This document shows positions 1 through 63,188 of a DNA stretch of 63,188 nucleotides, in pieces (positions within the stretch are counted from its first letter, which is position 1; each line of letters begins with the position of its first letter). The stretch spans positions 1 through 63,188 of the forward strand of contig JAKAKJ010000058.1 of NCBI GenBank assembly GCA_021824575.1. The letters are read 5' to 3'. The position numbers and the translations under genes were made by a program. This stretch comes from Chloroflexota bacterium. GTDB taxonomy: Bacteria > Chloroflexota > Anaerolineae > Anaerolineales > Villigracilaceae. Below the pieces are notes generated by a model. That model made no database searches. It saw only the letters and a program-made list of their open reading frames with translations, and had not been told where the DNA came from.

Positions 1-1
1 C

Positions 2-142
2 TCCCAGGGCGGAATCCAGATGCGGCGCGGAGTCATGGGATTCGTCACGCGGCTGATGGGTGAACATGAAGACTACATGCGCGCCTACCCGCCGGTCAAC
101 GGAAATTTTCGCGTGGGCAAGGATTTGTTCGAAGGAATTTAG
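2..142 (+). CDS. 3' end of an unidentified gene (truncated by window edge)
   Basis: An open frame runs from base 2 to a TAG at 140-142 and gives 46 residues ending in VGKDLFEGI. The codons are normal for the window and a good promoter for the next gene starts right after the stop, so this looks like the real C-terminus of a gene that begins before the window. The fragment is basic and aromatic, with no motif I recognise, and I cannot name the family. Confidence 0.55.
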   Translation, partial: SQGGIQMRRGVMGFVTRLMGEHEDYMRAYPPVNGNFRVGKDLFEGI

Positions 143-146
143 AGTC

Positions 147-175
147 TTGCTAAAATAGAATATTTGTTCTATAAT
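147..175 (+). promoter_or_regulatory. sigma70-type promoter of the VOC gene
   Basis: TTGCTA at 147-152 and a perfect TATAAT at 170-175 are separated by 17 bases. The predicted start of transcription is near 182. A Shine-Dalgarno (AAAGGAGAG) at about 196-204 precedes the ATG at 209. Confidence 0.7.
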
Positions 176-208
176 GGTCGCTGTCCAACTTTAGAAAAGG
201 AGAGAAAC

Positions 209-562
209 ATGACCAAGCGAAATATTGTCCATATTGAAATCCCGACGCGCAATCACGATGAGTCCATCAAGTTTTATAAGGCGCTTTTTGGCTGGAAGAT
301 GGAGCGCTTCCCTGATATGCACTACACCACATGGGAAGCAGACGAACATCCGGGTGGCGGTTTTACCGAGGATGCCAAACCCGGCGAAGTGTTGATCCAT
401 ATCAACAGCGATGATGTCGAAGCGGATTTGAAGAAAGCAAAGTCGCTCGGCGCAACCATTGTGCGAGAGAAAACGGAAATCCCGAACACTGGCTGGTGGG
501 GCGTCTTCAAAGACCCGACTGGAAATCAAATCGCGTTATTTACAGTGCTAAAGCCAAACTAG
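209..562 (+). CDS. VOC (glyoxalase/bleomycin-resistance fold) family protein
   Basis: A 117-residue protein of the vicinal oxygen chelate superfamily. The opening IVHIEIPTRN, the FYKALFGWK segment and the C-terminal block WWGVFKDPTGNQIALF are the usual signatures of a small VOC protein, here with the single pair of beta-alpha-beta-beta-beta modules. The ATG at 209 is chosen over an upstream in-frame ATG at 164 because it follows AAAGGAGAG and because the -10 box at 170-175 lies downstream of 164. The family covers glyoxalases, dioxygenases and resistance proteins, so the substrate cannot be told. The NTF2-like gene follows 19 bases later and may be co-transcribed. Confidence 0.85.
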   Translation: MTKRNIVHIEIPTRNHDESIKFYKALFGWKMERFPDMHYTTWEADEHPGGGFTEDAKPGEVLIHINSDDVEADLKKAKSLGATIVREKTEIPNTGWWGVFKDPTGNQIALFTVLKPN

Positions 563-581
563 CAGTAAGGTAAGATACATC

Positions 582-947
582 ATGTCAACGAGAGACCTTA
601 TACGGAGCTATTACGAGAGCTTGAATCGAAAAGATGATCATTGGCAGGAGCTGTATAACGATGATGCGGTCTTTTCGGATGCATCTCAAACTCTAAACGC
701 AAAAGGGAAGGCCGCGGTCATTCAATCCTTTATTCCCTTTCTGAAAGGCGTTGACAAGGTAAAGGTCAAGCAAATGATCACCGAAGGCGACGATGTGTGC
801 GCGATAGTCAGTTATGATTATATAAATCCTAAAGGTGCAAGGATGAATCAGGATGTTGCTGAAGTTTGGAAGCTCAAAAACGGGAAACTGGCTAAGCTCA
901 CCATCTATTTTGATTTGATCGCTTATAGGGATTTCATGCGCGGCTAG
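582..947 (+). CDS. SnoaL/NTF2-like fold protein
   Basis: A 121-residue protein with the layout of nuclear transport factor 2-like (SnoaL) proteins. It opens with a helix (RDLIRSYYESLNRKD), continues with a segment of the type LYNDDAVFSDASQTLNAKG, and then has beta strands ending in VAEVWKLKNGKLAKLTIYFD. Members are often small ligand-binding proteins or isomerases of unknown substrate. It sits 19 bases after the VOC gene on the same strand and ends just before a strong bidirectional terminator, so the two genes probably form one transcript. Function is not predictable beyond the fold. Confidence 0.75.
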   Translation: MSTRDLIRSYYESLNRKDDHWQELYNDDAVFSDASQTLNAKGKAAVIQSFIPFLKGVDKVKVKQMITEGDDVCAIVSYDYINPKGARMNQDVAEVWKLKNGKLAKLTIYFDLIAYRDFMRG

Positions 948-999
948 AATATTAGCGCAAAGATATTGCCAGATAATCTTGCGCGTGACGATGTACAAA

Positions 1000-1036
1000 T
1001 GAAGGCGACCAGAAATTCTGGCCGCCTTCATTTTAC
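1000..1036. terminator. bidirectional terminator between converging genes
   Basis: The arms GAAGGCGACCAGAA (1001-1014) and TTCTGGCCGCCTTC (1016-1029) form a hairpin with one mismatch, followed by TTTTACTTTTTC on the plus strand. The gene on the minus strand ends at 1033, so the hairpin can serve both directions. Confidence 0.75.
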
Positions 1037-1662
1037 TTTTTCTTCTTGCCGAAACTTAGTTCAAACGGCGGACGGCGATTCAGCCACATCAAATATGCCC
1101 CGCTTTCATGGATAGCCAGCATGGTTACGGAACCCGTGTCGCATCCGAGCCGTTGAAAATGATCAAGGGGCAGTCCGAGATAATGCGCCACTGCCAGTTT
1201 GATTGGATCGGAATGAAAGACACAGGCGATGATATCGCGCGGCTTGTATGCCGCACAAATTTTATCCAGCGCGGTGACGATGCGCGTTTGACATTCATAA
1301 AACGTTTCGCCTTCGGGAAATTGTGCGCGTGATGGCGCATGCTGGATAACCTTCCAATGCTTGTTCAAATTCAGGGCTTTGAGCGAACGTCCCTGCCACT
1401 TGCCGACGTTGGTCTCGAGCAAGCCTGGCTCTTGAATCACATTGAGTCCGCGCGCCGCGGCAATCGGCGCGGCGGTTTCCATGGCGCGCTCTAACGGACT
1501 CGAATAAATTGCTTTGAGCGGAACCTCTTTGAGCGCGTCCGCTAGAGCCTGTGCCTGTTTCTGTCCGCGTTCGTTCAAATGAACGCCCGGCAATTGTCCG
1601 GCCAATTTGCCTTTCCTGGTGTAGTCATTTTCGCCGTGACGGGTGAGTAATAATAAAGGCAT
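1033..1662 (-). CDS. histidine phosphatase superfamily protein (phosphoglycerate-mutase-like)
   Basis: A 209-residue protein of the histidine phosphatase (phosphoglycerate mutase-like) superfamily. The catalytic motif LLTRHGEND is at residues 6-13, with the phospho-accepting His9. The acid/base glutamate region (YSSPLERAMETA) and the second histidine (CVFHSDPIKLAV) are in place. It resembles the MSMEG_4193-type putative phosphomutases more than true dPGM enzymes, so phosphatase activity on an unknown small phosphoester is the best guess. It starts 2 bases after the stop of rarA and must be co-transcribed with it. The C-terminus is a short lysine run (GKKKK). Confidence 0.85.
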   Translation of the reverse strand: MPLLLLTRHGENDYTRKGKLAGQLPGVHLNERGQKQAQALADALKEVPLKAIYSSPLERAMETAAPIAAARGLNVIQEPGLLETNVGKWQGRSLKALNLNKHWKVIQHAPSRAQFPEGETFYECQTRIVTALDKICAAYKPRDIIACVFHSDPIKLAVAHYLGLPLDHFQRLGCDTGSVTMLAIHESGAYLMWLNRRPPFELSFGKKKK

Positions 1663-1664
1663 CG

Positions 1665-3071
1665 TTATTTTATTTTCCGTTTCATCTCTTGAATTTTTTC
1701 TTCGCTCAAATCGGGGATGTTTTCAACTCTCGTAATTCCAAGTGCTTTGCGTTGGGCTTCGCGCCACATTTCCAAACGCGCGGCAACTTGCGTTTCATAA
1801 CCTTCGCCTGAAGGTTTGTAAAAATATGTTCCTAATAATCGCTTTGGCAAATATTGCTGTGGGATAAAATGCCCCTCAAACTCGTGCGGATAAACATAAT
1901 CCTTGCCGTGTCCCATCGCGGCGGCATCGCGGTTGCCATCCTGCAAATGGCGCGGCACCGAGACTTGGCCTTCCTCTTCCAGTTTTTGCATGGCTTTGAA
2001 ATACGATCCTGCACTATTCGATTTGGGCGCGGTGGCGAGATACAACGTCGCTTCGACGATGGGATAAACGCCTTCGGGCAGACCGATAAAATCAAAGGCT
2101 TGTGCGGCGGACGATGCGATAACGATTCCCATCGGATCGGCAAGACCAATATCCTCGCCAGCCAAAATGATCAATCGCCGCAAAATGAAACGCGGATCTT
2201 CACCCGCGTATAACATCTTTGCCAGCCAATATAAAGCTGCGTCGGGGTCGGAGCCGCGGACGGATTTGATAAAAGCGGAAATCGTATCGTAATGTGCGTC
2301 ACCATCCTTGTCGTAAAGCACCGCTCGTCGCTGGATCGATTCCTGCGCGACATCGAGTGTGATGTAAATGATCCCATCTTTATTGGGCGGTGTGGATTCA
2401 ACCGCGAGTTCAATGGCGTTTAACGCGTTACGCGCGTCGCCGCCGGCCACTTCGATTAAATGGGTGCGCGCTTCCGGGTCCAGAACGATGCGCTTGTTTC
2501 CGTAGCCGCGTTCCTTGTCCGCAAGGGCGCGGTCAATCAAAATTCCCGTCTCTTCCTGATTCAAATTTCGTAATTGAAAAACGCGCGAGCGCGAGATCAA
2601 GGCGCTGATAACTTCGAAGAATGGATTCTCGGTCGTCGCGCCGATGAAGGTCACGGTTCCGTTTTCGATGTGGGGCAGGAGCGCGTCCTGCTGGGCTTTG
2701 TTCCAGCGATGGACTTCATCCACAAAAAGGATCGTGCGTTCGTTGTGCAATCGTCTGCGTTCGAGCGCCTCTGCGATGATTTCCCTCAATTCGGCTTTGC
2801 CCGCCAGAATGGCCGAGATGGTTACGAAGCGGCTTTTGGTTGTATTCGCAATGACTTGTGCTAAAGTGGTTTTGCCTGAGCCGGGCGGACCCCACAAGAT
2901 GATGGACGAAAATAGACGATCCGCTTCGATGGCGCGGCGAAGAAGTTTGCCCTCGCCGACGATATGTTCCTGCCCGACAAATTCTTCCAGCGTGCGCGGC
3001 CTCATGCGCGCAGCCAACGGCGCTTCGCTTTTCATGCGCTCCTGCATGGCATGATCGAAGAGATCGGACAT
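1665..3071 (-). CDS. rarA: replication-associated recombination protein A (RarA/MgsA AAA+ ATPase)
   Basis: A 468-residue AAA+ ATPase that acts at stalled replication forks, related to the clamp-loader and RuvB ATPases. Visible motifs are RPRTLEEFVGQEHIVG, Walker A GPPGSGKTT, Walker B FVDEVHRW, sensor 1 GATTENPFFEV, and the MgsA C-terminal region with KMLYAGEDPRFILRRL and the tail YKPSGEGYE. The start is set at the ATG of MSDLFDHAMQ (3071). The frame stays open to 3125, but that extension runs through a terminator hairpin and past a TATAAT at 3078-3083. No Shine-Dalgarno is visible, and the -10 box lies only 6 bases from the ATG, so the mRNA is probably leaderless. Confidence 0.93.
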   Translation of the reverse strand: MSDLFDHAMQERMKSEAPLAARMRPRTLEEFVGQEHIVGEGKLLRRAIEADRLFSSIILWGPPGSGKTTLAQVIANTTKSRFVTISAILAGKAELREIIAEALERRRLHNERTILFVDEVHRWNKAQQDALLPHIENGTVTFIGATTENPFFEVISALISRSRVFQLRNLNQEETGILIDRALADKERGYGNKRIVLDPEARTHLIEVAGGDARNALNAIELAVESTPPNKDGIIYITLDVAQESIQRRAVLYDKDGDAHYDTISAFIKSVRGSDPDAALYWLAKMLYAGEDPRFILRRLIILAGEDIGLADPMGIVIASSAAQAFDFIGLPEGVYPIVEATLYLATAPKSNSAGSYFKAMQKLEEEGQVSVPRHLQDGNRDAAAMGHGKDYVYPHEFEGHFIPQQYLPKRLLGTYFYKPSGEGYETQVAARLEMWREAQRKALGITRVENIPDLSEEKIQEMKRKIK

Positions 3072-3077
3072 GACATG

Positions 3078-3086
3078 ATTATAGCA
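3078..3086 (-). promoter_or_regulatory. extended -10 promoter giving a probable leaderless rarA mRNA
   Basis: On the minus strand TGCTATAAT reads toward rarA, with a perfect TATAAT (3083 to 3078) preceded by TG one base away. The ATG starts 6 bases later at 3071. No -35 box is evident and no Shine-Dalgarno can fit. Confidence 0.6.
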
Positions 3087-3098
3087 GGTTGAAAGCAG

Positions 3099-3122
3099 AA
3101 CGACCGCCACACGGCGGTCGTT
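3099..3122 (-). terminator. hairpin after the STAS gene
   Basis: Perfect 10-base arms AACGACCGCC and GGCGGTCGTT flank a 4-base loop. On the minus strand it lies about 20 bases after the stop of the STAS gene and is followed by a weak T-rich stretch (TTCTGCTTTC). It separates the STAS gene from rarA. Confidence 0.55.
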
Positions 3123-3143
3123 CAAAATTCGAGCTGAGTTTGT

Positions 3144-3542
3144 TTAGAATGAGGCAAGCGCTTTTTGATAATCGTTGAATGTTTCGAGGAACATGTCGAA
3201 GCCTGCGGTTTCAAAGCCTGTCCTTGTTGCCTCTGATAAGTTCAATAGTTTCAGATGAGGCGATTTGTAGGTTCCTTCGTTAATGCGCCTTCGCAGCTCC
3301 TTTTCATCAATGTCTCCGTTGACCGCGCGGAGCTTATTGAAGATGGCGTTCAATGCGCGCAAGCCGGCGCTGCTCATATACGGCACGTTGGTAAGATCAA
3401 TGAGTATGTGACGCGCGCCGCCCTGGATCAATTCCTCAGCTTTGGCCTCGAACTTCATTTGTGCAGCGGAATCGATATTGCCGGTTACTTCCATCACGGT
3501 AACCTTGACGCGTCTATTTTCAGTTGAGACTTTTATTTCCAC
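3144..3542 (-). CDS. STAS-domain protein, anti-sigma factor antagonist-like
   Basis: A 132-residue STAS-domain protein. It begins with beta strands (EIKVSTENRRVKVTVMEVTG) and carries the loop YMSSAGLRAL, in which the second serine matches the phosphorylated serine of SpoIIAA-type antagonists. After that helix there is an insertion of about 25 charged residues (containing DIDEKELRRRINEG) before the last strand and helix, which is not typical. The GTG at 3542 is chosen because TTTAAAGGAGAACC lies just upstream. No cognate anti-sigma kinase or phosphatase is nearby, so its partner is unknown. Confidence 0.82.
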   Translation of the reverse strand: MEIKVSTENRRVKVTVMEVTGNIDSAAQMKFEAKAEELIQGGARHILIDLTNVPYMSSAGLRALNAIFNKLRAVNGDIDEKELRRRINEGTYKSPHLKLLNLSEATRTGFETAGFDMFLETFNDYQKALASF

Positions 3543-3674
3543 TGGTTCTCCTTTAAAAAAACAAGCGGTGTTTCCGTCCCATTGTATTCTACAAAATATT
3601 TCTGTTCGAAGAGATAGATGAGTGTAATCTAATGATAATATGATTATGAAAAGGGTGCGACCGTGCAAAACCAA

Positions 3675-3705
3675 ATAAAAAGGACTGCCGCTAGGCAGTC
3701 CCTTG
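3675..3705 (-). terminator. terminator of the 363-residue membrane protein gene
   Basis: The arms GGACTGCC (3682-3689) and GGCAGTCC (3694-3701) form a perfect 8-base stem with a 4-base loop. Read on the minus strand it is followed by TTTTTATTT. It lies 20 bases beyond the stop of the gene at 3723. Confidence 0.75.
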
Positions 3706-3722
3706 ATTCAGCGCGGATTGAT

Positions 3723-4814
3723 CTATCCAACCGGTTGAGGTGTTGGCTGCGTCTGCGTGCTATCAGTTGGGACGGAAACCGGAGCGGGCGCGACGGCAGG
3801 GGCCGGGGTTGCAGCCGGAGCGCTTCCTGAACCGCGGAGATTCACCAGCTTCTTCAACATGTCAAACCAGAATGGCGCGCCCTGTGCGGCAGCCGCACCG
3901 CTGAGCAGGATGCCAAATAGTTTGCCAATCCAGCCCAAAGGATCATCCATCGCCGGAAGATTCACAATCAAGTTGCATCGATTCTGAAGCCAAATATAAG
4001 GGTGAACATTCTGGCCCGGAGTCCAGCCGCACTGGGTTGATGGGTCTTGTAACGGAGCTGTGGACCAACCAAATGGGATGGCAAGGCTGTTCGCATAATC
4101 CTGCGGCTTCAATAAGTTTGATAAGGTGTCGCTTGGGACGCTTCCGGCTGTTGTAGTGGTTGCTTGTGCGACCAATGCTTGTCGAATGGTGGGCGCTTTC
4201 CAAAGCTGGGCTGCTATCTGAACTGTGTCAATGTTGAAAATTATCGCGATTACCATTCCGATCACAAACGATAAGACGGTTGCCTGGCGTTTGTACCATC
4301 CGCTGGCGCGCGTTTGCACAGAGTCATACCAGTTCTGCATGTTGGTTTGCGCCTGTGTAGCGGATAAGCCTACACTGACGAGGTCGTTGGTGATGTGGGG
4401 GAAATGAACATCTATCATCTTACTGAAGCCAGGATATTTCTGCTTCATGCTCGCAATGCCGGCATTGATTCTCTGTTCGAGGGATGGAGCGCCTGCTCCA
4501 ATGACCTGCTGATCGGCCGAGCTTCCTTCCTTGATAATCAAGTCCATCATAACGGTGGCAAAATCGGCAGCTTGAATATAGGAAGGTCCTCTAGTTTTGC
4601 CAGGCTCGACCAATGATTGGATGAGCGGATGTGCGTAGAAAGCCTGCACTAATGAGCCGTCCTTCAACATGCTGAATATGGCCTTTTCCAGAGTTTTAGC
4701 CCGGAACTCCAGCCACGTGCTGATCCACTCCTGAATCTGGCTGACGGCGACGCTCAAGGTCAACCAGGCGGCTACGAGGCCAATCGCGACTTCCAGTATT
4801 GCGTCCAGATTCAT
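3723..4814 (-). CDS. uncharacterised membrane protein with Pro/Ala-rich tail
   Basis: A 363-residue protein with one N-terminal membrane helix (LEVAIGLVAAWLTLSVAVS) followed by a soluble helical region. A second hydrophobic helix (VLSFVIGMVIAIIFNI) lies near the middle and a weaker one (WIGKLFGILLSGAAAAQG) near residue 300. The last 40 residues are a Pro/Ala/Thr-rich tail. The pattern N-terminal helix, WxxLxxFRAKTLEKAI, a HPLI segment and a PSYI block resembles a widespread family of bacterial membrane proteins with no known function. It has its own promoter (4842-4870), a good Shine-Dalgarno (AGAAGGAGGAAGC) and a terminator, so it is a single-gene unit. I cannot assign a role. Confidence 0.7.
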   Translation of the reverse strand: MNLDAILEVAIGLVAAWLTLSVAVSQIQEWISTWLEFRAKTLEKAIFSMLKDGSLVQAFYAHPLIQSLVEPGKTRGPSYIQAADFATVMMDLIIKEGSSADQQVIGAGAPSLEQRINAGIASMKQKYPGFSKMIDVHFPHITNDLVSVGLSATQAQTNMQNWYDSVQTRASGWYKRQATVLSFVIGMVIAIIFNIDTVQIAAQLWKAPTIRQALVAQATTTTAGSVPSDTLSNLLKPQDYANSLAIPFGWSTAPLQDPSTQCGWTPGQNVHPYIWLQNRCNLIVNLPAMDDPLGWIGKLFGILLSGAAAAQGAPFWFDMLKKLVNLRGSGSAPAATPAPAVAPAPVSVPTDSTQTQPTPQPVG

Positions 4815-4841
4815 AGCTTCCTCCTTCTAAATTGTGAGCCA

Positions 4842-4870
4842 AGTATATTTGACTTTGGTAGCGGCGGCAA
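4842..4870 (-). promoter_or_regulatory. sigma70-type promoter of the membrane protein gene
   Basis: On the minus strand TTGCCG (4870 to 4865) and TATACT (4847 to 4842) are 17 bases apart. Transcription would start near 4835, and the Shine-Dalgarno and ATG (4814) follow. The -35 box overlaps a small hairpin (4864-4882, arms GCGGCAA and TTGCCGC) that lies downstream of the HAD gene. Confidence 0.65.
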
Positions 4871-4909
4871 GCATTTTGCCGCTGAACCCGCGGCACAGGA
4901 TTATTATCT

Positions 4910-5638
4910 TCACGCGTGCAGCAGGGCGGGAATTTCGTTCAACGTTGAGATCACCGCGTCGGGCCGGACGTTGAAATGGGGCGTCGTTTTTCGGACTCGG
5001 CGCGTGATCCAGATGCTGAACATCCCAACCTGTTCCGCGCCGACGATATCCGCGTCGAACGTGTCGCCAACCATCGCGGCTTCCTGTGCGGAAATCTCGA
5101 AGTGCTGAAGCCCCGCATCGAAGATGGCCGGATGCGGCTTTCGCTTTCCAAATGCTGCGGAGGAAATCGTCCAATCCAGGAAGGGCCGAAAGCCAGCCTT
5201 GGATATGAGCGCTTGCGTATTTTCATCGTCTGACGAGTTGGTAATAACGCCGAGTCGGAAATTTTTTTCCCTTAAAGCACGCAGGATTGCAATTGCATCA
5301 TCTTCGACGTGCCAATTTTCCTGAGTCACAGAATACATGGCGCGCAATGCGGCGCGCAAAACATCACCCGGTATTTGCCGATTGCCTTGTTCTTCCAAAA
5401 GTTGTTTTAGTAAGACCAATGTCGTCTCTTCTTTGGTGTCATTTCCGCGGCGGTGGTAATAAAGATCGAGCAGGCCGCGAAAGCCGCGGTACATTTGCTG
5501 ATTGGCCTGCAAGCCTGCCTCGCGTAGAACATCGAGCAAGGCCTGATCGGCGCGTTCGTAGAACGGCGTCCACGGATCTTTTTCGTAAATCAACGTATTG
5601 CCGAGGTCGAAGAAAACAACCCGGATTTCTGTCTTCAT
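4910..5638 (-). CDS. HAD-superfamily hydrolase (subfamily IA)
   Basis: A 242-residue haloacid dehalogenase-like hydrolase. Motif I is VVFFDLGNTL, with the nucleophilic Asp near residue 11 and Gly in place of the second Asp, as in many FDLGNTL-type members. Motif II is GVITNSSDD, the conserved lysine is in FGKRKPHP, and motif IV is MVGDTFDADIVGA. The four-helix cap between motifs I and II is of the C1 type. Typical substrates are sugar phosphates, phosphoglycolate or nucleotides. It follows the CoA-transferase beta gene after 19 bases and is probably the last gene of that operon. Confidence 0.85.
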   Translation of the reverse strand: MKTEIRVVFFDLGNTLIYEKDPWTPFYERADQALLDVLREAGLQANQQMYRGFRGLLDLYYHRRGNDTKEETTLVLLKQLLEEQGNRQIPGDVLRAALRAMYSVTQENWHVEDDAIAILRALREKNFRLGVITNSSDDENTQALISKAGFRPFLDWTISSAAFGKRKPHPAIFDAGLQHFEISAQEAAMVGDTFDADIVGAEQVGMFSIWITRRVRKTTPHFNVRPDAVISTLNEIPALLHA

Positions 5639-5657
5639 TGCACCTTGCCGATTTCGT

Positions 5658-6434
5658 TCATCCGCCTTTGAGATAGATTCCTTTTGGATCCAATTCTTTG
5701 CGCAGGATCTTCAATTCTTTTTCGGTGACGGGTTCCGTCGTTCGCAAATTCGCGGCGACTTTGAGCGGCCAGCCGGTATTCTCTTTGGCTTGTTCTGCCG
5801 TTTTGCCCGGATGCAAAGCCGTCAATATCAACTCGCCGTTTTCATCGGGTTCCATGAAACCAACGTCTGTCACAACGCCGACCATGCCTCCGCCGCGCAG
5901 ACCTGCGGCCTCGCGTTGTTTGCGTCCGTTAAGAAATCCTGCCGAAGTCATGAAATCCACTTTTTCAGGGAAGCGCCGCTTTTGATGGGGCGTCATCAGA
6001 TAACAGCGATTGGCCCACGCAGCAATTTCCTGCGAGCCGCCCGAACCGGGCAAACGCGTTTTGGGATGCGTGTAATTGCTGCCGATCACTGTCGCGTTGA
6101 TGTTTCCGAATTTATCAATCTGTGCGCCGCCCATAAAGCCGACATCCACGTTACCGCGTTGAAGATATAACGAAAAAATGTCGTACATGCTGACGACAGA
6201 TAGCGCGCCGCTGACGAGCGTCGGGTCGCCGATGGAAAGCGGGAGCCGCGCCGGTTCCGCACCGATCACGCCCGCTTCGTAGATCATGACCAGGTTCGGC
6301 GCGTGAGTCCGCTTGGCGAGGTTGCAGGCAAGGTTGGGTTGTCCAACACCGACAAAGACCACATCGCCATCACGAAGTAAACGTGCAGCGTTGATAATCA
6401 TAAGTTCAGCAGATGAATAATTTAGTTCGGTCAT
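5658..6434 (-). CDS. CoA-transferase family I, beta subunit (GctB-like)
   Basis: A 258-residue beta subunit of a heteromeric CoA-transferase of the glutaconate/3-oxoacid type, which moves CoA between acyl-CoA and a free acid through a glutamyl-CoA thioester. The candidate catalytic glutamate is E53 in MIYEAGVIGA. The oxyanion-hole and CoA-binding regions appear as VGFMGGAQIDKFGNIN and LPGSGGSQEIA. The start overlaps the end of the alpha/beta hydrolase gene by 4 bases (ATGA). Its alpha partner is at 7741-8643, separated by two genes, whereas the subunits usually lie side by side. The substrate acid cannot be told from the sequence. Confidence 0.88.
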   Translation of the reverse strand: MTELNYSSAELMIINAARLLRDGDVVFVGVGQPNLACNLAKRTHAPNLVMIYEAGVIGAEPARLPLSIGDPTLVSGALSVVSMYDIFSLYLQRGNVDVGFMGGAQIDKFGNINATVIGSNYTHPKTRLPGSGGSQEIAAWANRCYLMTPHQKRRFPEKVDFMTSAGFLNGRKQREAAGLRGGGMVGVVTDVGFMEPDENGELILTALHPGKTAEQAKENTGWPLKVAANLRTTEPVTEKELKILRKELDPKGIYLKGG

Positions 6435-7303
6435 AATACCTCTTTCAGGAAAGATTGCATGATCTCAAAAACTTCCTGCGGTTTTTCGAGCGGAAGCAGG
6501 TGCGTGGATTTTTCCAGCGCAACGATTTTGATTTTCGGATTTCTTTTCTCAACGGACTTTGCGGTGGATTCCCAAAATGTATCGGTCTCTGCGCCGCGGA
6601 TGATGATGGTCGGAACTTCGATGCGAGGAAGATTCTTCCACAAGTCCAGATCACGCCAGACGCCGGTGTAATAAATCCGCGCTTCCCATTCAGGCGAATA
6701 AGCCAGTTCGTAACCTCCATCGGCTTTTTGTTTGGTCATGCCGTTGATGAAGATACGCAAATTTTCGTCGGAGAAGAAGCGAAAGATGGGTCTTCGACGG
6801 TATCCCTCGAAGACTTTGTCAAGATCGTCAAACTCGCGTCGGCGTTTGAGCGCGCCCTGAATGAGCGGATGGATTTTGTTCCCCAAGCCGAATACGCGCG
6901 CCAGATTCCATTCGAGGATAAAGTAACGCGGGAAAAGCACCGGCTCCATCAAAACCAGCGCGCGGAAGCGACTCGGTTCTCGAAGCGCGGCGCGCAATGT
7001 GACGATCGCGCCAATGGAATGTCCCACGCCGATCACAGAATCGAGTTTTTGTTCGTCGAAGAATTTCAGAAGATCATTGGTGAATGGAGTCCAATCATTG
7101 ATTTCTTCTGGCTTTGAGTTCGGCCACAGTGGGCGCAACAACATTCCAACCATGTGATATTGACTCGCCAGTCGTTCGGTCAGCGGCTGGTAGCACGCGG
7201 GCGGATAGCCGTTGGCGTGAAGAAAGTGAAGTGTTTGGCCTTTGCCGCCATAATTAACAAAAGGGATAGGGGAGAGGGGAGAGGGGGAAAAGGGTTTATT
7301 CAT
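6431..7303 (-). CDS. alpha/beta hydrolase
   Basis: A 290-residue alpha/beta-hydrolase. It shows the oxyanion-hole entry LHFLHANGYPP, the nucleophile elbow VGHSIGA and the catalytic histidine region EKSTHLLPLEKP. A helical cap lies between. I start it at the ATG of MNKPF (7303), which overlaps the four-helix-bundle gene by 8 bases; an earlier ATG at 7360 is possible, with a weak AAGAG upstream. The first coding bases (7264-7290) fall in a G-rich run resembling the CCCCTCTCC repeats found elsewhere in the window. Its place between the two CoA-transferase genes suggests a thioesterase or ester hydrolase in the same pathway, which is inference. Confidence 0.8.
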   Translation of the reverse strand: MNKPFSPSPLSPIPFVNYGGKGQTLHFLHANGYPPACYQPLTERLASQYHMVGMLLRPLWPNSKPEEINDWTPFTNDLLKFFDEQKLDSVIGVGHSIGAIVTLRAALREPSRFRALVLMEPVLFPRYFILEWNLARVFGLGNKIHPLIQGALKRRREFDDLDKVFEGYRRRPIFRFFSDENLRIFINGMTKQKADGGYELAYSPEWEARIYYTGVWRDLDLWKNLPRIEVPTIIIRGAETDTFWESTAKSVEKRNPKIKIVALEKSTHLLPLEKPQEVFEIMQSFLKEVL

Positions 7304-7721
7304 TTGGGGGATTGGTCTCGATATTGTAGGACGAAGATTCTTCCCGAGTTCTGTGCTCATCTCTTTTTGCTTTTAATGTATTAATTGATGCTGTGAGCAT
7401 ACGACGGACTTCATTGTTCTGTTCAACAAGCGCTTGAACTTTCTCCTTGGAGCTAAGTCCAACATCCACAACTGTTCGAAACCAATGATCTGTTTCGTTC
7501 GCTGAGCCCTGCGCGATTATTAGATAATGAATATATTCTGTTCCTTCATGTCTGCCATGACCCTCAGCGATATTCGCACCGATAGATGTTGCAGATCGAA
7601 AGATTTGCCGCGACATTTCCTGCGCCTGCATTGTTTTCGGCCACTCTTTAATTAGCGCGTTGATGCCAACAGTAACCTGCTGTGCTTTTTGATAAAACAT
7701 CAACTCACTGTAATCACCCAT
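7296..7721 (-). CDS. four-helix-bundle protein (23S rRNA intervening-sequence protein family)
   Basis: A 141-residue member of the small four-helix-bundle family that is often encoded in intervening sequences of 23S rRNA genes but also occurs alone. The hallmark RSATSIGANIAEGHGR is clear at about residues 42-57, and the helices EYIHYLIIAQGSANET and EQNNEVRRMLTASIN follow. The last 25 residues are polar and probably disordered. Here it is free-standing in a protein operon, between the CoA-transferase alpha gene (20 bases upstream) and the alpha/beta hydrolase, and not in an rRNA gene. Its molecular role is unknown. Free-standing copies in odd places suggest mobility. Confidence 0.85.
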   Translation of the reverse strand: MGDYSELMFYQKAQQVTVGINALIKEWPKTMQAQEMSRQIFRSATSIGANIAEGHGRHEGTEYIHYLIIAQGSANETDHWFRTVVDVGLSSKEKVQALVEQNNEVRRMLTASINTLKAKRDEHRTREESSSYNIETNPPNE

Positions 7722-7740
7722 AACCCTTGTCCCTTTTCCC

Positions 7741-8643
7741 CTAATATTCTCCGTAATTGATCGCTTCGCTCATGCGCGGTTTGATCTTCAATTTGCTTCG
7801 TTTTTCTTCACCGAGTTTTTCCATGTATTCGGCGCGGTCGTTCACGCCATAAACCCATTCATCGAGCCAGCTTTTCACGGTTTCAACAGATTCGCTGATC
7901 TTGTCCCATTCCAAGTAGAAGTCGTTGTCGCGATCGTAATATCCCTGAGCGTAGGATGGATGACATGCAAACGGGACATGACAAACCGCGTCCACAACGA
8001 CGGATGGAATCAGTGTGCGGTTTGGGTCGGAGCGGATAACGGCCTCGTCCACGATTTCTTCCGCGGTCACGATGGCTTTTTTCGCGGCGAACGCGGCTTC
8101 CTTTTGCTCGCCGATGATCCCCCAAAGATGCGCGTTGCCATTTGCGTCCGCGCGCTGAACGTGGACGATGACAACATCGGGATTCAAAGCCGGCACGACG
8201 ATCACGTCCTTGCCGCCAAATGGATCGGGAATTCGTTTGATGTTGGGATTCACTTTTTCGAGATCCGCCGCGCCGGTTTGATTCATCGGCAGAAACGGCA
8301 GCCCGGATGCGCCTGCCTGCAAACGCGTGATCATCCCAAAGTGCGAATATTCCTCCCATTCGAGTTTGCCCTGCTCGATGGCTGATCGCACAATCCGCAA
8401 ACTTCCGACACCGGGATTGCCCATGTACGAAAAGATGACTTTGCGTGCGCATCCCGCCGCGACCATCTGGTCGTAGATCAAATCCGGGGTGGCACGCGCC
8501 AGCACGAGATCCAGTTTGTTTTGGCGCAGGATTTCGTGTCCTGCCGCGAACGGAATCAGATGTGTGAATCCCGCAGCGTATACGATGTCTCCATCACTGA
8601 CGTATTTCGAAATGGCATCTTTCAATGAGATAAGTTTCGACAT
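7741..8643 (-). CDS. CoA-transferase family I, alpha subunit (GctA-like)
   Basis: A 300-residue alpha subunit matching the glutaconate CoA-transferase A type. Visible segments are the N-terminal ISLKDAISKYVSDGDIVYAA, the glycine-rich FSYMGNPGVGSL and the core VIVHVQRADANGNAHLWG. The catalytic glutamate belongs to the beta subunit encoded at 5658-6434. The ATG at 8643 is chosen because the homologous part begins there and the upstream small membrane gene ends 1 base before it; the longer reading frame to 8760 is out-of-family sequence. Together with the beta subunit it should form a heteromeric enzyme acting on a dicarboxylic or 3-oxo acid. Confidence 0.88.
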   Translation of the reverse strand: MSKLISLKDAISKYVSDGDIVYAAGFTHLIPFAAGHEILRQNKLDLVLARATPDLIYDQMVAAGCARKVIFSYMGNPGVGSLRIVRSAIEQGKLEWEEYSHFGMITRLQAGASGLPFLPMNQTGAADLEKVNPNIKRIPDPFGGKDVIVVPALNPDVVIVHVQRADANGNAHLWGIIGEQKEAAFAAKKAIVTAEEIVDEAVIRSDPNRTLIPSVVVDAVCHVPFACHPSYAQGYYDRDNDFYLEWDKISESVETVKSWLDEWVYGVNDRAEYMEKLGEEKRSKLKIKPRMSEAINYGEY

Positions 8644-8644
8644 G

Positions 8645-8890
8645 TTATTTCTTTTCTTCCTTGTGTTTCTTCGAGCCTCCGCGCCACTTATGCCACGAGG
8701 AGAATCGGTCGCTGGGCGGCGGCGGTGGTTTTCGCCTGCGGAGCAGCATCCCCACGGCAACGACTATGATTGACCAGAACAGGTAATCAAAATTGGTCTG
8801 GTGCGAGGCGTCCGAGGCGATGAACAGAATAAAAATCCCGACGCCGACCACGATGAAAAATGTGCCGACACGGATCACGAATTCTTCCAT
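8645..8890 (-). CDS. small two-helix membrane protein
   Basis: An 81-residue protein with two hydrophobic helices (VGTFFIVVGVGIFILFIA and LFWSIIVVAVGMLL) followed by a basic, proline-rich cytosolic tail with PPPPPSD and the end GGSKKHKEEKK. It starts 2 bases after the methyltransferase gene and ends 1 base before the CoA-transferase alpha start, so it is part of the operon. The length, hydrophobicity and tight packing support a real gene. I do not recognise a family. Confidence 0.65.
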   Translation of the reverse strand: MEEFVIRVGTFFIVVGVGIFILFIASDASHQTNFDYLFWSIIVVAVGMLLRRRKPPPPPSDRFSSWHKWRGGSKKHKEEKK

Positions 8891-8892
8891 GA

Positions 8893-9654
8893 TTACACTG
8901 GTTTTTTCGCCGAGAACAGAGTGCGCTTGAATGGATAGAACACCGGCGCGCCCGGAAGTTCCATTCTCATTCTTTCGCGAATTGCATCGGTGAATTTTGT
9001 GCGCATGGATTCATCGAGCCGATCGAAATACGGGACAAGCGCCGTGCCTGAAATCCAATCTACGACGGCATCTGCGTTTTCCAGAACGTGCGCGTATACC
9101 TTCTCGAAGACGGTAATCTCCTGCGCTTCTTTCTGGAAAAATAATTCTGCGTAGGCTTCGATGGAAAGCACCGGCGATTGACGATTGAATCCGTTCAACG
9201 CTGAACGGAAAGGTTCCTGGGCCGCAATCTCGCGATAGACACGATGAGAAATGTGATTGTGATTGGATGGAACCTGCGCGGCAATTTGCCCGCCGGGATT
9301 CAAATGGTCAAATAAATTTGGAATCAATTGTTCGTGCTGCTCTGTCCATTGCAGTGCGGCGTTGCTGAAGATCAGATCGTAGCTGCCGGTTAACCGGGCT
9401 TGATCGCCCAATTCGAAACGAAGTCCGCTTCGAATCCAGGCTTGAGACGTTTTGAGCATCTCCGCCGACGAGTCGATTCCGAGCACATCGCTATCGGGCA
9501 ACGCGTCTGCAAGTCTGCGAGTCAGTTCGCCGGTTCCGCACCCAAGATCAACAACTTTCAAGTTTGGGCGGACTTTGACGAGTTTGAGCAAATCGTCGAA
9601 TGGCGCGCTGCGTTGTTCTTTGAACTGCAAATATTTTTCGGGATTCCAGGGCAT
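8893..9654 (-). CDS. tam: class I SAM-dependent methyltransferase, trans-aconitate 2-methyltransferase-like
   Basis: A 253-residue SAM-dependent methyltransferase. The N-terminus MPWNPEKYLQFKEQRSAPF matches the WNPxxYLxFxxERxxP opening of Tam. Motif I is VVDLGCGTGELT, the acidic end of strand 2 is LGIDSSAEML, and DLIFSNAALQW is the motif IV region. Tam methylates trans-aconitate, an inhibitor by-product of the citric acid cycle. The family is broad, so the exact acid is not certain. It is the first gene of the minus-strand run that includes the CoA-transferase, which fits organic acid metabolism. Confidence 0.83.
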   Translation of the reverse strand: MPWNPEKYLQFKEQRSAPFDDLLKLVKVRPNLKVVDLGCGTGELTRRLADALPDSDVLGIDSSAEMLKTSQAWIRSGLRFELGDQARLTGSYDLIFSNAALQWTEQHEQLIPNLFDHLNPGGQIAAQVPSNHNHISHRVYREIAAQEPFRSALNGFNRQSPVLSIEAYAELFFQKEAQEITVFEKVYAHVLENADAVVDWISGTALVPYFDRLDESMRTKFTDAIRERMRMELPGAPVFYPFKRTLFSAKKPV

Positions 9655-9677
9655 GTTTTATTTTCCCATCGCCCCAA

Positions 9678-9726
9678 CCCCTCTCCCGATCCTTCGACAA
9701 ACTCAGGACAAGTTTCGGGAGAGGGG
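9678..9726. repeat. CCCCTCTCCCGA palindrome with a second small element in its loop
   Basis: Perfect 12-base arms CCCCTCTCCCGA (9678-9689) and TCGGGAGAGGGG (9715-9726). The loop holds TCCTTCGACAAACTCAGGA (9690-9708), itself an imperfect hairpin (CCTTCG/CTCAGG type). A relative of this inner element lies at 57596-57615 inside another palindrome. There is no T-run, so it is a repeat and not a simple terminator. Confidence 0.75.
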
Positions 9727-9750
9727 CGAAGGAGCAAGGGTTGATAAAAA

Positions 9751-9775
9751 CCCCTTCCCCTCATCGGGGAAGGGG
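9751..9775. repeat. CCCCTTCCCC palindrome
   Basis: Perfect 10-base arms CCCCTTCCCC (9751-9760) and GGGGAAGGGG (9766-9775) with a 5-base loop. It lies 10 bases beyond the stop of the aldehyde dehydrogenase gene and 25 bases from the previous palindrome. It is similar in base make-up to the CCCCTCTCC family and may also act as a transcript end. Confidence 0.7.
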
Positions 9776-9785
9776 CGGATTGAAT

Positions 9786-11462
9786 TTATCTGCGCCGAGC
9801 CGCTTTCTTTTTGGGGGCGGCTTTCTTCACGACTTTCTTTGCAACTGCTTTTTTAACAGCGGCCTTCTTGCCATTAGGCGAAGCTTTGGCAGGTTTGATC
9901 AGCGTGCGGATTTGTTCGTGCATGTAAAGCTGAACGTAATAATATCCGCCGCCGTTCTTGCCGCTTGCACCGGAACCTTTCCAGCCGCCGAAGGGTTGGA
10001 AGCCCGGCCATGCGCCGGTCGTCGCGCCTTGCGGACGATTGGCGTATGTCACGCCGGCTTCGATCTTGTCGAAGAACCAATCGGCTTCTTTGAGTGAGCC
10101 ATAGAAACCAGCCGTCAAACCGTAATTGACGTTGTTGGCAATCTTCATGGCTTCATCGAGATTGCTGACTTTGCCAATGGTTGTGATGGGCAGGAACATT
10201 TCATATTGCCACAGACGATGCTCGAAAGGCAGGTCGGTCACGAACGTTGGTTCGCAGTAATAGCCTTTGTCGAACATGCCGCCGGTCTTCACGTGACCGC
10301 CGGTCAGGAATTTGCCGCCAGCCTGGCTGACCTCTTCGGTGAAATTCTTGAAATCGTTGTAGGAGCTTTTGTTGATGACCGGGCCGAGGAATGTGGCGCG
10401 TTCGGTCGGGTCGCCGATGACAAGTTTATTGGTCATATCCTTCAAGCGGCCAAGCAATTCATCATAGACGGGTTCTTCGACGATGACGCGTGAGGCCGCC
10501 GAGCATTTTTGTCCCTGCAGACCAAATGCGGATCGGACGATGCCGGTAGCGGCATCCGCTAAATTGGCGTTGCGCGAAACGATGGCCGGATTCTTGCCGC
10601 CCAGTTCCAGCACAATGGGGCGGACATAATTGCGCTGGGCAAAGTCGCGATACATCTTCATGCCTACATCGAACGAGCCGGTGAAGGTTGCGCCATCCAC
10701 TTCGGGGCTGTCAACCAACGCCTGGCCGAGAGTCGAGCCGGGGCCGGTGACGAAGTTGACCACGCCCTCGGGGAAACCCGCATCGCGGAAGACTCCCGCA
10801 TACAGGCGGACAACCCATGAAGTATCGGTTGCCGGTTTGATGACAACAGTATTGCCCGCGACCAAAGCCGCGCCGGTCGGTCCGGCGGTCAGCGCGAACG
10901 GGAAGTTGAACGGGCTGACGACGAGCCACACGCCATAAGGTCGAAGCACCGAAACGTTTGTCGCGTCATAGCCAACGAGCGGATCCTTGCCCATCGGTTT
11001 GATGAAACCGTTGTTCTGCTCCATCATCAGTGCGGAGAAATACATCAAGTCAGCGCTTTCCTGAACATCGCCGAGCGATTCCATGCGGTTCTTGCCAACT
11101 TCGAGCGACATCGCCGCGCCCATATCCAGGATTCGTTTCTCGAGCAGCGCCGCCGCTTTGCGGACGAGCTTGACGCGTTCCTGCCAGGGTGTATGACTCC
11201 ATTTGGGAAAAGCCTTGCGGGCTGCGGCAATCGCCTGGTTTGCGTGCGAGGCGTTGCCTTTTTGCATTACGGCCAGCACCCAGTCGGTGTTGACGGGCGA
11301 GCGGTCTTCCCATTTTTCATCGGCAAAAACATCTTTGTTGTCAATGATCATGCTCCATTCTTTTCCGAGATTCTGCTTGAGGTTCGCAACTGCTTTGTCG
11401 AATCCCTTGTGCAGTTCTTCGGGCGGATTGAACATGGTCGCGTACGTAAGCTTGAAAGCCAT
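9786..11462 (-). CDS. aldehyde dehydrogenase, probable 1-pyrroline-5-carboxylate dehydrogenase type, with Lys/Ala-rich tail
   Basis: A 558-residue NAD(P)-dependent aldehyde dehydrogenase. The Rossmann region shows VVSPFNFP and NTVVIKPATDT, the general base is E286 in VLELGGKNP and the catalytic cysteine is C320 in GLQGQKCSAASR. FGGWKGSGASGKNGG and the overall layout fit the RocA/P5C dehydrogenase branch, the last step of proline and arginine breakdown to glutamate, though other semialdehydes are possible. The last 33 residues are an unusual tail of KKAAVKKAV, KKVVKKAAP and KKKAARRR repeats, like histone H1 or AlgP tails, and not part of the enzyme family. It has a good Shine-Dalgarno (GGAGGTTAT) and its own promoter with a leader hairpin. 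Confidence 0.88.
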   Translation of the reverse strand: MAFKLTYATMFNPPEELHKGFDKAVANLKQNLGKEWSMIIDNKDVFADEKWEDRSPVNTDWVLAVMQKGNASHANQAIAAARKAFPKWSHTPWQERVKLVRKAAALLEKRILDMGAAMSLEVGKNRMESLGDVQESADLMYFSALMMEQNNGFIKPMGKDPLVGYDATNVSVLRPYGVWLVVSPFNFPFALTAGPTGAALVAGNTVVIKPATDTSWVVRLYAGVFRDAGFPEGVVNFVTGPGSTLGQALVDSPEVDGATFTGSFDVGMKMYRDFAQRNYVRPIVLELGGKNPAIVSRNANLADAATGIVRSAFGLQGQKCSAASRVIVEEPVYDELLGRLKDMTNKLVIGDPTERATFLGPVINKSSYNDFKNFTEEVSQAGGKFLTGGHVKTGGMFDKGYYCEPTFVTDLPFEHRLWQYEMFLPITTIGKVSNLDEAMKIANNVNYGLTAGFYGSLKEADWFFDKIEAGVTYANRPQGATTGAWPGFQPFGGWKGSGASGKNGGGYYYVQLYMHEQIRTLIKPAKASPNGKKAAVKKAVAKKVVKKAAPKKKAARRR

Positions 11463-11494
11463 ATAACCTCCAATTACATCGTTTTTAGTTATGT

Positions 11495-11532
11495 AGTTTG
11501 GCAGTTTTACTGAACTACGTAACTGCCAAACT
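11495..11532 (-). promoter_or_regulatory. stem-loop in the 5' leader of the aldehyde dehydrogenase mRNA
   Basis: Perfect 12-base arms AGTTTGGCAGTT (11495-11506) and AACTGCCAAACT (11521-11532) with a 14-base loop. It lies between the predicted start of transcription (near 11548) and the Shine-Dalgarno, so it is transcribed. No T-run follows. It could be an mRNA stabiliser or a protein-binding site. Confidence 0.55.
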
Positions 11533-11554
11533 GCGGGACTAGCGGACTAAATAG

Positions 11555-11583
11555 AGTATAGCGTTGTTCGTCACAATCGTCAA
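11555..11583 (-). promoter_or_regulatory. sigma70-type promoter of the aldehyde dehydrogenase gene
   Basis: On the minus strand TTGACG (11583 to 11578) and TATACT (11560 to 11555) are exactly 17 bases apart. Transcription would start near 11548, giving a leader of about 85 bases. Confidence 0.7.
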
Positions 11584-11631
11584 AGCAGGGCGTCGCAGGT
11601 TTCACATGACGATTTTCCCGAACTTCTTCCG

Positions 11632-14600
11632 CTAATATCTTTCGGTCAGTCCTGATTCCAGGAAGACTTTGACCACCGCCGGATCGAAAAAAGTGCCCGA
11701 CGATTCAAGAATGTGCTGGCGTGTCTTTTCCTTCGACCAGGCGGCGCGGTACGGACGATCAGACGTCAGCGCGTTCCACACATCCACTACCGAGAACAGA
11801 CGCGCTTCCAGCGGGATTTGTTCGCCTTTCAACCCGCGCGGGTAGCCGGTGCCATCCCATTTCTCGTGATGGCAATAAGGAATGTCAAGGGCAGAGCGCA
11901 GGTAATGGATCGGCGAAAGCATTTCATACGCCAGATGCGGATGGCGTTTTACGATATTCCATTCATCCTCGTTCAGCTTGCCCGACTTGTGGAGGATTTC
12001 GTCGGGGATGCCCATCTTGCCGATGTCATGCAGTAACGCTCCCCAGCGGACGCGGATCAACCTGTCATCCGAGATGCCCAGCCGCCCTGCAAGTTCAACC
12101 GCCATTTCGGTCACGCGTTGGGTGTGACCCTCGGATTCCTTGTCCCGCAAATCCATGGCGCGTGACCAGCCTTCAATGGTCGCGTCATACGCCAACCCCA
12201 GTTCATGGTTGGTGCGCTGAAGGTTATCGAACAATTCGATATTATCCACGGCAATAGCGGCCTGCTGGGCCAGGGTTTCCAGAAAGTCGAGCCACTCCGC
12301 TTCCGGGTGAAGTGTTGAACGGTGGAAAATCTCCATCACGCCCTTGACGTGTCCTTTGGCGATCAATGGCACGCAGTAGTAACTTACAAAACCCTCGAAG
12401 GCAATGAAGGTATTCAGATCCGGGCTGCGGGTTTCGGCTTTCAAGTTTGTCACACGCACCATGCGGCGATCCAATGCCGCACGTCCAGCGTAACCTTCGC
12501 CCAGGCGGACACGTACTTTCTCGATGCCTCGTGTGCGGAATCCATGTCCGGCGCGGAATTCCAGCGCGTTCAAAGTTGGATTGAAAACCAGGATGTCTGC
12601 CGCGTCCACCTGCAACTGGTTGATCACCTGGGTGAGCATCATGCCCAAGCTGATTTTCAAATCGAAATTGGATGTAATGATCTGGTCTATGCTTTTCAAA
12701 GCGGTCAGCCGTTCCAGTTGGCGGCGGATTTTTTCATCGTTCCGTTTTCGTTGGGTAATATCATGGTAGAACGTGATGAACTGTTCCGAAGATGGCAGGT
12801 AGATCGTATTCACTTCCACATCCATGATGCTGCCATCCTTGCGGCGGTGGCGAACCTCGAAGCGGCTGCGGCCTGTTTCCTTGATCTGTGCCATACGCTG
12901 GGCAGTTTCTGCTTCGGATTCTGACGCATCCACATCCCTGACGCGCATGTTCAAAAGTTCCTCGCGGCTGTATCCCGACATGCGGCAATAGGATTCATTT
13001 ACGTCAAGGATTTTTCCTTTCTCGTCGAGCCGCCAAAATCCGTCCAGCGAGGTGTTGATGATGTGTTGATATTCCTCGGCACTCCTTTGCAGGGCGGCTT
13101 CGGCGTGCTTGCGTTCGCTGATGTCGCGCCCAATGATGAAGATGAAATCCTTCCCGTCTTGTGGAAATACATTGCCTGTTACTTCCATCGGCACGATCGT
13201 GCCGTCTTTACGCCTCCACAGCCTTTCCCCTATGGACGTGCCGCCGTCTGAAACAATCTTCCTGAGAAAAACATCCACACTTTGCCGATCGTGAGCGATA
13301 ACATCATAGATGGTCAGCGAATGAGCTTCTTCAACGGTATAACCAAGGATGTTCAGGAAAGCCGGATTCGACTCGACGATACGGTGCGTTTCTGAATCGC
13401 ATACATAGATGGCTTCCAACGATTTTTGCATCACGGCACGATAGCGCGTCTCGCTTTCCTGCAGTGCAAGTTCCGCCAGTTTGCGTTCCGTGATGTCTTC
13501 GATGATGACCTGAATCTGTTCGACTTGTCCATTGGCGTTCAGGAGCGGCGTAAACCGCATGGACATTTGAATGGATTTTTCCCATTTGGTGGTGTAGGGA
13601 TGTTCAACGATAGCAGACTGCGCCGTATCCACCGCCATTTGGAAATCAGCAACAATGCCTGCCTCAATCAGTGGCTGGAAGGTCAGTATGTTGATGTTTT
13701 TGGTGGCCTCCGCTGACGGCGAACCCAGGATTTGCAAAGCAGCCGGATTGACCTCGACGATTTCACCGTGCGGGTTGACAAGCAGAATGCCAAACGGTGC
13801 GTTTTCGAATAACGAGTGGTATTTTTCTTCGTTCTCGCGCACAAGTTTTTCAGCCTGCCTGCGCTTGGTAATATCTTCGATATGGCCTTCGTAATACAAA
13901 AGGGTTCCCTTATCATCGCACACCGCGCGCGCATTTTCAGAAACCCACATCGTTCCGCCGTCTTTGCGCCGGACTTGATACTCGAATCCGTATACCTGAC
14001 CATCCTGCCGCATAACCTTGGTGAATTCGTCACGGCGGCTGGGATCTGCGTAAATTTGGCTGGAGATTTCCTGGATGCTTGAAATCAATTCCTCGGGCGA
14101 TTCATAACCCCACATGTGAGCCAGCGCAGGATTTGCGGTAAGGAATTTTCCCTCAAGCGTGGATTGGAAAATCCCTTCGATGGATTCGCTGAAGATCGTG
14201 CGGTACTTTTCCTCTGCTTTTTGCAGAGTATCATTTGCTTTCTTGCGCTCGGTGATGTCGGTGAAAATGGTGGCGAACCGTTTTCCATCGGGCGGCGTCG
14301 TTGAAATGGAAAACCAACGGTCACTCGACTCATGATGCATTTCTGTATAAGCTGACTGCCGGAAATTGTCGTGTTCCTTCCACCAGCCGCGGATGTATTC
14401 ACAATCTATTTTGTACAGGTCTGTGGCCCGCCTGCCGACGACTTCTTCAGTTGTATATGCGGAATGTTTTGTGAAGTTCGGATTCACTTCCAAAATAATA
14501 TAATCAATCACATCCCCGTTTTTATCGAAGACAAGCTCATTGATGGCAACGCCTTCGTCAATGTTGTTGAAGAGGCTGCGATAGCGCTCCTCGCTTTTCC

Positions 14601-15093
14601 TCAACGCCTCTTCAGCTTGTTTTCGTTCGGTAATATCCTGTGCAGTGCCTCGCAATCCTATAATCTGACTGCTTGAGTCGCGCTTGGCCTCACCGCGCGC
14701 GGTGATCCACCTGCTCGTTCCGTCCGGCCGAATCTGTTCCAGGTCCAGCGCGTATGGTTCGCCGGTTTCCATACTTTTTTTGACTGCCGCATCCAGCTGC
14801 GCCGCGCTTTCGGGAGTGTAGGCTTTTAAGTGTTCTTTGTATCCTGGCGGGGGCCGGCTGGGATCAAAACCATAAATGTGGCAATACTCTTCGGACCAGG
14901 AAATTTCATCGGTTCTTGCATCCCAGCTCCAACTTCCGAGCCGTGCCACGCGCTGTGCTTCCCTGAGTTCCGCCTCGCTCCTGCGGAGCGCTTCCTCCAT
15001 TTGCTTTTGCTTTCCGGCGCGGTGTGTAACGTTTTGCTTTGCCGTCTTGCGCGGTTTGGATTTAGTCGGTGTTTTTCCGGGCTTTGAAATCAT
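11632..15093 (-). CDS. six-PAS, GAF and HD-GYP sensor phosphodiesterase
   Basis: A 1153-residue signalling protein with no membrane helix. Six PAS/PAC units run from about residue 40 to 790, each ending in a DITERK/DISERK-type linker. A GAF domain follows (about 805-945) and then an HD-GYP domain (about 965-1150). The HD-GYP part has the metal-binding HDIGKMGIPD and the signature HHEKWDGTGYPRGL, so cyclic di-GMP hydrolysis is expected. The N-terminus is a basic linker (TPTKSKPRKTAK). Its start overlaps the end of the diguanylate cyclase gene by 32 bases, so both are made from one transcript. The input signals of the PAS and GAF domains are unknown. Confidence 0.93.
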   Translation of the reverse strand: MISKPGKTPTKSKPRKTAKQNVTHRAGKQKQMEEALRRSEAELREAQRVARLGSWSWDARTDEISWSEEYCHIYGFDPSRPPPGYKEHLKAYTPESAAQLDAAVKKSMETGEPYALDLEQIRPDGTSRWITARGEAKRDSSSQIIGLRGTAQDITERKQAEEALRKSEERYRSLFNNIDEGVAINELVFDKNGDVIDYIILEVNPNFTKHSAYTTEEVVGRRATDLYKIDCEYIRGWWKEHDNFRQSAYTEMHHESSDRWFSISTTPPDGKRFATIFTDITERKKANDTLQKAEEKYRTIFSESIEGIFQSTLEGKFLTANPALAHMWGYESPEELISSIQEISSQIYADPSRRDEFTKVMRQDGQVYGFEYQVRRKDGGTMWVSENARAVCDDKGTLLYYEGHIEDITKRRQAEKLVRENEEKYHSLFENAPFGILLVNPHGEIVEVNPAALQILGSPSAEATKNINILTFQPLIEAGIVADFQMAVDTAQSAIVEHPYTTKWEKSIQMSMRFTPLLNANGQVEQIQVIIEDITERKLAELALQESETRYRAVMQKSLEAIYVCDSETHRIVESNPAFLNILGYTVEEAHSLTIYDVIAHDRQSVDVFLRKIVSDGGTSIGERLWRRKDGTIVPMEVTGNVFPQDGKDFIFIIGRDISERKHAEAALQRSAEEYQHIINTSLDGFWRLDEKGKILDVNESYCRMSGYSREELLNMRVRDVDASESEAETAQRMAQIKETGRSRFEVRHRRKDGSIMDVEVNTIYLPSSEQFITFYHDITQRKRNDEKIRRQLERLTALKSIDQIITSNFDLKISLGMMLTQVINQLQVDAADILVFNPTLNALEFRAGHGFRTRGIEKVRVRLGEGYAGRAALDRRMVRVTNLKAETRSPDLNTFIAFEGFVSYYCVPLIAKGHVKGVMEIFHRSTLHPEAEWLDFLETLAQQAAIAVDNIELFDNLQRTNHELGLAYDATIEGWSRAMDLRDKESEGHTQRVTEMAVELAGRLGISDDRLIRVRWGALLHDIGKMGIPDEILHKSGKLNEDEWNIVKRHPHLAYEMLSPIHYLRSALDIPYCHHEKWDGTGYPRGLKGEQIPLEARLFSVVDVWNALTSDRPYRAAWSKEKTRQHILESSGTFFDPAVVKVFLESGLTERY

Positions 15094-16036
15094 GATTCGA
15101 CTCCGCTGTTATCTTCGATAAGGTGTCTGTTTTTTCTTCGCTCTTCGTTCCCATGCCCTTAAATGTCGAGAAGCGAACGTTGTTTTTCGTGCTGTTCTTT
15201 ACCACATACATCAATTTGTCTGCCATCTCGACCAAATCTTCGGGCGAATCGGGCGCGGCCTCACAAGTCAACGCGCCCATGCTGAACGTGATCTGCCAGT
15301 TGCGGTGCCGCATCTTTGCCGTGAGATTGTTGCTTACTTTCGAAACAACGGTCTCTGCGGCGGGTTGATCGGTGAATGGCAGCAACAGAGCAAATTCATC
15401 TCCGCCCAGCCGCGCAACGATATCGCTGCTGCGTAACTGTCGCTTTAGCTCACTCGCAATGAAGCGGAGGGCGTTGTCTCCGGCTCTGTGTCCAAACCGG
15501 TCATTGATCGCCTTGAAATTATCAATATCAACAAAGACCAGTGTAAAGGGGTGATGATATCTGCGTAATTTCTCGACTTCGGATTCCAGGAGTTCGTTGA
15601 AGTAGCGGGTATTCACAGCTCCCGAAATGAAATCAGTATGCGCTAACGATTGTAGCGTGTTCTGTGCATTGTGCAGTTTGGATACCAGATATATTGTGAC
15701 AAGGAAAAATGCGAACCTGATCAGCGTGTTCCAGATATAAAGAATCGGCCGAGAATAGACATGTCCTGCCCCCAAATCAGCGGCCAGCCAGACGGCTGTG
15801 CTGAAAACCGAGATGACGATCCCTCTATTTTGACCTGCATACCATGTTGCCAGGACAATTGGGATTAAATAAAATAAGGAAATATTGAGTTCATAACCCG
15901 TTGCATAATCTACCCATCCAATCAGGCAGACCAAAAGGAAACATAATATCCCCCAAAAACGCTCGCTTCGCTTCTCCAGAGCTTTTATGAGTTTATCCAC
16001 TTTCTTCAATTTTATATCATCTTTTGCCACTGGCAT
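15062..16036 (-). CDS. membrane-bound diguanylate cyclase (GGDEF)
   Basis: A 324-residue protein with an N-terminal module of about four membrane helices (residues 28-120, for example GILCFLLVCLIGWVDYA) and a C-terminal GGDEF domain. The active site ARLGGDEFALL is intact at about residues 211-215. RSSD precedes it by five residues and matches the RxxD inhibitory site, so product inhibition is likely. The protein should make cyclic di-GMP. The ATG of MPVAKDD (16036) is preferred over the TTG at 16066; AGGA lies close upstream. The membrane part resembles small sensor modules of diguanylate cyclases, but I cannot name the family. It is encoded in an overlap with the opposing HD-GYP enzyme. Confidence 0.9.
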   Translation of the reverse strand: MPVAKDDIKLKKVDKLIKALEKRSERFWGILCFLLVCLIGWVDYATGYELNISLFYLIPIVLATWYAGQNRGIVISVFSTAVWLAADLGAGHVYSRPILYIWNTLIRFAFFLVTIYLVSKLHNAQNTLQSLAHTDFISGAVNTRYFNELLESEVEKLRRYHHPFTLVFVDIDNFKAINDRFGHRAGDNALRFIASELKRQLRSSDIVARLGGDEFALLLPFTDQPAAETVVSKVSNNLTAKMRHRNWQITFSMGALTCEAAPDSPEDLVEMADKLMYVVKNSTKNNVRFSTFKGMGTKSEEKTDTLSKITAESNHDFKARKNTD

Positions 16037-16144
16037 ATTCCTGAGGTTTGCAGCTTTGAAAATCAATCCGTCATCGCGCCGACCACCGAGCGAATTGATT
16101 CCCGCTTCGGCATCGGGAAAGCGCGCCGTTTGTCTTTTTCTATC

Positions 16145-16174
16145 TTGACATTCATTCTAACTCACTGGATAATA
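16145..16174 (+). promoter_or_regulatory. sigma70-type promoter of the SAM hydrolase/ECF run
   Basis: TTGACA (16145-16150) and GATAAT (16169-16174) are 18 bases apart. The predicted start near 16181 coincides with the Shine-Dalgarno CAGGAG, so the leader is only about 11 bases. Confidence 0.7.
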
Positions 16175-16191
16175 TCGTTCAGGAGAATCGC

Positions 16192-16992
16192 ATGGCAGCC
16201 ATCACGCTTATGACCGATTTTGGAATCAAAGATGGAAACGTGGGTGTGATGAAGGGCGTCATCTGGGGAATTTGCCCATCTGCACAAATCTCAGATCTCA
16301 GTCACATGGTGGGGCCGCAAAATATCCGCGAGGCGGCGTTGATCCTGCTGCGCTCCGCGCCCTATTTTCCAAAAGGAACGGTGCATGTCGTTGTTGTGGA
16401 CCCGGGCGTTGGCACGCGGCGCAGACCGATGGCCGCGCGCATTGGCGATTGGTATTATGTTGGGCCTGACAACGGGATCATCACGCTCCTGCTCGAGCGC
16501 TCGGAACGGGAAGGCTGGCACTGTGAATTCGTCCAGCTGGATAGAATTAAATACTGGCTGCCAGACGTGAGCTTTGTCTTTCACGGACGCGATATCTTTG
16601 CCCCGGTTGCCGCGCACCTCGCCTGCGGTGTTCCTCTCTTGGACCTCGGGACGCCTTTCTCCGACCCGGAACGGCTCGAACTCCCGAGGCCGTTCCAAAC
16701 AAAAGATGGCTGGCGCGGCGAGATCATCCACGTTGACCATTTTGGCAATGTCGCTTCGAATATCCGCGTGGAGAATCTTGGTGAGGCCATCAAGCGGAAA
16801 GAACAAATCGTTGTTTGCTTGAATGGTGTGGAAATCAAGGGAATGGTCAACACATTTGGCGAGCGGCCCGTTGGGGATTTGGTTGCCTTGCTTGGAAGCA
16901 CCGGCAATTTGATTATTTCGGTTGTAAATGGCAACGCGGCAGGCCGGTTGGGTGTTAAAGTTGGCGACACGATTGAAGCAATTATCCCATGA
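16192..16992 (+). CDS. SAM hydroxide adenosyltransferase (SAM hydrolase, DUF62)
   Basis: A 266-residue protein of the SAM hydroxide adenosyltransferase family, which splits S-adenosylmethionine with water into adenosine and methionine. The family relatives are the fluorinases and chlorinases. The N-terminal ITLMTDFGIKDGNVGVMKG, the motif VVDPGVGTRRRP, FHGRDIFAPVAAHLA and the C-terminal DHFGNVASNI all fit, and there is no sign of the halogenase loop. The start has CAGGAGAATCGC upstream. It is followed 47 bases later by a complete ECF transporter on the same strand, a linkage that hints at a shared substrate or product, as discussed in the findings. Confidence 0.9.
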   Translation: MAAITLMTDFGIKDGNVGVMKGVIWGICPSAQISDLSHMVGPQNIREAALILLRSAPYFPKGTVHVVVVDPGVGTRRRPMAARIGDWYYVGPDNGIITLLLERSEREGWHCEFVQLDRIKYWLPDVSFVFHGRDIFAPVAAHLACGVPLLDLGTPFSDPERLELPRPFQTKDGWRGEIIHVDHFGNVASNIRVENLGEAIKRKEQIVVCLNGVEIKGMVNTFGERPVGDLVALLGSTGNLIISVVNGNAAGRLGVKVGDTIEAIIP

Positions 16993-17030
16993 TGTCATTG
17001 CGAAGGCATTCTTCCCGAAGCAATGACGTG
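16993..17030. repeat. short copy of the GTCATTGCGA palindromic repeat
   Basis: GTCATTGC (16994-17001) and GCAATGAC (17020-17027) face each other around an 18-base loop with CGAAGG and CCCGAAG. It fills the gap between the SAM hydrolase and the ECF ATPase. A longer member with the same ends lies at 57577-57683. Confidence 0.7.
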
Positions 17031-17039
17031 TAGATTATT

Positions 17040-18656
17040 ATGCCCGAAGCACCTCTCATCGTAGAAAAACTCTCCTTCCGCTACCGTGATCGTCAAGGTT
17101 TGGCGATTGACCATATTTCGTTTGCTGCAAACCCCGGCGAGATTTTGCTGATCGCCGGAGCCAGCGGATGCGGCAAGACCACACTCATCCGCTGCATCAA
17201 CGGTTTGATTCCGCGTTCGTATAAAGGTGAGCTTTCTGGCCGCGTGCTGGTTTTCGGTGAAGATACGTCAACCTGGAAGCTTTCTCAAATCTCTCAAAAG
17301 ATTGGGACGGTTCTTCAAGACCCGGAGCGCCAGATTTTAGGAACCAGGGTTTTGAACGAAGTTGCGTTCGGACTTGAAAATCTGGGTATGCCGCGCCAGG
17401 AGATTTTCAAACGCGTGGATGAGACTTTGTCTTATTTGAGTATTTCCCATTTGCGCGACCGGGAGACGTTCAACCTTTCGGGCGGTGAAAAACAGATGGT
17501 CGCATTGGCAGGTGTGCTTGCCATGCGTCCGAGCATCTTATTGTTGGATGAGCCTCTGGCGAGTCTTGATCCGGCCAGCGCGCGGGACACGCTGGATACC
17601 GTGCGCGCTCTGGCAGATGGGGGCATGACCGTGTTGTTGATCGAACACCGAGTTGAAGATGTTCTGCGGATCAGACCCGAGCGCGTGATGTTCATGACAG
17701 ACGGCCAAGTCCGTTACTTGGGAAATTTGCCGGGATTATCAAAAGTAGTGAACTATCGCGAAGTTAAATTGCCCGCGGAAGACATCATCGAGCGCGCGAA
17801 AGCGGATCCGCCTCCAGCCGAGATAAAAATTCTTCCGGGGGCGGCCAGTGTAAAGTCCGGGAATGAAGCGCTGGTCAGATTTGAAAACGTCGGCTTTGGC
17901 TATGAACCTGAAACCGAAGTCCTGCATGGAATCAATCTTGAAGTCAAACGCGGCGATGTGATTGCGGTGCTTGGCCCGAATGGCGCGGGCAAGACCACGT
18001 TTGTCAAACACGCGATTGGATTGCTCAAACCAAAATCGGGGCGCGTGTTTGTAAACGGTGTGGATACCAAGGAATCAAGTGTTGCGCAAATTGCAAGTAC
18101 GCTTGGCTATGTGTTTCAAAGTCCGAGTCACATGTTGTTTGCGCCGACGGTGCGCGAGGAACTTGCATTCGGCCCGTCAAATTTGAAACATCCGAAGGAT
18201 CAAATCGAACAGGAGGTGAAAGCGGCGCTTAGGATTGTGAATCTTTCCGACAAGGAGAAGGACCCGCCGCTGGCATTGTCATTTGGCCAGCAGAAGCGCG
18301 TCAGCATCGCGGCCGTCCTTGCCATGCGTTCGCGCATCCTGGTGATGGATGAGCCAACCGCCGGGCAGGATTATCAGAACTACATGAACTTCATGGACTC
18401 TATTCTGCAGTTGCCCGGTTTTGAAGCGATCCTGTTCATCACGCACGATGTGGATTTGGCTGTGATTTATGCCAACCGCGTTTTATTGATCGCTGATGGC
18501 CGGCTCATGGCGGATGGGAAACCGCAGGATGTGCTGCGCGACTTCGACCGACTCAAAGCCTGTCACCTTGTGCCCTCGTCGCTTCTTGCCCTGAATTTGA
18601 AGCGGCTTCCGCAAACCGGACGTTTTCTACGGGCCGAGGCGCTGGCGCATATTTAA
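17040..18656 (+). CDS. ECF transporter, fused double ATPase (EcfA-EcfA')
   Basis: A 538-residue protein with two ABC ATPase domains in tandem, the energy module of an energy-coupling factor importer. The first domain has Walker A GASGCGKTT, signature NLSGGEKQM and Walker B ILLLDEPLASLDPA. The second has GPNGAGKTT, the modified signature LSFGQQKRV and ILVMDEPTAGQDY. A linker of about 50 residues joins them. Fused ATPases of this kind are typical of group I or YkoD-like ECF systems. It is followed 18 bases later by the S component and then the T component, so the whole transporter is here. Confidence 0.92.
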   Translation: MPEAPLIVEKLSFRYRDRQGLAIDHISFAANPGEILLIAGASGCGKTTLIRCINGLIPRSYKGELSGRVLVFGEDTSTWKLSQISQKIGTVLQDPERQILGTRVLNEVAFGLENLGMPRQEIFKRVDETLSYLSISHLRDRETFNLSGGEKQMVALAGVLAMRPSILLLDEPLASLDPASARDTLDTVRALADGGMTVLLIEHRVEDVLRIRPERVMFMTDGQVRYLGNLPGLSKVVNYREVKLPAEDIIERAKADPPPAEIKILPGAASVKSGNEALVRFENVGFGYEPETEVLHGINLEVKRGDVIAVLGPNGAGKTTFVKHAIGLLKPKSGRVFVNGVDTKESSVAQIASTLGYVFQSPSHMLFAPTVREELAFGPSNLKHPKDQIEQEVKAALRIVNLSDKEKDPPLALSFGQQKRVSIAAVLAMRSRILVMDEPTAGQDYQNYMNFMDSILQLPGFEAILFITHDVDLAVIYANRVLLIADGRLMADGKPQDVLRDFDRLKACHLVPSSLLALNLKRLPQTGRFLRAEALAHI

Positions 18657-18674
18657 TCAAGAGGAGAAAAGATC

Positions 18675-19598
18675 ATGGATAAGAGACTCACCAATGTTCT
18701 TCTGTCGCTGGTTGCCATTCTCGCGATCTTCGCGATCGTCATTCTGATCTTTGGGAATGTGCTCAATATTTCCAGTTTTCAGACCGACCAGGCAACACTT
18801 GTTTTGCGTTTCGTGTTCGTCATCCTTGGCCTTTTGATCGCTTTTGTCGTTTATTATTTCACCAAAGAAAACAAGGCCTGGGAAGTTGGAACGCGTGAAG
18901 TGGTGTGGATGGCAATTGGCGCCGCGCTCTATGCGGTGTTCTCATGGCTGTTCAATGGCACAGTCTTCGTTGTGCCGTCTCTGAGCCAGGTTTCGCTGCG
19001 CCCTGCCATCGCGATCCCGATGTTCTTTGGCTATGCTTTCGGTCCGGTTGTTGGATTCTTCAGCGGCGCGGTCGGCAACATGTTCGGCGATGCGCTGACC
19101 GGCTTTGGCCTTTCTCCGCAGTGGAGCATCGGCAACGGTTTGGTCGGCTTCATTGCCGGTTTGTGGATGTTGTTCCCGAACAAGAAGCGCAGCATGGATA
19201 CCGTGTTGTGGGTGAGTGGTGTGTTGGCTGTCATCGCCGTTGCTCTGTTCTTCTTCAATCAAAACATCCAGAACCAATTCTATTTTGAATCTCAGCAGTC
19301 GGTTTCGCTATTTGCCGGTATCGCCATCCTGATCGGTTTCGTGCTGGTATTGATCGTCCGCTTTGCGTTTGGGAAGAATGAAGATGTCGCCGCGGCGGTG
19401 ACGTGGAGCATGTTGGGAAATATCCTCGGCATCCTCTTCGCCGCCCTCTCGGATATCTTCATCAACGGTTTTAGTCTGGTCGCGGCGGTTGTCGGTGAAT
19501 TTTTGCCCGCGGCTGGCCCAAACCTGATCTTTGCCGCCATCCTCGTGCCGCTGCTGGTCGGCGCGTACGCTGCGATGCAGAGGCAATCTGGACGCTAG
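18675..19598 (+). CDS. ECF transporter S component, oversized
   Basis: A 307-residue membrane protein with about eight hydrophobic helices. The central stretch VSLRPAIAIPMFFGYAFGP and FFSGAVGNMFGDALTGFG is the typical substrate-binding core of ECF S components. Most S components have six helices and 170-220 residues. This one carries two extra N-terminal helices and an inserted membrane segment near residues 210-230. It has a good Shine-Dalgarno (AAGAGGAGAAAAG) and lies between the ATPase and T component genes. Substrate is unknown. The upstream SAM hydrolase suggests a compound related to adenosine, methionine or SAM, which is only inference. Confidence 0.85.
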   Translation: MDKRLTNVLLSLVAILAIFAIVILIFGNVLNISSFQTDQATLVLRFVFVILGLLIAFVVYYFTKENKAWEVGTREVVWMAIGAALYAVFSWLFNGTVFVVPSLSQVSLRPAIAIPMFFGYAFGPVVGFFSGAVGNMFGDALTGFGLSPQWSIGNGLVGFIAGLWMLFPNKKRSMDTVLWVSGVLAVIAVALFFFNQNIQNQFYFESQQSVSLFAGIAILIGFVLVLIVRFAFGKNEDVAAAVTWSMLGNILGILFAALSDIFINGFSLVAAVVGEFLPAAGPNLIFAAILVPLLVGAYAAMQRQSGR

Positions 19599-19614
19599 GT
19601 TCAATAAGCAGAAA

Positions 19615-19658
19615 GCAGGAGGCAGTCTGCGCGACCGCCTCCTGCGCACTGCCTCCTG
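19615..19658 (+). promoter_or_regulatory. two mutually exclusive hairpins before the EcfT start
   Basis: The arm GCAGGAGGC (19615-19623) can pair perfectly with GCCTCCTGC (19637-19645). The overlapping arm CAGGAGGCAGT (19616-19626) can pair perfectly with ACTGCCTCCTG (19648-19658). Only one can form at a time. The ATG of ecfT at 19665 has no Shine-Dalgarno right before it; the only GGAGG is in the shared 5' arm. It may also be a plain repeat. Confidence 0.55.
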
Positions 19659-19664
19659 TACGCT

Positions 19665-20540
19665 ATGATAGTTGCCTGGCGTTTTCGTAAACGAGAAAAA
19701 TCCCTGATCCAGTGGTTCGATCCGCGTGCCTGGATCATCTTCTATTTGTGTTTCCTGTTTTCCACGCTCGCCTCGTGGGATATCCGATTCCTTTTGCCGT
19801 TTTTTTTGATCTCGATCATTGTGCTGTTGACCTCCGGCGTCACATGGCACGAGATGAGACGCGCTTTTCTGTTCATTGTTGGCTTTGTCTTTTTCTTCTC
19901 CATCCTGACTTTTCTAACCGGGCGCGGCGGGACGGAAGTCTACAAAACCGAGCATTTGATTCGACAATTCAAGGCGTCGTTCTCAATTTTGGGTTGGACG
20001 CCGACTCTCGACATCACGGTTGAACGCGCATGGTTTGGGGTTTGCCAATTTGTGCGCGTGTTCAGCATTGCCGTCATGACGATTTTGATTCCATATTCGC
20101 TCGACCCGGCGTTGTATGGAATCACATTCAAGGGATTGCGGCTTCCCGATAACATTGCCTACGCCATGGATTTAACCATGCGCTTCATCCCGACGTTTGG
20201 CCGCGATTTCCAACTGACGATGGACGCGCAGCGGGCGCGCGGCTACGAACTCGAAAAGATCAGCGGCGGACTCATCGAACAAGTCCGCAAGCTGGGACCG
20301 CTGATGGTCCCGGTGACGATCCATGCCATCATGGGGAGTGAAGACATCATTGATGCGATGGACTTGCGCGCTTTCGGCGTGGGTGTGCGCACGTGGCTCG
20401 ACCAGTTGACGTATCACCGCCGCGACCGAATTCTGGTCGCGTTCGGCGTTTTCCTTTTGGTTGGCTCGCTGGTTGTGGGATTTCTCGGTTATGGAAAGTT
20501 CTGGGTTCCGCCTGAATTGCTCAGGCTGGCTGGTGGATAA
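19665..20540 (+). CDS. ECF transporter T component (EcfT)
   Basis: A 291-residue membrane protein of the CbiQ/EcfT family, which couples the ATPases to the S component. It has about five hydrophobic helices and the two cytosolic coupling helices, with AQRARGYELEK carrying the first Ala-Arg-Gly motif and DLRAFGVG in the second position. RFIPTFGRDFQLT is also typical. It is the last gene of the ECF run and ends 3 bases before a strong terminator. The start codon is the ATG at 19665; translation initiation may be influenced by the hairpins just upstream. Confidence 0.9.
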   Translation: MIVAWRFRKREKSLIQWFDPRAWIIFYLCFLFSTLASWDIRFLLPFFLISIIVLLTSGVTWHEMRRAFLFIVGFVFFFSILTFLTGRGGTEVYKTEHLIRQFKASFSILGWTPTLDITVERAWFGVCQFVRVFSIAVMTILIPYSLDPALYGITFKGLRLPDNIAYAMDLTMRFIPTFGRDFQLTMDAQRARGYELEKISGGLIEQVRKLGPLMVPVTIHAIMGSEDIIDAMDLRAFGVGVRTWLDQLTYHRRDRILVAFGVFLLVGSLVVGFLGYGKFWVPPELLRLAGG

Positions 20541-20576
20541 ATGAACTGCGACGCGATAAGCGTCGCAGTTTTTTAT
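20541..20576 (+). terminator. terminator of the SAM hydrolase/ECF operon
   Basis: Perfect 11-base arms AACTGCGACGC (20544-20554) and GCGTCGCAGTT (20560-20570) with a 5-base loop, followed directly by a run of T (20569-20574). It begins 3 bases after the ecfT stop. Confidence 0.9.
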
Positions 20577-20580
20577 CGTT

Positions 20581-20656
20581 GGTCGAGTAGGGTGCTTCGG
20601 GTTTCGATACGTCTCTACGAGACTACTCCACCACCGAAGCGCCCATTTCGAGACCT
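20581..20656. repeat. GGTCGAGTAG-type imperfect palindromic repeat
   Basis: A 76-base stretch from GGTCGAGTAG to TTTCGAGACC with internal complementary parts: GGTGCTTCGG (20591-20600) against CCGAAGCGCC (20634-20643), and GTCTC against GAGAC around 20611-20623. It fills the gap between the ECF terminator and the end of the DUF1684 gene, whose TAG (20655-20657) overlaps its edge. It looks like a dispersed repeat; there is no second full copy in the window. Confidence 0.55.
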
Positions 20657-21479
20657 AGTGATGTCCCGAGAACATTTCGCCTGCTTCGATGGCAACATCC
20701 AAATAATTTTCTCGTGGGGCAAACGAGCAGGTTGCATAATCGGTGAAGGCGCAGGGCGGATTGTAGGCCTTGTTGAAATCCAGAATGATCTTGCCGCTTT
20801 GAATTGAATCCGTGTAAAGATAACGGCTGGATGGATACGTTGTCTGGTTGTTGGTCAAATCCTTGAACTGGATGTAAAGCCGGTGATCGGGCTCTTCGGT
20901 AACTAGAAGTTTAACGTTTTTCCCGGCGACTTTGAAAACAACTTCGCCATCCATTTTTTCGTCGAGGATTGCGCCGAGGATGTCGGGCATCTTGACGATC
21001 TGGGGCGTTTTATAACGGTTATAAGTCGCGGGGATGCGATATTCCTCTTTGACGGGATACCATTCGCGGGGCGGAAAGGTGCGGCGTTCTTCTCGCATGT
21101 TGTCCCATAGACGAATCCCAACGCCTTTCGAGCGGCGGACAACCACCATCCGCATATCGTCCATCGTGATGAAGCTCGGCACATCTTCCTGATCGGCGTC
21201 GAGCAGCGCGGTCTTCGTTTCCATGCCGTTGACTTCGACCGCGCGCTCGGTCTCGACATAGAGCGTGACGTTGTTGCCATCGAACTCGAAGCGGCCAAGC
21301 TTCTTCGGCGCGCGGCTCGGGAGTTTGATGTCGCAACTGGGATCAGAGCCGATGAGGTTGGTGCCTTTGCGCAGCCAGAAAAGTCCCGCCAGCGCAAGCC
21401 AGCCATTTTCGCGGCGCAGATTGGTGTCCACTTCCTTGCGCCATTTCAGGATGCTGTTGACGTATTCTTCGTTGGGCAT
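20655..21479 (-). CDS. DUF1684 domain protein
   Basis: A 274-residue protein of the DUF1684 family, whose function is unknown. The signature blocks are WRKEVDTNLRRENGWLALAG near the start, RTFPPREWYPV in the middle, and the highly conserved FNKAYNPPCAFTDYATCSF followed by PRENYLDVAIEAGE at the end. It is cytosolic, without a signal peptide. A TATAAT box lies 7 bases before the ATG and no Shine-Dalgarno is visible, so the mRNA may be leaderless. No neighbour gives a clue to its role. Length is normal for the family. Confidence 0.88.
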   Translation of the reverse strand: MPNEEYVNSILKWRKEVDTNLRRENGWLALAGLFWLRKGTNLIGSDPSCDIKLPSRAPKKLGRFEFDGNNVTLYVETERAVEVNGMETKTALLDADQEDVPSFITMDDMRMVVVRRSKGVGIRLWDNMREERRTFPPREWYPVKEEYRIPATYNRYKTPQIVKMPDILGAILDEKMDGEVVFKVAGKNVKLLVTEEPDHRLYIQFKDLTNNQTTYPSSRYLYTDSIQSGKIILDFNKAYNPPCAFTDYATCSFAPRENYLDVAIEAGEMFSGHH

Positions 21480-21486
21480 GAGCAGG

Positions 21487-21492
21487 ATTATA
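21487..21492 (-). promoter_or_regulatory. -10 box giving a probable leaderless DUF1684 mRNA
   Basis: A perfect TATAAT (21492 to 21487 on the minus strand) ends 7 bases before the ATG at 21479. The seven bases between (CCTGCTC) hold no Shine-Dalgarno. No good -35 box is visible. Confidence 0.5.
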
Positions 21493-21527
21493 CATGATGC
21501 GCAAGTTTTGCGGATTTGCAGTTTTGT

Positions 21528-23171
21528 TTATTGCTTCAAAATTATTCCGCCAAGACCAGCCAATCTTATTTCTCCATTTTTCCAATCATCTTGTTCCGAT
21601 AATCTAAAGATGCAACTGGCACTTCTGAATTGAAATTGTTTTGCCGATTGGCCGAAGTTCAAAAGCACGCCGATTTCTTCCTCTCCTGCTTTTCTACGAT
21701 AACCAAGCACTTTGTCCGGCAGGCCATCCATTAATTCCAGTGAGCCGTCTTGAAGCGCGGCGTGTTCGCTGCGGATTTTCAGCAAAGCCCGAATTGTATT
21801 GAGCAGTGAGTTTTCATCTTTGTCTTCGCTTTCAACATTGACGACATCGTAATTTGAACTCACCGGCAGCCACGTCTTATCTGCGGACGAAAAGCCTGCG
21901 TTCTTTGATGCGTTCCATTGCATCGGCGTCCGGACTTCGTCGCGGTTGATGGTCAATCCAAGCAGGTCAAAGACAAAGCGCGGAACAAATTTGAATTTGT
22001 GGGGAATCGGGTCAAGCGCGGCGGCGAACGGAAGTTTTAGATTTGTCATGCCGATTTCTTCGCCGTAATACATGCACGGCACGCCGCGCACGGTCAATTG
22101 CAGAAGATGAAGCAATTTGGCTTTGCGGACATCGTTGCCGAGTCTTTGAATGCTTCTGGCACGATCGTGATTGCTGAAAACATAAACCGGCATGAATGGC
22201 GCGGGAAAATGCGTTTCAATGTTTTGGATTAGTTCGCGGAAATAGTCCGCGGCGAATTTGAAGTTCATCATTTCAAAATCGAAGACCAGCGTCAAGCCGT
22301 CGTTTTCCTCCGCGCCCATGAATTTGCGGATGGCAGTCCTCCCTCCGTTGACTTCGCCCAATAAAAGTCTTTCGCCGAATTCATCGCAGACGCTTCGCAA
22401 TTCTTTTGCGAACTCGTAGCTCTCCGGCAGATTGATCGTGTATTTCGCTTCCTGAAAGAATGCGGATGGATCCGTTTCAGTCGGGATAAATCTAAATGAA
22501 AATGGATTATCGCGAAATTCGGCATCTTTGAAGATGACGTTGAATATATCGAGCCGGAATCCATCCACGCCATTTCTTAACCAGAATCGAACCGTGTCGA
22601 GCATCGTCTTTTTGACTTCCGGGTTTCGATAATTCAAATCAGGCTGGAAGGGCAGGAAACTTGCCCAGTAATATTGATTCCGTTCCTTGGCGTAATGCCA
22701 GCCGCTGCCGCCCGTCATGCTTTGCCAGTTGTTTGGGACCTCATCCCCGGCCCCTCTCCTAAAAGGAGAGGGGAGCGGATCGCGCCAGAGATACCAATCT
22801 GCTTTGGGATTGTCGCGCGACGACCGCGACTCCTTGAACCACGGATGTTCCATCGAAGTGTGATTCATCACCATGTCGAAAACGATTCGCAACCCGCGCT
22901 TGTGGACTTCTTCGATCAATTGCAAAGCGTCGCCCAATGCGCCGTACTCGGGAGCGATGTCAGTGTAGTTTGAAATGTCGTAACCGAAGTCTGCTTGAGG
23001 GGAGGCAAAGAACGGCGAGCACCAGATCGTTTCAAATCCGAGCCGCTTTACGTAATCCAGTTTTTTGATGATGCCCTGAATGTCGCCGATCCCGTCGCCG
23101 TTGCTGTCATCGTACGAACGCGGATAAATTTGATAGATGGATGTTTTGTGATACCAGGAAGTTGTTGGCAT
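21528..23171 (-). CDS. GH13 alpha-glucosidase (oligo-1,6-glucosidase type) with a repeat-derived insertion
   Basis: A 547-residue glycoside hydrolase family 13 enzyme. It begins WYHKTSIYQIYPRSYDDSNG as in oligo-1,6-glucosidases and related enzymes. The conserved regions are FDMVMNHTS, GFRLDIFNV (nucleophile Asp), LLGEVNGG (acid/base Glu) and FSNHDRARS. It should cut alpha-glucosidic ends of short malto- or isomalto-oligosaccharides and has no signal peptide. Between WRDP and PNNWQSMTGGSGW, where relatives have a short link, there is a longer stretch (LPSPFRRGAGDEV) that is encoded by a perfect CCCCTCTCCT palindrome (22751-22773). The loop is on the surface in the family, so the enzyme may tolerate it. 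Confidence 0.9.
   Translation of the reverse strand: MPTTSWYHKTSIYQIYPRSYDDSNGDGIGDIQGIIKKLDYVKRLGFETIWCSPFFASPQADFGYDISNYTDIAPEYGALGDALQLIEEVHKRGLRIVFDMVMNHTSMEHPWFKESRSSRDNPKADWYLWRDPLPSPFRRGAGDEVPNNWQSMTGGSGWHYAKERNQYYWASFLPFQPDLNYRNPEVKKTMLDTVRFWLRNGVDGFRLDIFNVIFKDAEFRDNPFSFRFIPTETDPSAFFQEAKYTINLPESYEFAKELRSVCDEFGERLLLGEVNGGRTAIRKFMGAEENDGLTLVFDFEMMNFKFAADYFRELIQNIETHFPAPFMPVYVFSNHDRARSIQRLGNDVRKAKLLHLLQLTVRGVPCMYYGEEIGMTNLKLPFAAALDPIPHKFKFVPRFVFDLLGLTINRDEVRTPMQWNASKNAGFSSADKTWLPVSSNYDVVNVESEDKDENSLLNTIRALLKIRSEHAALQDGSLELMDGLPDKVLGYRRKAGEEEIGVLLNFGQSAKQFQFRSASCIFRLSEQDDWKNGEIRLAGLGGIILKQ
22751..22773. repeat. CCCCTCTCCT palindrome inside the GH13 coding region
   Basis: Perfect 10-base arms CCCCTCTCCT (22751-22760) and AGGAGAGGGG (22764-22773) with a 3-base loop, read through in frame as PSPFRRG of the glucosidase. 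The outer bases (GGCCGGGGATGAGG on the minus strand) resemble the flank of the repeat at 9678-9726. It therefore looks like a repeat that entered a gene without breaking the frame. Confidence 0.75.
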
Positions 23172-23221
23172 GATGGCTGCTCCGGTGAAAAAAAAGTATT
23201 TTTGTTTCCTAATTCTATCAG

Positions 23222-23236
23222 CCGCACCTTTGTGCG
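23222..23236. other. small hairpin in the divergent GH13/lipoprotein gap
   Basis: CCGCAC (23222-23227) and GTGCGG (23231-23236) form a 6-base stem with a 3-base loop in the 133-base gap between the divergent GH13 and lipoprotein genes. I see no confident promoter pair in this gap. Confidence 0.35.
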
Positions 23237-23304
23237 GTAGTACATTTATACCCTTCTTTGGGAGCGCATCATGCCTTATGATTATTCATTGGAAAGGAGA
23301 GAGA

Positions 23305-23787
23305 ATGTCCCGATTTTACAAGTTCACTCTGTTAGTCGTTTTGGCTGCCGCGACGCTTGCCTGCGGTCTGTTCAACACAGTCTCGCAGGCAAAGGATCTT
23401 GCTTCCACTGCGGAGGCGATGGCTACCTCCATGCCGCTCTCGACTCTGGAAGCATTGCCGTCGGCCATGCCGGATGTCAGCGGTTATCTTAACCCGACAG
23501 GCACACCGGCCACGAGCTGGAATAATATTCCGATCATGTCGCAGGCAAGCGCGGGCCAGGAATTCAGCAAGACCACCTACAGTTATAAAATTGACGCGGC
23601 TGTCGCCGACATCCAGACTTTTTACGGCGATCAGATGAAGACGCTTGGCTGGTCGTCCGGGTTCAGCGCGCAGGGCGGATCGCAGGGCGGCGTGATGCTG
23701 TTTACAAAAGACAGCAATGTGTTGACCATCACCATTACACCTGCAACGGACGGTAACGGCTCTGTTGTGATTTTACTGCTCGAATAA
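23305..23787 (+). CDS. small secreted lipoprotein of unknown function
   Basis: A 160-residue protein with a lipoprotein signal peptide: MSRFYK, a hydrophobic stretch and the lipobox TLAC with the modified cysteine at about residue 22. The mature part has a Ser/Thr/Ala-rich linker with PTGTPATSWNNIPIM and then a compact domain (YKIDAAVADIQTFYGDQMKT and GGVMLFTKDSNVLTITITP) that resembles small alpha/beta lipoproteins found in Chloroflexota. The ATG at 23305 follows AAAGGAGAGAGA and gives the only sensible signal peptide. The gene ends before a strong hairpin. Its role is unknown. Confidence 0.72.
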   Translation: MSRFYKFTLLVVLAAATLACGLFNTVSQAKDLASTAEAMATSMPLSTLEALPSAMPDVSGYLNPTGTPATSWNNIPIMSQASAGQEFSKTTYSYKIDAAVADIQTFYGDQMKTLGWSSGFSAQGGSQGGVMLFTKDSNVLTITITPATDGNGSVVILLLE

Positions 23788-23807
23788 AAGCTCACACCTT
23801 CGTCCAT

Positions 23808-23845
23808 AAAGACCTGACAGGTCTTCGAGACCTGTCAGGTCTTTT
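23808..23845 (+). terminator. double-palindrome repeat acting as terminator
   Basis: Perfect 16-base arms AAAGACCTGACAGGTC (23808-23823) and GACCTGTCAGGTCTTT (23829-23844) with a 5-base loop and following T residues. Each arm contains its own palindrome (GACCTG-A-CAGGTC). It lies 20 bases after the lipoprotein gene. The form suggests a repeat recruited as terminator. Confidence 0.75.
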
Positions 23846-23851
23846 ATAATT

Positions 23852-23857
23852 TATAAT
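23852..23857 (+). promoter_or_regulatory. -10 box(es) giving a short or absent leader for the baseplate-J-like gene
   Basis: TATAAT occurs twice, at 23845-23850 and 23852-23857. The second ends 8 bases before the ATG at 23866 and no Shine-Dalgarno lies between. Both fall at the foot of the upstream terminator. Confidence 0.45.
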
Positions 23858-23865
23858 GAGTCTGC

Positions 23866-25353
23866 ATGAAGACCCAGATCATTGCGCTCGAATCGCACGA
23901 CGATTTGATCTCCGTCCGCGACCGGCTGTCGTGGGCGAAGTCGCCGCGCATTTTGCTGGTCTGGCCGAAGTATGAAAAGGTTACGCTTCGGCCGGTGGAT
24001 TTGCGCGTGCTCCAGCAGCACGCGCGTTATCTTGGTGCGGATTTGGGACTCGTCACGCGCCGCGCAGACGTTCGCCGCGACGCGATCGGATTCGGCATTC
24101 CAGTTTTCGCGTCCACTGCCGCGGCGCAGCGGGACCTTTGGCCGGCCCGCCGTTCAACGCGCCGGCGCGGCGCTCGACCCGATCATCCCAACCTGCGGAT
24201 GATGAAAACTGAATCGCAAATCAATGAAGCGAAATGGAAATCATCGCTCGCGGCGCGCATTGGATTCTTTTTGGTGGGCGTATCAGCCGCTTTAGCGGTG
24301 GCCGCTTTATTCGTCCCGCGCGCGGCGATCAAACTCACACCAGTTTCGCAGCAGCAAAACATAACCATTCCTGTCGCGGCATCCAAATCCAATCAGTCCG
24401 TTTTGATCAATGGCAGTGTTCCGGCTAAATCAATCACCGTCACGGCGACGGGATCACAGTCCGCGCAGATTACATCGCAGTCATCCATCCCGCAGACAAA
24501 AGCAACCGGCATCGCGCGCTTCAAAAATTTGACGCAGACGGATGTGAGCATTCCTGCAGGGACAGTGGTTTACAGCGTTGGACAGAATACCGTGCGTTTT
24601 GTGACGATGAACGACACCCATCTTGTTGGAACGGCCAACTCGTTTGTGGATGTTCCGATCACGGCGGTACAGGCGGGCGCAATTGGAAATCTGCCAGTCA
24701 ATTCGATCCAGGCCATCGAAGGCAGTGTCGGACTTTCCGCTTCAGTGACGAATCCTGAACCGACCACGGGCGGGACCGATCTCGTGACCACCGCGCCATC
24801 GGAGGATGACCGCCAGCGCGTGCATGATGTGTTATTGCCAGTTTTGCAATCGGACGCTGAAAAGCAAATCAAGGCGACGATTGGCGCAAAAGATTTGTTG
24901 CTGGAAAACACGTTGCAGATGGGACAAGTCGTGAACGAGACGTATAATCCTCCCGCCGGGAAAGCTGGCTCGCTTTTGACATTGACTATGACGGTCGAAT
25001 ACAGTGCGCAATATGTGACTGCCAGCGACTTAACTCAACTGGCGCAAACCGTTTTGAACGCGGCGATTCCATCGGGTTATGTTGCGGATGCAAATTCGCT
25101 GAGTTTTTCCGAAGTTGGTTCTCCAACACTGGATCAATCTGGCGCTACACATTTTGAACTGCAAGTTGAACGGACACTGGTTCATCAAATCAATTCAGGG
25201 CAAGCTAACGCGCTCGTGCGCGGACTTTCGCCTCATGTTGCAGTTCAACGCCTGCGATCGAGTCTTCCGCTTGCGTCCGCGCCGCAAATTGATCTGAGCC
25301 CCTCGTGGTGGCCATGGCTGCCGTTGATTCCTTTCAGGATAGAAGTGAACTGA
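23866..25353 (+). CDS. membrane-anchored baseplate J/gp47-like protein
   Basis: A 495-residue protein of three parts. The first 110 residues form an alpha/beta region (IIALESHDDLISVRDRLSW, RILLVWPKYEKVTLRPVDLR). Then a membrane helix follows (IGFFLVGVSAALAVAALFV, about residues 132-152). The rest is a predicted extracytoplasmic domain similar to baseplate J-like proteins, with the block GIARFKNLTQTDVSIPAGTV and GTANSFVDVPITAVQAGAIG. Baseplate J is a phage or contractile-tail part, but no other tail gene is present and the gene stands before ruvX and mltG, an arrangement I recall from Chloroflexota. A cell-envelope role is more likely than a tail part. Function is unknown. Confidence 0.75.
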   Translation: MKTQIIALESHDDLISVRDRLSWAKSPRILLVWPKYEKVTLRPVDLRVLQQHARYLGADLGLVTRRADVRRDAIGFGIPVFASTAAAQRDLWPARRSTRRRGARPDHPNLRMMKTESQINEAKWKSSLAARIGFFLVGVSAALAVAALFVPRAAIKLTPVSQQQNITIPVAASKSNQSVLINGSVPAKSITVTATGSQSAQITSQSSIPQTKATGIARFKNLTQTDVSIPAGTVVYSVGQNTVRFVTMNDTHLVGTANSFVDVPITAVQAGAIGNLPVNSIQAIEGSVGLSASVTNPEPTTGGTDLVTTAPSEDDRQRVHDVLLPVLQSDAEKQIKATIGAKDLLLENTLQMGQVVNETYNPPAGKAGSLLTLTMTVEYSAQYVTASDLTQLAQTVLNAAIPSGYVADANSLSFSEVGSPTLDQSGATHFELQVERTLVHQINSGQANALVRGLSPHVAVQRLRSSLPLASAPQIDLSPSWWPWLPLIPFRIEVN

Positions 25354-25360
25354 TTTTTCC

Positions 25361-25435
25361 AACCGCAAAGATCGCGAAGACCGCGAGGAAAAAAACAAAA
25401 CAACCTGGCGTTCTTTGTGCGCTTGGCGGTTCAAA
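25361..25435. repeat. AACCGCAAAG...GGCGGTT repeat, copy 1
   Basis: An imperfect inverted repeat from AACCGCAAAG (25361-25370) to CTTGGCGGTT (25422-25431) around an A-rich centre with AAAAAAACAAAACAA. It fills the 98-base gap between the baseplate-J-like gene and ruvX. A second copy with the same ends lies at 59020-59090 in another intergenic gap. Confidence 0.65.
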
Positions 25436-25451
25436 CTCTTTTCGGAGTAAA

Positions 25452-25865
25452 ATGCGAATCCTTGCAGTGGATCATGGAGAAAAAAGTATCGGGCTGGCGA
25501 TTTCCGATTCAACCGGCACGATTGCCAACCCGTTGAAAGTCATCGAACATGTCTCGCGCGTGATTGACGCCGCGCAAGTTTCAGAACTAGCCGCGCAGAA
25601 TCAAGTTGAGTTGATTATCGTTGGACAATCCTTCGATGAAGAAGGCCGTCCGAATTTGGCTGGCCGCCGCGCCGCTCGTTTTGCAGAAGCGCTCAAAATG
25701 CAGACACAAATTCCAATCGTTCTATGGGATGAATCGTTCAGCACACAGGATGCCCGCGCGGCCCGCATCGAACTCGGCGTCTCGCGCAAAAAACGCGCCG
25801 GTCATCTCGATGAACTCGCGGCGGCGATGATCCTGCAATCCTATCTTGAACAACACAAATCATAG
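25452..25865 (+). CDS. ruvX: RuvX/YqgF Holliday-junction resolvase-like protein
   Basis: A 137-residue RNase H-fold protein of the YqgF/RuvX family, linked to 16S rRNA 5' maturation and proposed as a Holliday-junction nuclease. The first acidic residue is in ILAVDHGEKSIGLAISD, followed by LIIVGQSFDEEG, VLWDESFSTQDAR and the C-terminal HLDELAAAMILQSYLE. The ATG at 25452 starts the conserved part; the frame is open further back, through the AACCGC repeat, which is not part of the protein. The stop lies 1 base before the mltG start, so the two are co-translated. Confidence 0.92.
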   Translation: MRILAVDHGEKSIGLAISDSTGTIANPLKVIEHVSRVIDAAQVSELAAQNQVELIIVGQSFDEEGRPNLAGRRAARFAEALKMQTQIPIVLWDESFSTQDARAARIELGVSRKKRAGHLDELAAAMILQSYLEQHKS

Positions 25866-25866
25866 A

Positions 25867-26970
25867 ATGCGGCGTCTTGTTCCCCTCGCGGTCATTGCAG
25901 TCATCGTCATTTGTGGCGTCGCTTTATTTGTCGCGATTCCTTCATCAGCGGCTCGGATGTATGGTCCGCCTTCTCCGCGGCTTTCTCTTTCACAGGTCGT
26001 TCAATATTCGATCAGGCTTCTTTGGTATGACGGATTGCTGACGCGCCCGGCTGCAAATGACGAGTCAAAGCTATCTTTCACGGTCACACACGGCGAATCC
26101 GTTGATGAGATTGCGAGACAACTTCAGCTTGCAGGGTTGATCAGCGATTCGGGCATGTTCCGTGATTATCTGATCTACACTGGCCTCGATACATCCATTC
26201 AGGCGGGTAATTACCGACTTGGCCCATCCATGTCCATCGTGGACATCGCGCACGCCATGCAGGATGCCACGCCTGCGGACATCACATTTGTGGTGCTGCC
26301 CGGCTGGCGGATGGAGGAGATTTCATTATCACTTCCGACTTCGGGATTGAACATCACGCCAACCGATTTTATGAAGGCCGCGTCTGGGCCGCGTCCCGGC
26401 TTTGACTTTTTGGTGGGTGTGCGTTCCATGGAAGGCTTTCTCTACCCTGACACTTACACGCTGCCGCGCGTGACGACGGTTGACCAACTGCTCGATGCCC
26501 TGGTTCGCAATTTTGCCTTGCATCTGACGAGCGATCTGAGCGATGGATTCAGCCGTCAGGGATTGAGCGTTTATCAAGCCGTGACACTTGCCTCGATTGT
26601 CGAGCGCGAGACGATGCATCCCGAAGAGATGCCGATGATTGCCTCGGTCTATCTCAACCGTCTGAAGATTGGCATGAATTTGGACGCCGACCCCACGGTT
26701 CAATACGCACTTGGCTACAATTCGATTCAGCAAACCTGGTGGACGAATCCGCTCAGCGCGGATGACTTGAAATTTGCATCGCCATACAACACGTATTTGA
26801 ATCCGGGTCTGCCGCCCACGCCGATTTCAAATCCGGGTCTTGATGCGCTGCGCGCGGTGGCTTCGCCGGCCGATACGAATTATTATTATTTTCAAGCCAA
26901 GTGCGACGGCTCCGGTTATCATGTTTTTGCCAAAACTTTCCAGGAGCATCTGCAAAACCTGTGCCCGTAA
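25867..26970 (+). CDS. mltG: endolytic murein transglycosylase MltG
   Basis: A 367-residue inner-membrane protein of the MltG/YceG family, which cuts nascent glycan strands and sets their length. An N-terminal membrane helix (LVPLAVIAVIVICGVALFVAI) is followed by a LysM-like region (FTVTHGESVDEIARQLQLAG) and the catalytic YceG domain. The catalytic glutamate is in LASIVERETM, and IASVYLNRLKIGMNLDADPT and TPISNPGLDAL follow. The start is the ATG at 25867, 1 base after ruvX. The protein ends with a Cys in HLQNLCP. It is probably co-transcribed with ruvX and perhaps with the baseplate-J-like gene. Confidence 0.93.
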   Translation: MRRLVPLAVIAVIVICGVALFVAIPSSAARMYGPPSPRLSLSQVVQYSIRLLWYDGLLTRPAANDESKLSFTVTHGESVDEIARQLQLAGLISDSGMFRDYLIYTGLDTSIQAGNYRLGPSMSIVDIAHAMQDATPADITFVVLPGWRMEEISLSLPTSGLNITPTDFMKAASGPRPGFDFLVGVRSMEGFLYPDTYTLPRVTTVDQLLDALVRNFALHLTSDLSDGFSRQGLSVYQAVTLASIVERETMHPEEMPMIASVYLNRLKIGMNLDADPTVQYALGYNSIQQTWWTNPLSADDLKFASPYNTYLNPGLPPTPISNPGLDALRAVASPADTNYYYFQAKCDGSGYHVFAKTFQEHLQNLCP

Positions 26971-26972
26971 GA

Positions 26973-26987
26973 AAGTGACCGTCACTT
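26973..26987. other. 15-base palindrome between converging genes
   Basis: AAGTGAC (26973-26979), one central C, and GTCACTT (26981-26987) form a perfect palindrome between the stop of mltG and the stop of the minus-strand membrane gene at 26999. It may be a short terminator or a binding site. Confidence 0.4.
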
Positions 26988-26998
26988 GGCTTTATAAA

Positions 26999-28072
26999 TT
27001 AATTCATCGAAACGATTTGTGTTTCCGCTTCGGATGCGGCGATTTTCTTCTTTTCCTGATAAGCGAGAATCGCCGCGGCGATCACCATCAGCAATCCGAT
27101 GATGAACATTGCCAGCGACTCCCACCCGGCAGGCTTGAGCATCTCGCGCAGCGCGGCGTCTGCCAACGAGCGAATCGAACTGACAACTTCAGGCGGCAGC
27201 GAAATGGTCAGGTTTTTGGAAAGCGAGCGCTCAATCCCGGCCCGGAATAATGGTGCGCCGCTAAATCCGATGAATATGCCGGGCAAGCCGGTGAGCATCA
27301 ACGGCCAGCCCCACCATGCCAGCCAGCCTTTGAATGAACGAACGGCAAGAATGGTGATGCCAAACAGCAGCGCCAGCGGAATCAGCGGGCTGAGACGAAT
27401 GACCAACCGCATCAGTTGCAGGAATCTTAAAGCAGCTTGTTGAGACGGGCCGTTTGCATCCGGGACGATCACAACTTCATCCGGGATGGCAGCGGCGGCG
27501 GCCTGCAACTCTGTTTGAATGACCGGCTGGAATAAATCCAGCAGGGCTTTCGGTGGGTTGCATAGTTCACCCGCGCTTAGCGACGCAATGATCGCGGCGA
27601 TTTGTTGTAGAGTGCAATCTGGCTGTGCGCGGATGATGGTCAGCGCGGCGTTCAATCCTGCCGGGCCAGCCAGGCTTTGTTTGAGGGGGAGCAGGGAAAT
27701 CTTTGGCGCTTGCGTCTCGCCGTTGAGATATGCCAAAATCTGATTGATTGTCTCTTCGGTCATGCCCTGCAATTGCCCTTCAGGGAGCAAAGTCCCGACC
27801 AGATTTTTCCATTGAACCGGTGTCAGCCGTTGCATAAAGGCCGGCGCGGAGTTGCCCAGGTTTTTCGTTACCAGATCGCCAAGCAGAAGCGGGAACTGTT
27901 GATAAAAATCACTGCTGGTGAGCGCTCTCTTATACGCTGCCGGATTGAATGCCTGCCTTTCGATGTTGAAAAGGATCAGCGAGGCCAGCGCAGTGATGAC
28001 AAAAAGCACTGCCAGAAAAACAGCGACGACGCGGGCAATGATAGTGATTGCGCTTGTGCCAGTCGAATTCAT
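26999..28072 (-). CDS. uncharacterised membrane protein
   Basis: A 357-residue membrane protein with an N-terminal helix (VVAVFLAVLFVITALASLILF), a long extracytoplasmic-like region of about 180 residues, and then three C-terminal helices (LSPLIPLALLFGITILAV, WWGWPLMLTGLPGIFIGF and FIIGLLMVIAAAILAY). The loop region contains two cysteines (PDCTLQQ and GELCNPP) about 20 residues apart that could form a disulfide. It follows the deaminase-CYTH gene after 20 bases on the same strand. I do not recognise a named family. Confidence 0.68.
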   Translation of the reverse strand: MNSTGTSAITIIARVVAVFLAVLFVITALASLILFNIERQAFNPAAYKRALTSSDFYQQFPLLLGDLVTKNLGNSAPAFMQRLTPVQWKNLVGTLLPEGQLQGMTEETINQILAYLNGETQAPKISLLPLKQSLAGPAGLNAALTIIRAQPDCTLQQIAAIIASLSAGELCNPPKALLDLFQPVIQTELQAAAAAIPDEVVIVPDANGPSQQAALRFLQLMRLVIRLSPLIPLALLFGITILAVRSFKGWLAWWGWPLMLTGLPGIFIGFSGAPLFRAGIERSLSKNLTISLPPEVVSSIRSLADAALREMLKPAGWESLAMFIIGLLMVIAAAILAYQEKKKIAASEAETQIVSMN

Positions 28073-28092
28073 GTTTGGTTTAACAGGAATAT

Positions 28093-30075
28093 TTATCCGA
28101 TTGATTTAACGACTTCGATGTAGTCGCTGGCAACGGTTTCGCTGTGGGCCAGGCCGAGCAATGCCAGCAATTCAGTTGTCAGTGCTGCTTTGTGTTCGGC
28201 ATCCTTGCGGCTCCACGTGCGCGATTTGATCTCGACGAAATGTCCCAGTGCGGGTTCGCTCATCTCATCCACGTTGACGAAGAATTCAGTGTCCTTGAAT
28301 TTGATCAGCCAGCGTTCGCGGTCTTTTGCAATCGAGGTCTCGGACTTCGGTTTGAAGTATTCGCGATAGAAGCGCAGGCTTTGCATGGCCGGCGCAAAGA
28401 AACGGCTGCGCGACAAAAGAACATCGTGAGCAAACGCATCTTCGCGTTTTTGACCGAGCAAAGTCAAACGCGGACGTGTCATCGTGACCGCACCTTTTGC
28501 ATCGAGGAAATCGTCTTCGCGATAACGCAGACGTCCCTGCAACGGATCATCGAATGTGAAATATGTGTCGTGCTGGTCATAATGCCGGTAGCGGACGATT
28601 TCGATTTCAGGCCGCTTCAATGCCTCGATCACGGGGCGGTCATCCGTTATTTTGACTTTGATCTGCACCTCGAATGATTCCTGTTCCATCGAGCCGCCGA
28701 GGGCGATCAGTTTCGATAACACTGATTGTTCGCGCGCGATCAGGAATGAGTCAACTTTCTTCGCGATGTCGGCAGCTTGAGCTAATAATTCGTTTTCGTT
28801 CAGGGTAAGCAATCGGTGCTCACGCATCAGCCATTTGCCGTTGACCATCACATCGCTGACATCCGTGGATTTGCCTGCGTAAACGATTTGCGCGTAGGCA
28901 TTGTCGGGTGAGCGTTTAAAAGATGGTGAGTTATGCAGTGGAGAGATATCAACAAGGATCAAGTCGGCGCGAAGGCCTGGGGTCAGCGAGCCGGTCAGGT
29001 GTCCGAGATGAAGCGCCTGTGCGCCGATACGAGTCGCCATTGTCAGCGCGGTGGGAGCGGGCAGAGATGTCGGATCGTTGGATACGGCTTTCGCAATAAA
29101 CGCCGCGAGACGAACTTCCTCGAACATATCGAGGTCGTTGTTCGACGCGGGGCCATCCGTGCCGATGCCAACGTTGAGTCCAATTTCGAGCATCTTCATC
29201 ACAGGCGCAAATCCCGATGCCAGTTTGAGATTCGACGACGGGTTATGTGACACGCCCGCGCCGGCATGGAAGAGTGTGTGCATTTCGCCTGCATCAATGT
29301 GAACGCAATGCGCGGCGATGACTTTTGCCTCGAACAAGCCCTGCTTCTTCACGTATGGGATAACCGGCATGTCATCGTGTTCGCGGCGGATGTTCTCGAC
29401 TTCAAATGCAGTCTCTGCAAGATGCGTGTGAAGCGGAACGTCGAACTCTTTGGCGAGTTGAGCGGTGTCGCGCAAAATCTCTTCGGTGCAGGTGTAGGGC
29501 GCGTGCGGCGCGACCGCGGGCACTATCAGCGGATGATTCTTCCAGCGCTTGATGAAATCGCGCGCCATGTCGAATGAATCTTCGTAGGCTTCTGCATCCG
29601 GTGCGGGGAATTTCATCACGGTCTGCCCGCAGACGGCGCGCATCCCGGCTTCAGCTGTGGCCTTCGCTACATCTTCCTCGAAATAATACATGTCATTGAA
29701 CGTGGTGACGCCGCTGCGGATTTGTTCCGCGCAGGCGAGCAGAGTGCCGAGCCGGACAAATTCCGGCGTGACGAATTCGCGTTCGACCGGCATCATGTAG
29801 CCCATCAACCAGACATCCAGGCGCAAATCGTCGGCGAGGCCGCGCAGGAGAGTCATCGGCACATGCGTATGCGCGTTGACGAGTCCGGGCATCAGGACTT
29901 TGCCGCCGCAGTCAATCGTTTCTTTTGCGCTGTATTCTTTTTTGATTTCCACTTCGGGTCCCACGGCGACGATGCTGTCGCCGGTCACGGCCACTACGCC
30001 GGGATTGTATTGATTCATTTGCTCGTCCATTGTGAGGACAAGCGCGTTGGTTAAGAGAATGTCAACTGTTTTCAT
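28093..30075 (-). CDS. fusion of an MTA/SAH deaminase-type amidohydrolase and a CYTH domain
   Basis: A 660-residue protein. Residues 1 to about 455 are an amidohydrolase of the 5-methylthioadenosine/S-adenosylhomocysteine deaminase type, with the metal site VNAHTHVPM, the second histidine block LHTHLAET, AAHCVHI and the catalytic GTDGPASNNDLDM. Residues 466-660 look like a CYTH (triphosphate tunnel) domain: EVQIKVK at 469-475 stands for the ExExK motif with Gln in place of the second Glu. Strands with charged residues follow (EIVRYRHYDQHDTYF, RLRYREDD, RERWLIKF, HFVEIKSR). CYTH enzymes act on triphosphates, as adenylate cyclase IV or thiamine triphosphatase. I know of no such fusion as a standard family; the joint role is unknown. 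Confidence 0.8.
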   Translation of the reverse strand: MKTVDILLTNALVLTMDEQMNQYNPGVVAVTGDSIVAVGPEVEIKKEYSAKETIDCGGKVLMPGLVNAHTHVPMTLLRGLADDLRLDVWLMGYMMPVEREFVTPEFVRLGTLLACAEQIRSGVTTFNDMYYFEEDVAKATAEAGMRAVCGQTVMKFPAPDAEAYEDSFDMARDFIKRWKNHPLIVPAVAPHAPYTCTEEILRDTAQLAKEFDVPLHTHLAETAFEVENIRREHDDMPVIPYVKKQGLFEAKVIAAHCVHIDAGEMHTLFHAGAGVSHNPSSNLKLASGFAPVMKMLEIGLNVGIGTDGPASNNDLDMFEEVRLAAFIAKAVSNDPTSLPAPTALTMATRIGAQALHLGHLTGSLTPGLRADLILVDISPLHNSPSFKRSPDNAYAQIVYAGKSTDVSDVMVNGKWLMREHRLLTLNENELLAQAADIAKKVDSFLIAREQSVLSKLIALGGSMEQESFEVQIKVKITDDRPVIEALKRPEIEIVRYRHYDQHDTYFTFDDPLQGRLRYREDDFLDAKGAVTMTRPRLTLLGQKREDAFAHDVLLSRSRFFAPAMQSLRFYREYFKPKSETSIAKDRERWLIKFKDTEFFVNVDEMSEPALGHFVEIKSRTWSRKDAEHKAALTTELLALLGLAHSETVASDYIEVVKSIG

Positions 30076-30101
30076 GATTGCTCCGTTTTGGTTTTGTCAG
30101 T

Positions 30102-30123
30102 GGATGCGCTGGAGAGCGCATCC
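30102..30123. other. hairpin between the M14 and deaminase-CYTH genes
   Basis: Perfect 9-base arms GGATGCGCT (30102-30110) and AGCGCATCC (30115-30123) with a 4-base loop in the 59-base gap. No T-run follows on the minus strand, so it may be an mRNA processing or stabilising structure between operon genes. Confidence 0.5.
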
Positions 30124-30134
30124 TGCACGCCGGA

Positions 30135-31106
30135 TTATTTGCTAAAGTTTACCAGCACATTGAGCACGCGCAAGTTCATGCTGAAATCAGTGTCCTGGTG
30201 ATTGGTCAGTTCCATGTCCACTGCCGCCGCGCCGACGGAGACTGCGTAGTCTGCCAATGTGCCAGTGTAAACGCAGCCCGTGTTGATCGGTGGATATGGA
30301 TACGTTGAAACGCTCGCGATTTCCTGCGCCAGTTTTTTCGAGGCCGAGTCCCATGGTGTTCCGCCAGGGAAAATGCCGAGCGCGGCGGAATGATAACTGA
30401 TCAGCGCCTCGATTTTGTGCGTGTTCAAAAAATTCATCATGATGCGCGTCTCCGGCTCGGAGGCGGGACCTGTGCCGCTGGTTGTCGGCGTGTGGTCGTA
30501 ACATCCGCTGCGATCCCATGTGGCAGCCCAGTTGATCGGGAAGTTGCGGTTCAAGTCCACGCCGTGCGCGTTGACGCGGCCATATTCATCGTGACTGCGC
30601 GCGTCGCCGTCGGGATTCAGATCACGCAAAATGTAAAGCGTGATGTTGCTCGGAATGGCGTCCGGATGTTGGTTGATGTAAGTGATCAATTGATCAGCAA
30701 GAGCAATCGTATTCCATTCATAGCCGCCGTGGATGCCAGCCACAATCATTCGCTGTTGTTCGCCTTGTCCGAATGTGTAAACTTCAATTGGGCGGCCTGA
30801 CACAGAGAAACCAATGACGGCTGGCTTTGGGCCGTTTGCAAGATAAAATGGCGTGGCCGTCGTTTCGACGATTTGTGTCGAACGCGGATTGGGTGTGATG
30901 GTGGGCAGATAATAAATTGTCGGTACGGGCGTGAGGGTTGGATACGGCGTTCCCTGCGGATCAACAAATGATGCCGCGGCGGCTTGCGTTGACGGACGCG
31001 TCCAGTACAGCGCAAGCACCAGCAGCAGCGCGATCAAGCCGAGGCCGTTCAAGCTCCATGCCAGGATGACCCAGCGCGAGCTTTTGCGGCGCGGCTTCAA
31101 CATCAT
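30135..31106 (-). CDS. M14-family zinc carboxypeptidase-like protein, membrane anchored
   Basis: A 323-residue protein with a basic N-terminus, one membrane helix (WSLNGLGLIALLLVLALYW) and a Pro/Thr-rich spacer, then a peptidase M14 domain outside the membrane. The zinc ligands are His and Glu in GIHGGYEW and the later His in SYHSAALG. DLNRNFP and the catalytic Glu region VDMELTNH also match the family. Related enzymes remove C-terminal amino acids or act on muropeptides. It overlaps the end of the cinA-like gene by 4 bases (ATGATG), with AGGAGAAAGA as Shine-Dalgarno. The protein may supply amino acids to the neighbouring transporters, which is inference. Confidence 0.85.
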   Translation of the reverse strand: MMLKPRRKSSRWVILAWSLNGLGLIALLLVLALYWTRPSTQAAAASFVDPQGTPYPTLTPVPTIYYLPTITPNPRSTQIVETTATPFYLANGPKPAVIGFSVSGRPIEVYTFGQGEQQRMIVAGIHGGYEWNTIALADQLITYINQHPDAIPSNITLYILRDLNPDGDARSHDEYGRVNAHGVDLNRNFPINWAATWDRSGCYDHTPTTSGTGPASEPETRIMMNFLNTHKIEALISYHSAALGIFPGGTPWDSASKKLAQEIASVSTYPYPPINTGCVYTGTLADYAVSVGAAAVDMELTNHQDTDFSMNLRVLNVLVNFSK

Positions 31107-32230
31107 TCTTTCTCCTGTGCGAAATTCCGCAGCCAGTTAAGCGCCAGGTTCATGGCCCAACGCGGCAGACTGCGCGGCGGTCCGCCATACGTGATGCGGT
31201 GCGTCTTTTCGCCGCGCGGTGTGATCATCGCCATTTCAGCCGCGCGTTCGTTCATGTAAACAGAAACGCCCAGCGCGATGTCGGCCTTGGATTCAGTTCG
31301 GGCGGCGCGCAAGGCGTCCATGAGGGCGGCAGGCGAAAGGTCCGGGATGGAAGCGGTGTGCGGAATCTTGCGCGCCAGCAAACCGTCGAGTCCAGATTCG
31401 ACCGCGGTCAGAGTCCAGCCGCGTTTTGCAACCGCATTCAGCACAACATCTTCGAGCCGATCCTGATCCACACCAAACACTACATCGCCGAGTCGTTCGC
31501 GGACTTGTCTCTCGATCTCGTCAATCCTCTCGATTGCTTCGGATTCACTTGCGGCTTTGGCCGCGACACGCACATCCACAACGCCGGTATGCGCCGCCAG
31601 GCCAACGGTCGGATTGGCGAGCGTTTCGAGATCAGCAATCTTTTCATCAATCGTGCCTTCACCCAACCCGGAACAATGCAGCACGCGGACTTTGATTACG
31701 TCTCGCAAATCGAATCGCTTTTGAAGATACGGGATGATCGACTCATGCAGGATGTATTCCATTTCGTTCGGGACGCCAGGCAGTGAGATGATCGCGTTGC
31801 GTTCGGTCTCGACAATGAAAGCGGGCGCGGTGCCGACCGGATTTTTCACGCTGAGCGCGCCTTTGGGAATCATCGCCTGACGTCTTTGATTCTCTGCTGG
31901 TTTTCGTCCATAACGCGAAATGGTTTCGACAACCTGTTCCCATAGTTCTTCATGGAATTCAGTTTCAACGCCGACTGCTTTTGCAACCGCCTCACGCGTC
32001 GGATCGTCCACGGTGGGGCCGAGGCCGCCGGTGGTGATGATAATCTCGGCATGTTGCATCGAATCGCGGATTGCCAAAGCGATGCGCTCCGCGTTATCGC
32101 CAATCGTGATGGTGCGATAAAGGTCCACGCCGAGGTCACGCAGTGTCAGCGCAATGTGGCGGGTGTTGGTGTCCACGATCTCGCCGAGCAATATTTCAGT
32201 ACCGATGGTGATAATTTCAGCAGAGGGCAT
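31103..32230 (-). CDS. cinA: CinA-family protein with a degraded C-terminal domain
   Basis: A 375-residue protein of the CinA family. The N-terminal molybdopterin-binding (MoaB-like) domain is intact: IITIGTEILLGEIVDTNT, TTGGLGPTVDDPTREAVA and ISLPGVPNEMEYI. The linker domain follows to about residue 255. The C-terminal domain should carry the AESCTGG motif of nicotinamide-mononucleotide amidase; here it reads AVESGLDG, is some 50-60 residues shorter than usual and lacks the glycine-rich GIAGP block. It has probably lost amidase activity, leaving the ADP-ribose pyrophosphatase-like N-terminal function. No Shine-Dalgarno is seen before the ATG; a TATATT box lies 13 bases before it. Confidence 0.82.
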   Translation of the reverse strand: MPSAEIITIGTEILLGEIVDTNTRHIALTLRDLGVDLYRTITIGDNAERIALAIRDSMQHAEIIITTGGLGPTVDDPTREAVAKAVGVETEFHEELWEQVVETISRYGRKPAENQRRQAMIPKGALSVKNPVGTAPAFIVETERNAIISLPGVPNEMEYILHESIIPYLQKRFDLRDVIKVRVLHCSGLGEGTIDEKIADLETLANPTVGLAAHTGVVDVRVAAKAASESEAIERIDEIERQVRERLGDVVFGVDQDRLEDVVLNAVAKRGWTLTAVESGLDGLLARKIPHTASIPDLSPAALMDALRAARTESKADIALGVSVYMNERAAEMAMITPRGEKTHRITYGGPPRSLPRWAMNLALNWLRNFAQEKE

Positions 32231-32261
32231 TTTGGATCGCTTAATATATTATGCGGATGGT

Positions 32262-33440
32262 TTATGGATAAACCGGCTTGAAGTCATTGTTTACGATCTG
32301 GAAGATCTCGATATTCGGTTGGGCGCAATCGCCATTGGGCGAGCAGGTGATCATGGTGCTTAATCCTTGAATGCCATGTATCTTGTAAAGCGCGTCGCGC
32401 AATTTCTGCCGAGGAATATAAAGCTTGTTGCCCGACACCTGCGCGGCCTGCTGAATGGCATGGAATAACATATTGGCCGCATCATAACCTTGAAGATGAT
32501 ATGCTGCAATTGGGTCTTCACCATAACGCGCTTTATATTTTTGAACAAACGTTTGCGACTCTGAGACCGGCGCGGGACCCGAAAGATACATTCCATCCGA
32601 AGCCGGTTCGGTTTGTTGGATGAAATCCTTGCTCAACAAACCATCGGAGCTGATCATGACCGCACCGTTCTCCAGACTGTGGGGAACGGCTTGCACAATG
32701 TTGACTCCGTCCTTGATGTAAACCGGAAAATAGATCACATCTGGATTATCTGCCGCTGTCGTTCGCAAGTCGCCGAGGACATCGGGATATGTACTCAGGT
32801 TAACTTGGTCAACGCATCTGCCTCCCAGCGCTTCGAAGCTGTCACACGCGGTTTGTTGAAGTTGTTCGGGATAAGCGGTTCCATCGTGGAAGGTCAGCAT
32901 GCGGCGCAATCCCAAAACATTATAGGCAAATTCCGCAACCGCTTTGCCCTGCGCCTTGTCATTGTAGATTGCTCGAAAGAATCCGGCTTGATGCAGATGC
33001 GGATCGGTGAGAGATGGCGCGGTGCTGGATGGCGAGATTAACACCATGCCTGCATCGGAAATAGTTTTTGCAGCCAGTACGGATACGCTGGAGCAGGTTG
33101 CGCCGATCACGCCAACGATTTGTTTGTCAGCCGCGAGTTGGGCCGCGGCGGCCTCCCCGGCTTTCGCGTCGCATTGATCGTCCGCCTGAACCAGCTCGAT
33201 TTTGTGTCCGAGAAGATTTCCAGCGTCCGCAATGGCAATCTCGACGCCGCGTTCCGCGTCGACACCATAAGGTTTATTGGTCCCGCTCATCGTCAACAGC
33301 GTGGCAATCTTTATGCTCTCGCCGCTGCCGATGGTCACACAGCCAAGCGGGTCTGTACACGTGAAGCTCGTCATCCCGCCGCAGGCTGACAAAACCATGC
33401 CGGCAATGATCAATACTGCAAGCAATAAATGATGTTTCAT
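32262..33440 (-). CDS. ABC transporter substrate-binding lipoprotein (Leu/Ile/Val-binding type), orphan copy 1
   Basis: A 392-residue periplasmic-binding-protein type I lipoprotein of the LivK family. The signal ends in LSAC with Cys20. The mature part has the typical opening IKIATLLTMSGTNKPYG, VIGATCSSVSVLA and LISPSSTAPSLTD, the latter near the ligand site. It carries a CTDPLGC motif right after the lipid anchor (Cys28 and Cys34) and CSPNGDC near the C-terminus. The start is the ATG at 33440, after AAGGAGAATTTTG. It lies 74 bases after a related binding-protein gene and has no permease of its own. It may feed the liv transporter encoded upstream. Confidence 0.9.
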   Translation of the reverse strand: MKHHLLLAVLIIAGMVLSACGGMTSFTCTDPLGCVTIGSGESIKIATLLTMSGTNKPYGVDAERGVEIAIADAGNLLGHKIELVQADDQCDAKAGEAAAAQLAADKQIVGVIGATCSSVSVLAAKTISDAGMVLISPSSTAPSLTDPHLHQAGFFRAIYNDKAQGKAVAEFAYNVLGLRRMLTFHDGTAYPEQLQQTACDSFEALGGRCVDQVNLSTYPDVLGDLRTTAADNPDVIYFPVYIKDGVNIVQAVPHSLENGAVMISSDGLLSKDFIQQTEPASDGMYLSGPAPVSESQTFVQKYKARYGEDPIAAYHLQGYDAANMLFHAIQQAAQVSGNKLYIPRQKLRDALYKIHGIQGLSTMITCSPNGDCAQPNIEIFQIVNNDFKPVYP

Positions 33441-33514
33441 CAAAATTCTCCTTCGGCGATCGGACCCATTGTATCTCGAAACGGCTGCCCTGCCGAAAAA
33501 TTTTGCCCGTTGGG

Positions 33515-34699
33515 TTACGGGAAAATCTGTTTGAAACTCCCGTCAGTGAATTGGTAAATCACCGTCGCAGTTTGGGCGCAATCGCCAGTGGGTTTGCAGG
33601 CCAAATGTCCGCTTAAGCCGTTCGCATTTTGCAGGGAATAGAGCGCAGTACGAAGCGCCTGACGCGGAATGGCGATGCTGTTATCCATGGATGAAACAGG
33701 AACAGCCACACGTTCGATCGCGGCAAACAATAAGGCGGCCGCGTCATAGGCTTGCAGGTGGTCGGACGCAATTGGATTCTCTCCAAATTGATTTTTATAT
33801 TTTTGCAGGAAGTCCTGTGGATCGCTTGCCGGCGCCGGCCCTGAAAAATACATGATGCTCGAATTGGGCTGGGTCTTGGTGATGAAATCCTTGCTCATCA
33901 GATTGTACGGGCCGATCAACGTCACATTGGAGACGCCAGTCTGTGCGAGGCCGTTCGCGATGATCGCGGCGACGGCGGGATCGTCCGGCAGGAATACTAC
34001 ACCGGGTTGGGCCGCCGCAATATTCTGCAGCGCCGACGCGGCATCCTGCCCGGGAGCAAGCTGGACTTGAAGCGGGCACTTGCCGCCGAGACTCGCGAAA
34101 TTCTGACAGGTCGCCAGCGCCAATTGCTTCGAGGCATCGCTTGTATCGCTGACCGTTACCATGCTTTTTATGCCAAGCACGCTGTATGCGAATTTTGCGG
34201 CCATCGCGCCCTGATCCCCATCGTTATAAGCCGTTCGTAAAAAACCAACCGGATGCGCGTGCGGATCAGTCAGCGATGGCTGGGTGCTGGATGGCGAGAT
34301 CATGACGTATCCAGCATCAGATAGGATGCCAGCTGCGGCTTGCGAACTGATGGAACATGTCGCGCCGATCACACCCACAATTTGTTTATTCGCCGCCAAC
34401 GCTTGTGCACCTGCCTGCCCGCTGCTTTGCGAACATTGATCATCCTGCTGGACCAATTCGATGGGATGACCGAACACCTGGCCTTTGTCGGACATTGCAA
34501 GTTTCACGCCGTGCAGCGCGTCGATGCCATCCGCGCTTTGCGGCCCACTCAGTGTCAGCAAAACGCCGATCTTGATGCTTTCTTTGTTCCCCACCATGAC
34601 GCATCCGAATGGGTCGGTGCATTGAAACGGGCGATGAACACACGCGGAAAGAAGAAGTATCCCTGCCAGAAACATGAATGAAAGAAGAAATTTCTTCAT
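33515..34699 (-). CDS. ABC transporter substrate-binding lipoprotein (Leu/Ile/Val-binding type), orphan copy 2
   Basis: A 394-residue LivK-type lipoprotein with lipobox LSAC (Cys20). It shares CTDPFGC (Cys27, Cys33) and CKPTGDC with the neighbouring copy, and the core IKIGVLLTLSGPQSADG, VIGATCSISSQAA and MISPSSTQPSLTD. The sequences are similar throughout, so the two are tandem duplicates that have diverged, perhaps to different ligands. The Shine-Dalgarno is GAGGAGGCCAC. It lies downstream of the first liv operon, behind a terminator, and so should have its own promoter in 34700-34870, where I see only a weak TAAAAT. Confidence 0.9.
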   Translation of the reverse strand: MKKFLLSFMFLAGILLLSACVHRPFQCTDPFGCVMVGNKESIKIGVLLTLSGPQSADGIDALHGVKLAMSDKGQVFGHPIELVQQDDQCSQSSGQAGAQALAANKQIVGVIGATCSISSQAAAGILSDAGYVMISPSSTQPSLTDPHAHPVGFLRTAYNDGDQGAMAAKFAYSVLGIKSMVTVSDTSDASKQLALATCQNFASLGGKCPLQVQLAPGQDAASALQNIAAAQPGVVFLPDDPAVAAIIANGLAQTGVSNVTLIGPYNLMSKDFITKTQPNSSIMYFSGPAPASDPQDFLQKYKNQFGENPIASDHLQAYDAAALLFAAIERVAVPVSSMDNSIAIPRQALRTALYSLQNANGLSGHLACKPTGDCAQTATVIYQFTDGSFKQIFP

Positions 34700-34877
34700 G
34701 TGGCCTCCTCAGATTTATGCCCCATTTTACTCTTGGATGAGTCTGCCCTCGGCACGACATACCGGCCCAAACGCAGAAACGTTAACCGTTTGAAAGGTTC
34801 GGCTTGGAAGATAATCCGCCATCGGCTTCCTGGCGGTTCACCGTGGGCCTGGATTGATCAGCCTATTGATTTGCAAA

Positions 34878-34914
34878 GAGGCCCGCAAGCGTATTGCGCT
34901 GCGGGCCTCCCTTT
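34878..34914 (-). terminator. terminator of the first liv operon
   Basis: Perfect 10-base arms GAGGCCCGCA (34878-34887) and TGCGGGCCTC (34900-34909) with a 12-base loop, 22 bases beyond the livF stop. On the minus strand only TTTGC follows, so termination may be partial. Confidence 0.65.
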
Positions 34915-34935
34915 TAATTTATGCTGCAATATTGG

Positions 34936-35649
34936 CTAATCAACTCCGAGGTAAGCTTTCTGCACCATTTCATTTTTGCGGAGATTGGCTGCTGTATCGC
35001 TGAGTACGATTTGACCCGTCTGTAGCACATACCCGCGATTCGCGATCGAAAGCGCCATTAAAGCATTTTGTTCCACGAGCAGGATCGTTGTCCCATTGGC
35101 ATTCATCTTCTGGATTGTATCGAAAACCAACTCAACCAGGACTGGCGAGAGTCCCATGGAAGGTTCGTCCAGCATCAGAATGTGTGGATTAAGCATCAGA
35201 CCGCGCGCCATTGCAAGCATCTGTTGCTCACCGCCGGATAGCGTGCCGCCTTTTTGGTCCATACGTTCCTTTAGGCGCGGGAATAGCTCGAAGCTGTACT
35301 CCATACGTCGTTCTACTTCCGTATAATCATCAATAACGTATGCGCCCATCTCCAGGTTTTCTTTTACAGTAAGTCTTGGAAAGATGCCGCGCCCTTCCGG
35401 CACATGCCCCACACCGGCATGCACGATCGAATGGGGTTCCATGTGCGATATGTCTTTATCCTGCAGAAATACATTGCCTTGCTTAGGGTGAAGGAGTCCT
35501 GAGATGGTACGCAGGGTTGTGCTTTTTCCGGCTCCATTGGCGCCGATCAATGTGACGATTTCGCCCTCCTCGACTTTGATCGAAATTCCTTTCAGCGCGT
35601 GGATGCGTCCATAATAGCTGTGTACGTTGTCAAGGTGAAGCAGGCTCAT
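34936..35649 (-). CDS. livF: branched-chain amino acid ABC transporter ATPase LivF (system 1)
   Basis: A 237-residue ABC ATPase. Walker A is GANGAGKST, the signature is TLSGGEQQMLAMARG and Walker B ILMLDEPSMGLSP, all typical of LivF. The last residues NEMVQKAYLGVD are also typical. It overlaps livG by 4 bases (ATGA) and is the last gene of an operon in the order K-H-M-G-F. With LivG it drives uptake of branched-chain or other amino acids. Its second copy is at 40619-41332. Confidence 0.95.
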   Translation of the reverse strand: MSLLHLDNVHSYYGRIHALKGISIKVEEGEIVTLIGANGAGKSTTLRTISGLLHPKQGNVFLQDKDISHMEPHSIVHAGVGHVPEGRGIFPRLTVKENLEMGAYVIDDYTEVERRMEYSFELFPRLKERMDQKGGTLSGGEQQMLAMARGLMLNPHILMLDEPSMGLSPVLVELVFDTIQKMNANGTTILLVEQNALMALSIANRGYVLQTGQIVLSDTAANLRKNEMVQKAYLGVD

Positions 35650-36440
35650 TGAACCATCTCCTTGCGTTGACCGGACATGGCGCTGCGTCCCAGATAAGCT
35701 TCGATCACGCGCTGGTTGGAGCGAATTTGCGCCGGCGTGCCTTCCGCGATTTTTTCACCGTAATCCATGACACTGATCCGCTCTGAAATGTTCATCACCA
35801 CGCGCATGTCATGTTCGATAAGAAGTACCGTCACGCCTTTCTCATCGCGGATGCGGCGGAAAAGCTTGATGGCATCTTCTGTTTCCTGCGGATTCATGCC
35901 AGCTGTCGGTTCATCGAGCAGGAGCAGTGATGGATCCGACGCCAGGGCGCGGGCGATCTCCACACGCCTTTGCGCGCCATAAGGCAGATTCTTCGCCAGC
36001 TCGTTGCCCACGCCTCTGAGCCCCACGTAGAGCATTAATCCTTCGCCCTTTTCCTCTGCCGCAGCTTCTTCTTTTTTAAACGCAGGCAATTGTAGAAGAG
36101 TGTCAACGGGCGATTGTTTTAGGTGAGGGTGCATGCCGACCAGGATATTCTCAATGACGGACAGATTGCCAAACAAGCGGATATTTTGAAATGTTCGTGA
36201 GATGCCGCGCTGGGCGACTTGATCTGGACGCAGGCCAACAAGGGGCTTTCCATTGAAATTGATTTGCCCTTCTTCGGGGCGGTAGATCCCGGTCAAAGTG
36301 TTGAAGAATGTTGTTTTCCCGGCGCCGTTGGGTCCGATAATGCTGACAATCTCTCCCGTTTCCACCTGGAAGTTCATTTTGTTGACGGCAGTCAGGCCGC
36401 CAAAACGTTTCGAGACGTTGATGGTTTCTAGTAATGCCAT
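35646..36440 (-). CDS. livG: branched-chain amino acid ABC transporter ATPase LivG (system 1)
   Basis: A 264-residue ABC ATPase. Walker A is GPNGAGKTT, the family-typical ISRTFQNIRLFGNLSVIENI follows, Walker B is LLLLDEPTAGMNPQE and the tail is VIEAYLGRS. The C-loop is reduced to LPYGAQRRVEIA, as usual in LivG. It starts 12 bases after livM. A shortened Shine-Dalgarno is present (AAAGGCGAG). Its partner is LivF, with which it forms the nucleotide-binding dimer at the membrane. Confidence 0.95.
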   Translation of the reverse strand: MALLETINVSKRFGGLTAVNKMNFQVETGEIVSIIGPNGAGKTTFFNTLTGIYRPEEGQINFNGKPLVGLRPDQVAQRGISRTFQNIRLFGNLSVIENILVGMHPHLKQSPVDTLLQLPAFKKEEAAAEEKGEGLMLYVGLRGVGNELAKNLPYGAQRRVEIARALASDPSLLLLDEPTAGMNPQETEDAIKLFRRIRDEKGVTVLLIEHDMRVVMNISERISVMDYGEKIAEGTPAQIRSNQRVIEAYLGRSAMSGQRKEMVQ

Positions 36441-36452
36441 AATGACTCGCCT

Positions 36453-37802
36453 TTATTCCTCAACCGGGATTGCTTCCGATGCGAGTTTCTTCTTCCTGCG
36501 TTGGGCTGGGATCATCCCTTCGGGGCGGAAGATCATCATGAGAATCAAGATCAAGCCAAAGAACATGCGTTGATACTGGGCGGGATCCAGTTGAGGAGAT
36601 AGATTCTTCCATGCGAAGTTGATGAGGGGGATGACTGCATTGCTCTGCCGCAACTGACTCAGGTAAAGCGAGAGCCCTTGCAGGATTTGAAGATTCAGAA
36701 TGGTGACGGTTGCCGCGCCGAGGATAGCGCCCGCGATACTGCCCTGGCCGCCCAGAATGACCATTGACAGCACGCCGATGGATTGCATGAACGAGAACGA
36801 TTCCGGGCTGATGAAAGTGCGGCTTGCCGCGAGCAATACGCCCATTGCTCCCGCGAATGAAGCGCCTGCGGCAAACGCTGCCAGCTTCATTTTGACCAGC
36901 GGTATGCCCATCGCGATCGCGGCGGTCTCGTCTTCGCGGACGGCTGCCCAAGCCCGGCCAATTTTCGAATCTTCCAGGCGCCGTGTCACCATAACGATGA
37001 TAATGATAACCACCAAGGCTATCAAATAAAACATGACATTGTAGAGAGACGCAACATCAGCCGGATGACCGACCAACCTGCCGAATATTGCGTTGAATCC
37101 ATCCACCGCAGCCTGCGGCATCGTGGGACGTTGGATGGGGGTAATCCCCTGCGGACCATTCGTGAAGTTAAGCGGCTTATCCAGGTTGGCTGCAAGCACA
37201 CGTATGACTTCTCCAAACCCAAGCGTGACGATTGCCAGATAATCGCCTCGAACCCTTAAGACCGGCAAACCAAGCAAGATGCCTGTCAGTGCAGCCGCGA
37301 TGATCCCTAAAAAGATGAAAAGATAAAACATATCGCCCGGCAGCAGGAAGGGAAGATTCGCGGGCTGTGTTCCAGGGGCGTAGGGTAAGACGTAGTATTG
37401 TTTCGAGCCGAAGAAGGCCCAGAGGTAAGCTCCAACCGCATAAAATGCCACATAGCCCAAGTCCAAAAGACCTGCAAATCCAACTACGATGTTCAAACCA
37501 AGGGCCAATGCAGAAAATACGCTGATTTGGAAAATCACCTCTAGATAAAAAATATTACGGACGCCCAGCACTGGCATGATGACCAATGCAAGCAAAGCGC
37601 CTGTCACGAACTTGAAGCGAATGTCCGCATTGAGGCGGTAGAGCGAGAAAAATGAGGTCACCAATATCAGGAATGCGATGATCGAACGCGGATTGAGGTA
37701 AACCAATATGGTTCCTACGAGAACATGGGTCAACATGATCACGTACGGCCATACTCCGCGTTGGATGTTTTTTGTCAAGTCTTTGATGGAATAGCCGGCC
37801 AT
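36453..37802 (-). CDS. livM: branched-chain amino acid ABC transporter permease LivM (system 1)
   Basis: A 449-residue permease. The first about 90 residues hold extra helices (VIMLTHVLVGTILVYL, FKFVTGALLALVIMPVLG), then the LivM core with LGLNIVVGFAGLLDLGYVAF, LRVRGDYLAIVTLGFGEVIR and GGQGSIAGAILGA. The coupling region EDETAAIAMGIPLVKMKL faces the ATPase. The C-terminal RPEGMIPAQRRKKK is typical. It lies 8 bases after livH. LivH and LivM form the transmembrane channel. Confidence 0.94.
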   Translation of the reverse strand: MAGYSIKDLTKNIQRGVWPYVIMLTHVLVGTILVYLNPRSIIAFLILVTSFFSLYRLNADIRFKFVTGALLALVIMPVLGVRNIFYLEVIFQISVFSALALGLNIVVGFAGLLDLGYVAFYAVGAYLWAFFGSKQYYVLPYAPGTQPANLPFLLPGDMFYLFIFLGIIAAALTGILLGLPVLRVRGDYLAIVTLGFGEVIRVLAANLDKPLNFTNGPQGITPIQRPTMPQAAVDGFNAIFGRLVGHPADVASLYNVMFYLIALVVIIIIVMVTRRLEDSKIGRAWAAVREDETAAIAMGIPLVKMKLAAFAAGASFAGAMGVLLAASRTFISPESFSFMQSIGVLSMVILGGQGSIAGAILGAATVTILNLQILQGLSLYLSQLRQSNAVIPLINFAWKNLSPQLDPAQYQRMFFGLILILMMIFRPEGMIPAQRRKKKLASEAIPVEE

Positions 37803-37810
37803 AAGTTCTC

Positions 37811-38986
37811 CTATGCCTTCTGGCTGACGTTCTCACCCAATAAGCCGTTAGGGCGAAAGATTAAAACGAGGATTAGGATTCCAAAAGCAAAAATATCTTT
37901 GTATTCTGAGCCCGCCGCGCCCATCGTGAACGCGGACAGATATGCTCCAGCAAATGTTTCCAACATGCCGAGAACGATTCCGCCGAGCAGAGCGCCCGTA
38001 ATATTTCCAATCCCGCCTAACACGGCCGCTGTAAATGCCTTCAGGCCAGGGTAAAACCCGACATAGGGATCAATGCGGGTAAATTTCAGTGCATAGAGCA
38101 GACCAGCCGCACCGCCTAAAGAACCGCCAACCAGAAAGGTGATGGCAATGATGCGGTTGACGTTGATGCCCATCAGGCTGGCTGTGGAGCGATCTTGCGC
38201 GACGGACCGAATCGCCTTACCAACTTTCGTCGCATTGACCAGGTAATTCAGCCCGATTAACATCAACAACGCCGCTATGATCACGATCACGGATTTGATG
38301 GGAATGCCCAGAGGTATCTCTGTCGTTCCCATTGGCAGCTTGCCGAAAACGAGGCGATTATCGAAATTACCGAACGTTGGAAAGATGCGGTTGAACTGAC
38401 CAGTTGTCAGACTCTCTACCAAGCGGATGGAATCTTGCAGGAAGAATGAAACACCAATGGCTGAGATCAATGGCACCAGACGGGGGGCATTACGCAGCGG
38501 GCGGTAGGCTACCCGCTCCATTGTGACCGCCGCACCTCCCGCGACAGCCATTCCTGCCAGCATGGCCAGGAAGAGAAAGACGTAAGACATGAAAAGCGAT
38601 GAATGATCCAGAATGCCAGCGCCTTGAAGCGCTATTAAGATTTCAACGCCAACGAATGCGCCAATGGCGAAAATTTCGCTGTGGGCAAAATTGATGAATT
38701 CCAGTACACCGTAGACCATGGTGTATCCGAGCGCGACTGTTGCGTAGACGAACCCTAAAGTCAGGCCATCAATCAGAACTTGAGGCAAGTTGACAATTGT
38801 ATAAGTGAACAGTGAAACTTTTAGTTGTGCGAAGAGAGTTCTTCCGACAATCGTATAGTCCAGCACAAAGGCGAGCGCAAGGACAATAACGGATAACACA
38901 GCCGCGCTGCCCAATGAAAAAACTACCAACTGACCAATTGGGCGCAATAATTCCATCAGGTTGATGGATTTTAAATATTTTTTCAT
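37811..38986 (-). CDS. livH: branched-chain amino acid ABC transporter permease LivH (system 1)
   Basis: A 391-residue permease. About 70 N-terminal residues form an extra helix pair before the LivH core, which starts LIDGLTLGFVYATVALGYTM. VLEFINFAHSEIFAIGAFVG, AYRPLRNAPRLVPLISAIG and AVLGGIGNITGALLGG are signatures. The coupling loop is AQDRSTASLMGINVNRI. The gene starts 69 bases after the binding-protein gene, behind a stem-loop (39011-39036), which may make it less expressed than the binding protein. No clear Shine-Dalgarno is visible. Confidence 0.94.
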   Translation of the reverse strand: MKKYLKSINLMELLRPIGQLVVFSLGSAAVLSVIVLALAFVLDYTIVGRTLFAQLKVSLFTYTIVNLPQVLIDGLTLGFVYATVALGYTMVYGVLEFINFAHSEIFAIGAFVGVEILIALQGAGILDHSSLFMSYVFLFLAMLAGMAVAGGAAVTMERVAYRPLRNAPRLVPLISAIGVSFFLQDSIRLVESLTTGQFNRIFPTFGNFDNRLVFGKLPMGTTEIPLGIPIKSVIVIIAALLMLIGLNYLVNATKVGKAIRSVAQDRSTASLMGINVNRIIAITFLVGGSLGGAAGLLYALKFTRIDPYVGFYPGLKAFTAAVLGGIGNITGALLGGIVLGMLETFAGAYLSAFTMGAAGSEYKDIFAFGILILVLIFRPNGLLGENVSQKA

Positions 38987-39010
38987 AAGCGTATCCGGGA
39001 TTGAAAACCT

Positions 39011-39040
39011 CCCGGCCCCTCCATGGAGGAGCCGGGAAGC
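39011..39040 (-). terminator. stem-loop between livK and livH (system 1), probable partial terminator
   Basis: CCCGGCCCCTCC (39011-39022) and GGAGGAGCCGGG (39025-39036) form a 12-base stem with one mismatch. Read on the minus strand TTTTC follows after GGAGG. Such structures after a binding-protein gene usually lower read-through into the permease genes. Confidence 0.6.
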
Positions 39041-39055
39041 GTGTCATTGAGAAAC

Positions 39056-40294
39056 TTATTGCTGCGGAGCAGGTGGCGCAATGTCGAGCGTTTGCACAAT
39101 AGTGTTGCTGCTCCACTGGGTTGGATCTGCCGATTTCACCTGGATTACGAAGTACTTTGATGTGGTTGGATCGCCAATCGAATTGAAGTTGTAGGTCCCG
39201 GTGATGCCTTTGAAGTCCTTCAAAGCTCGAACTGCACTGGCGACCTGTCCGCGGGTCGGTATTTGATTGTTGTTGGCCTTGGCCGCATTCTCGATTGCTG
39301 CCAGGCAGATGGCCATGGAATCGTAACTCTGAGCGGCAAAGGGCTGCGGATCGTGATTGTAGGCTGCCTTGAAGTCTGTAATGAATTTAGCGGTGTCGGG
39401 ATATACTGATGCCGGGCCTGACACGGTGGAGTAGAACGTTCCGGCCCCTCCTAACAGTTCCTGACCAGCGATCTTGGCGGCATCGGATGAATCGAAGCCA
39501 TCGTCGCTCAGGAACATGCCGTTATAACCGCGGTCACGCGCCTGCTTGAACAACACGGCTGCCTGAGAGAACATGCCGCCGAAATACACTGCGTCCGGAT
39601 TGGCTGCCATGATCGGCGTGATGATCGGATCAAAATTGGCTTTTTCCTCTGTGCCTTGGAAGCCTAACACCTGCATACCTTTGGCTTGAGCTTCCTTTTG
39701 GAAGAACTCTGCAATACCCTGACCATAGGCCGTCTTGTCGTGGATGACGTAAACTGACTTCATCCCTTTTGATGCGGCAAAGTCGGCGCCGACAACACCC
39801 TGAACATCGTCACGTCCCACGATGCGGTTGATTTCAGGATAGCCGCGCGTCGTGACCGTTGGATTGGTGTTTGCCGGCGATACATTAGCAAGCCCTGCGC
39901 TGTGATAGACCTCGGACGAGGGGATTTGGACGCCAGAGTTGTAGTGCCCAACCACGCACAAAATGGAAGGATCAGATACAATCTGCTTGGCGTTGGCAAC
40001 GCCAGTATCTGGATTGGCCATGTCATCGTAGGGAGCCAGTTGGACGGTGAAGCCCATGGCTGTCAGCGGGCCGGAAAGCTGAGTGAGGGCCAATTGAGCG
40101 CCATTCTTGATATCGGCGCCGACGACTGATTGATCACCAGATAACGGGGATTGTGTCGCGATCTTGATTACATTTCCTGACGCCGCGGCAGGTGCGGCTT
40201 GTGTCCCTGTTGTTGTTCCAGTGGACCCACAAGCTGTCAAGATCATGCTGGCAATCACCAGCAACGCGAGTACGGCGAACGATCGTTTGAGCAT
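39056..40294 (-). CDS. livK: branched-chain amino acid-binding lipoprotein LivK (system 1)
   Basis: A 412-residue LivK-type lipoprotein with lipobox LTAC (Cys22) and a Thr/Ala/Gly linker. The core shows VIKIATQSPLSGDQSVVG, SEVYHSAGLANVSPANTNP and the region YVIHDKTAYGQGIAEFF. Unlike the other three binding proteins in the window it has none of the paired cysteines near either end. The ATG at 40294 follows GGTGGAGGAAA; the reading frame is open further but without a signal peptide. It is the first gene of the system 1 operon. Confidence 0.94.
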   Translation of the reverse strand: MLKRSFAVLALLVIASMILTACGSTGTTTGTQAAPAAASGNVIKIATQSPLSGDQSVVGADIKNGAQLALTQLSGPLTAMGFTVQLAPYDDMANPDTGVANAKQIVSDPSILCVVGHYNSGVQIPSSEVYHSAGLANVSPANTNPTVTTRGYPEINRIVGRDDVQGVVGADFAASKGMKSVYVIHDKTAYGQGIAEFFQKEAQAKGMQVLGFQGTEEKANFDPIITPIMAANPDAVYFGGMFSQAAVLFKQARDRGYNGMFLSDDGFDSSDAAKIAGQELLGGAGTFYSTVSGPASVYPDTAKFITDFKAAYNHDPQPFAAQSYDSMAICLAAIENAAKANNNQIPTRGQVASAVRALKDFKGITGTYNFNSIGDPTTSKYFVIQVKSADPTQWSSNTIVQTLDIAPPAPQQ

Positions 40295-40618
40295 TTTCCT
40301 CCACCTCCAATTCAATTTGGGAACTGAATGTCCTCTGCCCGCTCGATTCCTCGGGATGGCGAACATTACTCACATGTTACGTGGTTTTTACTAAAAGTAA
40401 AGTGACAAATATCATGGAGTTTCAATCTTAAAGACAAATGGGGCAACCAGCAGAGAAGGTAAAAACTTTCCGAGTTGGATGCCTTGTCAAAGCCCCCGTT
40501 TGGGTGAAATTCCCGCCTTCTTGGCGGCGCTCAAAAAATAAGTTCCGGCGCTTTGCGAGTTCAGATAATAAAGAAAAGGCGCGGAAAAACCTTTCCACGC
40601 CTTCCTTCCCGAAGAAGG
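40295..40618. other. intergenic region between the two liv operons
   Basis: A 324-base gap that separates the end of liv system 2 from the start of system 1. It holds the system 2 terminator (40576-40603), a small hairpin (GCCTTC-type, GCCGCC/GGCGG around 40514-40528) and AT-rich sequence at 40380-40430 next to livK. A TTGACA occurs on the minus strand near 40486 but has no matching -10 box at 16-18 bases, so I do not call a promoter. No coding sequence is seen. Confidence 0.5.
40576..40603 (-). terminator. terminator of the second liv operon
   Basis: AAGGCGCGGAAA (40576-40587) pairs with TTTCCACGCCTT (40592-40603) with one G-T-type mismatch. On the minus strand the stem is followed by TTCTTTATTA. 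It is 16 bases beyond the livF stop. Confidence 0.75.
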
Positions 40619-41332
40619 TTATTCGATTCCCAAATACGATTTCCGCACCATCTCATTTTGTTTGAGATTTGCGGCGGAATCAAGCAGCACAATCTCGCCG
40701 GTCTGGAGCACATAGCCGCGCGCAGCTATGGATAGCGCCATTAGTGCGTTCTGCTCCACAAGCAGGATGGTAGTGCCCTCTTTATTAATTGCAACGATCG
40801 TATCGAAGATGCTTTCCACCAAAATAGGCGCAAGGCCCATGGATGGTTCGTCCATCAGAAGGATACGCGGACGAGCCATCAGCGAACGGCCCATAGCGAG
40901 CATTTGCTGTTCGCCGCCGGAAAGCGTCCCAGCTACTTGTTTTTGGCGCTCTTTCAGTCTGGGAAATATAGTGAAGACGCGTTCGAGATCCTGGGCAAAG
41001 TTCTGGCGATCTGTGCGGCTGTAAGCGCCCAAGTCCAGGTTTTCGGTGACAGTCAAGCGCGCAAAGATTCCGCGTCCTTCTGGAACCATGGCGACGCCTT
41101 TGTAGACAACCTCGTGCGCTTTCAGCTTCGTGATATCTTCTCCCTCGAGGAGAACTTGACCCTGACGGGGTTTGAGCAATCCAGCAATCGTACGCAGAGT
41201 GGTGGTTTTCCCGGCGCCGTTCGCACCGATCAGTGTGACAATTTCACCCTTTTCCACTTTAAGCGAGATGCCGTTAAGGGCATGGATGTTTCCATAATAT
41301 GTATGAATGTCATTGATCTCAAGCATGCTCAT
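40619..41332 (-). CDS. livF: branched-chain amino acid ABC transporter ATPase LivF (system 2)
   Basis: A 237-residue ABC ATPase, same length as the system 1 LivF and similar all along. Walker A is GANGAGKTT, the signature TLSGGEQQMLAMGRS and Walker B ILLMDEPSMGLAP. The C-terminal NEMVRKSYLGIE is typical. It begins 15 bases after livG, with GAGGA upstream. Last gene of the second K-H-M-G-F operon. Confidence 0.95.
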   Translation of the reverse strand: MSMLEINDIHTYYGNIHALNGISLKVEKGEIVTLIGANGAGKTTTLRTIAGLLKPRQGQVLLEGEDITKLKAHEVVYKGVAMVPEGRGIFARLTVTENLDLGAYSRTDRQNFAQDLERVFTIFPRLKERQKQVAGTLSGGEQQMLAMGRSLMARPRILLMDEPSMGLAPILVESIFDTIVAINKEGTTILLVEQNALMALSIAARGYVLQTGEIVLLDSAANLKQNEMVRKSYLGIE

Positions 41333-41347
41333 GATTTCATTCCTCGC

Positions 41348-42133
41348 TCAATTTACGGTTTCGGTGGTGGCGCCGCGACCAAGGTAGGCTTCGATCACAC
41401 GCGGATTACGCTGGATTTCTTCGGGCGAACCTTCTGCAATCTTGGAGCCGTAATCCAGCACCGCGACTTGATCGCTGACGCCCATGACCATACGCATATC
41501 GTGTTCAATGAGAAGGATGGTAATTCCAAGTTCATCGCGTAAGTTACGGATGAAATGCATCATCTCTTTGGTCTCGTGCGGATTCATTCCCGCCGTTGGC
41601 TCATCGAGCAGGAGCAGCTTGGGTTTGCTGGCCAATGCTCGCGCAATTTCAAGGCGGCGCTGTGCGCCATAAGGCAGGTTTCGGGCGACTTGATCGCCAA
41701 GCCCAGCCAAGCCAACGAATTTTAGAAGGCGTTTTGCTTCATTCAGCGCAGCTTCTTCTTCCTTGCGGAACCGCGGAGTGCGGAAGATTGCCTCGACGAA
41801 ATTTGTCGTCAAGCGGCTATGCTCGCCTACCAGGATGTTCTCGATTGCCGTCATGCTGGAGAATAGGCGGATATTCTGATAGGTGCGGGCAATGCCTTTG
41901 TACATGACCCGGTCCGGGCCGAGACCGACGAGGGACTCGCCGAAAAAGGTGACGGTTCCCTCATCTGGAGTGTAAAAACCGGTGATGCAGTTATAAAACG
42001 TTGTCTTGCCTGCGCCGTTTGGGCCAATGACGCTGAAGATTGATTTTTCCGGGATGGTCAGGTCAACGTGGTTGACGGCAACCAAGCCACCAAAAATTTT
42101 GGTCAGGCCAAGGGTTTCGATCGCTGTAGTCAC
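41348..42133 (-). CDS. livG: branched-chain amino acid ABC transporter ATPase LivG (system 2)
   Basis: A 261-residue ABC ATPase that starts with GTG at 42133, overlapping the end of livM by 4 bases. Walker A GPNGAGKTT, IARTYQNIRLFSSMTAIENI, Walker B LLLLDEPTAGMNPHE and the end VIEAYLGRGA match LivG. It is the counterpart of the system 1 LivG and is clearly a paralogue, so the two operons arose by duplication or by gain of a close relative. Confidence 0.95.
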   Translation of the reverse strand: MTTAIETLGLTKIFGGLVAVNHVDLTIPEKSIFSVIGPNGAGKTTFYNCITGFYTPDEGTVTFFGESLVGLGPDRVMYKGIARTYQNIRLFSSMTAIENILVGEHSRLTTNFVEAIFRTPRFRKEEEAALNEAKRLLKFVGLAGLGDQVARNLPYGAQRRLEIARALASKPKLLLLDEPTAGMNPHETKEMMHFIRNLRDELGITILLIEHDMRMVMGVSDQVAVLDYGSKIAEGSPEEIQRNPRVIEAYLGRGATTETVN

Positions 42134-43707
42134 GGTTTGCCTCCCGGAGCCCCTGAATTCTTCTTTGCATTATCGTCCGCTTTACCTAGTTCCATGCTGC
42201 GGCGCGAACTGGGCCATAAACCTTCTGGTCTCCAGATCATCATGATAACCAGCAATGCGCCAAAGAATAGCACACGATAATCCTGGACTTCACGCAGGAC
42301 TTCCGGCAACCCTTTGAGAGCAAATGCTCCCGCAATCACACCCGGAATACTGCCCATGCCTCCCACGATCACCACGGAAAGGACATTGATCGAAACCATC
42401 AGATTGTGATCCTCAGGCCCGGTGAACTGGTTACGGGATGCAAAGAGAACACCTCCCAAACCTGCAAACGCCGCGCCGATCGCGAAAGCCATCAGCTTAT
42501 GGGTGAGTGTGTTAATGCCCATTGCCCTGGCTACTGTTTCATCTTCGCGCATGGCTTCCCAGGCCCGTCCCACACGAGAGCTTCTCAGCTGGGTGGTGAC
42601 AAAGATAGTCAGCAGGATGCCGATCATGATCAGGTAAACGAAATCTTTATCGCTGCTGAATGGCTTGCCAAAGAGCGTGGGGCCGCCAATCGCGCTGACA
42701 CCTTTTGGCCCGCCGGAAAATGGCGTCAGCAGGTCACTTGTAGCCAGAATACGGATGATTTCGCCGAAGCCCAACGTTACGATGGCGAGATAATCGCCGC
42801 GCATTCTCAGTACGGGGATGCCGAGCAAAATCCCTGCCGCCGCCGCCAGCACAATGCCAATGGGCAGGGCGACCCAGAAGCTCCACATCAAGTGATGAGG
42901 GTTTGGAGCTGTCAACAAAGCCACCGTGTATGCGCCAATGGCAAAGAAGGCCACATATCCGAGATCGAGCAGGCCGGCAAAACCGACTACAACGTTCAAC
43001 CCCAACCCAAGCAGAACATAGATTCCCACAGTTCCGAGAGTATAGTTCCAGTATTTTCCAGCTTCCTGCGGGATGATATAGAGAATGACAAGCCCCAGCG
43101 CGTAAACGGCTGGCATGAAAAGCGGGTGGCTGCGTATCTTCCGCACCCACGCGCTGTTGACAAAACCGGACCAGATTTTTTTCCACCAATCGCCCAATGC
43201 TTTACGCCACTGGCCGCGCAATGCGAAACCAAGCGCACCGCCCAACAGGCCTGTCACAAACAGAAAGCCGAATTCAAGCAAGGCGCCATCGAGCGTGTTT
43301 TTGCCTAATAGGAGTTGTTTGATGGTGGCAGGCAGGATCGCTGCAAGGTAAACGCTTATCCTTACACCAGCATCATTCAGCGCGCCCAACAGGTAGGCTA
43401 GGCCGCCCACTAATAATCCATTAGTGAAGCCGGAAGACGCGCTGCTTGCCAAAGCATCCAGCCAAGTGTCAACTTCACCTTTTAACCGGCGTCCGCCCGA
43501 TGCTCCGGCCCACAGACCGATCAAGCCCATAAATATGAGCATGTCCAGAATGTCGGCATTTAGACCCAATAGGACGGTCGAATCGTTGTGAATCGCATCT
43601 TTGATAATTGTCCCCGCCACCATGGGAAAGCCAATCAGGATCAGGAAAATGTTTATGATCCCGAAGATCAGGCCCGTGCGAAATCCATTGTTAATCTGTT
43701 TATTCAT
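42130..43707 (-). CDS. livM: branched-chain amino acid ABC transporter permease LivM with long N-terminal extension (system 2)
   Basis: A 525-residue protein. The LivM core begins only at about residue 235 (LGLNVVVGFAGLLDLGYVAF), and includes LRMRGDYLAIVTLGFGEIIR and GGMGSIPGVIAGAF, ending in RPEGLWPSSRRSM. The first about 190 residues are an additional membrane module with four or five helices (GLIFGIINIFLILIGFPMVA, LDMLIFMGLIGLWAGASGG, GFTNGLLVGGLAYLLGAL, LFVTGLLGGALGFAL) and no counterpart in system 1. The glycine-rich pattern of the module suggests a helix-packing membrane domain. The start codon overlaps the livH stop by 1 base (TAATG). Confidence 0.92.
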   Translation of the reverse strand: MNKQINNGFRTGLIFGIINIFLILIGFPMVAGTIIKDAIHNDSTVLLGLNADILDMLIFMGLIGLWAGASGGRRLKGEVDTWLDALASSASSGFTNGLLVGGLAYLLGALNDAGVRISVYLAAILPATIKQLLLGKNTLDGALLEFGFLFVTGLLGGALGFALRGQWRKALGDWWKKIWSGFVNSAWVRKIRSHPLFMPAVYALGLVILYIIPQEAGKYWNYTLGTVGIYVLLGLGLNVVVGFAGLLDLGYVAFFAIGAYTVALLTAPNPHHLMWSFWVALPIGIVLAAAAGILLGIPVLRMRGDYLAIVTLGFGEIIRILATSDLLTPFSGGPKGVSAIGGPTLFGKPFSSDKDFVYLIMIGILLTIFVTTQLRSSRVGRAWEAMREDETVARAMGINTLTHKLMAFAIGAAFAGLGGVLFASRNQFTGPEDHNLMVSINVLSVVIVGGMGSIPGVIAGAFALKGLPEVLREVQDYRVLFFGALLVIMMIWRPEGLWPSSRRSMELGKADDNAKKNSGAPGGKP

Positions 43708-44813
43708 TAGACCTTCTCCTCGCTCAACACCTCGCCTAGAAGACCAGTGGGGCGGAAGATGAGTATCAACACCAGGATACCGAAGGCCAGGACATCCTTA
43801 AGTTGGAAGGGCAAGCCCAGAATGGCTGGACCAAGCGCCTCGATAATGCCTAGGAACATTCCGCCAAGCATGGCTCCAGGAATGTTGCCAATCCCGCCGA
43901 GAACAGCCGCAGTAAAGGCCTTGATGCCCGGAATAAAGCCCACCTGATAATAGACCAGGCCAAGATGGATTCCCCACATCACGCCTGCGGCTCCGGCCAA
44001 GGCGCCACTGATGATGAAAGTGCGGCTGATTACGCCATCCACATCAATGCCCATCAGCGCGGCTGTGCTTTTGTTTTCTGCCACCGCACGCATCGCACGC
44101 CCAATCCTTGTCCGCTGGACAAGGAGGTAAAGGGCAATCAAAATGAGTACGGATAATACAAAGGTCAAAACTCCAGTATAGGGCAGGATCACAGTGGTTC
44201 CGTTTACCGGAATATTCCAACCAGTGCCGCGTGTAAGTTGAACTGGGTTTACAAAGTCCCGACGCTGTGATCCAAAGAGCAACAGCGCTGCGTTTTCCAG
44301 GAAAATGGACGCGCCAATGGCCGAGATTAAAGGCACCAGGCGGGGGGCGTTTCGTAAGGGGCGATAGGCAATTTTTTCAAGAAAATATCCGCTGACAGCG
44401 GCAACAATCATGCCAACAACAAAAGCCAGAATAACAGAAATAATCGGATGCGCGTTCAAGAAGACCTGATGCGGATCCCCGACTGTGGGAGACGGGATAT
44501 TTTTCAGCGCTTCGAACACGAAGTAGCCTCCGAAAGCGCCAATCATCATGATGTCCCCATGCGCGAAGTTGATCATGAACAGGATGCCGTAGACGAGAGT
44601 GTACCCAATCGCTACCAACGCATAGACACTTCCGAGAACAACCCCGGAAATCGCAAAGCGCATCCATGTGTCGGCTCCATAGGCGGGATTCCCAATGAAG
44701 ACATCGTAAAAACGCCAGATCACGTAAGCGGAAAAAACCACACCCAGAACGATCTGGATCAGGCGATAGGTATTGACCGGCATACTTGCTTTATGTACGG
44801 CAGTTTTTTCCAT
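43707..44813 (-). CDS. livH: branched-chain amino acid ABC transporter permease LivH (system 2)
   Basis: A 368-residue permease with the LivH core GVVLGSVYALVAIGYTLVYG, MINFAHGDIMMIGAFGGY, AYRPLRNAPRLVPLISAIG and AVLGGIGNIPGAMLGG. The coupling loop is AENKSTAALMGIDVDGV. An extra N-terminal helix precedes the core. It lies 234 bases after the livK gene, behind a strong terminator, so it may have its own weak promoter or depend on read-through. Confidence 0.94.
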   Translation of the reverse strand: MEKTAVHKASMPVNTYRLIQIVLGVVFSAYVIWRFYDVFIGNPAYGADTWMRFAISGVVLGSVYALVAIGYTLVYGILFMINFAHGDIMMIGAFGGYFVFEALKNIPSPTVGDPHQVFLNAHPIISVILAFVVGMIVAAVSGYFLEKIAYRPLRNAPRLVPLISAIGASIFLENAALLLFGSQRRDFVNPVQLTRGTGWNIPVNGTTVILPYTGVLTFVLSVLILIALYLLVQRTRIGRAMRAVAENKSTAALMGIDVDGVISRTFIISGALAGAAGVMWGIHLGLVYYQVGFIPGIKAFTAAVLGGIGNIPGAMLGGMFLGIIEALGPAILGLPFQLKDVLAFGILVLILIFRPTGLLGEVLSEEKV

Positions 44814-44971
44814 AAGCTTGAACTTCTCCTTCTCTTGCCGTGAAGATCACACCGGCAGAGTCCCAATGAAGACAAGAAGAAACCGCGCCAGACCAAGCTT
44901 GTTTTTGGTTGGAACACTTCTGTGAACATGGCGCAACGCGCGGCATGGGCAGTTACACAATTTCTATATGC

Positions 44972-45013
44972 AAAAAATTACTGGCGGGGCAAGCGGAGAG
45001 CCTGCCCCGCCAG
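44972..45013 (-). terminator. terminator after livK (system 2)
   Basis: Perfect 11-base arms CTGGCGGGGCA (44981-44991) and TGCCCCGCCAG (45003-45013) with an 11-base loop, followed on the minus strand by TAATTTTTT (44980 to 44972). It is a strong intrinsic terminator between the binding-protein gene and the permease genes. The rest of the 44814-45047 gap holds no gene that I can see. Confidence 0.85.
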
Positions 45014-45047
45014 TGCATGTTATGCAGGGTCAATCGGTGTCACGAGC

Positions 45048-46337
45048 TTACTGACCAGCAGCCGGGACCCACTGACCATTCTTGACTTGATAGAAGACTG
45101 GACCAGAAGAAGCGCACTCACCGGTCGGATCGCAGGAGATCGTGCCGGACAGGCCCTGATAATCCTTTGTGGAGCGGACTGCCGTGACCAGCGCGCCGCG
45201 CGGGATGTACAAATTACCGTCCGTACCCTTGATGGCGACGCTCTCGATGGCTTTGATCAGCACAGCGGCCGCATCGTAAGAACTCCAGCTGTACGGAGAG
45301 AGCTTTCCGGCATCCTGGCCATAGGCAGCTTTGTACGCGGCATCGAATTTCGTCTTGGCGTCGGAGGCGGGCGGGATCAAGGACGTGGCATACGCGCCTT
45401 CTGCATTTGCGCCAGCGCGGTCGAGGAAGTCCTGTCCGAATACACCGTCATCACTGAAGAAAACAGTGTTGGTCAGGCCAGCCTGTTTCATCTGGTTGAC
45501 GAGCACGACAGCTTCGGCAACATAACCGCCATAGAAAAGAGCCTGCGGCTTCTTGGATGCAACATCAGCCAGGACAGCGCTGTAATCTGCCAAACCGGGG
45601 GTGATGGCTTGGAAGGTTACAACAGTGCCGCCAAGTTTGGTGAACTGATCGTTAACAACTTGAGCGAGACCTTGACCGTAAGCCTGACCGTCATGCAGAA
45701 TAGCAATCTGGGTGAATTTCAACGTGTTGTATAAGTATGCGGCAGCGAACTTGCCCTGGGTCGCGTCGGTGAAGACGTCGCGGTTAAAGACCTTGGAACC
45801 GGTCTGAGTTAGCGTGGGGTTGGTCGCCGAGGGCGACATCATGGGCAGGCCAGCTTTTTCATAGATCGGAATGGCGGCTTGAGTAGCGCCCGAGAAGATA
45901 TGACCTTCGATGGCAACAACTGCGGGATTGGAGACGAATTTATTGGCTACCGCGGCGCCGCCTTCGGCAGTGCCGCCATCATCCTCGGCATCCAGAGCGA
46001 ACTTCCAACCTTGGAAATCTCCTGCATCGCTGATGGCGATCTTCGCGCCATTGGCTGCATCAATGCCGTAGGATGCATTATCCCCGGTCATCGGGGCACC
46101 CATACCAATGATGATGGTGTCTCCGGGTTTGAAGACTGCGCAACCGAAGGCATCGGTCGCACACGCATCAGGCTTGCCGCCAGCCGCGGGAGCGGTTGTT
46201 GCAGCCGGGGCTTGCGTAGCCGCTGCCGGGGCCTGAGTCGCAGGCGCTGGAGTCGGTGTAGCCGCTGTACCACAAGCAGCTAACGCCATGCTGGCAACCA
46301 CCAGGACCGACAACACAAAAAATAAGCGTTTTGACAT
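45048..46337 (-). CDS. livK: branched-chain amino acid-binding lipoprotein LivK (system 2)
   Basis: A 429-residue LivK-type lipoprotein with lipobox LAAC (Cys22), then a low-complexity linker of repeated ATQAPAA units. Cys59 and Cys65 in CATDAFGC and CDPTGEC near the end match the cysteine pairs of the two orphan binding proteins. The core shows IIIGMGAPMTGDNASYG, MMSPSATNPTLTQTG and ILHDGQAYGQGLAQVV. The ATG at 46337 follows GGAGGAGCAAGGAA. The gene has a consensus promoter about 220 bases upstream and a long leader. Confidence 0.94.
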   Translation of the reverse strand: MSKRLFFVLSVLVVASMALAACGTAATPTPAPATQAPAAATQAPAATTAPAAGGKPDACATDAFGCAVFKPGDTIIIGMGAPMTGDNASYGIDAANGAKIAISDAGDFQGWKFALDAEDDGGTAEGGAAVANKFVSNPAVVAIEGHIFSGATQAAIPIYEKAGLPMMSPSATNPTLTQTGSKVFNRDVFTDATQGKFAAAYLYNTLKFTQIAILHDGQAYGQGLAQVVNDQFTKLGGTVVTFQAITPGLADYSAVLADVASKKPQALFYGGYVAEAVVLVNQMKQAGLTNTVFFSDDGVFGQDFLDRAGANAEGAYATSLIPPASDAKTKFDAAYKAAYGQDAGKLSPYSWSSYDAAAVLIKAIESVAIKGTDGNLYIPRGALVTAVRSTKDYQGLSGTISCDPTGECASSGPVFYQVKNGQWVPAAGQ

Positions 46338-46354
46338 TTCCTTGCTCCTCCAAT

Positions 46355-46436
46355 TCATGTTGGTGAAAGTTTGACCTGCGCAACAGGTCCGACAATAGGG
46401 CAGACAATGCTCTGTATTGTCAGCACCACCTCCTTT
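46355..46436 (-). other. leader region of livK (system 2): unused Shine-Dalgarno, mini-frame and two hairpins
   Basis: In the roughly 215-base leader a very strong Shine-Dalgarno AAAGGAGGT (46436 to 46428) is followed by an open frame of 24 codons (GTG at 46426 to TGA at 46355) rich in Ile, Val and Leu. The GTG is too near the Shine-Dalgarno for a normal start. Two hairpins lie within it: GACAAT/ATTGTC (46421-46403) and GACCTG/CAGGTC (46389-46373). It may be a leader peptide with attenuation or just a chance structure. Confidence 0.35.
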
Positions 46437-46557
46437 GGCGAAATTTCAACTTACGCTTATACAGAAAACCGCGAGAACTCTCCACTTTGGCATGGATTTT
46501 CCGCGGCTTGTGCAAACACTAAATTCTTCTCACACACTTACTTGTAATTAGCCGCCA

Positions 46558-46586
46558 ATGATATAGGCAATTCTAAAGATGGTCAA
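46558..46586 (-). promoter_or_regulatory. sigma70-type promoter of the second liv operon
   Basis: On the minus strand TTGACC (46586 to 46581) and TATCAT (46563 to 46558) are 17 bases apart. Transcription would start near 46551, leaving a leader of about 215 bases before the livK start. Confidence 0.65.
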
Positions 46587-46619
46587 TAGTTCCTGTCTAG
46601 ACTTTCCTTAAGATTTCTG

Positions 46620-47111
46620 CTATTGACTCTTATAAAGGAGCTGATCGCGTATCCGCAGATCAGTGTTGCGGATTTTCATGGCGAGGTCCGCTGCCAGATT
46701 GTGCATGAGCCTGTAACCTAATTGCGGATATGTATCGCATAGCATGATCAACTTGTCGCGTTGGATGACAAGCAGGCGGGTATCTTTTTGCGCTGAACGT
46801 GCGGATGCAGATCTCAAGCCCTCATCAACCAGCGCCACTTCCCCGAACGACTGGCCTCGACGCAGTTTGGTGATGACTGTATCGGGTTCGGACCCGGATG
46901 CGGTTTCCTCATTCCCGGAGTTGATCAAAATCTCGATTTCGCCTTGTGCGATGATATAGAGTTCCTTGCTGCTGCTGTTCTCTTTGAAAATGATTTCCCC
47001 GTCTTGATAAACAACTTCCTGACACAGATTTGCGACTAGCTCCAACTGAGTCGGCGTTAGCTGATAAAAGATGTCACTCTGTTTCAGAAAGTTATTAACC
47101 ACTGAACTCAT
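46620..47111 (-). CDS. cyclic nucleotide-binding domain protein
   Basis: A 163-residue protein consisting of one cNMP-binding (Crp-like) beta-barrel domain and short flanking helices, with no DNA-binding helix-turn-helix at the end. The barrel core is EIIFKENSSSKELYIIAQGE, then GQSFGEVALVDEGLRSASAR, the phosphate-binding cassette with the usual Gly-Glu-x-Ala and Arg residues, and LLVIQRDKLIMLCD. It may bind cAMP, cGMP or a similar ligand and act on a partner protein. The start is the ATG of MSSVVNNFLKQ (47111). No kinase or ion-channel partner is nearby. Confidence 0.85.
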   Translation of the reverse strand: MSSVVNNFLKQSDIFYQLTPTQLELVANLCQEVVYQDGEIIFKENSSSKELYIIAQGEIEILINSGNEETASGSEPDTVITKLRRGQSFGEVALVDEGLRSASARSAQKDTRLLVIQRDKLIMLCDTYPQLGYRLMHNLAADLAMKIRNTDLRIRDQLLYKSQ

Positions 47112-47261
47112 CTTTACAAATTCGAAGTAGTTTAGCACAAAGGGATACAAAGCGCAACATGAGATTGATGAAAAGCGTTGTTCGCCAATGTGGAAATTGG
47201 CCCGAATACCCTAACCCAAATTTTGAAATAAAGATACGGCTCCACGATATATTTCCTCCCA

Positions 47262-47291
47262 TTGATGCAAACCGAATTCAGTTTGCATCAA
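47262..47291. other. hairpin near the end of the M23 peptidase gene
   Basis: Perfect 11-base arms TTGATGCAAAC (47262-47272) and GTTTGCATCAA (47281-47291) with an 8-base loop, 15 bases beyond the stop of the gene at 47306. No T-run follows on the minus strand, so it may end transcripts only weakly or protect the 3' end. Confidence 0.5.
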
Positions 47292-47305
47292 AATGGAGCT
47301 GAAGA

Positions 47306-48715
47306 TCACGGATATGTGTTGTTTAGCCAGTCCAGCGGATTGACTTGTATGCCATTAACCCACATCTCGAAGTGAAGGTGCGGCCCCGTAACATGCCCGG
47401 TCGCGCCGATATGACCGATCAATTGTCCGGCTTGCACTTGCTGGCCAACAGTGACATAAATTCCGCCATCAAGCTGATGGGCATAAAGCGTATAAACTCC
47501 CCAGCCATCGTCAATGATAGTGACGTTTCCACGCGCGTTGAGCTTGCCCGTGAAGACCACTGTGCCGGGCGCGGCTGCATAAATATCGAATGGATGGTCT
47601 GTGGAACAAACGCCGTAGTCCACGCCGCCATGAAAATAATGATACATATTTCCATTATAGGGAAGGTCACGCGGAGTGCCGAACCAATCCTTGATGCAAT
47701 AAGGCAGCCCAACCGGTAAAGTGAATTTGCCCTGCCAATACTTGGTTGGGATTGCCTGCGCGACGATGGACGCGACTTGTTTATCCTCTGACTCCATGAT
47801 CGTCGGATCTTCGGGAGGCACAGGAATCGCTACTTTGGGCTGATCGCCTACGCCGACCAATACCATTTGTTCGAAAGATTGTTTTGTGCCATCTGGTAAT
47901 GTGGCATCCAGTTCGAGCGGATAGACGCCGGGATTAAGCATGACATATACGCCTTGCAAAGCCACCATGCGTCCGTCGCCCATTGGAAAGAAATGTAATG
48001 GTTGATTCACAAGAACGCCGCTAAACGTTGCGCCTGCGGCTGGCTTGACAATGATCTCGGCAGTGCCGCCTTGTTTGAAAGGCAGGTTAGGGGTTTGCAC
48101 ATCGAGAAAAGCGGATGGCAAGCCATTCGCCGTTTGATTTTGTGCTGCCGCGCCGGGCGCATAAAGCACATCGCCGGGCAAACCATCCCATGTTCCACTC
48201 AACGAGTTGAGCGTTGCAAGCGTCCACGGATCGGTATTGGCTTCCACGGCCATTTCGAGCAGGGATTCTCCTGGCGCTGGCGTGAGTCGATTCGTCAAGT
48301 CGGTCGCGTTGCCTTGTTCCGGGATGATAAGATTCGAACCGACATAAAGTTCCGTCGGGCTGACAAGGTGATTTAATTTGGTCAATAAGTTGACCGGAAC
48401 CTGGGTGCGTCTCTCGAAGCTGCGGAATGTGTCCCCGAAATTAACCAACTCTGTGGTAAGTGTGCCGGTAACGCCATCCAAACCGGGAATGACAAGTTGT
48501 TGGCCCGCGCTCAATACGTTTGGATCGGTGATATTGTTGGCCGACATCAAAGCGTTCAGCGAGACATTGAAACGCACCGCAATCATTGAAAGCGTGTCTC
48601 CCGGCTGGACGATATAGACCGGTCCTGAAGCTGGCGTGGGCGTTTGAGCAGCCGCCGGCCTCGCTGCAAAAAGTAAGCCAAGAATGAAAGCCAGAGTCAA
48701 AAAACGTTTAAGCAT
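47306..48715 (-). CDS. secreted LysM / M23 endopeptidase
   Basis: A 469-residue exported protein. A signal peptide (LTLAFILGLLFAARPAAAQ) is followed by LysM modules for peptidoglycan binding: one clear copy (YIVQPGDTLSMIAVRFNVSL, NALMSANNITDPNVLSAGQQLVIP) and two weaker copies up to about residue 190. The C-terminal M23 domain has the zinc ligands His and Asp in YFHGGVDYG and His in HLHFEMWV, plus VYTLYAHQLDG. It should cleave peptidoglycan cross-bridges or activate amidases at the cell surface. The start overlaps the end of the DUF192 gene by 8 bases, so translation is coupled. Confidence 0.9.
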   Translation of the reverse strand: MLKRFLTLAFILGLLFAARPAAAQTPTPASGPVYIVQPGDTLSMIAVRFNVSLNALMSANNITDPNVLSAGQQLVIPGLDGVTGTLTTELVNFGDTFRSFERRTQVPVNLLTKLNHLVSPTELYVGSNLIIPEQGNATDLTNRLTPAPGESLLEMAVEANTDPWTLATLNSLSGTWDGLPGDVLYAPGAAAQNQTANGLPSAFLDVQTPNLPFKQGGTAEIIVKPAAGATFSGVLVNQPLHFFPMGDGRMVALQGVYVMLNPGVYPLELDATLPDGTKQSFEQMVLVGVGDQPKVAIPVPPEDPTIMESEDKQVASIVAQAIPTKYWQGKFTLPVGLPYCIKDWFGTPRDLPYNGNMYHYFHGGVDYGVCSTDHPFDIYAAAPGTVVFTGKLNARGNVTIIDDGWGVYTLYAHQLDGGIYVTVGQQVQAGQLIGHIGATGHVTGPHLHFEMWVNGIQVNPLDWLNNTYP

Positions 48716-49079
48716 TTTGGAATTCTACTTTGTGTCCGATTTCGTATTCATTGAAATGGTCGGGATGAATTTCGAGTGTATAACGCGCTGCCTTGGCGGG
48801 GAAGTAGGCGGGCCGCCACGATTTGGCAATCACCTTATCAACGACTTCCATGTTCGAGTTGATCCAAATGACCGCCAGGTCGAATGGGACGAAAAACATG
48901 TGGATGGAGGAATCCGCACGCGAATCTTTTCCAATGGTGAGCAGCAACCCTTCGTCCAGGCCGAGATGCGGCCGGAACATCAGGCCGCGCAGACGGCAAA
49001 AAAATGAGTCGCAAAATTTGATTCGCGGCAGGGAACTGATTGGCTTATTTCGATTTTGCACAAAGATATAAGGGGACAT
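48708..49079 (-). CDS. DUF192 protein
   Basis: A 123-residue protein of the DUF192 family (small beta-barrel fold, function unknown). The conserved parts are RLRGLMFRPHLGLDEGLLL, SIHMFFVPFDLAVIWIN and EVVDKVIAKSWRPAYFPA, with the CRLRGLM and HMFFV signatures intact. Unlike many members it has no signal peptide, unless the true start is elsewhere; the ATG at 49079 has AAGGGGAC-type sequence only weakly before it. It overlaps the M23 peptidase gene by 8 bases. Confidence 0.85.
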   Translation of the reverse strand: MSPYIFVQNRNKPISSLPRIKFCDSFFCRLRGLMFRPHLGLDEGLLLTIGKDSRADSSIHMFFVPFDLAVIWINSNMEVVDKVIAKSWRPAYFPAKAARYTLEIHPDHFNEYEIGHKVEFQNA

Positions 49080-49089
49080 TTCAATAATA

Positions 49090-49117
49090 AAACGGGGCGG
49101 TAAGTGCCGCCTCGTCT
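49090..49117 (-). terminator. terminator of the receiver-domain gene
   Basis: ACGGGGCGG (49092-49100) pairs with CCGCCTCGT (49107-49115) with one mismatch. On the minus strand it is followed by TTTTATTATTG. It lies 15 bases beyond the stop of the gene at 49131. Confidence 0.75.
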
Positions 49118-49130
49118 GGTTGCCGCAAAT

Positions 49131-49532
49131 TTATTGAGGGACTGTGCTTGCTTTGGTGCCAAGGACCTTCTCGACGCTGTTGAGCAAATCCTGTGGACTG
49201 AATGGCTTGGCGATATAATCATCCACTTTCGCGATGTGCAGGCCAAGAACCTTGTCAATACTTTGCGCCTTGGCGGTCACAACGATCACCGGAATGTGCC
49301 TTGTTGATTCTTCCGCTTTCATTTGTTGATATACTTCCCAGCCGTCCATGTCCGGCATCATGAGATCGAGCAGAACAAGATCAGGCAATTGCTCGCGCAC
49401 AGCTTTCAAACCGGCCAAACCGCCAGCCGCGCCGTTCACTTCGAAGCCGCGGCGTCCGAGGATGAGGCGGATCAGGTCAATCATTTCCTGCTCATCTTCA
49501 ATGCACAAGATACGTTTTGGCTTATTTTCCAT
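49131..49532 (-). CDS. stand-alone response-regulator receiver protein
   Basis: A 133-residue protein made of one CheY-like receiver domain with no output domain. The acidic pocket is ILCIEDEQEM, the phosphorylated Asp is in LVLLDLMMPDMDGW, the conserved Thr is in VIVVTAKAQ, and the Lys is in YIAKPFSPQDLL. Such proteins transfer signals to a partner by contact. No histidine kinase gene lies nearby, so the partner is unknown. It has its own terminator. Confidence 0.9.
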   Translation of the reverse strand: MENKPKRILCIEDEQEMIDLIRLILGRRGFEVNGAAGGLAGLKAVREQLPDLVLLDLMMPDMDGWEVYQQMKAEESTRHIPVIVVTAKAQSIDKVLGLHIAKVDDYIAKPFSPQDLLNSVEKVLGTKASTVPQ

Positions 49533-49577
49533 CGGCGTCTGCGAACTAGTTTACCATAATGCAGGATGTTGTGAAAG

Positions 49578-50339
49578 ATGAAGATCATTAGCTGGAACGT
49601 GAATGGCGTCCGCGCCGCGCTGACGAAAAACGCGTTGAGTTGGGCGTGGGATCAGTCCGCGGATGTTTTATGTTTGCAGGAAGTCAAAGCGCGCCCGGAA
49701 CAGTTGAACGAACAGCAGCTTCAGTCGCTGAAAATGCCTTTTGTGTGGAATCCAGCCCAGCGTCCCGGATACAGCGGCGTGGCGACGTTCTATAGCGATA
49801 CGCCGGATGAAATCCAGTTGGGATTTGGCGATCCAAAATTCGACGGCGAGGGCCGCGTCATCCGGACCCGGCATCGTGATCTCATTTTATATAACATTTA
49901 CTTCCCGAACGGCCAGCGCGGCAAAGAGCGCGTGGACTACAAACTTGAATTCTACGCGCGCTTGCTGGAACTTTGTGATGAACTGCATCGTTCGGACGAG
50001 AGGATCATCATCACCGGTGACTTCAACACCGCGCATCGTCCGATTGACTTGAAGAATCCGAGAGAGAATGAAACTACATCCGGGTTTCTGCCAGAGGAGC
50101 GCGAGTGGATTCAAAAATTTTTGGATCACGGCTTTGTGGACGTGTACCGCCAACTCTATCCCGATAGAGTTCAGTATACGTGGTGGACATATCGCGTCAA
50201 TGCCCGCGCCCGCGGCATTGGCTGGCGGCTCGATTATTTTCTGATTTCGGAGTCGCTCCTGCCGCGCATCAAAGATGTGATTATTCATGAAAATGTAACC
50301 GGTTCGGATCATTGCCCGGTCGAAATCGAGATATTGTAA
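49578..50339 (+). CDS. xthA: exodeoxyribonuclease III
   Basis: A 253-residue AP endonuclease/exonuclease III of base excision repair. The catalytic Asn and Glu are in IISWNVNGVRA and LCLQEVKARPE. The metal- and base-binding GDFNTAHRPIDL, the region YRVNARARGIGWRLDYFLIS and the final catalytic His in GSDHCPVEIEIL are present. Length is normal. A CATAAT box 18 bases before the ATG could be its -10 element. It is divergent from the receiver-domain gene and lies before ftsH on the same strand, probably in a separate transcript. Confidence 0.94.
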   Translation: MKIISWNVNGVRAALTKNALSWAWDQSADVLCLQEVKARPEQLNEQQLQSLKMPFVWNPAQRPGYSGVATFYSDTPDEIQLGFGDPKFDGEGRVIRTRHRDLILYNIYFPNGQRGKERVDYKLEFYARLLELCDELHRSDERIIITGDFNTAHRPIDLKNPRENETTSGFLPEEREWIQKFLDHGFVDVYRQLYPDRVQYTWWTYRVNARARGIGWRLDYFLISESLLPRIKDVIIHENVTGSDHCPVEIEIL

Positions 50340-50444
50340 TAGTTAGCGCGGTCAACCCATCCAAACCCATCGAATCTTGACATGAGCCATTTATTAGAAA
50401 ATCGTATAAATAAATCCTTTGGGCTATCCGCAGGACTGGTAGGT

Positions 50445-50453
50445 TGGTATAAT
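50445..50453 (+). promoter_or_regulatory. extended -10 promoter of ftsH
   Basis: TGG followed by a perfect TATAAT (50448-50453) forms an extended -10 element. The start of transcription would be near 50460, with the Shine-Dalgarno TTGGAGGAAT (50471-50480) before the GTG at 50483. Confidence 0.6.
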
Positions 50454-50482
50454 TTCCATCGCAATATTTTTTGGAGGAATCC

Positions 50483-52354
50483 GTGAATTCTAACCGTACC
50501 CAATCGTTCATTATCTACTTTCTGCTGATCGTAGCGATTGGCGCGATGCTGTATGTCGGCTTCCGGCAGGATAGCTCGAGCCAGCCGCCGTTGACGATCA
50601 ACGATGTAGCACAAGCTGTTAAGGATGGTACTGTAGCGCGTATTATTGTCCAGAGTGATAACAGCATTCACATTATTTACAAGTCAGGCAAGGAAGCAGA
50701 CTCGAATAAGGAAACATCTGCGACCCTCGTGGATCAACTCATCAGCCTTGGTGTGACGCCCGCTGAATTGGCTCCGAGTAACGTGGAGATCGAGATCCAG
50801 CCGCCTTCGCAATGGGCGGGAATTTTGAGCAGTCTGCTTTATATTTTGCCGGTAATCTTCATGGCAGGTGTGCTGTGGTTCATCTTCCGCCAGGCGCAGG
50901 GAAGCAACAACGCAGCGATGGCTTTTGGCAAATCGCGCGCCCGCATGTTCAGCGGTGAGCATCCCACCGTGACGTTCGAAGATGTCGCCGGTGTGGAAGA
51001 GTCGAAACAGGAGTTGGCAGAAGTTGTCGAGTTCCTGAAAGAGCCGCAGAAATTTATCCAGCTTGGCGCGCGTATCCCGAAAGGCGTTTTGCTGGTTGGT
51101 CCTCCAGGCACAGGTAAGACTCTGCTCGCCAAGGCGGTTTCCGGTGAAGCAGGCGTTCCGTTCTTTTCCATTTCCGGTTCTGAATTTGTCGAAATGTTTG
51201 TCGGCGTGGGCGCCAGCCGCGTGCGCGATCTGTTCGATCAGGCCAAGCGTCATTCGCCCTGCATTGTCTTTGTAGATGAAATCGACGCAGTTGGACGCCA
51301 GCGCGGTGCGGGCCTCGGCGGCTCACACGATGAGCGCGAACAAACACTTAACCAAATGCTGGTCGAGATGGACGGTTTCGATACCGACACCAACATCATT
51401 ATCATCGCCGCAACCAACCGCCCTGATATTCTCGATCCCGCGCTTTTGCGTCCCGGACGCTTTGATCGCCGCATAACGCTGGATCGTCCCGATGTCAAAG
51501 GACGCGAGGCGATTCTCAAGGTCCACGTCAAAGGCAAGCCATTGGATCCGAAGGTTGATCTCGCTGCGTTGGCGCGCGGCACACCGGGCTTCGTCGGTGC
51601 GGACTTGGAAAACCTTGTCAACGAGGGCGCGATCCTTGCAGCGCGTCGAAATAAGAAATCCATCGGACAGCCTGAACTCGAAGAAGCGATCGAGCGCGTC
51701 GTGATGGGACCCGAACGAAAGTCCCGTTTGATCTCGGATGAAGAGAAGCGCATCATCGCGTATCACGAGGCGGGTCACGCGGTGGTGGCGAATGCCATCC
51801 CTGAAGCGGATCCCGTTCAAAAGGTGACGATTGTAGGGCGCGGCCAGGCTGGCGGTGTGACCTGGTTCCGCCCTGATGAAGACCGCATTCTATATTCCCG
51901 CAAGAAGTTGCTGGCTAACCTGGCTTATGCCTTGGGCGGGCGCGTGGCTGAGGAAATCGTATTTGATGACATCACTTCTGGCGCGTCGAATGATATCGAA
52001 CAGGTGACGCGCATGGCGCGCACGATGGTGACGCGACTTGGCATGAGCGATGATATGGGACCCCTGCAATATGGTCAGAAGGAAGAATTGATCTTCCTGG
52101 GCCGCGAGATTTCAGAACAGCGTGATTATTCTGAAGCGGTCGCCGAAAGGATTGACCAGGAAGTTCGCAAGATCGTCGAAGAGTCTTACGAGCTGGCGAA
52201 GAAATTGCTGACCAATTATCGCCAGCAACTTGACGCCGTGGCAAAGAAATTGCTCGAAGCTGAGACAATTACGCGCGAAGAGTTCGAAGCGATCTTCCCG
52301 CCGCCATTCCCGAAGAAGAGCGGAACCCCGCAGCCGGCACCTGTTGCCATGTAA
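50483..52354 (+). CDS. ftsH: ATP-dependent zinc metalloprotease FtsH
   Basis: A 623-residue membrane protease that degrades unneeded or misfolded membrane and cytosolic proteins. Two membrane helices (residues 8-26 and 120-138) flank a short periplasmic domain. The AAA domain has Walker A GPPGTGKT (206-213), Walker B and second-region [15 protein letters not shown], and the SRH motif [19 protein letters not shown]. The zinc site HEAGHAVV is intact. The GTG start is chosen because of the strong TTGGAGGAATCC just before it. The tail is Pro-rich ([15 protein letters not shown]). It is a single-gene unit ending in a strong terminator. Confidence 0.96.
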
Positions 52355-52380
52355 GCAAGACGCAAAGAATAAAAAACGAA

Positions 52381-52430
52381 AATTCGCCCGACAAGTTTAA
52401 TTGTCGGGCGAATTTCTTTCTTCTTGTTTC
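52381..52430. terminator. bidirectional terminator between ftsH and the acyl-CoA ligase gene
   Basis: Perfect 14-base arms AATTCGCCCGACAA (52381-52394) and TTGTCGGGCGAATT (52401-52414) with a 6-base loop, followed on the plus strand by TTCTTTCTTCTTGTTT. It can serve both converging genes. Confidence 0.85.
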
Positions 52431-52438
52431 TTTCTTGC

Positions 52439-54154
52439 TTACTGCGCTTTTGCGCCTTCTGCCTCTTTGTGCTGTCTTACCAGTTCGCGCCGCAAAATCT
52501 TACCAACCGTTGTCTTTGGTAATTCAGTTCTGAATTCATAATGCGTCGGGACTTTATATGCCGCCAGCCGTTCCTTGCACCATGCCTTGATTTCATCAGC
52601 GGTTGCTTCCTGCCCGGGTTTGAGCACGATCCACGCTTTAACTGTTTCGCCGCGGTACGGATCGGGAATACCGGCGACACCAGCCTCCAAAACTTTTGGA
52701 TTCGCCGCGATGGCTTCCTCCACTTCGCGCGGCCACACCTGGAATCCGCCTGGCTTGATGAGTTCCTTCTTGCGGTCCACGATGTAGAAATAGCCATCTT
52801 CATCCATGCGGGCGATGTCACCAGTAAACAGCCACGTCCTGCCATCTTTCAACTTGCGTAACGCATTGGCTGTTTCGGTTGGCATGTTGTGATAGCCCTT
52901 CATCACTTGTGGCCCATTGACCACAAGCTCGCCGATCTCGCCCAATGGCATTTCGGTCTCGCCGTCATCGAGGCTGATGATCTTGCAGTCTACGTCCGAC
53001 ATCGGCATCCCGATGGAACCCGTTTTGTTGACTCCGAGCAGCGGATTGCAGTGCGTCGCCGTCGGCGCTTCGGACAGTCCATAGCCCTCGAAAACTTTTC
53101 CGCCGCTCAACTCTTCGAATTTTTCTTTGGTCTCGCGCATCAATGGCGCAGAACCGGAAATGCAAGCCTTGATCGTCCGCAGGTTGATCTTGCCTGCTTT
53201 GACTTCAGGATGGTTGTTGATCGCGTTGTAAAGCGTCGGCACGCCGGGGAAAATCGTTGGATGGTATTTGTTGATGTTTTCCAGCACGTCGGGGATATCG
53301 CGCGCGTTCGGAATCATCACCAGACTCGCACCTGTGACCAGAGCAAAGTTCATCCCCGCCACCATGCCATAAACGTGAAAGAGCGGGATTGCCATCAGCA
53401 CGGTTTCCTTGCCGTCTTCGGCAGTGGTGATCCAGTGTTTCATTTGCAGTGTGTTCGCGACCACGTTGCGATGCAGTGCCACCGCGCCTTTCGAAACGCC
53501 GGTCGTCCCGCCAGAGTATTGGAATAGGGCGGTGTCATCCGGCCCAATATCCAGCTTGGGGCGCTGCGAGGGTTGATACTTCGCGAACAAATCCTTCATC
53601 CAGATATCGCCATCGGCCAGCCCGCCCTCGATCCTGAATCCGCCTTTTTTCTCGCGCACCAACGTGAACAGCAGACTCATCACGGGCGGCAGCGCCTCCT
53701 TCAAATTGGTGACAATCAATTTCTTGATCTTTGTATCGGGTTGTGCGGCCTTGATGGTTTTGTAGAAATTGGTCATGACGAACATGACCTCAATGCCTGC
53801 GTCGTTGGCCTGGTGAGCAATCTCCGGCGGAGTATAAAGCGGGTTGGTTGCGCATACCACGCCGCCCGCCTTCAAAATCCCGAAATACGCCTCGACGAAC
53901 TGCGGCGTGTTCGGCATGAAGATTCCCACCCGGTCGCCTTTCTTCACGCCCATATCGGCCAGCGCCGCGGCGATGCGATCCGTCCTCTCGTTCATTTCTT
54001 TGTATGAAATAACCGCGCCTTTAAAGATCGTGCAGGCGCGGTCGGGGTATTTGCGTGCGGACTCCTCGAGTAGATCGAACAATGGAACTTTTGGATAATC
54101 AATTGATGCTGGCACACCCTTGTCATAGTGCGCAATCCACGGACGATCGGTCAT
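52439..54154 (-). CDS. fadD: long-chain fatty acid-CoA ligase (FadD type)
   Basis: A 571-residue AMP-forming acyl-CoA synthetase. The AMP-binding signature is LFQYSGGTTGVSKGA, the A5 motif is FEGYGLSEAPTATHCN, the A8 hinge region is DRKKELIKPGGFQVWPREVE and the catalytic lysine is in LPKTTVGKILRRELV. The start PWIAHYDKGVPASIDYP is typical of FadD-like long-chain ligases. It activates free fatty acids for beta-oxidation or lipid synthesis. The Shine-Dalgarno is AAAGGAGGAGG, and a TATACT box lies upstream at 54173-54178. Confidence 0.93.
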   Translation of the reverse strand: MTDRPWIAHYDKGVPASIDYPKVPLFDLLEESARKYPDRACTIFKGAVISYKEMNERTDRIAAALADMGVKKGDRVGIFMPNTPQFVEAYFGILKAGGVVCATNPLYTPPEIAHQANDAGIEVMFVMTNFYKTIKAAQPDTKIKKLIVTNLKEALPPVMSLLFTLVREKKGGFRIEGGLADGDIWMKDLFAKYQPSQRPKLDIGPDDTALFQYSGGTTGVSKGAVALHRNVVANTLQMKHWITTAEDGKETVLMAIPLFHVYGMVAGMNFALVTGASLVMIPNARDIPDVLENINKYHPTIFPGVPTLYNAINNHPEVKAGKINLRTIKACISGSAPLMRETKEKFEELSGGKVFEGYGLSEAPTATHCNPLLGVNKTGSIGMPMSDVDCKIISLDDGETEMPLGEIGELVVNGPQVMKGYHNMPTETANALRKLKDGRTWLFTGDIARMDEDGYFYIVDRKKELIKPGGFQVWPREVEEAIAANPKVLEAGVAGIPDPYRGETVKAWIVLKPGQEATADEIKAWCKERLAAYKVPTHYEFRTELPKTTVGKILRRELVRQHKEAEGAKAQ

Positions 54155-54216
54155 GGTGCCTCCTCCTTTGAAAGTATAGTAAGAGTATATACAGGAAGAA
54201 ATTAAAAGTCAATTGC

Positions 54217-54237
54217 GCCAGGTGCGTCATACCTGGC
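54217..54237. other. small hairpin beyond miaA
   Basis: GCCAGGT (54217-54223) and ACCTGGC (54231-54237) form a 7-base stem with a 7-base loop, 10 bases after the miaA stop on the minus strand. It has no T-run, so at best it is a weak terminator. Confidence 0.4.
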
Positions 54238-54247
54238 CTGGTGAGAT

Positions 54248-55207
54248 TCACCTGTCGGTTGGATTGCCTTGTTTAGCGGACGTTTCAATTTGTAAGGTGC
54301 GACGCACAAATGATTCGATAATTTCAACGACTTCATCCTGGACTATAAACCACTTGATATTTGGATCGGATTCTTTGAACCAGTTGGCCTGCCTGCGGAC
54401 GAAAACCCGCGTGGCGCGTCGCATCTCGACTTTGGCCTGCTCGACGCTTAATTTGCCTTCGATCACGCTGACGCATTCGCGATACCCGATGGCCGACATC
54501 GTCGGCAGATCAGGAGAATAGCCTTTTGCCAGCAAACCTTTGACTTCATCCAGCAATCCATTTTCGAACATGGATTCGATTCGCGCATCAATCCGTGCAT
54601 AAAGCTCCGGCCGCGGACGCGTCAACCCGATGGTGATGAGATGATATGACGGTTCACCCTGCCCGCGCTGCTCGGAGAATTTTTTGCCAGTTGTCAAAAT
54701 GACTTCCAGTGCGCGGATCGTTCGACGGAAATTGCGCGCGTCAATTTTTTCTGCAGCGACAGGATCAAGTATGGCTAATCTTTCATGCAGCCACCCTTCT
54801 CCCCTCTCCCTTTTCACTTTTTCTAATTCCTCCCTCATCCTTGAATCGGGCTTTACTTCTGGCGGTTTCCATCCTTCAGTAACCGCGCGGACATATTGCC
54901 CTGTCCCGCCGACCAGCAACGGCAATTTGCCGCGTGCGTGAATATTCGCAATGGCTTCACGCGCTTTTTGTTGAAACACGGCCAGCGACAAAATTTCATC
55001 GGGATTGACGATGTCAATCAAATGATGCGGAACGCGTGCTTGTTCTGCGCGCGTTGGTTTCGCCGTGCCAATATCCATGCCGCGGTAGAAGAGGCGCGAA
55101 TCCGCCGAAACGATCTCACCGTTGATTCGTTCGGCAAGTTGTATAGCAATTTCTGTTTTGCCGACGGCGGTTGGGCCGACGAGGAGGATCAATGATGGTT
55201 TTGCCAT
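54248..55207 (-). CDS. miaA: tRNA dimethylallyltransferase MiaA
   Basis: A 319-residue enzyme that adds a dimethylallyl group to A37 of tRNAs. The P-loop is LLVGPTAVGKTE, followed by IVSADSRLFYRGMDIGTAKP, PHHLIDIVNPDE and VGGTGQYVRAVTEGW. The insertion domain and the C-terminal REEVRRATR-like helix are present (KVEMRRATRVFVRRQANWF). The ATG at 55207 follows GAGGAGAATCCCG. Its start lies 19 bases inside the end of the RAYT gene, so the two are in one transcript. Confidence 0.95.
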   Translation of the reverse strand: MAKPSLILLVGPTAVGKTEIAIQLAERINGEIVSADSRLFYRGMDIGTAKPTRAEQARVPHHLIDIVNPDEILSLAVFQQKAREAIANIHARGKLPLLVGGTGQYVRAVTEGWKPPEVKPDSRMREELEKVKRERGEGWLHERLAILDPVAAEKIDARNFRRTIRALEVILTTGKKFSEQRGQGEPSYHLITIGLTRPRPELYARIDARIESMFENGLLDEVKGLLAKGYSPDLPTMSAIGYRECVSVIEGKLSVEQAKVEMRRATRVFVRRQANWFKESDPNIKWFIVQDEVVEIIESFVRRTLQIETSAKQGNPTDR

Positions 55208-55752
55208 TCGGGATTCTCCTCGTCCTTGGCCCATTGGCTTGGGTTGCATTGGATATATTTATAAATTTGCTCAAGATCGTTTTGATCGCGAATGACATGT
55301 TCGTAATAATTTCTTTGCCAGACAGGAGTACCGCGTGTCTGGCGCATTTCGTTGATTTTGTACGTCACCGCGGATTTATACGCGCGAATAATAGTTGGTA
55401 ATGAACCCGTTGTTGGTTTTCCAAATTGTTCCGTAGGGGCACGGCGTCGCCGTGCCCCTACGATGGAATCATCATTTTCATTAACCCAAATAATTCCGTG
55501 AATATGATTCGGCATAACAATAAATTCATCTTCCCATAATTTCACATTTGACCGTAATTCCGCTGTCTTGAACCATTCGACGCGGGCAATTTCACCTAAC
55601 GCCGATAATCTCATTTCTTCGTTTTCAATTTTCCCAAACAAAAACTCGCGACCTGCCGTAACAATCGTTGTGAAATACGCACCGGCCTGAGCATAATCAT
55701 ATTCTCTCAACCGAATTGAACGCCGACAATAAACCTGCGAATCGAATTTCAT
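55189..55752 (-). CDS. REP-associated tyrosine transposase (RAYT, Y1/HUH family)
   Basis: A 187-residue transposase-like protein. The HUH motif is in IVMPNHIHGIIWV and the catalytic tyrosine in VWQRNYYEHVIRDQNDL, followed by the typical YIQCNPSQWAKDEENPEW. The N-terminus RRSIRLREYDYAQAGAYFTT is also standard for this group. Such proteins are single-copy domesticated relatives of IS200/IS605 transposases and process REP palindromes. A perfect 31-base palindrome (55432-55462) lies inside the coding region and encodes VGARRRRAPT. The gene is wedged between yraN and miaA with overlaps at both ends, with no flanking repeats of its own. Confidence 0.9.
   Translation of the reverse strand: MKFDSQVYCRRSIRLREYDYAQAGAYFTTIVTAGREFLFGKIENEEMRLSALGEIARVEWFKTAELRSNVKLWEDEFIVMPNHIHGIIWVNENDDSIVGARRRRAPTEQFGKPTTGSLPTIIRAYKSAVTYKINEMRQTRGTPVWQRNYYEHVIRDQNDLEQIYKYIQCNPSQWAKDEENPEWQNHH
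55432..55462. repeat. perfect 31-base REP-like palindrome inside the RAYT gene
   Basis: Arms of 15 bases, CGTAGGGGCACGGCG (55432-55446) and CGCCGTGCCCCTACG (55448-55462), around one central T. It is in frame and read as VGARRRRAPT. The GTAGGGGC...GCCCCTAC end pattern is that of dispersed mobile palindromes. No second copy is seen in the window. Confidence 0.9.
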
Positions 55753-56096
55753 ATTGCATTCTCAAAATGGACAAGCTCTGTCTTACCGTTCACTTCTTCC
55801 ACAGCAATCACATCAATTTGCCAGTGATCAATTTCGTTCTGCTGGGCGTAATGCTCGGCGCAGGAAAGCATGTGCTGTTGTTTGCGCGGCGTGACAGCGA
55901 TCTCCGGGGGGCCGAGGGAACGCGATGTGCGTGCTTTCACTTCGACAAAAATGGTGAAACCATCTTTCTGCGCGACCAAATCAATCTCGCCATACGGCGT
56001 GCGGACGTTACGCGCGATGATCTCATAACCTTTGGCTGATAAATAATCCGCCGCGGCTTGTTCGCCCCATTGACCAACCTTTTGATTATGGCTCAT
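55749..56096 (-). CDS. YraN/UPF0102 family protein
   Basis: A 115-residue protein of the YraN family, which has a restriction-endonuclease-like fold and no firm function. The signature is GQWGEQAAADYLSAKGYEII, followed by the core RTPYGEIDLVAQKDG and IFVEVKARTSRSLGPPE with the Asp, Glu and Lys of the nuclease-like site. The length is normal. It overlaps the glycosyltransferase gene by 11 bases at its start and the RAYT gene by 4 bases at its end, so all are in one operon. Confidence 0.92.
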   Translation of the reverse strand: MSHNQKVGQWGEQAAADYLSAKGYEIIARNVRTPYGEIDLVAQKDGFTIFVEVKARTSRSLGPPEIAVTPRKQQHMLSCAEHYAQQNEIDHWQIDVIAVEEVNGKTELVHFENAI

Positions 56097-57294
56097 TCAG
56101 GAATCTTTCCAAAATGCCGCGCAGGCGCACGTCCCAGCGTTCTTTGGTTGGGCGCGATGCGGAAACCAAACGTTCGTATTGATCGAGCATGGTGCGCGTC
56201 GTCCGCTCGATGGCATAACGGGTCGAGGCCTGACGGGCCGCGTCGCCCATTTGCCGGCGCAGGCCTGCATCCAGACAAAGACGCGTGAGCTTGGCCGTGA
56301 AGGCGGCCAAATCCTTCGTCGCGAGAAATCCGGTTTTACCATCTTCAATCGTATCGCTGACCCCCGGTGATTGAATCCCCATCACGGGCAATCCCGATGC
56401 CATGCCTTCGATCACTGAAAGCGGATGGACTTCTGTGACCGATGCTGTAACGAATGCGTCGCACATGGCGAGATACGAAGGCAGGTCGTCGTATGGAACC
56501 ATGCCGGTAAAGCGGACGCGGTGCTGAATGTCGAGCGCCGCGGCAAGCTGCCGTATTTCATCTTCATTCTGTTTTTGTCCGCCGCCGACAATGAGGAGAT
56601 GAACGTTATCGAGCGCATGAACGACTCCGGCGAAGGCCTGCAAAAGAAACGATAAATTCTTTTCGAGCGCGATGCGGCCGGCATAAATGAGCAGAATATC
56701 ATTTTTTGTATATCCAAATTCAGCGCGTGATAGCGGCCCGGCTTTATAAAAATGTTGAAGTTCGACGCCATTGGGGATGATCTCGATGCGGCTGGTCACG
56801 CCCATGTTGCGTAAGATATCTGCCATGCCCGCAGATGGCGAAACCACCAGACTCATCGCCTCACAAAAAGGTGGCATGTATGCTTGCAGCAATCCGTCAC
56901 TGATTTCTTCCGGAAGGATTGGAAGATAAGCCTGGGCATAAAGATCGTAGCGCGTGTGATTCGTGAAAACCGTCGGGATGCGGAGCGGCTGACAATATCG
57001 CAGCGCGAGGCGTCCGCTCAAAAATGGGTGGTGGACATGGACGACATCCATCGTCTGCAATAATTTTTTGGCGGCGATGTTGTAGCGGAAGGAAAGATAA
57101 TAACCTGTGTCCACCAGCGGCAGGCCGGGCGAACGGACCACGCGCGGCTCATCGTCCTGGTAATCCTGGTCGCCAAACGTGAATACGAAGACATCGTGAC
57201 CCGATTTCTCGAAGTAACGTTTGTTGAGGTCAATGTAATTTGTGATTCCACTGACGTGCGGTTTGTAAACATCCGCCATCATACCGATACGCAT
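56086..57294 (-). CDS. glycosyltransferase family 4
   Basis: A 402-residue GT-B fold glycosyltransferase. The N-terminal domain begins IGMMADVYKPHVSGITNYID, and the C-terminal domain holds LIYAGRIALEKNLSFLLQAF, the donor-site region GMVPYDDLPSYLAMCDAFVTA and the E-x7-E pattern TEVHPLSVIEGMASGLPVMG. Close relatives make glycolipids or cell-wall glycans from nucleotide sugars. The start codon is the ATG at 57294, with a -10 box only 6 bases upstream and no Shine-Dalgarno. It is the first gene of an operon with yraN, the RAYT and miaA. Confidence 0.9.
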   Translation of the reverse strand: MRIGMMADVYKPHVSGITNYIDLNKRYFEKSGHDVFVFTFGDQDYQDDEPRVVRSPGLPLVDTGYYLSFRYNIAAKKLLQTMDVVHVHHPFLSGRLALRYCQPLRIPTVFTNHTRYDLYAQAYLPILPEEISDGLLQAYMPPFCEAMSLVVSPSAGMADILRNMGVTSRIEIIPNGVELQHFYKAGPLSRAEFGYTKNDILLIYAGRIALEKNLSFLLQAFAGVVHALDNVHLLIVGGGQKQNEDEIRQLAAALDIQHRVRFTGMVPYDDLPSYLAMCDAFVTASVTEVHPLSVIEGMASGLPVMGIQSPGVSDTIEDGKTGFLATKDLAAFTAKLTRLCLDAGLRRQMGDAARQASTRYAIERTTRTMLDQYERLVSASRPTKERWDVRLRGILERFLNEP

Positions 57295-57300
57295 GATTAC

Positions 57301-57329
57301 ATGGTACAGGCAAGAAGGCGCGGCGTCAA
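57301..57329 (-). promoter_or_regulatory. promoter giving a probable leaderless glycosyltransferase mRNA
   Basis: On the minus strand TTGACG (57329 to 57324) and TACCAT (57306 to 57301) are 17 bases apart. The ATG at 57294 is only 6 bases beyond the -10 box. The region lies back-to-back with a TATGAT (57346-57351) facing the ttuB gene on the other strand. Confidence 0.6.
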
Positions 57330-57374
57330 GGATGAGTAAATGGCGTATGATAGAATCTGCCAATCAAGGAAAGT

Positions 57375-57569
57375 ATGGCTGTCAAATTGATCCTGCGTGA
57401 CAAAGAATATGAGGTGAAATCGGGAATGACGCTGCTCTCCTCTTTGGAGAAATGCAATGTCAATCCTGAGTCGGTCATTGCCACGCGCAACGGCGAGATG
57501 ATCCTTGAGGATGAAATTTTGAAAGATGGCGATGTGATTAAGTTGGTTGCTGTGATTTCCGGTGGATAG
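57375..57569 (+). CDS. ttuB: ubiquitin-like sulfur-carrier protein (TtuB/ThiS/MoaD type)
   Basis: A 64-residue beta-grasp protein ending in the Gly-Gly needed for adenylation and thiocarboxylate formation (VAVISGG). It opens with KLILRDKEYEVKSGMTLLSS, typical of small sulfur carriers. In Thermus, TtuB donates sulfur to TtuA for 2-thiolation of T54 in tRNA. Here the partner TtuA-like gene lies 134 bases downstream on the same strand, so TtuB is the most likely identity; ThiS or MoaD-like roles are not excluded. The Shine-Dalgarno is AAGGAAAGT. The E1-like activating enzyme is not in the window. Confidence 0.85.
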   Translation: MAVKLILRDKEYEVKSGMTLLSSLEKCNVNPESVIATRNGEMILEDEILKDGDVIKLVAVISGG

Positions 57570-57576
57570 TTTCTGA

Positions 57577-57683
57577 TGTCGTTGCGAGGAGCGACGCCCT
57601 GAGCCTGTCAAGGGCAAAGCGACGAAGCAATCCCATAATATCTGGAGATTGCCACGCGGCGCAGGACGCGGCTCGCAATGACA
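57577..57683. repeat. TGTCATTGCGAG palindromic repeat with a nested element
   Basis: A 107-base element. Outer arms TGTCGTTGCGAG (57577-57588) and CTCGCAATGACA (57672-57683) pair with one mismatch; inner arms GCAATC and GATTGC lie around 57627 and 57646. Between GCGAC and AAAGCGAC it holds GCCCTGAGCCTGTCAAGGGC (57596-57615), a relative (on the other strand) of the inner element at 9690-9708. It separates ttuB from ttuA. Confidence 0.8.
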
Positions 57684-57703
57684 TTTCAAGTTAGAGGTAG
57701 AAC

Positions 57704-58657
57704 ATGAAATGTCGTAAATGTGGTGCGAAGGCCTCGGTCAACATGCACCAGCACAAACTGGCGTTGTGCAAGGAACATTATCTTGAATGGGTTCCCGAGC
57801 AGACCGAACGCTTCATCAAAAAATATCAGATGTTCAAGCGCGGCGATAGAATCCTGGTTGCGGTTTCAGGCGGCAAGGATTCGCTTTCGCTGTGGGACAT
57901 CCTTGTTCGACTCGGCTATCAGGTGGACGGGCTTTACATCGGACTCGGAATTGATGAGGGGATTGGTTATTCGTCCGAGTCGCATCGTCTGGCCGAAAAA
58001 TTTGCAAACGAAAACAATCTTAATCTTCACATTGTTGACATCGAAAAAGAATACAGCCAGCCAATCCCGGTTTTGGCGGAGATCAGCCATCGCGGTCATG
58101 GCAAGCCATGTGCGGTCTGCGGACTGACCAAACGTCACGTGATGAACCGCATCGCGCGTGACCTCGGCTACGATGTACTGGCAACCGGTCACAACCTCGA
58201 CGATGAAGCGGCTGTCCTTTTTGGAAATACGCTTTCGTGGTCAGGCGAATATTTGCTGCGGCAGGGTCCGGTTCTTCCCTCGACCGATGGCTTGGCGCGC
58301 AAGGTCAAGCCACTCTGTCGCTTTTACGAACGCGAGATGACGGCTTACGCGCTTCTGCGCGGCATCGAATATATTTATGAAGAATGTCCATTCGCCGAAG
58401 GTTCGACTTCCATCTACTATAAAGAATTGCTCAACAAACTTGAGACGGATCGTCCTGGATCGAAACTAACTTTTTATCTGCGTTTCCTCGAAGCGCGTCA
58501 GAGTGGATTGTTCGTTGAGCATAATGTAGCAGCAGATGGTGATCTGCCCACATATTTGCATCCCTGTCCCAACTGCGGACAGCCAACGTCCGCGCCCGGA
58601 CTGTGTTCTTTCTGCCGCTTGATGGAAAAAGTGAAAGCGGAATCCAACGCGTTATGA
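57704..58657 (+). CDS. ttuA: tRNA 2-thiolation enzyme TtuA (TtcA/Ncs6 family)
   Basis: A 317-residue PP-loop ATPase. An N-terminal zinc-binding part (KCRKCGAKASVNMHQHK with CKEHY) is followed by the ATP loop VAVSGGKDSLS, the Fe-S cysteine pair in KPCAVCGLTKRHVMNR and the third cysteine in IYEECPFAEGS. A second zinc ribbon closes the protein (CPNCGQPTSAPGLCSFC). This two-ribbon layout is that of TtuA, which makes 2-thioribothymidine at position 54 in tRNA, rather than of TtcA. The gene pairs with ttuB. The stop overlaps the cupin start by 4 bases. Confidence 0.92.
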   Translation: MKCRKCGAKASVNMHQHKLALCKEHYLEWVPEQTERFIKKYQMFKRGDRILVAVSGGKDSLSLWDILVRLGYQVDGLYIGLGIDEGIGYSSESHRLAEKFANENNLNLHIVDIEKEYSQPIPVLAEISHRGHGKPCAVCGLTKRHVMNRIARDLGYDVLATGHNLDDEAAVLFGNTLSWSGEYLLRQGPVLPSTDGLARKVKPLCRFYEREMTAYALLRGIEYIYEECPFAEGSTSIYYKELLNKLETDRPGSKLTFYLRFLEARQSGLFVEHNVAADGDLPTYLHPCPNCGQPTSAPGLCSFCRLMEKVKAESNAL

Positions 58658-58998
58658 TATTACCAATTTCGACCGAAAACGCGGAGCATTACGTTTGGGG
58701 AAACATTTGCGATGGCTGGCATTTGCTTAAACGTGATGACATCAGCATCATCCAGGAACGCGTCCCAGCTGATGGGGCGGAAGTGATGCACTATCACAAT
58801 ATCGCGCGTCAATTCTTTTTCATCCTCGAAGGGGAAGGGATGATGATCTTCGACGATCATGAAGTCAAATTACAAAAAGGGGATGGATTGGAAATACCGC
58901 CGGAAATTCATCATCAATTTTGTAATAAGTCACAGAATGATGTTCACTTTTTAGTTGTATCCATTCCAACCACGCGCGGAGATCGAATCAATTTATGA
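58654..58998 (+). CDS. cupin-domain protein
   Basis: A 114-residue single-domain cupin. The metal-binding motif 1 is visible as VMHYHNIARQFFFILEGEG, with two histidines and the later Glu, and motif 2 as GLEIPPEIHHQFCN with the histidine. A barrel of this size can be an enzyme, a regulator or a binding protein, so no reaction is assigned. It overlaps ttuA by ATGA, so the two are translated together. The link suggests a role in sulfur or tRNA chemistry, but that is inference. Confidence 0.85.
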   Translation: MILPISTENAEHYVWGNICDGWHLLKRDDISIIQERVPADGAEVMHYHNIARQFFFILEGEGMMIFDDHEVKLQKGDGLEIPPEIHHQFCNKSQNDVHFLVVSIPTTRGDRINL

Positions 58999-59019
58999 AT
59001 CCGATTGCCATGCAAAACC

Positions 59020-59090
59020 AACCGCGAAGCGTGCTAAGAACGCAGAGTTTGAAAAAGGTTTTCCTGGCGCTCTTCGTGAACTTTGCGGTT
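59020..59090. repeat. AACCGC...GCGGTT repeat, copy 2
   Basis: An imperfect inverted repeat from AACCGCGAAG (59020-59029) to CTTTGCGGTT (59081-59090) with an A/T-rich centre (TTTGAAAAAGGTTTT). It matches the element at 25361-25435 in length, ends and A/T centre. It fills most of the 181-base gap between the cupin gene and queF. Confidence 0.7.
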
Positions 59091-59179
59091 CATTTTTTGG
59101 TATGATGGTTCTGCTGATAAAATAGGGGACAATTAATTTGGCGGTCGCAGTTCCCGCCTCAACAAAACAAAGGAGCCTT

Positions 59180-59602
59180 ATGACAACCGCATCTGATCTG
59201 AAAGACCTGACTCTGCTTGGAAGAAAAGCTCAGCCAAGCAAGAAGCTCGAGGCATTTCCCAATCACAACCCGGATCGTTATTACAAAGTAACGTTGGAGA
59301 CGAACGAATTCACTTGTCTTTGCCCAGCGACGGGCCAACCTGATTTTGCAACCATCAAAGTGGATTACGTGCCGGACAAAAAAGTAGTCGAATCGAAATC
59401 GTTCAAACTTTATTTGTGGTCGTATCGCAACGAAGGTGCTTTCCATGAACACGTGGTCAACACAATTTTGGATGATTTGGTCAAAGCGTTGAACCCGCAT
59501 TACATCAAAGTGACTGGCGCATTCAGTGTGCGCGGCGGAATTGGCATTACCGTCGAAGCGGAAAAGATCAAGACACCTGCTGCTAAGAAAGCGATAGCAT
59601 GA
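59180..59602 (+). CDS. queF: preQ0 reductase QueF
   Basis: A 140-residue NADPH-dependent 7-cyano-7-deazaguanine reductase of the unimodular type. The catalytic Cys is in [15 protein letters not shown] and the NADPH motif is [13 protein letters not shown], followed by [13 protein letters not shown]. It makes preQ1, the precursor that is put into tRNA for queuosine. The ATG at 59180 follows AAAGGAGCCTT; the longer frame begins with a TTG. It overlaps the transporter gene by 4 bases (ATGA). No preQ1 riboswitch is seen upstream. Confidence 0.94.
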
Positions 59603-60306
59603 CAACACCAACGCGCACTTATCGCTGGTTTCCATTCGTGACGGCGTTGTTTGTCACGACGCTGGTCATCTCGAACATCATCGCCGTCAAATTGGTGAGT
59701 CTGTTTGGACTCTTTGTCCCCGCCGCGGTGATTCTATTTCCAGTCGCTTACATCTTTGGCGATGTGCTGACTGAAGTCTATGGTTACGCCCGCGCCCGTC
59801 AGGTGATATGGACTGGATTCTTCTGCAATCTTGTCGCCGTCATCGCAATTTGGATTGGCGGATTATTGCCCGCCGCGCCATTTTGGTCTGCAGGAAGTTT
59901 TTCCACGCCTCAGACCGCGCAGCAAGCATATCAAGCTATCCTTGGATTCACGCCACGACTTTTGGCCGCGTCTTTCGCGGCTTATTTGATTGGTGAGTTT
60001 CTCAATTCGTTTGTGTTAGCAAAGCTAAAGATCAAAACCGCTGGACGCTTTTTGTGGATTCGGACTATTTCTTCCACCATCGTCGGCGAAGGCGCGGACT
60101 CGGCAGTCTTTATCACATTGGCGTTTGCTGGAATCATTCCAACTGGTGGATTAATCCAAGCCATTCTCTCACAATGGTTTTTGAAAACCGCCTATGAAAC
60201 GATTGCCACGCCGCTGACTTATGTTGTAGTCAACACGTTGAAGAAGGCCGAAAGCGAAGATTATTTCGATAGAGACACGAATTTCAATCCGTTTGCGACG
60301 TCATAA
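59599..60306 (+). CDS. yhhQ: queuosine-precursor transporter (YhhQ/VUT family)
   Basis: A 235-residue membrane protein of the VUT/YhhQ family, importers of preQ0/preQ1. It has about six helices, with the signatures [38 protein letters not shown] and [18 protein letters not shown]. The start overlaps the queF stop by ATGA. Having an uptake system next to QueF suggests that the cell takes up preQ0 and reduces it. It ends before a repeat with a hairpin terminator. Confidence 0.93.
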
Positions 60307-60312
60307 GAAAAC

Positions 60313-60422
60313 AGCCACGGAATCCGCTAATGCACACGAAGAAGCCCAGCTTATCGCTGAGCTTCTTATTTTGTTTTGTGCTCACATTGCGAAAATTCGT
60401 GCAATCTGTGCTAATTCGTGGC
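60313..60422. repeat. GCCACGGAAT...ATTCGTGGC repeat with a hairpin in the middle
   Basis: An imperfect inverted repeat with ends GCCACG.AAT (60313-60322) and ATTCGTGGC (60414-60422) and more matches inward (GCACACGAA; TTCGTGCAA). In its middle lies the hairpin at 60340-60366. It spans the gap between the queuosine transporter and glnA, which converge. Confidence 0.55.
60340..60376 (+). terminator. terminator of the queF operon
   Basis: AGAAGCCCAGC (60340-60350) pairs with GCTGAGCTTCT (60356-60366) with one mismatch and a 5-base loop. TATTTTGTTTT follows on the plus strand. It lies 34 bases after the transporter stop. Confidence 0.65.
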
Positions 60423-60461
60423 AAAAATTCTTCTTGCGTTTACTGATTACTGCCTACTGAG

Positions 60462-61802
60462 CTATGCTACTTCCAAATATCGTTCGATCTCGTAATCTGT
60501 CACGTGGATGCGATAGTCATCCCATTCCTGCTTCTTGGCGCTAACGAAAGCATCGTACGTCTCTTCTCCCAAGGCGGCCTTCACGACTTCATCCTTCTCA
60601 AGTTCGCCCAGAGCTTCGATCAGCGAGCCGGGCAATTCTTTAACGCCCAGCTTCTTGCGTTCCTTTGGCTCGAGGTGATACAGGTTGATGTTGTTCAAAG
60701 GCTTCGGAGCTTCCATCTTGTGATCAATGCCATCCAGCGCGGCGGCCAGCATCACAGTGAATGCCAAATATGGATTCGATGATGGATCGGGGAAGCGCAA
60801 TTCGGCGCGCACGGCTTTATCGCGGCCTTCGGTGTAGCGCGGGATGCGGATCAGCGCCGAACGATTCTGCTGTGCCCAACCAATGTAAACTGGCGCTTCG
60901 TAACCGGGAACGAGGCGCTTGTACGAGTTGACTGTCGGGGCGACGACCGCGGCCAAAGCGCGCGCGTGCGCTAATTGTCCCGCGATGAACGAGTAGGCGA
61001 GCTTCGAGAGATGGACTTCATCGTTCGCGTCAAAGAATAAGTTGGCGCCGGTCTTCTTGTCAAACATGGACTGGTGACAATGCATGCCTGAGCCGTTGAT
61101 TCCAAAAACAGGTTTGGGCATGAACGATGCAGTCAATCCGTGCTGCGCGGCAATGGCTTTGACGGTGTACTTCATCGTGAGGACATTGTCAGCCGTCTTG
61201 AGGGCGTTCGCAAAACGGAAATCAATTTCGTGCTGGCCCAAGGCCACTTCGTGATGGCCCACTTCCACTTCAAGCCCCATGCTGTCGAGAGCTTCCATCA
61301 AAGCAGTTCGGACGCGCACGGCTTCATCGTCCGCGGAGAAATCAAAGTAGCTGCCGGTGTCGTGCGGAACGGGATGTACGCCGTTTCCGTTCATGCCTTT
61401 GAACAGGAAGAATTCCGGCTCTGGCCCAACGTTATAAACCCAGCCGTGCTCTTCGACTTTCGCAAGCATCCGCTTCAACGTCCCGCGCGGATCGCCTTCG
61501 AACGGTTTGTCCTGCGGTGTGAAGATGTCGCAGAACACGCGGGCGCGGCGCGACTCGGCGGGAGTCCACGGTAGGACGGCATACGTGTCCGGGTCGAGAA
61601 TGAGCCGCATGTCGCTTTCCTGGATGCGCGCAAATCCTTCCACCGATGAGCCGTCGAACCAGATGCCATCTTCCAGTGCGCCCGCCAGCCCACTGATCGG
61701 CATGTCCACACTCTTCACAGCCCCGGTCACATCCGAAAACTGCAAGGCAATGAATTTGACGTTATCTTCTTTCACACGAGCGACCAAATCTTTTGAGTCC
61801 AT
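60462..61802 (-). CDS. glnA: glutamine synthetase, type I
   Basis: A 446-residue glutamine synthetase, the main enzyme for ammonia assimilation. The N-terminal beta-grasp domain has VKFIALQFSDVTGAVKSVD, then WFDGSSVEGFARIQESDMRL, the catalytic GHHEVALGQHEIDFRF, the ATP-binding KPVFGINGSGMHCHQSMFD and RFPDPSSNPYLAFTVMLAA. The length and RIQESDM pattern fit the shorter GSI-alpha type, which is usually controlled by feedback and not by adenylylation, although a Tyr is present in NLYHLEPKERKK. The ATG at 61802 follows AAGGAGAGAAGA. A 17-base palindrome lies just upstream. Confidence 0.95.
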   Translation of the reverse strand: MDSKDLVARVKEDNVKFIALQFSDVTGAVKSVDMPISGLAGALEDGIWFDGSSVEGFARIQESDMRLILDPDTYAVLPWTPAESRRARVFCDIFTPQDKPFEGDPRGTLKRMLAKVEEHGWVYNVGPEPEFFLFKGMNGNGVHPVPHDTGSYFDFSADDEAVRVRTALMEALDSMGLEVEVGHHEVALGQHEIDFRFANALKTADNVLTMKYTVKAIAAQHGLTASFMPKPVFGINGSGMHCHQSMFDKKTGANLFFDANDEVHLSKLAYSFIAGQLAHARALAAVVAPTVNSYKRLVPGYEAPVYIGWAQQNRSALIRIPRYTEGRDKAVRAELRFPDPSSNPYLAFTVMLAAALDGIDHKMEAPKPLNNINLYHLEPKERKKLGVKELPGSLIEALGELEKDEVVKAALGEETYDAFVSAKKQEWDDYRIHVTDYEIERYLEVA

Positions 61803-61832
61803 TCTTCTCTCCTTCGTTTTAGATTTTTCCAA

Positions 61833-61849
61833 CTGCGTCCGCGACGCAG
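61833..61849. promoter_or_regulatory. 17-base palindrome upstream of glnA
   Basis: CTGCGTC (61833-61839), CGC, and GACGCAG (61843-61849) form a perfect palindrome 31 bases before the glnA start and 19 bases after the stop of the EamA gene. It could be an operator for a nitrogen or stress regulator, or a hairpin in the glnA leader. Confidence 0.45.
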
Positions 61850-61867
61850 ACTTTGGACAATGCTTTC

Positions 61868-62800
61868 TTAATCTCCTACCTCAACGGGAATCGACTCCGC
61901 TTCTTTCCTGGCTCTAGGCGGGCGCGCGCTATTGATAAATATTACCGAGCCGACAATGATGACCGCGGCAAGAATCGTCCGGCTTGTGAGCGTCTCCTGT
62001 GCGATCAGGTTGCCGAGAAATACCGCCACCACCGGATTGACGTATGCGTATGTTGCAACCAATGAAACCGGCGCGTTTTGCAAGAGCCAGCCATACGCCA
62101 CGAAGCCAATCAGCGAGCCGAAAACAATCAAATAGCCAAGACCCAGCCATGATGGCGCCGAGATTGTGGCGATGTTCAATTTGCTCCATTCGCCAGTGAT
62201 GCCAGCGAAGATGAATAACGCCGCGCTTCCACACAACATCTCTGCGCCGGTTGATACCAAAGAGGAAGATGGCATGTCCGCGCCTTTGCTGTAAATCGAA
62301 CCAAGCGCCCAGAGGAATGCTGCCACCACCAACGTGCCCATCCCCAGTGGATCAAATCCTCCGCCGCCTTGAGTGAATTGAGCAGGTCCCACCAGCAAGA
62401 AGATTCCGCCAAAGCCAATCAACAAGCCGATAATGGCGCGCCAGCCGGGTTTGACCCCGCCCGGACGAATCGCTTCGATCAAAATCATCCACAATGGAAC
62501 TGATCCGACCATCAAGGCCGCGATGCCGGATGGCACGCGTTGCTCTGCAAACGAGACGAGGCCGTTTCCGCCGAGTAAAAGCAGAGTCCCGGCGATGGCC
62601 GTTGAACGCCATTGACGCGGCGTCGGGAATGGGTCACCAGCGGCGCGCCGCCAAATAAGCAGGATGGCTCCGGCGATCAAAAATCGCGTCCCGGCCAGAA
62701 TAAATGGCGGGATCGTTTCGACGCCAAATCGAATCGCCAGGTATGTTGAGCCCCAAACGATATAAACGGCCAATAACGCTGTCCAAACTTTTGTTTTCAT
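61868..62800 (-). CDS. EamA/DMT-family transporter
   Basis: A 310-residue membrane protein with ten predicted helices in two EamA repeats. The first repeat begins LLAVYIVWGSTYLAIRFGVE and the second starts near residue 145 (GMGTLVVAAFLWALGSIYSK). VATYAYVNPVVAVFLGNLIA near the end is typical of the drug/metabolite transporter superfamily. Many members export amino acids or other metabolites. The ATG at 62800 follows AAAAAGGAAAAA. It lies 65 bases before glnA on the same strand. Confidence 0.9.
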   Translation of the reverse strand: MKTKVWTALLAVYIVWGSTYLAIRFGVETIPPFILAGTRFLIAGAILLIWRRAAGDPFPTPRQWRSTAIAGTLLLLGGNGLVSFAEQRVPSGIAALMVGSVPLWMILIEAIRPGGVKPGWRAIIGLLIGFGGIFLLVGPAQFTQGGGGFDPLGMGTLVVAAFLWALGSIYSKGADMPSSSLVSTGAEMLCGSAALFIFAGITGEWSKLNIATISAPSWLGLGYLIVFGSLIGFVAYGWLLQNAPVSLVATYAYVNPVVAVFLGNLIAQETLTSRTILAAVIIVGSVIFINSARPPRARKEAESIPVEVGD

Positions 62801-62929
62801 TTTTTCCTTTTTGTGGGTCATGTTTTCCTCTTCGAGGACTTCGCAAACGTGACCTACTCAACTAACCTTCAAAATGCTCCGAGCGCCATCTCGGCGCTTG
62901 CTTCGATGCCGGGGAACGCGGTGAGAGCT

Positions 62930-63188
62930 TTATGAATTTACTTGCGCCTGTTCCCAGCCAAGCAATGCCATCTTGCGCGGTGCGCCGTAACGATAGTTGC
63001 CAAATTCACCGACACTGCGAATCACACGATGGCATGGGATCAACACTGCAATTGGATTATGCCCAACCGCGGTGCCGACGGCGCGTGATGCGGTCGGTTG
63101 TCCAATCCGGGCTGCGAGACGCTGATATGTTGTCACCGCGCCGGTTGGAACATTGAGCAGCGCTTCCCAGACTTTCAGCTGGAAGTTC
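62930..63188 (-). CDS. methylated-DNA-protein cysteine methyltransferase, C-terminal part
   Basis: The last 86 residues of an O6-alkylguanine-DNA alkyltransferase, cut by the window edge. They include FQLKVWEALLNVPTGAVTTY, the DNA-binding helix region and the active-site PCHRVIRS with the acceptor Cys. FGNYRYGAPRKMALLGWE stands for the usual GYRWGxxRKxxLL end. The start lies outside the window, so it may be a short Ogt or the end of a longer Ada-type protein. A small hairpin (62881-62899) lies in the 129-base gap to the EamA gene. Confidence 0.92.
   Translation of the reverse strand, partial: NFQLKVWEALLNVPTGAVTTYQRLAARIGQPTASRAVGTAVGHNPIAVLIPCHRVIRSVGEFGNYRYGAPRKMALLGWEQAQVNS

Follow-up and report, generated by a model that had tools for sequence, protein, structure and literature searches.

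Why does a gene for a transposase of the RAYT (TnpAREP) type hold, within its own coding sequence, a perfect example of the palindromes (REPs) that such enzymes recognize? The question is raised by a gene on the minus strand at 55189..55752 of the window, by which is meant the whole stretch of 63,188 nt analyzed here. Its product, of 187 aa, is classed as a RAYT/TnpAREP-type HuH tyrosine transposase from its open reading frame, profile matches and a structural match, and its coding sequence contains a perfect 31-bp double-foot REP palindrome.

A double-foot REP in the loop of a group-4-like RAYT

The palindrome (GTAG...CTAC; 55432..55462, no strand assigned) is supported by an inverted-repeat search, by the family copies described below and by hairpin folding. 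Its arms, 55432-55446 and 55448-55462, are 15 nt long and 100% complementary around a 1-nt center, and the frame passes through them as VGARRRRAPT, residues 98-107, with codons 97-107 touched; repeat search and ORF agree on the perfect in-frame palindrome of the original prediction. About 6e-5 such repeats would be expected by chance in the window (63,188 x 4^-15, our own arithmetic, equal base frequencies). No second copy was found within the 63,188 nt, where GTAGGGGCACGGC with up to two mismatches matches its own two arms only. Folding of the palindrome strand predicts a hairpin of 14 bp, at z -6.35 for RNA and at z -4.88 for DNA, with 0/200 shuffles as stable in each case. Elsewhere in the window, at 23808-23844, lies a different perfect inverted repeat with 17-nt arms and a 3-nt center (AAAGACCTGACAGGTCT).

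The gene stands in a tight array with overlapping ends, as read from the ORF list. Upstream is what we take to be a YraN-like gene (55749..56096, minus strand), which overlaps the RAYT start by 4 bases, and downstream presumably a MiaA-like gene (54248..55249, minus strand), whose longest ORF overlaps the RAYT 3′ end. Both neighbors recur at an orthologous locus of the same genus (L021), where the YraN, MiaA and RAYT proteins are 85, 86 and 63% identical to those of the window. The YraN-like gene of that locus (within 1142-1501) itself carries a REP-like in-frame insert beside the RAYT; its alignment with the window YraN takes 120 columns for 112 query residues.

Among protein profiles, Pfam Y1_Tnp (PF01797) gives a weak match that passes (23.7 bits, gathering cut-off 23), and the NCBIfam equivalog NF047646 (REP_Tyr_transpos) gives 68.8 bits in two stretches, below its cut-off of 80, so the protein is not filed under that equivalog. 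A reading as a defense gene was set aside, PADLOC giving no match. The structure model (mean pLDDT 71, pTM 0.72) has as its nearest structure 4er8, the complex of a TnpAREP with a REP hairpin (first in the Foldseek ranking; Z 11.3, 129 residues, 3.0 Å). Across 12 alignment rows P81, H83 and H85 are invariant and N82 nearly so, at the HUH motif NHIH (residues 82-85; 55498..55509, minus strand); the WQ motif (W145-Q146; 55315..55320, minus strand) is conserved and served as a comparison anchor. Y166 of the YIQCNP motif (55255..55257, minus strand) is likewise invariant in these rows and is taken as catalytic from the published motif (PMC6006769, Table 1). Between the strand 83-90 and a 20-residue helix (118-137) the model has a low-confidence stretch, 94-110, with pLDDT <50 at 94-103 and 105-110, which is predicted to be disordered. 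The palindrome falls in this loop, between the HUH motif (H83/H85) and Y166, where alignment and model give a variable-length insertion between β3 and αC; this is where it had first been placed, in a stretch said to vary among relatives.

Such an arrangement has a precedent. According to Quentin et al. (2018; PMC6006769, main text), REPs of TnpAREP subclass 2.4 lie within the tnpAREP genes, in frame and generally between HuH and Y, a predominance that the authors call remarkable and unique, and each tnpAREP is paired with its own REP family. As the subclass (Bertels RAYT group 4) is described there, the window RAYT resembles it in its HuH-Y1 type, in the NH[IFV]H (here NHIH) and WQ motifs, in the variable β3-αC insertion, and in a REP that has a GTAG foot at both ends and lies in frame between HuH and Y. 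It differs in its Y motif, one letter off the consensus YIxNNP, and in that a search of the window gave no flanking REP copy. Established is a double-foot REP that lies in frame within the HUH-α3 loop of a group-4-like RAYT, and the gene is a further case of what is already published for subclass 2.4. The starting view, that REPs usually flank a RAYT gene and do not sit inside it, had overlooked this trait and was in this respect incomplete.

The REP family of the genome and in-gene copies among relatives

The genome to which the window belongs (3.64 Mb, 98 contigs) holds 38 copies of GTAGGGGCN{6,30}GCCCCTAC, a family also written GTAGGGGC...GCCCCTAC, vs 1 for the reversed pattern used as control. 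Dispersed GTAG-foot hairpin repeats of this kind are what characterizes a GTAG REP family, and they bear out the idea that the palindrome is REP-like and one of a dispersed family. The commonest stem in the genome, ACAGCG, is one pair from the ACGGCG of the window; the window arms (GTAGGGGCACGGC / GCCGTGCCCCTAC) recur at one further place, and the in-gene stem shares at least 5/6 letters with 19/37 dispersed own-genome copies. Three RAYTs were found in the genome by protein search, all three with a perfect palindrome at the same place. Their stems differ (ACGGCG, GGACGG and GCAGCA), each following GGGGC, and the coding-strand foot is altered in two of the three in-gene copies, to ATAG and GCAG instead of GTAG.

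Inspection of 16 of the 37 other copies (loci L002-L017) placed 3/16 clearly in frame inside a recognizable gene. These three REPs (L007, L016 and L017, around 1501) lie in MmgE/PrpD, LUD-domain (LutB-like) and MoeA genes and encode RGGVIPPL, VGADGHPPLP and VGAERRSAPT, respectively. GTAG REPs from Chloroflexi and other phyla, some in frame in ordinary genes, were reported in the 2013 survey 'GTAG- and CGTC-tagged palindromic DNA repeats in prokaryotes', which, unlike the present work, describes no REPs inside RAYT genes in the part considered here (PMC3733652). The palindromic elements of Rickettsia likewise lie in frame in protein genes, but there, as the same source presents them, the host gene is not a transposase that recognizes them (PMC3733652).

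The in-frame copies in other genes of this genome, together with the predicted disorder of the RAYT loop, speak for a simple alternative, an inert insertion, in which a REP from the genome pool entered a loop that permits it and is no more than tolerated there. Quentin et al. (2018; PMC6006769) suggest as much for subclass 2.4, where the main text treats the insertion region as peripheral, with perhaps little impact on activity. Inert insertion is nevertheless unlikely in our estimate: the three RAYTs of the genome carry different stems, each of the kind paired with similar helices elsewhere, and the pairing and helix data below count against it as well.

The first search for relatives covered 61 genomes, 30 with a RAYT match. 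At 140 loci, 121 genes had the whole HUH-WQ segment intact and 19 were skipped; 109 of the intact genes have an inverted repeat with arms of at least 8 nt in the HUH-WQ interval, 12 have none, and 102 have a readable stem. The 80 organism-named loci, the best-scoring 80 of at least 577 found, span many phyla (Chloroflexota, Nitrospirota, Acidobacteriota, Cyanobacteria, Planctomycetes, Bacteroidota, several proteobacterial groups and candidate phyla). Among the 77 of these best-scoring loci that have both motifs, arms of at least 9 nt occur in the HUH-to-WQ interval in 66, a fraction that may be high because of this ranking, before it in 3 and after it in 3, and in 63/77 genes an arm as long as the observed one came up in 0/60 codon shuffles. 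The second set was drawn from 350 genomes of the window's phylum, at least 93 with a RAYT match, and used 106 loci (30 + 80, less 4 overlapping earlier loci); 92 genes were intact, with arms of at least 8 nt in 60 and at least 9 nt in 50. An in-gene copy is not required, because 12/121 genes are without a repeat and only 50/92 have arms of at least 9 nt, and the relatives that lack one would suit an insertion that is only tolerated.

The loops also vary in content. Four cyanobacterial relatives with SIP-type helices (L114, L125, L133 and L145) have no clear in-gene palindrome. RAYTs with the helix PTLGQIVAYFKYQSTKE (L041, L052, L142 and others) can have in the loop two different REP-like palindromes, or the peptides of such palindromes (RGTVPVP...GGETPPL); these may be unlike REPs paired in inverted orientation. 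In L034, L066 and L120 the loop is enlarged by tandem REP-derived peptides (GRSPLP, GAETADK, VGAHGDAP), which suggests that REP remnants accumulate through repeated insertion, again as inert insertion would have it.

Pairing was assessed in 212 distinct genes by selecting, within the HUH-WQ interval, for GTAGGGGC and GCCCCTAC with one mismatch allowed in either. Head and tail were found there in 95/212 genes, and a head-and-tail pair elsewhere in the open frame in 11/212, even though the sequence outside the interval is about twice as long (89,742 nt vs 47,436 nt inside). The five inner pairs, unused in the selection, are paired in 463/475 cells (97.5%) of the 95 genes, whereas dealing the right arms among genes gave a mean of 0.376 and a maximum of 0.465; this counts against a copy that is only tolerated. 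The selected genes have 34 different cores, five of which occur in both frames: the head lies in phase 0 (VGA...) in 63 genes, in phase 1 (RG...) in 32 and in phase 2 in 0. Phase 2 would put TAG in frame, and the other two frames through GTAGGGGC are open. A looser parse gave head phase counts of 62, 40 and 0 in the first set and 33, 14 and 3 in the second, where some heads are misplaced. At L021, whose in-gene arms are 13 nt long (GTAGGGGCATAGC / GCTATGCCCCTAC) with a 35-nt loop between, two stem pairs differ from those of the window in both arms; L078 (61% identical by best search segment) shares the core but has GGGAC in place of GGGGC in both arms, and GGGAC is also found in its upstream repeat. 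Compensated changes of this kind fit selection on pairing, but replacement by another REP copy as well.

To judge from these comparisons, it is the DNA of the in-gene palindrome that is conserved, and not the peptide. The pattern is the reverse of the one that was to count against the original prediction (same residues, other codons, no palindrome): palindrome-bearing relatives keep the pairing and change residues and letters, in two frames. A palindrome arising by chance or from codon usage is ruled out by the 38 copies vs 1, the codon shuffles and the inner pairing; with the same REP family dispersed in the genome, we give this origin practically no weight.

Stem letters and the αC helix

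The helix of residues 118-137 (α3/αC; 55342..55401, minus strand) is proposed as the reader of the REP stem, from the predicted helix, from co-variation around K126 and from α3 of E. coli TnpAREP. The study of the E. coli enzyme (PMC8266576) is presumably that of Corneloup et al. 2021. In that enzyme, as the paper describes it, K82 on the DNA-binding helix α3 contacts the REP, and the authors propose α3 as the reader of other REP stems too (PMC8266576); we infer that the window helix corresponds to it because that helix lies between HUH and WQ. The TnpAREP groups 2 and 3 treated there share with the present case the GTAG foot, a hairpin read as single-stranded DNA and the co-evolution of enzyme and REP, but they form REPtrons with REPs around the gene, and in the part considered here their stem specificity was not obtained from in-gene pairs (PMC8266576).

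For the comparison, the stem was defined as the six letters after GTAGGGGC and the helix segment as a stretch of 20 residues with the conserved [FY]K of αC inside it. A first test on 100 genes (2 near-duplicates dropped), with partial correlations controlling for the N-domain and the C-terminal segment, gave an r of 0.43 between stem and αC distances (partial 0.41; 0/999 permutations above 0.07), with partial values of 0.037 for the N-domain (P 0.094) and 0.029 for the C-terminal segment (P 0.164). The pooled test of 142 genes from both sets (1 dropped for overlap, 2 near-duplicates), in which the HUH strand was added as a linkage control, gave 0.418 for αC, 0.014 for the HUH strand, 0.039 for the N-domain (P 0.062) and -0.001 for the C-terminal segment from WQ on. 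An independent head-and-tail parse of 89 genes gave 0.553, -0.007, 0.048 (P 0.068) and -0.055 in the same order. The αC values of the latter two tests were reached by 0/499 permutations each, and such distance-matrix permutation P values remove shared ancestry only in part. Stems were parsed by rule, the first parse leaving 7/109 and 10/60 repeat-bearing genes unread, L029 included, and misplacing at least two (L198, L257); the second, independent parse takes in L029. The second set is confined to the phylum of the window, to which part of the first belongs too. Taken together, the correlations suggest that the in-gene stem follows αC, rather than gene relatedness or the nearer HUH strand.

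Helices of the form GS[IL]PT-I-R mostly go with AC stems, RSPS-TIGAI-RG with GTAT and LPEI-R-FKTFSA with GGGTTT; exceptions are L029 (SIPV helix, GCAGCA) and L047 (RSPSRTVG helix, GAATAA). Across the 142 genes, the residues coupled most strongly to the stem lie at -10, -7, -6, -3, -2, +1 and +2 from K126 (0.18 to 0.37, with -6 at the top), followed by -11, -9 and +3 (0.13 to 0.16) and by +4 and +5 (about 0.09), whereas -8, -5, -4, -1, 0, +6, +7 and +8 stay below 0.07, against a null maximum of 0.08. This fits coupled residues that lie mainly on one side of the helix, where it has to be borne in mind that the buried positions also vary less. Among the periods tried, power was highest at 4 (P 0.039 at 3.6, position permutation), so that a helical periodicity in the coupling is suggestive only.

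Stem and helix would also agree if loop and α3 were copied as a block by recombination, in which case the agreement would express linkage and not recognition. The helix is indeed the segment that follows the palindrome on its 3′ side, and the HUH-strand residue nearest the loop reaches 0.094, just above the null maximum. However, the HUH strand lies closer to the palindrome than αC does (median 15.5 nt vs 26.5 nt) and is uncoupled as a whole, as is the segment from WQ on, and strongly coupled helix residues alternate with the uncoupled buried ones. Cassette exchange is, on this evidence, quite improbable, and linkage as the sole cause of the match is not supported by the HUH-strand control.

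The correspondence was also used for prediction. The second set was searched only after the training genes had been chosen, and parsed only after the segments had been defined. Of its 50 genes with a stem, 45 served as test genes; 1 was left out as a near-duplicate and 4 because the anchor or the stem was not usable. Prediction from the training gene nearest by αC gives 4.24/6 stem letters (12 exact), compared with 3.11 by the N-domain (7 exact), 2.78 by the HUH strand (6), 1.98 by the C-terminal segment (0) and 2.04 at random. αC outdoes the N-domain in 27 genes, with 10 losses and 8 ties (sign P 0.008), and the HUH strand by 29 to 5 with 11 ties (sign P 4e-5). For the nine held-out genes whose nearest helix is <70% identical there is no gain (αC 3.11 vs N-domain 3.44).

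In-gene stems match the dispersed REPs of their genomes as well. For 17 in-gene stems from 10 genomes, leaving out RAYT-internal and nearby flanking copies, the mean share of dispersed copies with at least 5/6 letters in common was 0.18 in the own genome vs 0.07 in other genomes (P 0.0008). The match is not general, because 5/17 stems have no dispersed own-genome copy (GGGGAG of G029, GCAAGA of G052, and those of G011, G010 and G006) and 4/17 have one. In G018 the in-gene stem GACCCG is that of both flanking copies and of several dispersed ones, and in G029 the in-gene stem GAGCCG is that of one flank and of many dispersed copies. A dispersed repeat that landed in the gene and was tolerated, one of the two origins first considered, has the dispersed family in its favor, but landing alone does not explain why a stem should match the gene's own α3 beyond relatedness as measured.

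The in-gene REP as candidate target of its own enzyme

The in-gene REP is most likely the cognate target of the enzyme, because its stem letters follow α3, also in the 45 later genes. That it is the cognate REP, read through α3, is well supported by these comparisons, and the fuller explanation, in which the palindrome is the RAYT's own REP, resident in the HUH-α3 loop, its stem read by α3 and kept matched to it, is in our judgement probable. It starts from the observed position, family and frames of the palindrome, from its pairing, and from its match to α3 and to the genomes' dispersed REPs. The enzyme would recognize REPs as folded single strands, by the GTAG foot and by the stem, with α3 reading the variable letters of the latter, and the same sequence inside the gene would then be a target of the gene's own product. 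The insert may be tolerated owing to the flexible loop and to the two open frames through GTAGGGGC. Palindromy is kept while the letters change in step with α3, and the simplest reason would be that the activity of the enzyme on REPs re-supplies or corrects the copy; a target carried inside the gene would, in addition, stay with its enzyme when the gene is duplicated or horizontally transferred. What we infer from these observations is the binding, the re-supply and whatever benefit there may be.

A regulatory role would be compatible with the cognate-REP explanation, the two not being exclusive. The RAYT may bind the hairpin in its mRNA, or in the single-stranded DNA of its gene, and so limit its own expression, or the hairpin may slow translation; the stable hairpin predicted in the message and the tight YraN-RAYT-MiaA array would suit such autoregulation. 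It is rather improbable, since part of the relatives have no palindrome and autoregulation alone calls for neither a REP foot nor stem letters that follow α3. It is also possible that the palindrome marks the gene for copying.

Within the open literature covered, no stem specificity derived from in-gene REPs was found, and the main text of the subclass 2.4 paper relates stems to no helix and counts no frames (PMC6006769). This being weak evidence of absence, the stem-helix code is the part for which no precedent was found there.

A wider generalization is offered tentatively, with somewhat less than even confidence: group-4 RAYT genes may be self-addressed, the internal palindrome being the enzyme's own target, one face of α3 spelling its stem, and the in-gene REP serving as the resident master copy by which the dispersed family and its enzyme stay matched during drift. 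If so, these genes would amount to a natural collection of proteins paired with their targets, and a code for the recognition of single-stranded hairpins could be read from it. In the literature covered, how RAYTs tell their own REPs apart has been addressed only by test-tube work, and only for two groups. Should in-gene REPs be cognate targets, each gene would supply both enzyme and target, the specificity of a large family would become predictable from sequence, and carriage of a REP inside the gene would be part of how the pair is matched, not a tolerated accident.
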